From the NCBI GenBank assembly GCA_009839635.1, contig VXPJ01000072.1, forward strand, positions 1-32,360: DNA of 32,360 nucleotides. Direction: 5' to 3'. The notes under the pieces were generated by a model that ran no database searches, had not been told where the DNA came from, and worked only from the letters and a program-made list of their open reading frames with translations. Made by a program: the position numbers and the translations under genes. Below, in pieces: positions 1-32,360 of the stretch. How positions within the stretch are numbered: position 1 is the stretch's first letter; each line of letters begins with the position of its first letter. Source of the DNA: Pseudomonadota bacterium. GTDB taxonomy: Bacteria; Pseudomonadota; Gammaproteobacteria; UBA4575.

Positions 1-663
1 CACATGGCAGGAATCCGGGATTTCAGGCAGCAGCTCCAGGGTCGTACCCAGGGCAGTCTCAAAATTGTGCAGGTTCCGGTTGTTGATTCCCAGCAGGCTT
101 GGTTCCATTGCAAGCGCGCGCTCAAGTTCTTCCCGGTCGTGCACCTCGATTAACACGTCCAGTCCCAGCTCTTTGGCCAGGGCATTTAGTTCTGCCATTT
201 TTTCATCTTCCAATGCTGCGACAATCAACAGCAGACAATCCGCACCAACGGCACGGGTCTCATGTACCTGGTAGTTGTCAATAATGAAATCCTTGCGCAG
301 GATAGGCAAGAAACAGGCCTTGCGGACCAGTTCCAGTATTGCACAGGAGCCTTTGAAGAAATGGCCGTCCGTCAGCACGGAAATGCAAGTGGCACCATTC
401 ATCTGGTAGCTGGCGGCAATCTGCATCGGGTCGAAATCCTCTCTCAGGATGCCACGGCTTGGCGAAGCTCGTTTGATCTCCGCAATGACACCCGGGCGCT
501 TTGCCAGTTCAGCGTTTCGCAGTGCAGACTCAAACCCTCTTGATGCCGGAGCTTCCCTGGCCCACTCCCGCATCGTTTCCTCGGGCATGTGCCGCTTGCG
601 TTCTGTCAGCTCATTTTTCTTGTGCTCGATGATTCTTGCAAGAATTTCAGGCTGCTCGGACAT
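1..663 (-). CDS. trpC: indole-3-glycerol phosphate synthase, 3' end truncated by window edge
   Basis: Reverse-strand reading from ATG at 663: MSEQPEILARIIEHKKNELTERKR...GVIAEIKRASPSRGILREDFDPMQIA...LRKDFIIDNYQV...LLLIVAAL...LIEVHDREELERAL...GINNRNLHNFET; typical TrpC motifs. Directly follows trpD. Confidence 0.95.
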   Translation of the reverse strand, partial: MSEQPEILARIIEHKKNELTERKRHMPEETMREWAREAPASRGFESALRNAELAKRPGVIAEIKRASPSRGILREDFDPMQIAASYQMNGATCISVLTDGHFFKGSCAILELVRKACFLPILRKDFIIDNYQVHETRAVGADCLLLIVAALEDEKMAELNALAKELGLDVLIEVHDREELERALAMEPSLLGINNRNLHNFETALGTTLELLPEIPDSCHV

Positions 664-665
664 TC

Positions 666-1697
666 TCAGATATCGTTTGTATATTCCACATACTGCTGAA
701 ATTTTTCCCTAGCCGCTCCACTGGACAAAACCGAGGTGGCCAGCTCCACACCTTCTGCCAGGGTTGAAGCCTTGTCACAGGCATACAGGGCTGCTCCGGC
801 ATTGAACCGGACGATTTCAGCCGCAGCATTCGTTTGGCCACTGAGAGCCGCCTGTACCATCGACAGGCTTTGCTGCGGATCCTGGACCGCAAGATCGTCC
901 AGGCCGTATTGCTGAATACCGAATTGCTGGGGGGAAATTGTGTAGCAGGTGATTTTTCCCTCTTTCAATTCGGCAACTTGCGTGCTGCCGCCAATGCTTA
1001 TTTCATCCAGACCGTCTTCAGCGTGCACGACCAGCACATGCCTGCTTCCGAGCCGTTGCAGCACCTGCGCGAGCGGCTCGACCCAGTGGCCGTCGAAGAC
1101 CCCCAATACTTGATTGGGCGCCCCCGCAGGATTCGTCAAGGGGCCCAGCAGGTTGAACATCGTCCGCATGCCCAGTTCCTTGCGCACACCCGCTGCATGC
1201 TTCATGGCACTGTGATGTGCAGGTGCGAACAGGAATCCGATGCCAAGCTCCTCGATGCACTGCGCTACCTGTTCAGGTGCCAGCATCAAGTTGGCTCCGG
1301 CAGTTTCCAGTACGTCTGCACTGCCACTTTTGCTCGATACCGAGCGGTTGCCATGCTTGGCCACCGAGCCTCCTCCTGCAGCCACTACAAATGCCGCTGC
1401 AGTGGATATGTTGAAAGTTCCCTTGGTATCACCCCCGGTGCCGCAGGTATCCACCAGGAAATCTGCAGAAGCTTTCACCTTCGTAGACAGCTCGCGCATC
1501 ACGGAGGCCGCGGCTGCGAGCTCTGTCACCGTTTCACCTTTTATGCGCAACGCTGCAAGAAGTGCGGCGATCTGTGCAGGAGTTGTGTTGCCGGACATGA
1601 CCTCACGCATGGTCGCCGTCATCTGCTCTTTGCTGAGATCCTGCCCTTCAATGACGGTTTGCAGGACCTGCTGAATGTTCAAGTCTTGTTTGCTCAT
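666..1697 (-). CDS. trpD: anthranilate phosphoribosyltransferase
   Basis: 343 aa ORF with [27 protein letters not shown] and [18 protein letters not shown] motifs; within the trp cluster. Confidence 0.97.
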
Positions 1698-1698
1698 G

Positions 1699-2283
1699 TC
1701 ATCTGTTCTGTTGAATGAAATTCGTCAACAAGTGATGTCCGAAGTCCGTCAGGATCGATTCCGGATGAAACTGCACCCCTTCCACAGCATGCCTTTTGTG
1801 ACGGACCCCCATAATCTCATCCACGTCACCGGAATCGGTCTGCGTCCAGGCGGTGACTTCCAGGCATTCAGGCACACTCGCTTTTTCAATCACCAGGGAA
1901 TGATAGCGTGTTGCGGTAAAGGGGTTGTCGCACTTTTCAAAAACGTGCGTGTTGTGGTGGAAAATCTCGGAGGTCTTGCCATGCATCACATCGTGTGCCC
2001 GGACTACTTTCCCGCCATAGACCTGACCGATGCTCTGGTGCCCAAGACAGACGCCCAGGATCGGGACCGTTTCACCCAATGCAGAAATGACATCCATGGA
2101 AATCCCCGCTTCATCGGGCGTGCACGGCCCCGGGGAAATAACAATGTGGTCCGGGCACATCGCCTTGATGCCCTCGATATCAATCTGGTCATTGCGCACA
2201 ACCTTGACCTCTTCACCGATTTCCCCCAGGTACTGCACCAGGTTGTAGGTGAAAGAATCATAGTTGTCGATCATCAGTATCAT
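1699..2283 (-). CDS. trpG: anthranilate synthase component II (glutamine amidotransferase)
   Basis: 194 aa; [30 protein letters not shown] catalytic Cys motif, GVQFHPESI. Confidence 0.96.
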
Positions 2284-2314
2284 GGCAGTTCCGGATTATA
2301 ATCAATGGCAGGGC

Positions 2315-3781
2315 TTAAACGATCGATTTCGCAATCTGGGCAGCCCTCATCAGGGCTCCTGCCTTGTTGTTGGTTTCATCCCACTCATTGTCAGGCACCG
2401 AATCATGCACGATTCCCGCCCCTGCCTGAATGTAAAGTTTCTGGTCCTTGATGACTGCGGTGCGGATCGCGATCGCCGTATCCATGTTCCCGTCCCAGGA
2501 AATGTACCCGACCGCCCCCGAGTAGACGCCTCTTTTCACGGGCTCAAACTCGTTGACGATTTCCATGGCACGGATTTTGGGTGCACCGCTCACCGTGCCT
2601 GCAGGGAACACCGCCCGGATGACATCGATGGCATCGAACGGCTCTTTCAGTTTCCCGGTAACATTCGAGACGATGTGCATGACATGCGAATAGCGTTCAA
2701 TGATCATCTTGTCCGTCAGGGTGACCGACCCGGTCTCTGCTACCTTGCCAACATCATTGCGCCCGAGGTCGATCAGCATCAGATGCTCGGCCAGTTCCTT
2801 GGGGTCTTGCAGTAATTCCTGTTCGATCTTCCTGTCATGATCGTGGTCTTTCCCTCTTGGCCTGGTTCCGGCAATCGGGCGTACCGTGATCTCGCCGTCC
2901 TCAAGGCGCACCAGGACTTCAGGGGAGGAACCCACTATCTGGAAATCGCCCATGTCCAGGTAGTACATGTAGGGAGAGGGGTTGAGGCTGCGCAATCCCC
3001 GGTACAGATTGATCGGCGGGTCTTCAAACACGGCGCTTTGCCGTTGCGATAGCACGACCTGCATGACGTCTCCCGCGCGGATGTACTCACGCGTACGTTC
3101 CACCGCCTGCTTGAAGGCACTCTCGGAAAATTCGGGAGTAAAGTTGATCGGCTGCCCTTGGGCGCAAGTACCAGCCGGGACGGGCGCGGGCTCTCGCAGG
3201 GTCCGCATCAGATCATCCAGGCGCTTCTGGCCCTTTTGAAAAGCCTGCTCATCACCCGGGTCCGCATGCACAATCAAGAACACCTTGCCACTCAAATTGT
3301 CAAAGACAACCACCTCCCTTGACACCATCAGGAAGATATCCGGTGTTCCCAGGGTATCCGTCTTGGTGATGCCCGCCAGCCTTGGCTCGATATACTTTAC
3401 CGTGTCGTAGCCGAAGTACCCTACCAGGCCCCCCGTAAAACGGGGCAGCTCGGGAATGTCGGGCACGCGAAACTGGCGCTTGAACTCGCGGATCCAGGCG
3501 AGCGGATCCTTGCTCCGTACTGATTTTTTTGTGCGGGTGCCCTGCTCGTGCAGAATCTCCTCGCCGAGGATTTTGATTCGCTCTTCACACGACAGGCCAA
3601 TGACAGAGTACCGCCCCCAATTTTCTCCGCCCTGAACGGATTCAAACAGGTAGGTGTATGGCCGGTTGGCCAGCTTCAGGTATGCGCGTAACGGGGTATA
3701 GAGATCTGCCAGGACTTCCCTCAACAGCGGGATATGGGTATATCCCTGCTTTTTCAGCGCCTCAAACTCGGTGAGTTGCAC
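2315..3781 (-). CDS. trpE: anthranilate synthase component I
   Basis: 488 aa; chorismate-binding enzyme motifs PSPYMYYLDMGDFQIVGSSPE, RPIAGTRPRG, DLGRNDVGKV, FPAGTVSGAPKIRAMEI, QAGAGIVHDS. Confidence 0.97.
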   Translation of the reverse strand: MQLTEFEALKKQGYTHIPLLREVLADLYTPLRAYLKLANRPYTYLFESVQGGENWGRYSVIGLSCEERIKILGEEILHEQGTRTKKSVRSKDPLAWIREFKRQFRVPDIPELPRFTGGLVGYFGYDTVKYIEPRLAGITKTDTLGTPDIFLMVSREVVVFDNLSGKVFLIVHADPGDEQAFQKGQKRLDDLMRTLREPAPVPAGTCAQGQPINFTPEFSESAFKQAVERTREYIRAGDVMQVVLSQRQSAVFEDPPINLYRGLRSLNPSPYMYYLDMGDFQIVGSSPEVLVRLEDGEITVRPIAGTRPRGKDHDHDRKIEQELLQDPKELAEHLMLIDLGRNDVGKVAETGSVTLTDKMIIERYSHVMHIVSNVTGKLKEPFDAIDVIRAVFPAGTVSGAPKIRAMEIVNEFEPVKRGVYSGAVGYISWDGNMDTAIAIRTAVIKDQKLYIQAGAGIVHDSVPDNEWDETNNKAGALMRAAQIAKSIV

Positions 3782-3827
3782 GTCATCTCCAGGGTGTCAG
3801 TTGAGGGTGTTTGAAAGGAGGGCAGGC

Positions 3828-4499
3828 CTATGCCGCAGCTGCCAGTTGCTGGCGCATTTCCGAAATGGTTTGCGCATAATCGGATGCGCCGAAAATCGCG
3901 GAGCCCGCCACAAAGGTATCGGCGCCCGCTGACTTGATATCTGCGATGTTGTCCACTTTCACGCCCCCGTCCACTTCCAGGCGAACCGAAAGACCCGAAC
4001 GATCAAGCAACTCCCTGGCCGTCCTGATCTTGTCCAGGACCGACGGGATGAATTTCTGGCCCCCGAATCCCGGGTTGACCGACATCAGCAGGACCATGTC
4101 AATTTTCTCCAGCACATAGTCCAGCACATCCAGAGGCGTGGCAGGATTGAATACCAGGCCCGACTTGCACCCCAGGTCCCGGACCAGTTGCAGGCTCCGG
4201 TCTATATGCTCGGATGCCTCGGGATGAAACGTGATGTAGCTTGCTCCGGCGGCCGCAAAACTGGTGATGATCGGGTCCACCGGCTTGACCATCAGGTGCA
4301 CGTCGATCGGTGCCTCGATGCCATAGCTGCGCAGCGCCTCGCACACCACCGGGCCAAACGTCAGGTTTGGCACGTAGTGATTGTCCATCACGTCAAGATG
4401 TATGATGTCCGCCCCGGCATCCAGCACGGTCGCAACATCTTCACCGAGACGCGCGAGGTCGGCCGATAGTATCGAGGGTGCAATCCAGTCAGTCTGCAT
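3828..4499 (-). CDS. rpe: ribulose-phosphate 3-epimerase
   Basis: Starts [22 protein letters not shown] (ATG at 4499); [42 protein letters not shown]. The longer ORF (to 4616) is probably a spurious N-terminal extension. Confidence 0.95.
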
Positions 4500-4722
4500 G
4501 GTTCCAAACGCTCGTTTCAGGGAACAGCACTTTAGCCTATAACCATGTAATTTGCAGCCCGGTTCCAGTAAACTCTGCCTGTTCGTCGTCTGTCGCTTCC
4601 CGCGCGGGTAAGCCACAGCAAAGAGAACGCAAAAATGGATTTGCCGGCATACTACCGACCTGCTGCCCCCTACCCAGCCTGCCGCATGGCTAGCGAAGCA
4701 GGGCCAAGCCCGGGCTCTTGCC

Positions 4723-5952
4723 GTGCTTAACCTGATCTGGCTCAGCTTTTTTATCGCCGGCTTCCTCAGCTGTCTCTACCAGGCCCTCGTACTGGACAAC
4801 GGCGCGATATTTGCGCAAGTCATCCAGGCCACCTTTGACATGGCTGCACTGAGCGTTGAGATTGCACTGGGGCTCATCGGGGTCCTCTGCCTGTGGCTGG
4901 GATTTTTCACCATCGCGGAACGTGCCGGTTTCGTGGACCTCCTGGCCAAGCTGTTTCGCCCCCTGTTCAGGCATCTCATGCCCGAGGTGCCAAGCAACCA
5001 CCCTGCAATCGGCTCCATCACCATGAACATGGCGGCGAACATGCTGGGCCTCGACAATGCGGCTACCCCGCTGGGGCTGAAGGCCATGCAGGATCTGCAA
5101 CAGCTCAATCCGAACAAAACCATCGCAAGCAATGCACAGATTCTTTTTCTTGTGCTGAACACCTCGTCCGTGACCCTGCTGCCAGTGACAATCTTCTTGT
5201 TTCGTGCACAGCAGGGATCCGAGGATCCGGCGGCCGTTTTTATTCCGATCCTGCTGGCAACAACCGCATCGACTCTGGCCGGCCTGCTGCTGGTTGCCTA
5301 TATCCAGGGCCTGAACTTGCTCAACAAGACCGTGCTGTCGTACCTGGCAGGACTGGGGTTTTTGATCCTGTTGCTGCTTGGTTTCCTGCTGAATGGTCCT
5401 CCCGGCGAGCTGACTGCCCGTTCGAGTCAGCTGGGCAACCTTCTGCTGTTGCTGGTGATTATTTCCTTTCTGGTGCTGGGCTATGCGCGCAAGGTCAACG
5501 TATACGACGCCTTTGTCGACGGGGCCAAACAGGGCTTTGATGTTGCCGTGAAAATAATTCCCTACCTGGTGGCGATGCTTGTGGCCATCGGGGTGTTGCG
5601 CGCCAGCCAGGTCCTAGATCATGTATTGGCAATCATTGCGCAGGTGCTGGGCGTTTTCGGACTGAACACGGACTTTGTCGCGGCCCTGCCCACGGCCCTG
5701 ATGCGGCCTTTCTCGGGCAGTGGAGCCCGTGCAATGATGCTGGAAACCATGAATACCTACGGGGTCGATTCATTCGCCGCCAATCTCGCCGCCACCATCC
5801 AGGGCAGCACGGAAACGACATTTTATGTACTGGCTGTCTACTTTGGCAGCGTTGGCATACAGCGTGTGCGACACGCCATCGGCTGTGGCCTGTTTGCGGA
5901 TCTGGCAGGCGTCACGGCCGCCATTGCCGTCGGGTACTGGTTCTTTGCCTGA
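4723..5952 (+). CDS. SpmA/SpmB-like (nucleoside-recognition/gate domain) membrane protein, fused
   Basis: 409 aa with GTG start. N-half: [65 protein letters not shown] (SpmA-like). C-half: [29 protein letters not shown]...[14 protein letters not shown]...[15 protein letters not shown] (SpmB-like). Confidence 0.88.
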
Positions 5953-5977
5953 TGCGATAGCCCAGGGATCTGGCCTT

Positions 5978-6973
5978 CTAGTCCTTCAGTAGCCGCACCA
6001 GGACCCGGCCCCGGATTTCATTCTTCAAAAGCTTTTCGAACACCTCCGGCAAATCCTCCAGACCTGCGGTTCGCGTATGAATCCTGGAGATATGCTCAGG
6101 ACAAAGGTCGCTGCCAAGGCGCTGCCAGATCTGTTTTCGCAAGTCCTGCGGGCAATTGGAGGAGCTTACGCCCAGCAAGTTTACCCCGCGGATGATGAAC
6201 GGCATCGTCGACAGCCGAAACCCGGTGCCTCCGGCGATGCCCACGCTCACCACGTTGCCCCAGGGCTTGGTCGCACGCACCAGGCTGCTCAAGGTCTCCC
6301 CGCCGACATTGTCGATGGCACCGGCCCAGCGGGCCTTCTCCAGCATGCCCCCGCCAGACTCCACCCAGTCGCGGCCCACGACCTTGTCCGCCCCAAGTTC
6401 ATGCAGGTAGTCTTGTGCTTGCGGGGACCCCGTGACCGCGGTGACTTCGTGACCGAGCTTGTGCAAGAGATCGATTGCAAAACTCCCGACTCCCCCGCTG
6501 GCACCTGTTACGACCACGGGCCCATCGACCGCCTGCTGGTGATTTTGCTGCATCAGATGGATGCACAATGCGGCTGTAAAGCCTGCCGTTCCAATCACCA
6601 TGGCCTGGTCCAGGCGCAATCGGGCAGGCAGCGGCACGACCCAGCCAGCAGGAATTCGCGCATATTCTGCATAGCCCCCGTCGTGGACTTCACTCAGACC
6701 GCTGCCGTTCGCAATGACCGGGTCGTCCTGCGAAAACAGGGGGCTGGACGATTGCACCACCTCGCCAGCCAGGTCGATACCACCTACCAGGGGTGATTTC
6801 CTGAGAATTTTTGATTTCCCGGTTGCCGCCAGCGCATCCTTGTAATTCACGCTGGAGTAATGTACGCGGATCACGACATCACCTGCGGACAGCTGCTCCA
6901 GCGCCAGCGACTCGGTTCCCGCATGTGTTCCGCTTTCGTCTGCGTGAATACGGAATGCGGAGAACTTTTCCAT
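5978..6973 (-). CDS. AcuI/YhdH-type NADPH-dependent quinone oxidoreductase / acrylyl-CoA reductase family (MDR)
   Basis: MEKFSAFRIHADESG...VHYSSVNYKDALAATGKSKILRKSPLVGGIDLAGEV...VVTGASGGVGSFAIDLLHKLGHEVTAVTGS; matches the YhdH/AcuI pattern. An alternative TTG start at 6991 is possible. Confidence 0.88.
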   Translation of the reverse strand: MEKFSAFRIHADESGTHAGTESLALEQLSAGDVVIRVHYSSVNYKDALAATGKSKILRKSPLVGGIDLAGEVVQSSSPLFSQDDPVIANGSGLSEVHDGGYAEYARIPAGWVVPLPARLRLDQAMVIGTAGFTAALCIHLMQQNHQQAVDGPVVVTGASGGVGSFAIDLLHKLGHEVTAVTGSPQAQDYLHELGADKVVGRDWVESGGGMLEKARWAGAIDNVGGETLSSLVRATKPWGNVVSVGIAGGTGFRLSTMPFIIRGVNLLGVSSSNCPQDLRKQIWQRLGSDLCPEHISRIHTRTAGLEDLPEVFEKLLKNEIRGRVLVRLLKD

Positions 6974-6997
6974 GGAATGCGGCTGGCTCAATGCAGG

Positions 6998-8119
6998 CTA
7001 CAGTCTTGAAAACAATTGCTCGGCCCGGTCCCGGGTGTTCTCACCGGGGGGGGCGAGCACGCAAAAGTGCCCCATTTTGCGACCTGGGCGCGCCTGCGTT
7101 TTGCCATACAGGTGCAGCTTGACACGGGGATCCTCGATGAGGTCATTCCAGCGAGGCTCGCCCCGCTGCCAAAGGTCTCCCAGCAGGTTCACCATGGTCA
7201 CGGCACTGTGTGCGACGGTACTGCCCAGGGACAAGCCGCAGACCGCACGTACCTGCTGCTCGAACTGCGACGTATAACAGGCATCGATCGTGTAATGCCC
7301 GCTGTTGTGGGTGCGCGGTGCCATCTCATTGAAATAGAGATTGTTGCTTTTGTCGACAAAGTACTCGATGGCCAGCACACCGCAGTAATCCAGATCCTCT
7401 GCGATCTTGCTTGCGTGGGACCTGGCCAAATCCTGAATCGCTTCGTCCACGCTTGCCGGGGCCGTGCTGGTGAACAGTATGCCGTTGCGGTGGACGTTTT
7501 CAGCAATCCCGAAAAAACTTGTTTCACCCGCAGAAGAGCGTGCCAGCACGCTGGATATTTCTGTCTGCAGATCGATCCGTTTCTCCAGGATGCACTCGGC
7601 CTTGTCCAGGCCCTCCCATGCCTCGATGGCCTGATCGATACTGCCCACGGTGGCCTGGCCCTTGCCGTCGTAGCCGAAACGGGCGGTCTTGAGAATCAGG
7701 TCAGAACCAATTTTTTCAAAGGCTTGCCGGATGTCCTGATCGCTGCACACCGGCTGAAACGCAGTACAGGGAATGCCCAGTGACTGGACATGCTGTTTCT
7801 CCCGGATCCGGCTTTGTGCGATGCCCACTGCATCCGGGCTCGGGTAAACGCGGCACTCGCCCTGCAGGTACTGCAGCGCCTGTGCCGGCACATTTTCGAA
7901 TTCCGTGGTGACCACGGAGCATTCCCGCGCCAGTTCGTCCAGCGCCCGCTCATCGTCATAGTCCGCCTGTAGATGCACCTGGGCAATTTCCCCGGCGGGG
8001 CTGGCGGGGCTGGGATCCAGCACGATCACGCGGTAGCCCATGGCTGTCGCGGCGTGGACAAACATGCGCCCGAGCTGGCCACCCCCCAGCATACCAAGTG
8101 TGGCACCTGGCAAAACCAT
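6998..8119 (-). CDS. purK: 5-(carboxyamino)imidazole ribonucleotide synthase
   Basis: 373 aa ATP-grasp; GATLGMLGGGQLGRMFVHAATAMGYRVIVLDP, FNEMAPRTHNSGHYTIDAC; adjacent to purE. Confidence 0.96.
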   Translation of the reverse strand: MVLPGATLGMLGGGQLGRMFVHAATAMGYRVIVLDPSPASPAGEIAQVHLQADYDDERALDELARECSVVTTEFENVPAQALQYLQGECRVYPSPDAVGIAQSRIREKQHVQSLGIPCTAFQPVCSDQDIRQAFEKIGSDLILKTARFGYDGKGQATVGSIDQAIEAWEGLDKAECILEKRIDLQTEISSVLARSSAGETSFFGIAENVHRNGILFTSTAPASVDEAIQDLARSHASKIAEDLDYCGVLAIEYFVDKSNNLYFNEMAPRTHNSGHYTIDACYTSQFEQQVRAVCGLSLGSTVAHSAVTMVNLLGDLWQRGEPRWNDLIEDPRVKLHLYGKTQARPGRKMGHFCVLAPPGENTRDRAEQLFSRL

Positions 8120-8120
8120 T

Positions 8121-8609
8121 TCAGTCCGGCAAACGGGCCGCTAGCACCTTGGAGGTCTGCTCTTTGCGAAACTCATCAAGCCTTGCTTTCAGATCCGTGT
8201 CTTCACCGGCCAAAATGGAAACCGCAAAAAGCCCGGCATTTGCCGCACCGGCCTCGCCGATGGCAAATGTTGCAACGGGTATGCCCTTGGGCATCTGTAC
8301 GATCGAGTACAACGAGTCCTGCCCGGAGAGGTGCTTGCCTGGAACCGGGACTCCGAGAACCGGGACGGGAGTCATTGCAGCCACCATCCCGGGTAAATGG
8401 GCGGCACCGCCTGCACCGGCAATGATGCACCGGATACCGCGCGAGGATGCAGACTGCGAGAACTCCGCCATCAAATCCGGGGTTCGGTGTGCAGAAATCA
8501 CGCGCTTCTCGTACAATATGCCAAACTGGTCCAGAATGGCTGCGGCTGCGTGCATGACCGACCAGTCGCTACTGCTCCCCATGATCAGGCTTACTGTTGG
8601 ATTGGCCAT
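8121..8609 (-). CDS. purE: 5-(carboxyamino)imidazole ribonucleotide mutase
   Basis: Starts [26 protein letters not shown] (ATG at 8609); [30 protein letters not shown]. Confidence 0.96.
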
Positions 8610-8713
8610 TACGTCTGTTCCCCCGTACGGATTATGGAAACAAACGCGCATTTTGGCTGAGACAGGTAAATAAAACCAGTGTGCGCTGGACAATTGGCTG
8701 CCGAAATCCCGAA

Positions 8714-9598
8714 ATGCTGACAGAACCCGGGTTGAAATCCCTGAAAAAGATCTATCAGGGCAAGGTTCGAGACATTTACGAGGTCGATGGCAGGCACTGG
8801 CTGATCGTGGCCAGTGATCGTATCTCCGCCTTCGATGTGATTTTGCCCGACCCGATTCCCGGAAAAGGCATTGTGCTTACCACGATGTCCAACTTCTGGT
8901 TTCAGCGGTTTGAAAACCTGGTGGACAACCACCTCAGCGAAATCCCTCTTGAAGCCGTCATCAAAGACGAGCAGGAACTAAGGGTCCTTGCAGGGCGCAG
9001 CGTTGTCGTGCAAAAGCTCAAGGCACTGCCATTCGAAGCCATCGTACGGGGCTACGTCATCGGCTCAGGCTGGAAGGAATACCAGCAGACCGGCATGATC
9101 TGCGGAGTGCCCTTGCCCGAAAATCTGAAACTGGCGCAGGCGCTCGAAGAGCCTATCTTCACACCGTCTACCAAGGCCAGGGTCGGGGAACACGACATCA
9201 ACGTGCGCTTCGAGGAGGTCGTCAAGCTGGTCGGCAAAGACATTGCCGGGCGCGTGCGGGATATCAGCATACAGATTTACCGGCATGCGGCCGAATATGC
9301 CTGGCAGCGCGGCATCATCGTTGCGGACACGAAATTTGAATTCGGCCTGGACAGTCAGGAGAACATCGTCTTGATGGACGAGTTGCTGACTTCGGACTCG
9401 TCACGATTCTGGCCAAGGGATTCCTATGTTCCGGGCAAAAATCCGAAAAGCCTCGACAAGCAGTATGTGCGTGACTATCTCGAAACGCTGGACTGGAACA
9501 AGCAGAAACCGGGGCCCCGATTGCCCAAAGAAGTGATCGAGAACACCAGCAAGAAATACCGGGAAGCCTGCGAGCAGTTAACCGGGGTCAGGCTCTGA
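8714..9598 (+). CDS. purC: phosphoribosylaminoimidazole-succinocarboxamide synthase (longer ~294 aa, yeast-like type)
   Basis: [56 protein letters not shown]...[17 protein letters not shown]...[10 protein letters not shown]...[15 protein letters not shown]. The upstream in-frame extension to 8597 is unlikely. Confidence 0.96.
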
Positions 9599-9611
9599 TC
9601 ATTGCATCATC

Positions 9612-10298
9612 ATGACCCCGCGCAAAGGAATATTCATCACGGGCACAGACACCGACGCCGGCAAGACCTATGTCGGCACACAGATCGTAAGCTTGCTGCA
9701 CCAGGACAAGATCAATGCCGTACCCCGAAAACCCGTCGAATCCGGATGCAAACGGGTAGGCGATGAACTGGTACCGCAAGATGCGGTTCAGTACTACGAG
9801 GCAGCCAACCGGAAATTCGCGCTCTCGGAGCTCTGTCCCTTTCGCTTCGAGCCTGCGATCTCGCCACAACGTGCAGCACGCCTAGCCCACCAACCCGTTT
9901 ACACAGAAGAATTGCATGCAAAATGCATACAGGGCACCGGGCGCGATGATTTTCTTGTCGTCGAAGGCGCGGGGGGATTTTATTCGCCGCTTTGCGAAGA
10001 CGGCACGAACGCAAGTCTTGCCAAACGACTCGGCCTGCCTGTTTTGCTGGTTGCGAATGACAAACTTGGCTGCATCAACCATGTCTTGCTGACCGTCGAG
10101 GCGATTCATTCCCACGGGCTGTCGGTATGTGCCGTGATCCTGAGTCAAACGAGTGCGGGTGACACTCCCGTCATGGACAACTGCGAAGATCTGGGCCTGC
10201 TGCTCGAGGTGCCGCTTTTCAGCTTTTTCCACCAGGAAAGGCTACAGGAGGCCACAGACAAAGCCACCCTCATCCTGCAGACAGTTAGGCGCCATTAA
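9612..10298 (+). CDS. bioD: dethiobiotin synthase
   Basis: 228 aa; GIFITGTDTDAGKTYVGTQIV P-loop, KPVESGCK, VVEGAGGFYSPL. Confidence 0.93.
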   Translation: MTPRKGIFITGTDTDAGKTYVGTQIVSLLHQDKINAVPRKPVESGCKRVGDELVPQDAVQYYEAANRKFALSELCPFRFEPAISPQRAARLAHQPVYTEELHAKCIQGTGRDDFLVVEGAGGFYSPLCEDGTNASLAKRLGLPVLLVANDKLGCINHVLLTVEAIHSHGLSVCAVILSQTSAGDTPVMDNCEDLGLLLEVPLFSFFHQERLQEATDKATLILQTVRRH

Positions 10299-10317
10299 AA
10301 AAGGGATCGCGACCCTT
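10296..10317 (-). terminator. Rho-independent terminator for amtB
   Basis: On the minus strand AAGGG-TCGCGAT-CCCTT is followed by a T-run (plus strand reads TTAAAAAAGGGATCGCGACCCTT), just downstream of the amtB stop. Confidence 0.7.
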
Positions 10318-10359
10318 GTCCGCGACCCCTTCTGTTCCCGATACGGCCCCTCAGCGGGA

Positions 10360-11658
10360 CTACATGTTGTAGCCGGCTTCCTCGTGCTGCGTGATGTCTA
10401 GGCCTTCGGTTTCCTGCTGGTCATCCACACGCAGTCCAACGACTACCTTGATGATCTGCAGGATCACAAAGGTAGCGATGATGGTCCATACCAGCACGGC
10501 AAGAATACCCTGGGACTGGACCCACAACTGCTGACCCATGGTCACGCCTTCGGCCAGCCCGGCTCCACCGAATTGTTCAGCCACCAGGATGCCGCAGAGA
10601 AACGTGCCCAGTATCCCGCCGATTCCATGCACCGGGAACACATCCAGGGAGTCGTCAATCTGCAGGACCCGTTTGAGGTAGTTGGTTGCAGTAAAGCAGA
10701 CGAGACCAGCAACTGCACCAATGATAAGCGCCCCCAGCGGCCCGACAAAACCGGAGGCCGGCGTGATGCTGCCGAGACCGGCCACCATACCTGTTACGAT
10801 TCCAAGCACGCTGGGCTTGCCGTAGCGAACCCACTCCGCGAACATCCAGACCAGTGATGCCGTAGCAGCGCTGAGATGCGTGACCAGCATGGCCATTCCC
10901 GCATCCTGGTTGGCAGCAACTGCACTTCCAGCGTTGAAACCGAACCATCCTACCCAAAGCATCCCAGCCCCGGTCACGGACATCGTCAAGTTATGCGGCG
11001 GCATAGCCGTTCTCGGAAATCCCTTGCGCTTGCCGAGCACCATGGCAGCAACAATTGCACCCGTTCCTGCCGTCAAGTGAACGACCAGCCCGCCAGCAAA
11101 ATCCAGTATGCCTTTCTCACCGAGCCAGCCGCCTCCCCACACCCAGTGGCAAACCGGCAGATAGACTAGCAGCAGCCACAATGCCGTGAACCACAGCATG
11201 GCGGAAAACTTCATGCGCTCTGCAAAACCACCGACGACAAGCGCCGGGGTGATGATGGCAAAGGTCAACTGGAACATAACGAACACGGTTTCCGGGATCG
11301 TGCCGCTCATCGAGTCCCGGGTAACCTCGGACAAAAATGCGTTGGACAGTCCCCCCAGCCAGTTGTTCATGCCGCCGCCGTCACTGAACGCCAGGCTGTA
11401 CCCGAACACCAGCCACAAAAGGGAGACCAGGCAGGTAATCGTAAAGCATTGCATCAGCACCGACAGCACATTCTTGCTACGCACCAGACCTGCATAAAAC
11501 AGCGACAATCCGGGAATGGTCATAAACAGTACCAGTGCAGTGGAAGTCAGTATCCAGGCCGTATCCCCGGTATCCAGGGCAGATTCAGCCAGCACGACAG
11601 ACGGCAGCGCACAGGCGAAAATGGCAAAAAGGCATAGGCTCTTATGTAGTGTTCTCAT
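10360..11658 (-). CDS. amtB: ammonium transporter
   Basis: 432 aa; signal-peptide-like N-terminus; GDTAWILTSTALVLFMTIPGLSLFYAGLVRSKNVLS, DFAGGLVVHLTAGTGAIVAA, DSLDVFPVHGIGGILGT; adjacent to a PII gene. Confidence 0.97.
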   Translation of the reverse strand: MRTLHKSLCLFAIFACALPSVVLAESALDTGDTAWILTSTALVLFMTIPGLSLFYAGLVRSKNVLSVLMQCFTITCLVSLLWLVFGYSLAFSDGGGMNNWLGGLSNAFLSEVTRDSMSGTIPETVFVMFQLTFAIITPALVVGGFAERMKFSAMLWFTALWLLLVYLPVCHWVWGGGWLGEKGILDFAGGLVVHLTAGTGAIVAAMVLGKRKGFPRTAMPPHNLTMSVTGAGMLWVGWFGFNAGSAVAANQDAGMAMLVTHLSAATASLVWMFAEWVRYGKPSVLGIVTGMVAGLGSITPASGFVGPLGALIIGAVAGLVCFTATNYLKRVLQIDDSLDVFPVHGIGGILGTFLCGILVAEQFGGAGLAEGVTMGQQLWVQSQGILAVLVWTIIATFVILQIIKVVVGLRVDDQQETEGLDITQHEEAGYNM

Positions 11659-11676
11659 TGGTTGTCCCCGTAGCTC

Positions 11677-12027
<351 letters not shown>

Positions 12028-12199
12028 TCACATATGTGACTTCTGCAATACACGTATAAATCGTTGCGGCATTCGGTGTGTGGCTGAACCGGCGGGCGTT
12101 TTTGACCACCGGAAATTATAGGCAGATTATACACGGGCACACCGCGTGCTTTGCCGGCATGGCATGAATTTGTCATTGCAGGCCGTGCATCCGTCCCGT

Positions 12200-13225
12200 C
12201 TAGGCCGCCTGGCTCTCCGCAGCATCCGTGTACTTTCCAAGGGCCGCTGAGCCGTTGCAGCGGGCGCGCCAGAGCAAAGCCTGCTGGGCCTTTTCCACGT
12301 TGGCGCTGTCGCCGTTCCAAACTTGCATCGCCGTCTGCTGCAAGGCACGCCCGTAGGAAAACGTCAGTGCCCAGGGCTTGGTGCGTTCCGACAGATTTAT
12401 GGCATTGAGATGCTGGCTTGCTTCCTGGTCGGTTTGTCCGCCTGACAGAAAAGCGATACCGGGCACCGCCGCAGGCACCGTGTTCTGCAGGCAGCGCACC
12501 GTCTGCTCTGCAACGGTTTTCACATCTGCACGGGCACTGTTCGAGGCACCCGAAATCACCATGCTGGGCTTGAGCACTATCCCTTCCAGCGCAACTCCCT
12601 GGTTTTTGAGCTGGTAGAAGACGACCCGCTGGGTGAGTTCCGTCACTTCATAGCAGCGTTCGATGGAATGGTCCCCATCCATGAGCACCTCCGGCTCCAC
12701 GATGGGAACGAGCCCTGCCTCCTGGCTGATGCACGCATAGCGGGCCAAGGCATGGGCGTTCGCCTCGACGCAGGCCCAGCTGGGCATCCCTTCTCCGATG
12801 GTGATGACTGCGCGCCATTTGGAAAATCGTGCACCCAGTTTGTAATACTCGGCACAGCGCTCGCGCAGCCCGTCCAGCCCATGAGTCACCAACTCGTTCT
12901 CGCACCCCGCCAGGGGTTTTGCGCCTGCATCCACCTTGATCCCCGGGATAATGCCCTTGTCCGACAGATGTTCCGCAAACGGTGTCCCCGCCAGGGTATT
13001 TTGTCGGATGGTCTCGTCAAACAGAATCGCGCCACTGACGTAGTCGGACAGCCCGGGTGCAGTGACCAGCATGTCCCGATAGGCCTGGCGCATGGGTTCG
13101 GTGGTGGGGATGCCAAGTTTCTCGAAGCGCTTGTTGCAGGTTGGATGGCTTTCATCCATGGCGAGAATCCCTCGCCCTGGCGCCACCATGGCATGTGCGA
13201 TCTTGTTCAGTTCCTCAATATTCAT
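12200..13225 (-). CDS. fba: class I fructose-bisphosphate aldolase
   Basis: 341 aa; APGRGILAMDESHPTCNKRF, GARFSKWRAVI, EPEVLMDGDHSIERC, GIVLKPSMVI (Schiff-base Lys region), PGIAFLSGGQTDQEAS. Confidence 0.96.
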   Translation of the reverse strand: MNIEELNKIAHAMVAPGRGILAMDESHPTCNKRFEKLGIPTTEPMRQAYRDMLVTAPGLSDYVSGAILFDETIRQNTLAGTPFAEHLSDKGIIPGIKVDAGAKPLAGCENELVTHGLDGLRERCAEYYKLGARFSKWRAVITIGEGMPSWACVEANAHALARYACISQEAGLVPIVEPEVLMDGDHSIERCYEVTELTQRVVFYQLKNQGVALEGIVLKPSMVISGASNSARADVKTVAEQTVRCLQNTVPAAVPGIAFLSGGQTDQEASQHLNAINLSERTKPWALTFSYGRALQQTAMQVWNGDSANVEKAQQALLWRARCNGSAALGKYTDAAESQAA

Positions 13226-13297
13226 ACGGTTTCTCCTAATACGCGTAACAGGTTTTGCAACCGGCAGGCAGCTTTACATGCCCTCCAACACCCACAC

Positions 13298-14776
13298 TCA
13301 TTCCGGTTCTATCAAATGCCCGACACGAACGATTTTCAGTGCATTCGTACCCCCGTCTACCCCGATCAAATCGCCTTTGGTAATGATGACCAAGTCATTT
13401 TCTTGTACAACGCCACAGCGAAGCAGGACGTCGATTGCATTTTTGTTGACCTCCGCATGCGAGCGGCTGAGGATTTCCATGGGGGCCGGATAGACCCCTT
13501 TGTACAGGGTCACCCTGCGCAGGGTTTTCTCATGCTGTGTCAACGCATAGATGGGAATTTCCGAGCTGATTCGAGACATCCACAGGGCCGTGGAGCCCGA
13601 CTCCGTCAATGCGGCAATCGCCGCGACATTCAGATAGTTTGCGGTGTACATCGTCGCCATGGCGATAGCCTCGTCAACCCTTTCGAATCTCGAATACATG
13701 CGATGATCCGATCCCGTATTCAAGATCCGCCGTTCCGAGGCCAGGCAGGTACGGTGCATGGCCTTGACGGACTGAACCGGATATTCCCCCACTGCGGTTT
13801 CGCCTGAAAGCATCACCGCATCGGTTCCATCCAGCACGGCATTGGCCACATCCGATACTTCCGCACGGGTCGGGATCGGGCTGTAGGTCATGGACTCCAT
13901 CATTTGCGTTGCAGTGATCGCGATACGGTTCTTTTCATGAGCCCGGTCAATCAGCAACTTCTGCACACCCGGCACTTCCGCATCACCGATTTCAACGCCG
14001 AGGTCCCCGCGGCCAATCATGATCGCGTCGCACTCGTCGAGGATTTCATCGATCGCATCCAGGGCTTCCGTGCGCTCGATCTTTGCAATGATCCCCCCGC
14101 AGCCCCCGGCTTCAACGAACAACTTCCTGGCCTGCCTGACATCCTCGGCCGAGCGGGGAAACGAAACGGCCAGGTAGTCGATGTCCAGCTTCACGGCATC
14201 GCGAATGTCTTGGCGGTCTTTGTCTGTCAGTGTCGCAACAGCCAGCCCCCCTCCCTGGCGGTTGATTCCCTTGCTGCTGAGGAGTTCTCCCCCCGTGACG
14301 ACTTCGTTATGGATCTTGCCCTCGGCAACCTCGGTGACCCTCAGTACGATCCGTCCGTCATCAATCAACAGGTGGTCGCCTGCGATCAGATCCTTCGCAA
14401 GCCCCCTGTACGTGGTTCCAACGGCCGTTTCATCCCCCTGGTCGAGCGGCAGGTTCGTATCAATACAGAATGCCGTGCCGGCATCTAGGTGAACCCGCTT
14501 GTCCCTGAAAGCCCCGATCCTGATCTTTGCACCCTGCAGATCTCCGAGCACGCCCACCTCATGGTGTTTTTCCTTGCTCAGCCTGCGCAAGGTTTCAATG
14601 CGCCATGCATTTTCCTCGTAGGTGCTGTGTGAAAAGTTAAGACGCACGAGATCGATGCCGACATCGATCAGGCCGGCCATGATCTGCTCGCTGTCGGTGG
14701 CAGGCCCTAGGGTTGCAATGATTTTGGTATGCCGGAAAATCGTTTTCCTGTCGCGGGCTTCCGTATTCGACTCCAT
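13298..14776 (-). CDS. pyk: pyruvate kinase
   Basis: TKIIATLGPATDSEQIMAGLIDVGIDLVRLNFSHS, MIGRGDLGVEIGDAEVPGVQK, AITATQMMESMTYSPIPTRAEVSDVANAVLDGTDAVMLSGETAVGEYP. A GTG start at 14806 is an alternative. Confidence 0.96.
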   Translation of the reverse strand: MESNTEARDRKTIFRHTKIIATLGPATDSEQIMAGLIDVGIDLVRLNFSHSTYEENAWRIETLRRLSKEKHHEVGVLGDLQGAKIRIGAFRDKRVHLDAGTAFCIDTNLPLDQGDETAVGTTYRGLAKDLIAGDHLLIDDGRIVLRVTEVAEGKIHNEVVTGGELLSSKGINRQGGGLAVATLTDKDRQDIRDAVKLDIDYLAVSFPRSAEDVRQARKLFVEAGGCGGIIAKIERTEALDAIDEILDECDAIMIGRGDLGVEIGDAEVPGVQKLLIDRAHEKNRIAITATQMMESMTYSPIPTRAEVSDVANAVLDGTDAVMLSGETAVGEYPVQSVKAMHRTCLASERRILNTGSDHRMYSRFERVDEAIAMATMYTANYLNVAAIAALTESGSTALWMSRISSEIPIYALTQHEKTLRRVTLYKGVYPAPMEILSRSHAEVNKNAIDVLLRCGVVQENDLVIITKGDLIGVDGGTNALKIVRVGHLIEPE

Positions 14777-14863
14777 GTCAGTTCCCGGCACCGCGTAGCG
14801 CCGCACAGGGCAGTGCGAATGAATCGTTCCAGTCGATGAGTATGCTGCGGGTAATTCTACGCA

Positions 14864-16036
14864 CTAGCGATTTGCTCTTTGCTCCAAAATGCCAACGGCG
14901 GGCAGGACTTTCCCTTCCAGATATTCAAGAAACGCGCCGCCTCCGGTGGAGATGTACGAAATACGGTCTCCCAGATCAAACAACTCGATTGCAGCCAGCG
15001 TATCACCGCCTCCGGCGATCGAGAACGCCTGGCTCTCGGCAACGGCCTTGGCCATGATCTCCGTACCCTTTGAAAAGGCTTCAAGCTCAAACACTCCCAC
15101 CGGGCCATTCCATATAATTGTACCCGCATTGGACAGGCAGGATGCCAGTCTTTTCAACGAGTCGGGACCAAAGTCCAGGATCATGTCATCCGGACCAACC
15201 GCATCCACCGGCTTCGTGGTGGCCGTGGCAGCTTCGGAAACCTCGGTGGCACAAACAACGTCCACCGGCAGCGGAATCTCCTTCTTCCGGCGAACGCCTT
15301 CCTCAAGCAGATCCCTGGCGATGCCCAGCTGGTCTTTCTCGTACAGGGAATTGCCGACCGGCTTGCCCGCCGCCGCCAGAAAAGTGTTGGCGATGCCCCC
15401 GCCCACAATCAGCTGATCCACCTTGCTCAGCAGCGATTTCAGAATTTTCAGTTTCGTTGAAACTTTCGAGCCTCCCACAATTCCGACCAGTGGCCTGTCC
15501 GGCATGGCCAGGGACTTGTCGAGCGCATGCAGCTCCTTCTCCAGCAACGGACCCGCGCATGCGACAGGAGCGTACTTGGCCACACCGTGGGTCGAAGCCT
15601 GTGCACGGTGGGCGGTTCCGAACGCATCCATCACGTAGACATCGCACAGGCCCGCAATCTTTCGTGCAAGCCGTTCATCATTGCCAAGCTCGCCGACCTG
15701 GAACCGCACGTTTTCACACAGGGTGAGTTGGCCTGCCTCGGCATCGATGCCCTCCAGCCAGTTTTTCTCAAAATGCACCTCAAAGCCGCACTGGTCCTCA
15801 AGATATTCTGCAACCGGCAAAAGGGAGAACTCCTCGTCCCAGCGTCCTTCATCAGGACGCCCCCTGTGGGAAAGCAGTATGACGCTGGCACCCTGCTCCA
15901 TGGCCAGACGAATCGTCGGCAGGGCGGCCTCGATGCGCTTGGCACTGGCCACCCGCCCGTTTTTCACGGGCACATTCAGGTCCTCGCGGATCAGCACACG
16001 GCGACCCGCGAGATCGAGGTCCGTCATGCTTAACAC
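14864..16036 (-). CDS. pgk: phosphoglycerate kinase
   Basis: 390 aa; [76 protein letters not shown]. Confidence 0.97.
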
Positions 16037-16093
16037 TGACCGGGTCCGGGGATCAAGCTGTGTGTTGTCGAGTTGCGGGAACCGGGCAATGTG

Positions 16094-17098
16094 TCACTTG
16101 GCATTCATCAGTGCAAGGGTCGTATCCAGCATGCGGTTGGAAAATCCCCACTCGTTGTCATACCAGGAACAGACCTTCACATTGCGCCCGCCCATCACCT
16201 TGGTCAGGGAGGCATCGAAGTTGGAGGAGTGGGAGTCATGGTTGAAGTCCACCGACACCAGGGGTGCGTCCACATACTCCAGCACCTGTCCGTCTGCCGC
16301 TTCGCGCATGACGGAATTGACTTCGTCAACGCTGGTGTCACGGGCCGCCAGAAACGTCAGGTCCACCAGTGAAACATTGATGGTCGGAACGCGGATCGCG
16401 AAGCCGTCAAGCTTGCCGTTCAGCTCGGGCAACACCAGGCCCACCGCGGAAGCCGCCCCGGTCTGGGTCGGGATCATGGACATGGTGGCCGAACGTGCAC
16501 GGCGCAAATCGGTATGGTAGAGATCCGTCAGCACCTGATCATTGGTGTAGGCATGCACGGTGGTCATCACGCCGTTTTCGAGGCCGATTTTCTCATGCAG
16601 CGGCTTCACCATCGGTGCCAGGCAGTTGGTGGTGCATGAGGCGTTGGAAATCACCGTGTGCTCGGCGCTCAGGATGTCGTGATTGACGCCGTATACAACC
16701 GTGGCATCCACATCCTTGCCGCCCGGTGCAGAAATGATGACCTTTTTGGCGCCGGCCTTGAGGTGCGCCGAGGCCTTCTCCTTGCTGGCAAAAAAGCCCG
16801 TGCTCTCGTGTACGACATCGATGTTCAACTCGCCCCAGGGGAGTTGGCCCGGGTCCCGTTCGGCATACACACGGATACGGTCTCCATTGATGACCATGTA
16901 TTCACCATCGACCTCGACCGTGCCGTTAAACCTGCCATGCGCGGTGTCAAAGCGGGTCAGGTGTGCATTGGTATTCGCATCACCCAGGTCGTTGATTGCA
17001 ACCACCTCGATTTCCGTGTTGCGGCCCGACTCGTACAGTGCCCGCAGGATATTCCTGCCAATCCGCCCGTAGCCATTAATTGCAAGTCTTATAGTCAT
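16094..17098 (-). CDS. gap: type I glyceraldehyde-3-phosphate dehydrogenase
   Basis: [23 protein letters not shown] (ATG at 17098, GGAG upstream); [17 protein letters not shown] catalytic Cys; [12 protein letters not shown]. Confidence 0.96.
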
Positions 17099-17132
17099 CA
17101 CTTTCTCCGTACTTATCTCGAAAACAAAGCAT

Positions 17133-19133
17133 CTATCTGTCAAGCATCGCTGCCGCGTGCTCGACGATACGATCGCTGGTGAAGCCAAAATGCTGCATGA
17201 CGGCTTGGCCGGGTGCAGATGCCCCGAAGGTGGAAATTCCGATGGCATCTCCCTCAAGGCCCACATATTTCAGCCAGTAGTCCGGCACGCCCGCCTCGAC
17301 GGCCAAGCGGGTCCGAACGGCAGCGGGCAACACGGATTGCCTGTAGGCCTCGTCCTGGGCATCAAATACATCCGTACTCGGCATGGAAACCAGACGCACC
17401 TGCCTGCCCTGAGCGCTTAGTGTTTCTGCGGCCTGCAGCGCGATTCCAAGCTCGGACCCGGTCGCAATCAGTATGATCTCCGGGACTGCGTCGCAGTCGA
17501 ACAGCACGTAGCCGCCCCGGGCAATGCAGGCGACCTGTTCCGGGCTTCGCTGTATGAAGGGCAGGTTTTGGCGTGAAAAAACCAGGCTGGTGGGCCCGCT
17601 GTCGCGTTCAATGGCATATTTCCATGCAACCGCGGTCTCGACCGTATCCGCGGTCCGCCATACCGACATGTTCGGAATATACCGAAGCGTTGCAAGCTGT
17701 TCGACGGCCTGGTGCGTCGGACCGTCTTCCCCGAGTCCGATGGAATCGTGGGTGTATACGAATATGTTTCTCTGCCCCATCAGGGCCGCCATGCGCAAGG
17801 CATTGCGTGCATACTCCGAAAATACAAGAAAGGTGGCGCTGTAGGGAATGAACCCGCCATGCAGGGCAACCCCGGTGTTGATCGCCGACATGCCAAACTC
17901 CCGCACGCCGTAATAGATGTAGTTTCCCGGTGCATGCGCTGCGCTCACGGCCACCGAGCCGGACCACCAGGTATTGTTGGAGCCGGTCAGGTCCGCCGAG
18001 CCGCCGATGATCTCGGGGAGCAGGCTCGCGTAGCCTTCCAGCGCGAGTTCCGAGGCCTTGCGGGTGGCCACCGTCTTTCCTTCAGCGACCGCCTTTTGGA
18101 CCACCTTTTCCGATTCCGAATCCCAGTCTGTCGGCAAGGTTCCCTGCATTCTTCTTGAGAATTGGGCTGCAAGCTGCGGGTGCTGCTGCTGGTACTGTTC
18201 AAATTTTTCTTCCCACAGGGACTGCCTTGCCCTGCCTTTTTCTTTCGCATCCCACTGTCCGTACACGGACTCGGGGATATGGAAGGGCGGGTGCGCCCAG
18301 CCGATGCGGGTGCGCGCCTGCTCGATCTCCTGTTCACCCAGCGGAGCGCCGTGGGTGGCTGCCGTACCCTGCTTGTTGGGTGCCCCCCAGCCGATCACCG
18401 TCTTGCAGCAGATCAGGGTGGGACGGGTCAGCGCATCCCTCGCATTCTCGATGGCGTTTGTGATTTGGGCACTGTCGTGACCATCGACGTCTGCAATGAC
18501 ATGCCACCCGTAGGACTGGAACCGCTTCGGAGTGTCGTCGGTGAACCAGCCCGCGACCTCGCCGTCAATGGAAATCCCGTTGTCATCGTAAAACACGATC
18601 AGCTTGCCCAGCCCAAGCGTGCCTGCAAGCGAGCACGCTTCATGTGAGATTCCCTCCATCAGACAGCCATCGCCTGCGAATACGTAGGTGTAGTGGTCCA
18701 CGATGTCCAGGTCGCCCCGGTTGAAGCTCGCGGCCAGAACCTTTTCCGCCAGCGCCATGCCGACCGCATTCGCCAGGCCCTGTCCAAGCGGGCCGGTGGT
18801 GGTTTCCACACCCGGGGTATCGCCGTACTCCGGGTGGCCCGGAGTCCTTGAGTGCAATTGCCGGAAGTTCCTGATTTCCTCCATGGAAACGTCATAGCCG
18901 GTCAGATGCAGCACGGAGTACAACAGCATGGAGCCGTGTCCGTTGGACAAGACGAAGCGGTCGCGGTCCGGCCAGCAGGGATCGTTGGGGTTGTGCTTCA
19001 GGAAATCGTTCCAGAGCACTTCCGCAATATCCGCCATGCCCATCGGCATGCCGGGATGACCGGAATTGGCACACTGAACCGCATCCATGCTCAACGCACG
19101 GATAGCATTCGCTAGCTCCTGACGATTTTCCAT
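17133..19133 (-). CDS. tkt: transketolase
   Basis: [79 protein letters not shown] (TPP motif); [15 protein letters not shown]. Confidence 0.97.
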
Positions 19134-19409
19134 TCTAGAAGGTTCTTGCCTGCTTGTATGGCTAGGCATCCATCAAAACCGTTGTTCCTGTCGAAAACGC
19201 AACAAGCAGAAAAATCCGGCTTGCTGCAGGCCCCTGCATTCCCATTTCCGGGGGCGCTATTGTGGAATACTTGCCTAGGCAGGGCAACTGCCCCAATGGG
19301 ATGAAAAGCCAGTGCCCCGTCTCTTCTGTTCAGCGCCAACACAGATATTTCTTCAGCAAATCACAGGTCGGGGCTGCACAGGCGATCATTCTGATAATCC
19401 CGAAACTAC

Positions 19410-19418
19410 TGCTATAAT
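19410..19418 (+). promoter_or_regulatory. Putative extended -10 promoter (TGCTATAAT) for the GPP34-P450 gene
   Basis: Consensus TATAAT at 19413-19418 preceded by TGn; only a weak -35 upstream; about 117 nt from the -10 to the ATG at 19536. Confidence 0.5.
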
Positions 19419-19535
19419 TAGCGGGTTGTTGTTGCTAACAGTCTTCAAGAATAGTGAAATTTTCCTGAACTGTTGCAAAGCGGGAATTATCCGGGCTTTT
19501 GCGCAGGCTACAGGCGGTGCAGGGAAGAAAGAACA

Positions 19536-21542
19536 ATGCGACTGACTGAAGAACTGATCCTCCTGATGCTTGATGAGCAAAGCGGCTACCTAGAAATGGT
19601 GCCTGGCTGGGATTTCTCGTGTGTCATCGCCGGCGCAGTCATCGCGGACCTCGCCCTGGAATTTCGAATTGACACGGATTTGGACTCATTGCACCTGATC
19701 AATGGGGACCCCACCGGCGACACCATGCTTGATCCCACATTGAAGGAGATCAGCGAATCGAAGGGTACTTTCAGCACCCAGTACTGGATTGAGAAGAACA
19801 CCTCGCGTTCCGACGATATCGTTACAATCACGCTCGACCGACTGGTTGAAAAAGGGATCTTGCAACACGAAACCGGTGGCTTCTGGTCATTGTCCTCATC
19901 GGTCTCCCGTACCAAAACCTACCCGACTGCCCAAGGCGCATCAAAGGAAGAGGCCAAGTCGCGAATCTTGAATGTCATTCTGAACGACATCATCCCGGAT
20001 CCCCGGGATGTCATCCTTATCTGTCTCATGCATACATGCGGGGGATTCAAGCTTATCCTCGACGAGGAAGACTATCAGGAAAAAATTGAACGCATCGAAA
20101 TGCTTGCCTCAATGGATCTGGTCGGCCAGTCCATATCCAAGGCAGTCATGCAAAGCACCATCAGGCCGAAGACGAAACAGGTTATTCAAACCAAGCCCAT
20201 CCCCAAGATGAAGGTATCCGACATCCTGCAGATTTCGGATTTCCGGCGGGGGGACATACCCAAGGCGATCTGCCAGATCCATGATAAGTACGGCCCGGTC
20301 GTCGAGGTACCCTTCAAGCTCAGGGGTCAACGGTTGCTCCTGCTGTCGGGCCCGGATGTCAATCAGTGGGTTCAGAAAAAGGGCAGGTTCTATCTTCGTT
20401 CAAAGGATTTTATCAAGGATTTTGAAGCCGAATATGGTGCCTCGCGAACCATGTCGGGCATGGATGGCGCAGAACACTACCGGATGAGAAAATCATTGCA
20501 GAAGGCGTATTCCCGGGCCGGTCTCTCCTGCAGACTGCCGGAGGTCGTTCATCTTTGCCGGAAATCCCTTGCCCGGTGGGAGCAGGGCTCAGTCATCGGC
20601 GCGACCATGGCCTGCCGGAATCACATTTGCAGTCAGGTTTCCAGCCTTTTGTTCGGTGTGGATGCTGGGGACGACATTGACGACATCATTGCCTACGGAC
20701 AGCGTGCGCTGAACATCCGTGTACTTGGAATGCTACCGGAATTCCTGCTCTCCACACCACGCATGAACCGGGCCAAGAATGCAGTGCAGCAGCTCGTCAA
20801 ATCAGTCCATGCCTCGCACACGCCAGCACAAAGGGAAGGGAAACCGCAAGATCTCGCCGATGCAATTCTCGAACTTCACCGAAGTGACCCGCAGTTTCTT
20901 CCTGAAACGGATACTACCTTCCCGTTTGTGGCAACGATGGTCGCCAGCATCTATCCCGGCAGTGGATTGGCTTTTGCCCTGTATTCGATGATTACCCGTC
21001 CAGACCTGTACGACAGGGTGCGTGAAGAGGCGGATGCACTGTTCGGAAACGGAAGAGAGCCAACTGCCGAGGATTTCAGCCTGTCAAATATTGATGTAAC
21101 CCATCGGGTATTTCTCGAAACCGAACGCATGTATCCCGCCATTCCTTGGCAACTCCGGGCCGTGATGAACCGATGCACCATTGATAAGTACGAGATACCG
21201 GTCAAAACCTACGTGTTGATATGCCAGACCGCGACACACTACATGGATAATGTCTTCAAGAACCCGACAGAATTTGACATCGGCCGCTACCAGAAAGGGC
21301 GACAGGAGCATCTGGGCCCATCTGCCTATACGCCCTTTGGCCTGGGCACACACGCATGCCTGGGGCATCGCTTTGTCGAATTGCAGATGGCTGTCAATCT
21401 CCTGCTCTTCGCCTACCACCTGAGGCTGGAAGTGAAGCCCGATGATTATGAGTTGCGCATCAACCCCTTCCCTGAATCGGCACCGACCAAGAAACTGAAG
21501 TTCAGGGTGGCCGAAGTCAGAAACCCCGTGAATCTCCATTAG
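19536..21542 (+). CDS. GPP34 (GOLPH3/Vps74-like) domain - cytochrome P450 fusion protein
   Basis: 668 aa from ATG 19536 (AGGGAAG upstream). N-term: MRLTEELILLMLDEQSGYLEMVPGWDFSCVIAGAVIADLALEFRIDTD...DPTGDTMLDPTLKEI...DRLVEKGILQHE (GPP34-like). C-term: P450 with FLETERMYP (ExxR), FDIGRYQ and PFGLGTHACLGHRFVELQMAVN (heme-thiolate Cys). One uninterrupted frame. Confidence 0.88.
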   Translation: MRLTEELILLMLDEQSGYLEMVPGWDFSCVIAGAVIADLALEFRIDTDLDSLHLINGDPTGDTMLDPTLKEISESKGTFSTQYWIEKNTSRSDDIVTITLDRLVEKGILQHETGGFWSLSSSVSRTKTYPTAQGASKEEAKSRILNVILNDIIPDPRDVILICLMHTCGGFKLILDEEDYQEKIERIEMLASMDLVGQSISKAVMQSTIRPKTKQVIQTKPIPKMKVSDILQISDFRRGDIPKAICQIHDKYGPVVEVPFKLRGQRLLLLSGPDVNQWVQKKGRFYLRSKDFIKDFEAEYGASRTMSGMDGAEHYRMRKSLQKAYSRAGLSCRLPEVVHLCRKSLARWEQGSVIGATMACRNHICSQVSSLLFGVDAGDDIDDIIAYGQRALNIRVLGMLPEFLLSTPRMNRAKNAVQQLVKSVHASHTPAQREGKPQDLADAILELHRSDPQFLPETDTTFPFVATMVASIYPGSGLAFALYSMITRPDLYDRVREEADALFGNGREPTAEDFSLSNIDVTHRVFLETERMYPAIPWQLRAVMNRCTIDKYEIPVKTYVLICQTATHYMDNVFKNPTEFDIGRYQKGRQEHLGPSAYTPFGLGTHACLGHRFVELQMAVNLLLFAYHLRLEVKPDDYELRINPFPESAPTKKLKFRVAEVRNPVNLH

Positions 21543-21595
21543 CGGGAATCTTCGAACACAAGAAGCCGCAAGACGCTTGCTGATACCGGAGAACA

Positions 21596-21616
21596 GCCAG
21601 CACCTCGCCTGTTGGC
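21596..21616. other. Hairpin between convergent genes (possible terminator stem without T-run)
   Basis: GCCAGCA-CCTCGCC-TGTTGGC, 7-bp stem with one G-U, between the P450 stop and the RND stop. Confidence 0.3.
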
Positions 21617-21629
21617 GATATCAAAATAT

Positions 21630-24600
21630 TCAGTCTACAGGGTTGACGGTTGCCGGAGAGACGAGGTCAGCGCCTGCTTCAGTCTGCTGGATCCTCTTGC
21701 GAAGATACATTGCCATCAGCGCGGGTATGAGCATCATCAATATGGCCGTAGTAATCATGATCCCGAAACCGAGTGATGCAGCAAATGGAATCAAAAACTG
21801 TGCCTGAATTGCACGCTCAAGAATGAGGGGCGTGAACCCGAGGAAAGTGGTCACAGAAGTGAGCAAAATTGGACGAAAGCGTCCCTTTGCGCCCTCTATA
21901 ATTGCAGTTCGCGCAGGAACTCCCTCGTCGAGTTTCTGGTCGATGAAATCAATCATCACCAGCGAATCATTCACGACGACACCACTGAGGCCAAATATGC
22001 CCAAAAAGGATGCAGCACTCATGGCGATTCCCAATGCCAGGTGACCCCAGATCGCACCGATGAGCCCGAACGGGATGATGGCCATGATGATAAATGGCTT
22101 GATGTAGGAGCGCAGGGGGATGGCCAGCAGCGCAAATATCATGAGCATTGCAACTGCAAACCCGCGTTTCAGTGAGCCCAGGGATTCCAATTGCTCCTGT
22201 TGCTCTCCTCCAAACGTATACGTCAGGCCGGGATGTGCCTCCTTGAGTCCTGCAAGGATTGAATTCGCCAAAATGGCGTTGGCTTCCCCGCCGGTGATTA
22301 CGGTCTGGTCCACATCCGCCGTGACCGTAACAACGCGCTGCCCGTCCCTTCTCGAAATCGCGGGTGGCGACATGCCTGATTCGAACGTCGCAACCTGACT
22401 TAACGGAACCTCAGCTCCAGTGGGAGTGCGGATCAGGTACCCTTCGATATCGGTGATGGCATTGCGCTCATCCTTGGGCAAACGCACATAAACCCGTATT
22501 TCTTCGCGCCCGCGCTGCACCCGCAAGGCCTCTGCACCGAAAAATGCAGCACGTGCCTGCTGTGCCATGTCTTCAAGTGTAAGTCCAAGTGTACGTGCCT
22601 CGGGCCGCAGCCCAAGCTGGATTTCCCGAACTCCCGGCGTATGATCAGACCGTACATCAAAGACACCTTCCAGTTCGCGCAAGCCATATACGGCAGAACC
22701 TGCGACCTGGTTGAGATTTTGCGGTTGAGGGTGCGACAGTACCACCTCAATGGGATTGCCCAAATCAAAGACCTTGCCACTGAAAGTGACTCCACGAACG
22801 TAGGGCAGGATACCCACCTCATCTCGCCATGCCTGGGCAATGGCCCCGGTGGAAATCTTGCGCTGCTGTGCGCCCAGCAACTTGAATTCGATGGTGGCGA
22901 TATTCGGTTCCGGATTCAGCGAAAGTTTCGGTGCAAGACCCCCGCCCTCTACCCGCGGCCCTTGACCTACGGTCACGGTTACCCCGGAAAGCAAGGGGGA
23001 GGCGCCCTCGGGCCGGTCACGCGAAATCCGTTCGAGCACACGATGTCCTGCACCTTCCAGTTCCCTTGCAACCTCATGCGTTCTCTGCGCAGTGGTGCCA
23101 TCAGGCATCTCCAGCGTGGCGGTGACAAAATCACCCTCCACGACATCCGCAAAGGATGTTGCGACGACCCCCGCCGGCAGCAAGGAAACACTGAAAATCA
23201 GCAGGCCGATGGCGCCCGCCAGCGTCACGACAGGCTGGGCAGTCGCAAAGTGTAGTCCCCGGTCCAGAGGACCCTTCAGAAATTTATCCAGCAGATCATC
23301 TACAACACCTCGAACCCGGGCAAAAAACCGGTCAACCGGCCCGGTAGGCGTCCATTCCGGTCCATGCAGATTGGACAGATGGTTGGGCAGGATCAGCAGT
23401 GATTCCACCAGGGAAATCAGCAACATCGCAATGATAATCACCGGCAGGGCCTTCCATACCTGTCCGATGCCCCCAGGTATGAAAAATAGTGGAATGAATG
23501 CTGCGACGGAAGTCAGTACGGCAAACGTCAGAGGCACCTTGATCCGTCGAGTGCCGCGGATCGCCGCGACGATGCCCGGCGTACCACGGCTTCGTTCATG
23601 GTGAATATGCTCGGCCACGACAATGGCATCGTCAACCACGATGCCGATCGCCAGGACAAACGCGAACAGGGAGACCGTATTGATCGAGATATCCGCCGCC
23701 AACATCGCAGCCAGAGCGCCGATCCCTGAGACGGCCAGGCCCGCAGCGACCCATACAGCCAGCCGAATCTCGAGAAACAGGGCCAAGGCAACCAGAACAA
23801 GCATCAAACCCAGGATTCCATTCTTAAGAAGGATGTTCACGCGTTCCTTGTAGTCCTGAGAGTCATCATTCCAGATCGTGATCCCGACCCCGTCAGGAAG
23901 GGATGGGCTGATCACGTTGACAACGTGCTCTCGCACAGCCGTGGTAACATCCATCACCCGCTCCCCTTCTGCCCGGTAGACTTCAACAAAGGCAGCAGGC
24001 TGATTCTGATGACGTACGATCAGATCGGAGTCCTGAAAGCCATCGCGTACCCGGGCGATGTCTCCCAGTCGTACGACCGTGCCGTCATTTCTACTGAGAA
24101 CAACCATTTCCTCAAAATCCTGCTGGACATAGCGCTGACCCAAGGTGCGTACACGCACCTCGGTTTCCCGGGTTTCGATACTGCCTGCTGACAGATCCAG
24201 GGAGCCGTGGCGTATCGTGTTTGCGATATCCGTCAGGGTGAGGCCCAGGGCACGCAGGCGGGCCTGCGGGACCTCGATGGTGATTTCATAATCCCGTACA
24301 CCGCTGGTCTCGACCGATGACACGGTGGGAAGCGAAGCCAGCTCATCCTCGATCTGGTACGCCAGCTCTTTGAGAGCGCGCTCGGAGATTTCTCCATGGA
24401 CAAGGACACGAACCACACTCTGATGGTTGGACATTTCCCGGAATTCCGGACGCTCGGCTGCCGCGGGGAAAGACTGGATACGACCCACCACAGTTTTGAT
24501 CTCATCCAGCACACGACCTATATCCGCACCCAGCTTCAGTTCAGCACGCACTGACGCCATCCCTGGAGCGGCCACGGACTTCACCCGCTTGACGTTGCCC

Positions 24601-24854
24601 AGCGATTCGACCTGCTCCTCGATCTTGACCACGATCGACTCTTCCACCTCTTCCGGCGTGGCACCGGGATAGGCCACGGAGACTTCGATGGTATTGAATT
24701 CCACCGTGGCCCATGATTCCCGCTCCAGACCGGTCAATGCCACCAAGCCTGCAGCCAGTATGACGAACATGAACAGGTTGGCCGCGACGCTGTTGCCCGC
24801 CATATAGGCGATCGGGCCGCCCGGCTCTCCCAGGTGACTGCTTTTTTGGCTCAT
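21630..24854 (-). CDS. RND-family efflux transporter permease (HAE1-like)
   Basis: 1074 aa; EVSVAYPGATPEEVEESIVVKIEEQVESL, FAFVLAIGIVVDDAIVVAEHIHHE (TM4 double Asp), GLSGVVVNDSLVMIDFI. Confidence 0.95.
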   Translation of the reverse strand: MSQKSSHLGEPGGPIAYMAGNSVAANLFMFVILAAGLVALTGLERESWATVEFNTIEVSVAYPGATPEEVEESIVVKIEEQVESLGNVKRVKSVAAPGMASVRAELKLGADIGRVLDEIKTVVGRIQSFPAAAERPEFREMSNHQSVVRVLVHGEISERALKELAYQIEDELASLPTVSSVETSGVRDYEITIEVPQARLRALGLTLTDIANTIRHGSLDLSAGSIETRETEVRVRTLGQRYVQQDFEEMVVLSRNDGTVVRLGDIARVRDGFQDSDLIVRHQNQPAAFVEVYRAEGERVMDVTTAVREHVVNVISPSLPDGVGITIWNDDSQDYKERVNILLKNGILGLMLVLVALALFLEIRLAVWVAAGLAVSGIGALAAMLAADISINTVSLFAFVLAIGIVVDDAIVVAEHIHHERSRGTPGIVAAIRGTRRIKVPLTFAVLTSVAAFIPLFFIPGGIGQVWKALPVIIIAMLLISLVESLLILPNHLSNLHGPEWTPTGPVDRFFARVRGVVDDLLDKFLKGPLDRGLHFATAQPVVTLAGAIGLLIFSVSLLPAGVVATSFADVVEGDFVTATLEMPDGTTAQRTHEVARELEGAGHRVLERISRDRPEGASPLLSGVTVTVGQGPRVEGGGLAPKLSLNPEPNIATIEFKLLGAQQRKISTGAIAQAWRDEVGILPYVRGVTFSGKVFDLGNPIEVVLSHPQPQNLNQVAGSAVYGLRELEGVFDVRSDHTPGVREIQLGLRPEARTLGLTLEDMAQQARAAFFGAEALRVQRGREEIRVYVRLPKDERNAITDIEGYLIRTPTGAEVPLSQVATFESGMSPPAISRRDGQRVVTVTADVDQTVITGGEANAILANSILAGLKEAHPGLTYTFGGEQQEQLESLGSLKRGFAVAMLMIFALLAIPLRSYIKPFIIMAIIPFGLIGAIWGHLALGIAMSAASFLGIFGLSGVVVNDSLVMIDFIDQKLDEGVPARTAIIEGAKGRFRPILLTSVTTFLGFTPLILERAIQAQFLIPFAASLGFGIMITTAILMMLIPALMAMYLRKRIQQTEAGADLVSPATVNPVD

Positions 24855-26080
24855 TGTTCTACAGCGTCCCGGCTGCGCACCCTCATGCCTTCGGTGGCAA
24901 ATTGAATGCCGCCCGTGACAACGGCCTGCCCCTCTTCGAGGGCACCGGTTACGAAGATTTCATTATCACCACGCTGCAGCACCTGTACCGGGACAATACC
25001 GACTCTTTGCCCATCGCGGATTACCCAAACCTCATTCCCCGGTTGCAGGGCCAAACGCGGGATCCGGAAATAGCTCTCCGGCGTGAGCCCCTCGATTTCA
25101 ACCTCCACAAACTTGCCCACCAGAAGCGGAGGAGGCTGGGAGGTATGCTCTTGCGAGTCGACCGGGGTACCCGCAGAAAAGGGCTCGGGGACACGCACAA
25201 TCACATCGATGGTTCGTGTCTGCTTGTCAAGGGACACCTCGGCCCGGTCCACATAGCCGTCCCACGCGTAGTGCGCGTCTGCGTATCTCGCGATGACACG
25301 CGCATTCACCCGCCGCTTGGCATCCCCCGCCTGAAGCTCCCACAGCCCGGGGATCAATGCGGTGTTGGAATCGGACAGGGGCAATACCACCTCGACCGCA
25401 TCGGCGGCAAACAGCCGCCCGACGACCTGGCCCACCGTCAGAAACTGGCCGATGTCCACGGACTTCTCGCGCACATAGCCATCGAAGGACGCCTTCACGC
25501 TGGTTCGGGCCAACGCCAGCCGGGCTTCGGCAACCTTGGCCTCCTCACGTTTCAGCGCAGCCTGAGCAGCCTTCAGTTGGGGCTCTCGCAGCACCAGGGG
25601 GCTTGCCTGGGTCACCGTGGATCCCGACTCGCGCTGTCGACCAGAGTACTGCTCGTATTCTGTCCGGGCGACGGCCGCCAACTCGCGGGCCTCGAGAAGG
25701 GCCACTCTCCGGTCTTCGAGATCGGCCATGGCTTCGCGCAGGCGATACTGGTAGTCCTCCCGTTCAATGCGGAAGATCGTATCGCCCGCCTTGATCCGCC
25801 CGCCACTGTGGAAGCTCGGATTCATCCAGTCGACTCGGCCACTGACTTGCGAAGTGATGTCAATTTCCGCACTGGGCCGCACGGTTCCGGCACCGTACAC
25901 CGGTATGGCCCCGGTCCCGGGCGCCACCTGGGCGGACTGCACGAACGGAATTCGAGGCGGCAGCTCACGACGCTCCGGCTCAGGCGCCAGTGATACCAGA
26001 ATGGATGCCAGCACCACCGCACCCACCAGAATCCCGGCGGCAACCAGATAGCTTTTCAGTCCGTCCTTCAGTTTTTTCAT
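24851..26080 (-). CDS. RND efflux periplasmic adaptor (membrane fusion) protein
   Basis: 409 aa; N-terminal TM; GTVRPSAEIDITSQVSGRVDWMNPSFHSGGRIKAGDTIFRIE, coiled-coil hairpin, VKASFDGYVREKSVDIGQFLTVGQ; 4-nt overlap with the RND start. Confidence 0.94.
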   Translation of the reverse strand: MKKLKDGLKSYLVAAGILVGAVVLASILVSLAPEPERRELPPRIPFVQSAQVAPGTGAIPVYGAGTVRPSAEIDITSQVSGRVDWMNPSFHSGGRIKAGDTIFRIEREDYQYRLREAMADLEDRRVALLEARELAAVARTEYEQYSGRQRESGSTVTQASPLVLREPQLKAAQAALKREEAKVAEARLALARTSVKASFDGYVREKSVDIGQFLTVGQVVGRLFAADAVEVVLPLSDSNTALIPGLWELQAGDAKRRVNARVIARYADAHYAWDGYVDRAEVSLDKQTRTIDVIVRVPEPFSAGTPVDSQEHTSQPPPLLVGKFVEVEIEGLTPESYFRIPRLALQPGNEVWVIRDGQRVGIVPVQVLQRGDNEIFVTGALEEGQAVVTGGIQFATEGMRVRSRDAVEQ

Positions 26081-26086
26081 GCCGGT

Positions 26087-27661
26087 TTACTCCGTGGCTA
26101 GGGATGCGGCCCGAAGGCCCGCAACCTGTGGAGAATCGTCAATGTGTACAGCCTCCTCCGGGCCGGCGGCCGTCCACACGCCGCCCAGTGCGCGATGCAG
26201 CGCCAGGCGCATGTACCCCAGATCGCGCTCGGCGGCAGCCAGCGAGGACTTCATGCTGGTAAGCGTTTCCGAGGCTGCCAGGAAGTCATCGTAGTCGCCG
26301 ACTCCGGACCAGTAGCGGCGCTCCTGAAAGGCCGTCTCCGCCCGGGCTTCCTCGACGGACGAGCTCAGCAGCGCATGGCGCTGATGGCTGGTCTCGAGTT
26401 GGGTCAGCACAGCCTCAACCTCGTTGACCGCAGTGACCACCGAGTGCCTGTACGCAAAAGCCGCTTCTTTCAGCCGGGTCTCCGCAAGGGTCACATTGTG
26501 ACGCAGCCGCTTGCCCTGAAATACCGGCCCGACCAGATTCAGGCTCAGATTTTTGAACCACTGGGCCGCATCCAGCCACTGATGGGTGTCCGAGCCCTGC
26601 AATCCGATGGTGCCGGACAGGGACAGCGATGGCAGCAGTTCGGCACGGCGTGCTCCGACGGCATAGCGGGCCGCCTCCACCCGCTGCTGGGCCGCGCCCA
26701 CATCGGGGCGTTGGGTGAGAAGGTCAGCCGGTATGCCCACAGGAATGCGATCGAATGTCATCGAGGGCGACAGGGAATCCGGCAACATGCCCGCCAGGTC
26801 CGCCCGGTACCCGCCCAGCAGGATCCAGAGCCGGCCCTCTGCATCGGCCAGCCGCCCTCGGATGGCAGGCAGTTCAGCTTGCGAGTTCCACAGTTGCAGG
26901 CGCGCAGTGTAGAGTTCACGCGCCGTGTTCAGGCCACGCTGGTAGCGGGCCGTGGTGAGCTTCTCGCGCTCCTGCAGGATCCCCACGATCTCGTCGGACA
27001 GCCCGAGTTGGCGGCGCAACCAGGCGATCTCGATATACGTGCGCACGGTTTCTGCAACGACCCCGATCCGGGCCGCACGGTAGTCCCACTCCGAAGCCAG
27101 GTGTTCGGCGCGGGCCGCCCGTGCATCACTGCGGTTGCGGCCCCAGAAGTCGGCCTCGTAGGAGAAGTTCGCACTCAGGGAGTACGTGGTCACCGCCAGG
27201 CGGTCCGGCACGGAAATGCCAAACTCCTGTTTGAGTTCCGGACTCAACCCGATCTCTTCAATCTGCTCACCCACGCCCGCATTGGTAGGCGTATCCGTGT
27301 CCTCGCCAGACGCCGATGGCTGCAGCGCTGGGTACCTGGCGGCATTTGCGATGCCCGCCCGGGCCCGGGCCTGCTCAACCCGCGCCACGGCTTCTGCCAA
27401 GTCGAGGTTCGACACCAGTACGGCTTCCACGACCCGGTCCAGCGCCGGGTCGTTGTATGTTTTCCACCACTCCAGCGCCTCGTAGGCCCCGCCCGCAGCT
27501 TCGCCGGTGAATTTTTCAGGCAATTGCAGCACAGGCGCCTCGGCCTCCAGCATAGATTTTTGTGAACACGCGGCCATGAGAAATCCGGCGATCACCGCAA
27601 ACAGCACTCCTGAGGCGGAATGCCACCGGTGCGTTGCCAGTCTTTCAGAAACAGTTGCCAT
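26087..27661 (-). CDS. outer-membrane efflux lipoprotein (TolC-like/NodT family)
   Basis: MATVSERLATHRWHSASGVLFAVIAGFLMAACSQ (lipobox LMAAC); WWKTYNDPALDRVVEAVLVSNLDLAEAVARVEQARA; ADLLTQRPDVGAAQQRVEAARYAVGARRAELLPSLSLSGTIG. Confidence 0.94.
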   Translation of the reverse strand: MATVSERLATHRWHSASGVLFAVIAGFLMAACSQKSMLEAEAPVLQLPEKFTGEAAGGAYEALEWWKTYNDPALDRVVEAVLVSNLDLAEAVARVEQARARAGIANAARYPALQPSASGEDTDTPTNAGVGEQIEEIGLSPELKQEFGISVPDRLAVTTYSLSANFSYEADFWGRNRSDARAARAEHLASEWDYRAARIGVVAETVRTYIEIAWLRRQLGLSDEIVGILQEREKLTTARYQRGLNTARELYTARLQLWNSQAELPAIRGRLADAEGRLWILLGGYRADLAGMLPDSLSPSMTFDRIPVGIPADLLTQRPDVGAAQQRVEAARYAVGARRAELLPSLSLSGTIGLQGSDTHQWLDAAQWFKNLSLNLVGPVFQGKRLRHNVTLAETRLKEAAFAYRHSVVTAVNEVEAVLTQLETSHQRHALLSSSVEEARAETAFQERRYWSGVGDYDDFLAASETLTSMKSSLAAAERDLGYMRLALHRALGGVWTAAGPEEAVHIDDSPQVAGLRAASLATE

Positions 27662-27782
27662 TACAATGCAGCATATCGCACCACCGGTGCGATGCAGAAA
27701 TTCCTGATCCGCAGTACCGGCCACATCAACCGGTCTGGTTCAGCCAGCGGACGCTCCTTCTCGGTTTATCCCCGGCAAGACG

Positions 27783-28340
27783 TCATGCCTTCCACTTGAT
27801 GTTGCAGCCTACACTGGCTTGCTGTGCGGGGTCGACGGTCTGGCCCGCCAGCAGGGCATCAAGGGCAGAACGCAGGTCCTCGCCGGTCACCGGCATGCCA
27901 TTTCCCGGGCGCGAGCCGTCCAGTTGCCCCCGGTAGGCGCACTCCAGCGCCTTGTCAAAAACAAAGATATCGGGTGTGCAGGCCGCATCGTAGAGCCTGG
28001 CCACCTGCTGGCTCTCGTCATACAGGTAAGGGAAGGTGTATCCGAGGGACAGCGCCAGGGCCTTCATGTTTTCCGGTGAATCCTCGGGATACTGGTCGGC
28101 ATCGTTGGAACTGATGGCGACCAGCGAGACGCCCTGGGCAGGGTACTCCTGGCCGAGGCGTACCAGCTCGCCCTGGATATGCTTCACGAAGGGGCAATGG
28201 TTGCATATGAACATGACCACGGTCGCCACCTCGCCGCGTACCTCCGACAGGCACACTTCCTTCCCGGAAACCGTATCCGGAAGGCAGAAATCCGGGGCCG
28301 GGGTACCCAAGGGCATCATGTTGGAGGGCGTGAGTGCCAT
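27783..28340 (-). CDS. thioredoxin/AhpC-TSA-like family protein
   Basis: MALTPSNMMPLGTPAPDFCLPDTVSGKEVCLSEVRGEVATVVMFICNHCPFVKHIQGELVRL...GVSLVAISSNDADQYPEDSPENM; CxxC in FICNHCPFVKH. Confidence 0.9.
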   Translation of the reverse strand: MALTPSNMMPLGTPAPDFCLPDTVSGKEVCLSEVRGEVATVVMFICNHCPFVKHIQGELVRLGQEYPAQGVSLVAISSNDADQYPEDSPENMKALALSLGYTFPYLYDESQQVARLYDAACTPDIFVFDKALECAYRGQLDGSRPGNGMPVTGEDLRSALDALLAGQTVDPAQQASVGCNIKWKA

Positions 28341-28401
28341 TGAATCAGGAATGCATTTTTTAATTGTGCTCGAATTGCGTAGAATAGCGCGATTCAAGAC
28401 G

Positions 28402-28420
28402 CCTGTTAACCGTTGACAGG
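28402..28420 (+). other. Stem-loop in the metK 5' leader
   Basis: CCTGTTAA-CCG-TTGACAGG: 8-bp stem (one G-U), triloop, ~23 nt upstream of the metK ATG. Confidence 0.45.
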
Positions 28421-28443
28421 CTATACCAGACCCGAAGAGGCTC

Positions 28444-29616
28444 ATGCCTGCGATACGCGTTTTCACCTCCGAGTCCGTTTCCGAGGGGCATCCGGACAAG
28501 ATGGCCGACCAAATATCCGATGCGGTGCTCGATGCCCTGCTCGAACAGGATCCCGGGGCACGCGTCGCCTGCGAAACGCTCGTGAAAACCGGCATGGTAG
28601 TGCTGGCCGGAGAGGTCACGACCACAGCCCACACGGACCTCGAGTCCGTGGTTCGGCGAACGGTCAACGAGATCGGATATGACCACACCCGGATCGGTTT
28701 TGACGGGCATACCTGTGCAGTCATCAACGCGCTCGGCAAACAATCGCCCGACATCGCGCGCGGAGTCGACCGCGAAAGCAAGGAGGCGCAGGGTGCGGGG
28801 GATCAGGGCATGATGTTCGGCTATGCCTGCAACGAAACCGATGTGCTCATGCCGGCGCCGATCACCTATGCACACCGCCTGGTACAACAGCAGTCCGCCA
28901 TCCGGCGGGCGGGCCAGCTGCCCTGGTTGCGCCCGGATGCCAAAAGCCAGGTCACCTTTGTCTACGAGGACGGCACGCCCAGCCGCATCGATGCGGTTGT
29001 GCTTTCCACCCAGCATGACCCGGAAGTCAGCCAGGAAGACCTGCATGAAGCGGTCCGGGAACTGATCCTCCAGCCGGTGCTGCCGGAGAAGTGGCTAACC
29101 GCTGACACGAAGGTCCACATCAATCCCACCGGCCGCTTCGAGACGGGAGGCCCGGTCGGGGATTGCGGGCTGACCGGGCGCAAGATCATCGTCGACACCT
29201 ATGGCGGCATGGCACGCCATGGCGGCGGCGCCTTCTCGGGCAAGGATCCCTCCAAGGTCGATCGCTCGGCCGCCTATGCCGGGCGCTACGTCGCCAAGAA
29301 CGTGGTCGCCGCCGGGCTGGCAGAACGCTGTGAAATCCAGATCTCGTACGCCATCGGCGTGGCACAGCCAACCTCCGTCTCGATCGATACCTTCGGTACG
29401 GGGATCGTGACCGATGACAGGATCGAGGCGATCGTGCGGGACATGTTTGACCTGTCTCCGTATGGAATCCTGTCCATGCTGGACCTGCTTCACCCGATCT
29501 ACCAGGCCACCGCCAGCTACGGACATTTTGGCCGCAACGAGGACAGTTTTCGCTGGGAACGTACGGACAGGGTGGATGAGCTGAAGGAACGGGCCGGGCG
29601 GGGTGCGGTGGTATAA
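28444..29616 (+). CDS. metK: S-adenosylmethionine synthase
   Basis: 390 aa; [75 protein letters not shown]. Confidence 0.98.
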
Positions 29617-29649
29617 TGCCGCGAACCGGCTGAAGGACACGACAGGATC

Positions 29650-30963
29650 ATGACTATTCAATCTGTGCAAAAAGAGGCAGCGGATTTCAAGGTGGCGGAT
29701 CTCGCCCTGGCCGACTGGGGGCGCAAGGAGATTGCCATTGCCGAAACCGAAATGCCCGGCCTGATGGCCCTGCGCGAAAAGTACGGCGATGAGAAGCCGC
29801 TGGCGGGTGCGCGCATCGCGGGCTGCCTGCACATGACGGTGCAGACCGCCGTGCTGATCGAAACCCTGACGGCACTGGGCGCACAGGTTCGCTGGTCCTC
29901 CTGCAACATATTCTCTACCCAGGATCATGCCGCTGCGGCCATGGCGGCCAGCGGGGTCCCCGTGTTCGCCTGGAAGGGTGAAACGGAGGAGGACTACACG
30001 TGGTGCATTGAACAGACCATCCACGGGCCCGGCGACTGGCATCCGAACATGCTGCTCGATGACGGCGGCGACCTGACCAAGATCATGCATGAAAATTTTC
30101 CCGAACTGCTGGAGCAGGTGAAGGGACTATCCGAAGAGACCACCACCGGGGTCCACCGCCTGATGGAAATGGAAAGGAGGAATGAGCTGAAAGTCCCGGC
30201 GTTCAATGTGAACGATTCCGTGACCAAGTCCAAGTTCGACAACCTGTACGGCTGCCGCGAATCGCTGGTCGACGGGATCAAGCGTGCCACCGATGTCATG
30301 ATTGCGGCCAAAACCGCGGTCGTCTTCGGCTTCGGCGATGTCGGCAAGGGCTGTGCGCAGTCCCTGCGCAGCCTCGGCGCGAACGTCCTGATTACGGAAA
30401 TCGATCCCATTTGCGCATTGCAGGCCGCCATGGCGGGGTTTCGCGTGGTCACCCTGGAGGACGTGGTCTCAAGCGCGGACATCTTCGTCACCGCGACCGG
30501 CAACTACCATGTCATCGGCCACGACCATCTGTGCGCCATGAAGGACCAGGCCATCGTCTGCAACATCGGGCACTTCGACAACGAAATCGATGTCGCAAGC
30601 CTCAAGCAGTATTCGTGGGAAAACATCAAGCCGCAGGTGGATCATGTGTGCTTTCCGGGCGGCAAGCGCATCATCCTCCTGGCAGAAGGCCGCCTGGTGA
30701 ACCTGGGCTGCGCCACCGGCCATCCGAGCTTCGTGATGTCGAACTCCTTCACCAACCAGGTACTCGCACAAGTGGAATTGTGGAAGTATCCGGACCGCTA
30801 CGAAAACAAGGTGTACGTACTGCCGAAGACGCTGGACGAGGAAGTCGCACGGCTGCACCTGGAAAAGATCGGTGCGAAATTGACCCGGCTGACCGCGGAG
30901 CAGGCGGAATACATCGGGGTAGATCCGAACGGGCCCTACAAGCCTGACTACTACCGGTACTGA
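29650..30963 (+). CDS. ahcY: adenosylhomocysteinase (SAH hydrolase)
   Basis: 437 aa; [81 protein letters not shown]-terminal KPDYYRY. Confidence 0.98.
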
Positions 30964-30990
30964 ACCCGGCACTCACCTGCCTTCGGCACC

Positions 30991-31740
30991 ATGCAGACCA
31001 TCCGTCTGTACACCCCCCAGAGGCTGACGGTACACGACGAAGTCAGCCTCGATGACAGCACCCGTCATCGTGCAACCCACGTGCTTCGCATCCACAAGCA
31101 CTCCCCGCTGGTACTGTTCAACGGGGATGGCTACGACTATCCCGGCCAGCCGGTAACCTTGCACAGGAAAGCCATGACCGTGCGGATCACCGAACGGACC
31201 CCTGCCAGGGACGAATCCAGTCTGGAAACCCACCTGGTGCTTGGGGTATCGAAAGGCACGCACATGGACTTTGCCATCCAGAAGACGGTCGAGGCCGGCG
31301 TGAGCGAAATCCATCCGGTCATCACCGAACGGACCGTGACCCGGTTCTCGGACCAGGTCCGGGCAAAGCGGCAGCAGCACTGGCAGAACATCATCATCAG
31401 CGCCTGCGAGCAGTGCGGGCGTGCAGTGCTTCCCGTCCTGCACGAAGCCAGGGACCTGGGCAACCTGCATCCGCTCAGCAAAGATGCGCGGGGATTCGTT
31501 CTCGACATGGGCGCAGGCAACAAACTGGCACATGCTGCCCAAAACCCGGTAGAAAAAGTCTGGCTGGTGATCGGACCGGAAGGCGGTCTCACCGGCACCG
31601 AGACGGAGCAGGTCATTGCCAAGGGGTTCGAGGCGGTGAGCCTGGGTCCACGGATATTGCGTACCGAAACGGCCGCATTGACCGCACTCGTCGGCGCGCA
31701 GCTGCTGTGGGGGGATTTGTCCGCACATGACAACGGCTAG
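30991..31740 (+). CDS. rsmE: 16S rRNA (uracil1498-N3)-methyltransferase
   Basis: 249 aa; GVSKGTHMDFAIQKTVEAGVSEIHPVITERTV, ACEQCGRAVLPVL, VIGPEGGLTGTETEQ, LGPRILRTETAALTAL; followed by gshB. Confidence 0.95.
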   Translation: MQTIRLYTPQRLTVHDEVSLDDSTRHRATHVLRIHKHSPLVLFNGDGYDYPGQPVTLHRKAMTVRITERTPARDESSLETHLVLGVSKGTHMDFAIQKTVEAGVSEIHPVITERTVTRFSDQVRAKRQQHWQNIIISACEQCGRAVLPVLHEARDLGNLHPLSKDARGFVLDMGAGNKLAHAAQNPVEKVWLVIGPEGGLTGTETEQVIAKGFEAVSLGPRILRTETAALTALVGAQLLWGDLSAHDNG

Positions 31741-31830
31741 CCGAGCCCGTACTCCTTCGCTATCGGGCCTGTGCCCGCATCCGGGATGCTATCCTGTAGA
31801 CAGCCAGTACCAACGGGGCAACGCCTTTCG

Positions 31831-32360
31831 ATGAGCATAAAACTAGCCGTAGTCATGGACCCTGTGGAGAACATCGCCGTTCGCAAGGACAGCACGTTCG
31901 CCATGCTGCTCGAGGCACAGCGCAGGGGCTGGCTCACCCACTACCTGCAGCCGTCTGACATTTTCCTGCAGGATGGCGCGGTAATGGGCCGCACCGCCCG
32001 CATCACGGTGCAGGACGATCCTGGCGACTGGGCCCGGCTTGAGGCAAGCACCGTCCAGGATCTGAGTGAACTTGACGTGATCCTGATGCGCAAGGATCCG
32101 CCGTTCGACATGGAGTACATCTACACGACCTTTTTGCTGGAACGTGTACAGCAAGACGGGGTGCGGGTAATCAACCATCCCGCCAGCTTGCGCAATACCA
32201 ATGAAAAACTGTTCGCCACCTGCTTTGCCCAGTGCACCGTGCCCTATGTAGTCAGCCGCAACCGGCAGGCGCTCGAGCAGTTCGTCGACACACACCAGGA
32301 AGCCGTGGTCAAACCACTGGATGGCATGGCAGGCGACCTGGTCTTTCGCATGCGCCACGA
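31831..32360 (+). CDS. gshB: glutathione synthase, 3' end truncated by window edge
   Basis: MSIKLAVVMDPVENIAVRKDSTFAMLLEAQRRGW...LDVILMRKDPPFDMEYIYTTFLLE...VINHPASLRNTNEKLFATCF...VVKPLDGMAGD. Confidence 0.95.
   Translation, partial: MSIKLAVVMDPVENIAVRKDSTFAMLLEAQRRGWLTHYLQPSDIFLQDGAVMGRTARITVQDDPGDWARLEASTVQDLSELDVILMRKDPPFDMEYIYTTFLLERVQQDGVRVINHPASLRNTNEKLFATCFAQCTVPYVVSRNRQALEQFVDTHQEAVVKPLDGMAGDLVFRMRH

Follow-up and report, generated by a model that had tools for sequence, protein, structure and literature searches.

We propose that the gene at positions 19536..21542 (+) of the window, the whole 32,360-nucleotide stretch of DNA that was analysed, encodes a membrane-docked cytochrome P450 of a bacterial sterol or triterpenoid pathway whose product would be handed to an RND pump, and we put the probability of this account at roughly 0.55. 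The protein joins a GPP34 (GOLPH3/Vps74-type) domain to a P450 domain; the fusion is kept as a unit under purifying selection, the same neighbours recur around it, and it is present in genomes that carry sterol genes. Since the gene recurs beside sterol-making and lipid-export genes, the fusion probably represents a hitherto unrecognised step, located at the membrane, in the bacterial chemistry of sterols or related triterpenes. In the mechanism that we infer, GPP34-P450 would be a heme-thiolate enzyme acting on a sterol or triterpene, the GPP34 domain together with a strongly basic linker would hold it on the cytoplasmic face of the inner membrane where the hydrophobic substrate sits, docking would occur via an anionic lipid or a partner's basic tail and not via PI4P, and the product would then be passed on to a tripartite RND pump.

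The gene is a single open frame of 668 codons plus stop, giving a protein of 668 aa (translation, Pfam, relatives and model). A GGGAAG purine run at 19522..19527 (+), read directly, is the likely ribosome-binding site for the ATG at 19536; an alternative in-frame start is the TTG at 19473. Residues 3-206 (19542..20153 (+)) form the GPP34 domain, which scores 112 bits against PF05719 (cut-off 29.1) and covers profile positions 1-200 of 201, with support from the 3kn1 profile and Foldseek. They are followed by a basic linker (QTKPIPK; residues 207-230, 20154..20225 (+)), recognised by its net charge, and in a sample of 14 relatives the surrounding region (residues 200-237) has a net charge between +4 and +9. 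The P450 domain occupies residues 231-646 (20226..21473 (+)) and scores 143 bits against PF00067 (cut-off 22.8), in agreement with its fold match. Translation and the alignment of relatives place the ExxR motif (ETER) at residues 528-531 (21117..21128 (+)) and the heme-binding loop PFGLGTHACLGHR at residues 600-612 (21333..21371 (+)), with the thiolate Cys608 at 21357-21359. The original prediction of one uninterrupted 668-codon frame joining GPP34 to a P450, with no N-terminal transmembrane helix, is borne out: translation and 50 complete fused frames agree, both Pfam profiles lie well above cut-off, the P450 motifs that it named (E528 and R531 of ExxR, FDxxR at 580-584 and Cys608) are present and conserved, and no N-terminal transmembrane helix was found by hydropathy, the top 19-residue window being the GPP34 core helix at residue 27. 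AlphaFold modelled the full-length protein with pLDDT 85 and pTM 0.76, confidently over most of both halves.

When 85,462 species genomes were scanned with patterns taken from the GPP34 half, the result was 55 loci in metagenome-assembled genomes (MAGs); 50 of these loci hold a complete single fused frame, most of the remainder breaking off at contig ends. Aligned relatives show 40-77% identity, and three other members of the window's genus carry GPP34-P450 (77, 74 and 46% identity), free of stops. Since 50 of the 55 loci carry the complete fused frame, a sequencing or assembly error is excluded; chance plays no part either. That an artefact or frameshift fused two separate genes is refuted and has a vanishingly small probability: the 50 complete frames come from independent assemblies including complete chromosomes (some carriers, OX638346 and OX638379, are titled as such), no frameshift or stop separates the halves, and both domains are matched by Pfam in 42 of 42 aligned relatives. 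The two-domain architecture extends over several phyla, the record titles of carriers naming Gammaproteobacteria, Acidobacteriota, Rhodothermales, Binatota, Latescibacterota and Alphaproteobacteria; no weight was given to the phylum assigned to small contigs, a 4-kb contig titled 'Latescibacterota' (L070) being near-identical to one from Binatia (L069) and perhaps misbinned. Fused paralogues were also found among the 297 Acidobacteriota surveyed, and some genomes have two or three GPP34-P450 genes. It is likely that most carriers are sponge symbionts; this host association is partly inferred, the basis being the names of isolates and the projects that they match (PMC8163846, PMC9531527), and a single record title names a sponge. 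The isolate prefixes RHO, COS, CAR, IRC and APA fit hosts studied in PMC8163846, and the isolate names of the jk18x and p16x type probably belong to the Ircinia study (PMC9531527).

The pairwise identities of the two halves correlate (r = 0.93), with means of 57 and 54%, and dN/dS lies at 0.03-0.29 in both. Since the identities track each other and both halves show these low ratios, the constraint on GPP34 must be as strong as that on its P450 partner. A tree of the P450 portion sets 26 fused proteins apart from 13 unfused P450s by a branch with support 99, and one fusion event therefore suffices. Acidobacteriota and Rhodothermales rows are intermixed with starred support, and both major clades are present within the window's genus (the window protein and L007) and within the Porisulfidus records (L041, L078). 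Such intermixing would fit horizontal transfer but is not proof of it, as bins can be impure. No unfused close relative of the P450 half exceeded about 30% identity across the greater part of that half among 369 genomes of the class, none of the viral contigs encodes a GPP34-P450 relative, and plasmids gave matches to the P450 half only, with no fused record. The closest plasmid relative, at 28%, is one P450 of a Planktothrix plasmid cluster (L187:868-17197) that contains squalene-synthase-type, cyclase-type, SDR, Rieske and several P450 genes.

In the window, the convergent neighbours of the fusion are an RND permease of the AcrB family (21630..24854 (-); PF00873, 512 bits), an RND periplasmic adaptor of the HlyD/MFP type (24851..26080 (-); TIGR01730, 149 bits) and an outer-membrane efflux protein of the NodT/TolC type (26087..27724 (-); PF02321, 136 bits; TIGR01845, 277 bits); this RND operon is all that adjoins the fusion there, no sterol gene being adjacent. 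Profile scans of 56 fusion loci found RND at 39, HlyD at 27 and OMF at 26, a Rieske oxygenase at 33, a sterol methyltransferase at 18, a flavin amine-oxidase-like protein at 14 and an SdmB-like SDR at 6, and the pump, the oxygenase, the methyltransferase and the SdmB-like dehydrogenase recur within about 8 kb of the fusion. The conserved-neighbour clusters c8 and c11 were dropped because they seem to be frames antisense to the RND operon. The neighbouring Rieske protein, of KshA/SdmA type, shares the KshA_C (3-ketosteroid hydroxylase) domain with the KshA and SdmA oxygenases and has KshA as its best solved-structure matches, but its best NCBIfam match, SdmA, scores only 32 bits where the cut-off is 600. 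The methyltransferase carries a Sterol_MT_C domain, and the best NCBIfam match of the SDR is SdmB at 306 bits, below the cut-off of 600. At three loci (L060, L061, L064), genes for the sterol methyltransferase, SDR, Rieske oxygenase, ERG24, CYP51 and squalene epoxidase-cyclase are found within 10 kb of the fusion. Where the window has a gap between the transketolase and fusion genes (19170-19535), a sister genome (G004) has a Rieske gene (L034:8629-9702); no KshA_C match was found in the window's own genome, the probable explanation being either loss of the gene or a location in the part of the genome that is missing.

The window's own genome encodes, on contig C82 (L150:2863-9922), ERG24, a P450 at the CYP51 position, a 1146-aa squalene epoxidase-cyclase fusion and a sterol methyltransferase. 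These genes follow one another as in the msb sterol locus (PMC7074536), which was described from a gammaproteobacterial symbiont of a Melophlus sponge, and in part as in the CSG clusters of Ircinia symbionts (PMC9531527). Sterol_MT_C was detected in 33 of 40 fusion genomes as against 1 of 369 class genomes, the one being the window's own, KshA_C in 36 of 40 as against 1 of 16 fusion-negative relatives, and an OSC-type cyclase in 21 of 40, counts that are confounded by habitat and shared ancestry. Sponge symbionts share many genes by transfer. The link to sterols, which rests on neighbourhood and co-occurrence with habitat as a confounder, is probable, and the sterol-gene neighbourhood, which lay outside the view of the original prediction, makes likely the lipid-type substrate proposed there. 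The sterol methyltransferase was not detected in 7 of the 40 fusion genomes, nor the OSC-type cyclase in about half, which argues that host sterols are used or that the substrate differs; about half of the fusion genomes may thus act on sterols taken up from outside or on a different substrate.

The model of the P450 half matches solved P450s with TM up to 0.80 by target, and the catalytic motifs are nearly invariant in the 42 aligned proteins (E528 in 41, R531 in 42, C608 in 41), the exceptions both being L084, whose tail is shorter and probably misaligns. By profile, the closest solved sequences are CYP51s (sterol 14alpha-demethylases) at about 20% identity, with CYP3A and CYP102 scoring nearly as well. 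A sterol context is also common to both, but identity with CYP51 was rejected, since the fused P450s form their own clade, the window protein lacks the HT of the I-helix, and its genome has a CYP51-like gene besides. In the I-helix segment ATMVASIYPGSGLAFAL (residues 466-482, 20931..20981 (+)), the AGHHTS of CYP51 aligns with ASIYLGS, the window protein having ASIYPG. The acid-alcohol pair ([AG]Gx[DE]T[TS]) is absent and the motif is A[SG][IH]YxG, with Tyr473 in all 42 proteins; Pro474 occurs in the window protein only, most members having Leu. Since the basal fused proteins L213, L214, L209 and L210 keep HT or DT, as do most unfused neighbours, the Tyr replacement must have been derived within the fused family, in the sponge-type clade. 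Both this replacement of the acid-Thr pair by an invariant Tyr and the gene context are new relative to the original prediction. One fused paralogue with an HT I-helix (L209:5896-9905 (-), Acidobacteriota, G528) lies directly downstream of a squalene-hopene-type cyclase. The acid-alcohol motif is not absolute across the P450 superfamily, and the altered I-helix suggests chemistry without the usual acid-Thr proton relay, such as substrate-assisted oxidation, desaturation or rearrangement.

The invariant Tyr, together with its derived state relative to the four basal paralogues, could also mean that the P450 is not a monooxygenase, and that it works as an isomerase or dehydratase, as a peroxide-dependent enzyme or as a ligand-binding sensor. 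However, ExxR and the heme Cys are intact under selection, and some P450s, P450eryF among them, monooxygenate without the Thr through substrate assistance, so that we regard a non-monooxygenase as possible but doubtful. A different objection concerns the substrate. RND pumps of the window type are usually drug exporters, the RND, MFP and OMF components are among the commonest neighbours, and P450s and Rieske oxygenases accept wide substrate ranges; the two oxygenases might then modify a non-sterol compound for expulsion by the pump, as a detoxification or secondary-metabolite module. The methyltransferase and SdmB-like neighbours, the linkage to ERG24, CYP51 and the cyclase at three loci and the genome-wide methyltransferase association all argue against such a module, which we consider rather unlikely. 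For an enzyme of sterol or triterpenoid metabolism, a candidate step would be the side-chain oxidation that is missing for the sterol saponins of sponges, sarasinosides being an example.

The GPP34 half matches GOLPH3 chain 3kn1 by profile (E 2.4e-17) and, modelled alone, gave Foldseek hits above the noise to GOLPH3 and Vps74 only (E 2.6e-8 to 3kn1 and 9qpq, 1.2e-6 to 2zih, the next unrelated structure at 1.0). The PI4P pocket of GOLPH3 is formed by W81, R90, R171 and R174 (PMC13408441), for which the profile alignment gives V22, A32, D93 and V96 in the window protein (codons 22-96, 19599..19823 (+)); in the 42 members the four positions are, in order, mostly V/I, Ala in 40, Asp or Glu in 40, and V/S/N. 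Since the pocket residues are replaced in essentially all members, phosphoinositide binding via the known pocket is unlikely, and canonical PI4P binding was ruled out on these residues. The lipid sensor of the original prediction, read as a GPP34 domain that senses PI4P or a similar phosphoinositide, perhaps that of the sponge host, would suit the GOLPH3 fold and the apparent host association of many of the organisms, but becomes highly improbable when all four residues have changed in the window protein, 40 of 42 members have an acidic residue in place of Arg171 and R90L by itself largely abolishes the Golgi localisation of human GOLPH3 (PMC13408441). Nor does the anchor that was to replace a transmembrane helix hold as the general role of the module, since GPP34 is also found on MFS transporters and on a protein with a polytopic C-terminus, which need no such anchor. 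In GOLPH3, the basic tails of client enzymes are held in an acidic groove, and the linker directly after GPP34 is basic and resembles such a tail (PMC13408441), so that, by analogy, the fusion may be a GOLPH3-like adaptor and its client made permanent. The domain might even be mainly a protein adaptor, gathering the P450 with the pump, ERG24 and the methyltransferase as GOLPH3 does with Golgi-enzyme tails, with membrane contact secondary. The MFS and polytopic fusions, the loss of the pocket arginines and the basic linker all favour this, but where GOLPH3 has Asp247, which binds the client, the window protein has a Gly, and we entertain a purely adaptor function only tentatively.

In comparison with GOLPH3/Vps74 (PF05719), which in eukaryotes is an adaptor for membrane-bound enzymes, GPP34-P450 is alike in fold, profile match and core helices, but it is bacterial, does not keep the PI4P pocket, is covalently fused to its presumed client and lacks a confident model of the membrane-hairpin region, where strands appear at 109-112 and 116-119 in the full model and pLDDT falls below 50 at 112-137 in the domain model. 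SCO4440 of Streptomyces is likewise a bacterial GPP34 (GOLPH3-like) protein, but it stands alone, unfused to an enzyme, and is tied to peptidoglycan composition and wall-deficient cells (PMC12402492). The CYP51-ferredoxin fusion of M. capsulatus has a different fusion partner. The consulted passages of the papers on the msb locus (PMC7074536), the CSG clusters (PMC9531527) and the bacterial SMT clusters (PMC10070321) describe ERG24, CYP51, the epoxidase-cyclase fusion, SMT and SdmAB-like genes in common with the genomes studied here, present evidence of transfer among sponge symbionts and contain no mention of GPP34-P450, which differs in marking a second locus, usually with an RND pump. In the reachable part of the literature, no GPP34-P450 enzyme was described, in keeping with the original statement that none had been characterised; the literature name Gpp34 is an unrelated insecticidal name.

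Little is known of what the GOLPH3-type domain does in bacteria, a single experimental study (PMC12402492) having been found. Here, a large family has the domain covalently tied to an enzyme, and the client of GPP34 is therefore not in doubt; the related GPP34-transporter fusions hint at a general adaptor module. It is debated who makes or remodels sponge sterols, because 24-isopropylcholestane is interpreted as perhaps the oldest fossil trace of animals. Functional sterol methyltransferases are already known from bacterial symbionts of sponges (PMC10070321), and a conserved P450 with an odd active site at sponge-symbiont sterol loci is a directly testable further step. A more far-reaching reading, which we offer as a speculation, is that GPP34-P450 could be an unrecognised, horizontally traded oxidative step towards sterols or sterol-derived triterpenoids in sponges, with Tyr473 replacing the acid-Thr relay, and that GOLPH3-type domains could be covalent adaptors that place lipid enzymes and transporters in the membrane.

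Other GPP34 proteins were also observed. The window's own genome has a second one on contig C64 (L002:928-2163 (-)), whose C-terminal region contains about four TM-like stretches and gave no Pfam match over cut-off; L019, L020 and L156 are its relatives. GPP34 lies N-terminal to MFS transporters at L021:1489-3354 (+), L032:3107-5014 (+) and L159:190-2088 (-), these fusions occurring in two Gammaproteobacteria with more than one in one genome, and beside MFS fusions a further protein (L032:7382-8635 (+)) combines a GPP34-like domain with a C-terminal domain of about 220 aa. Finally, a shortened fused copy of 557 aa (L220:5688-7361 (+)), with a P450 match below cut-off, is adjoined by RND and sterol methyltransferase genes and may be a decaying or altered paralogue.
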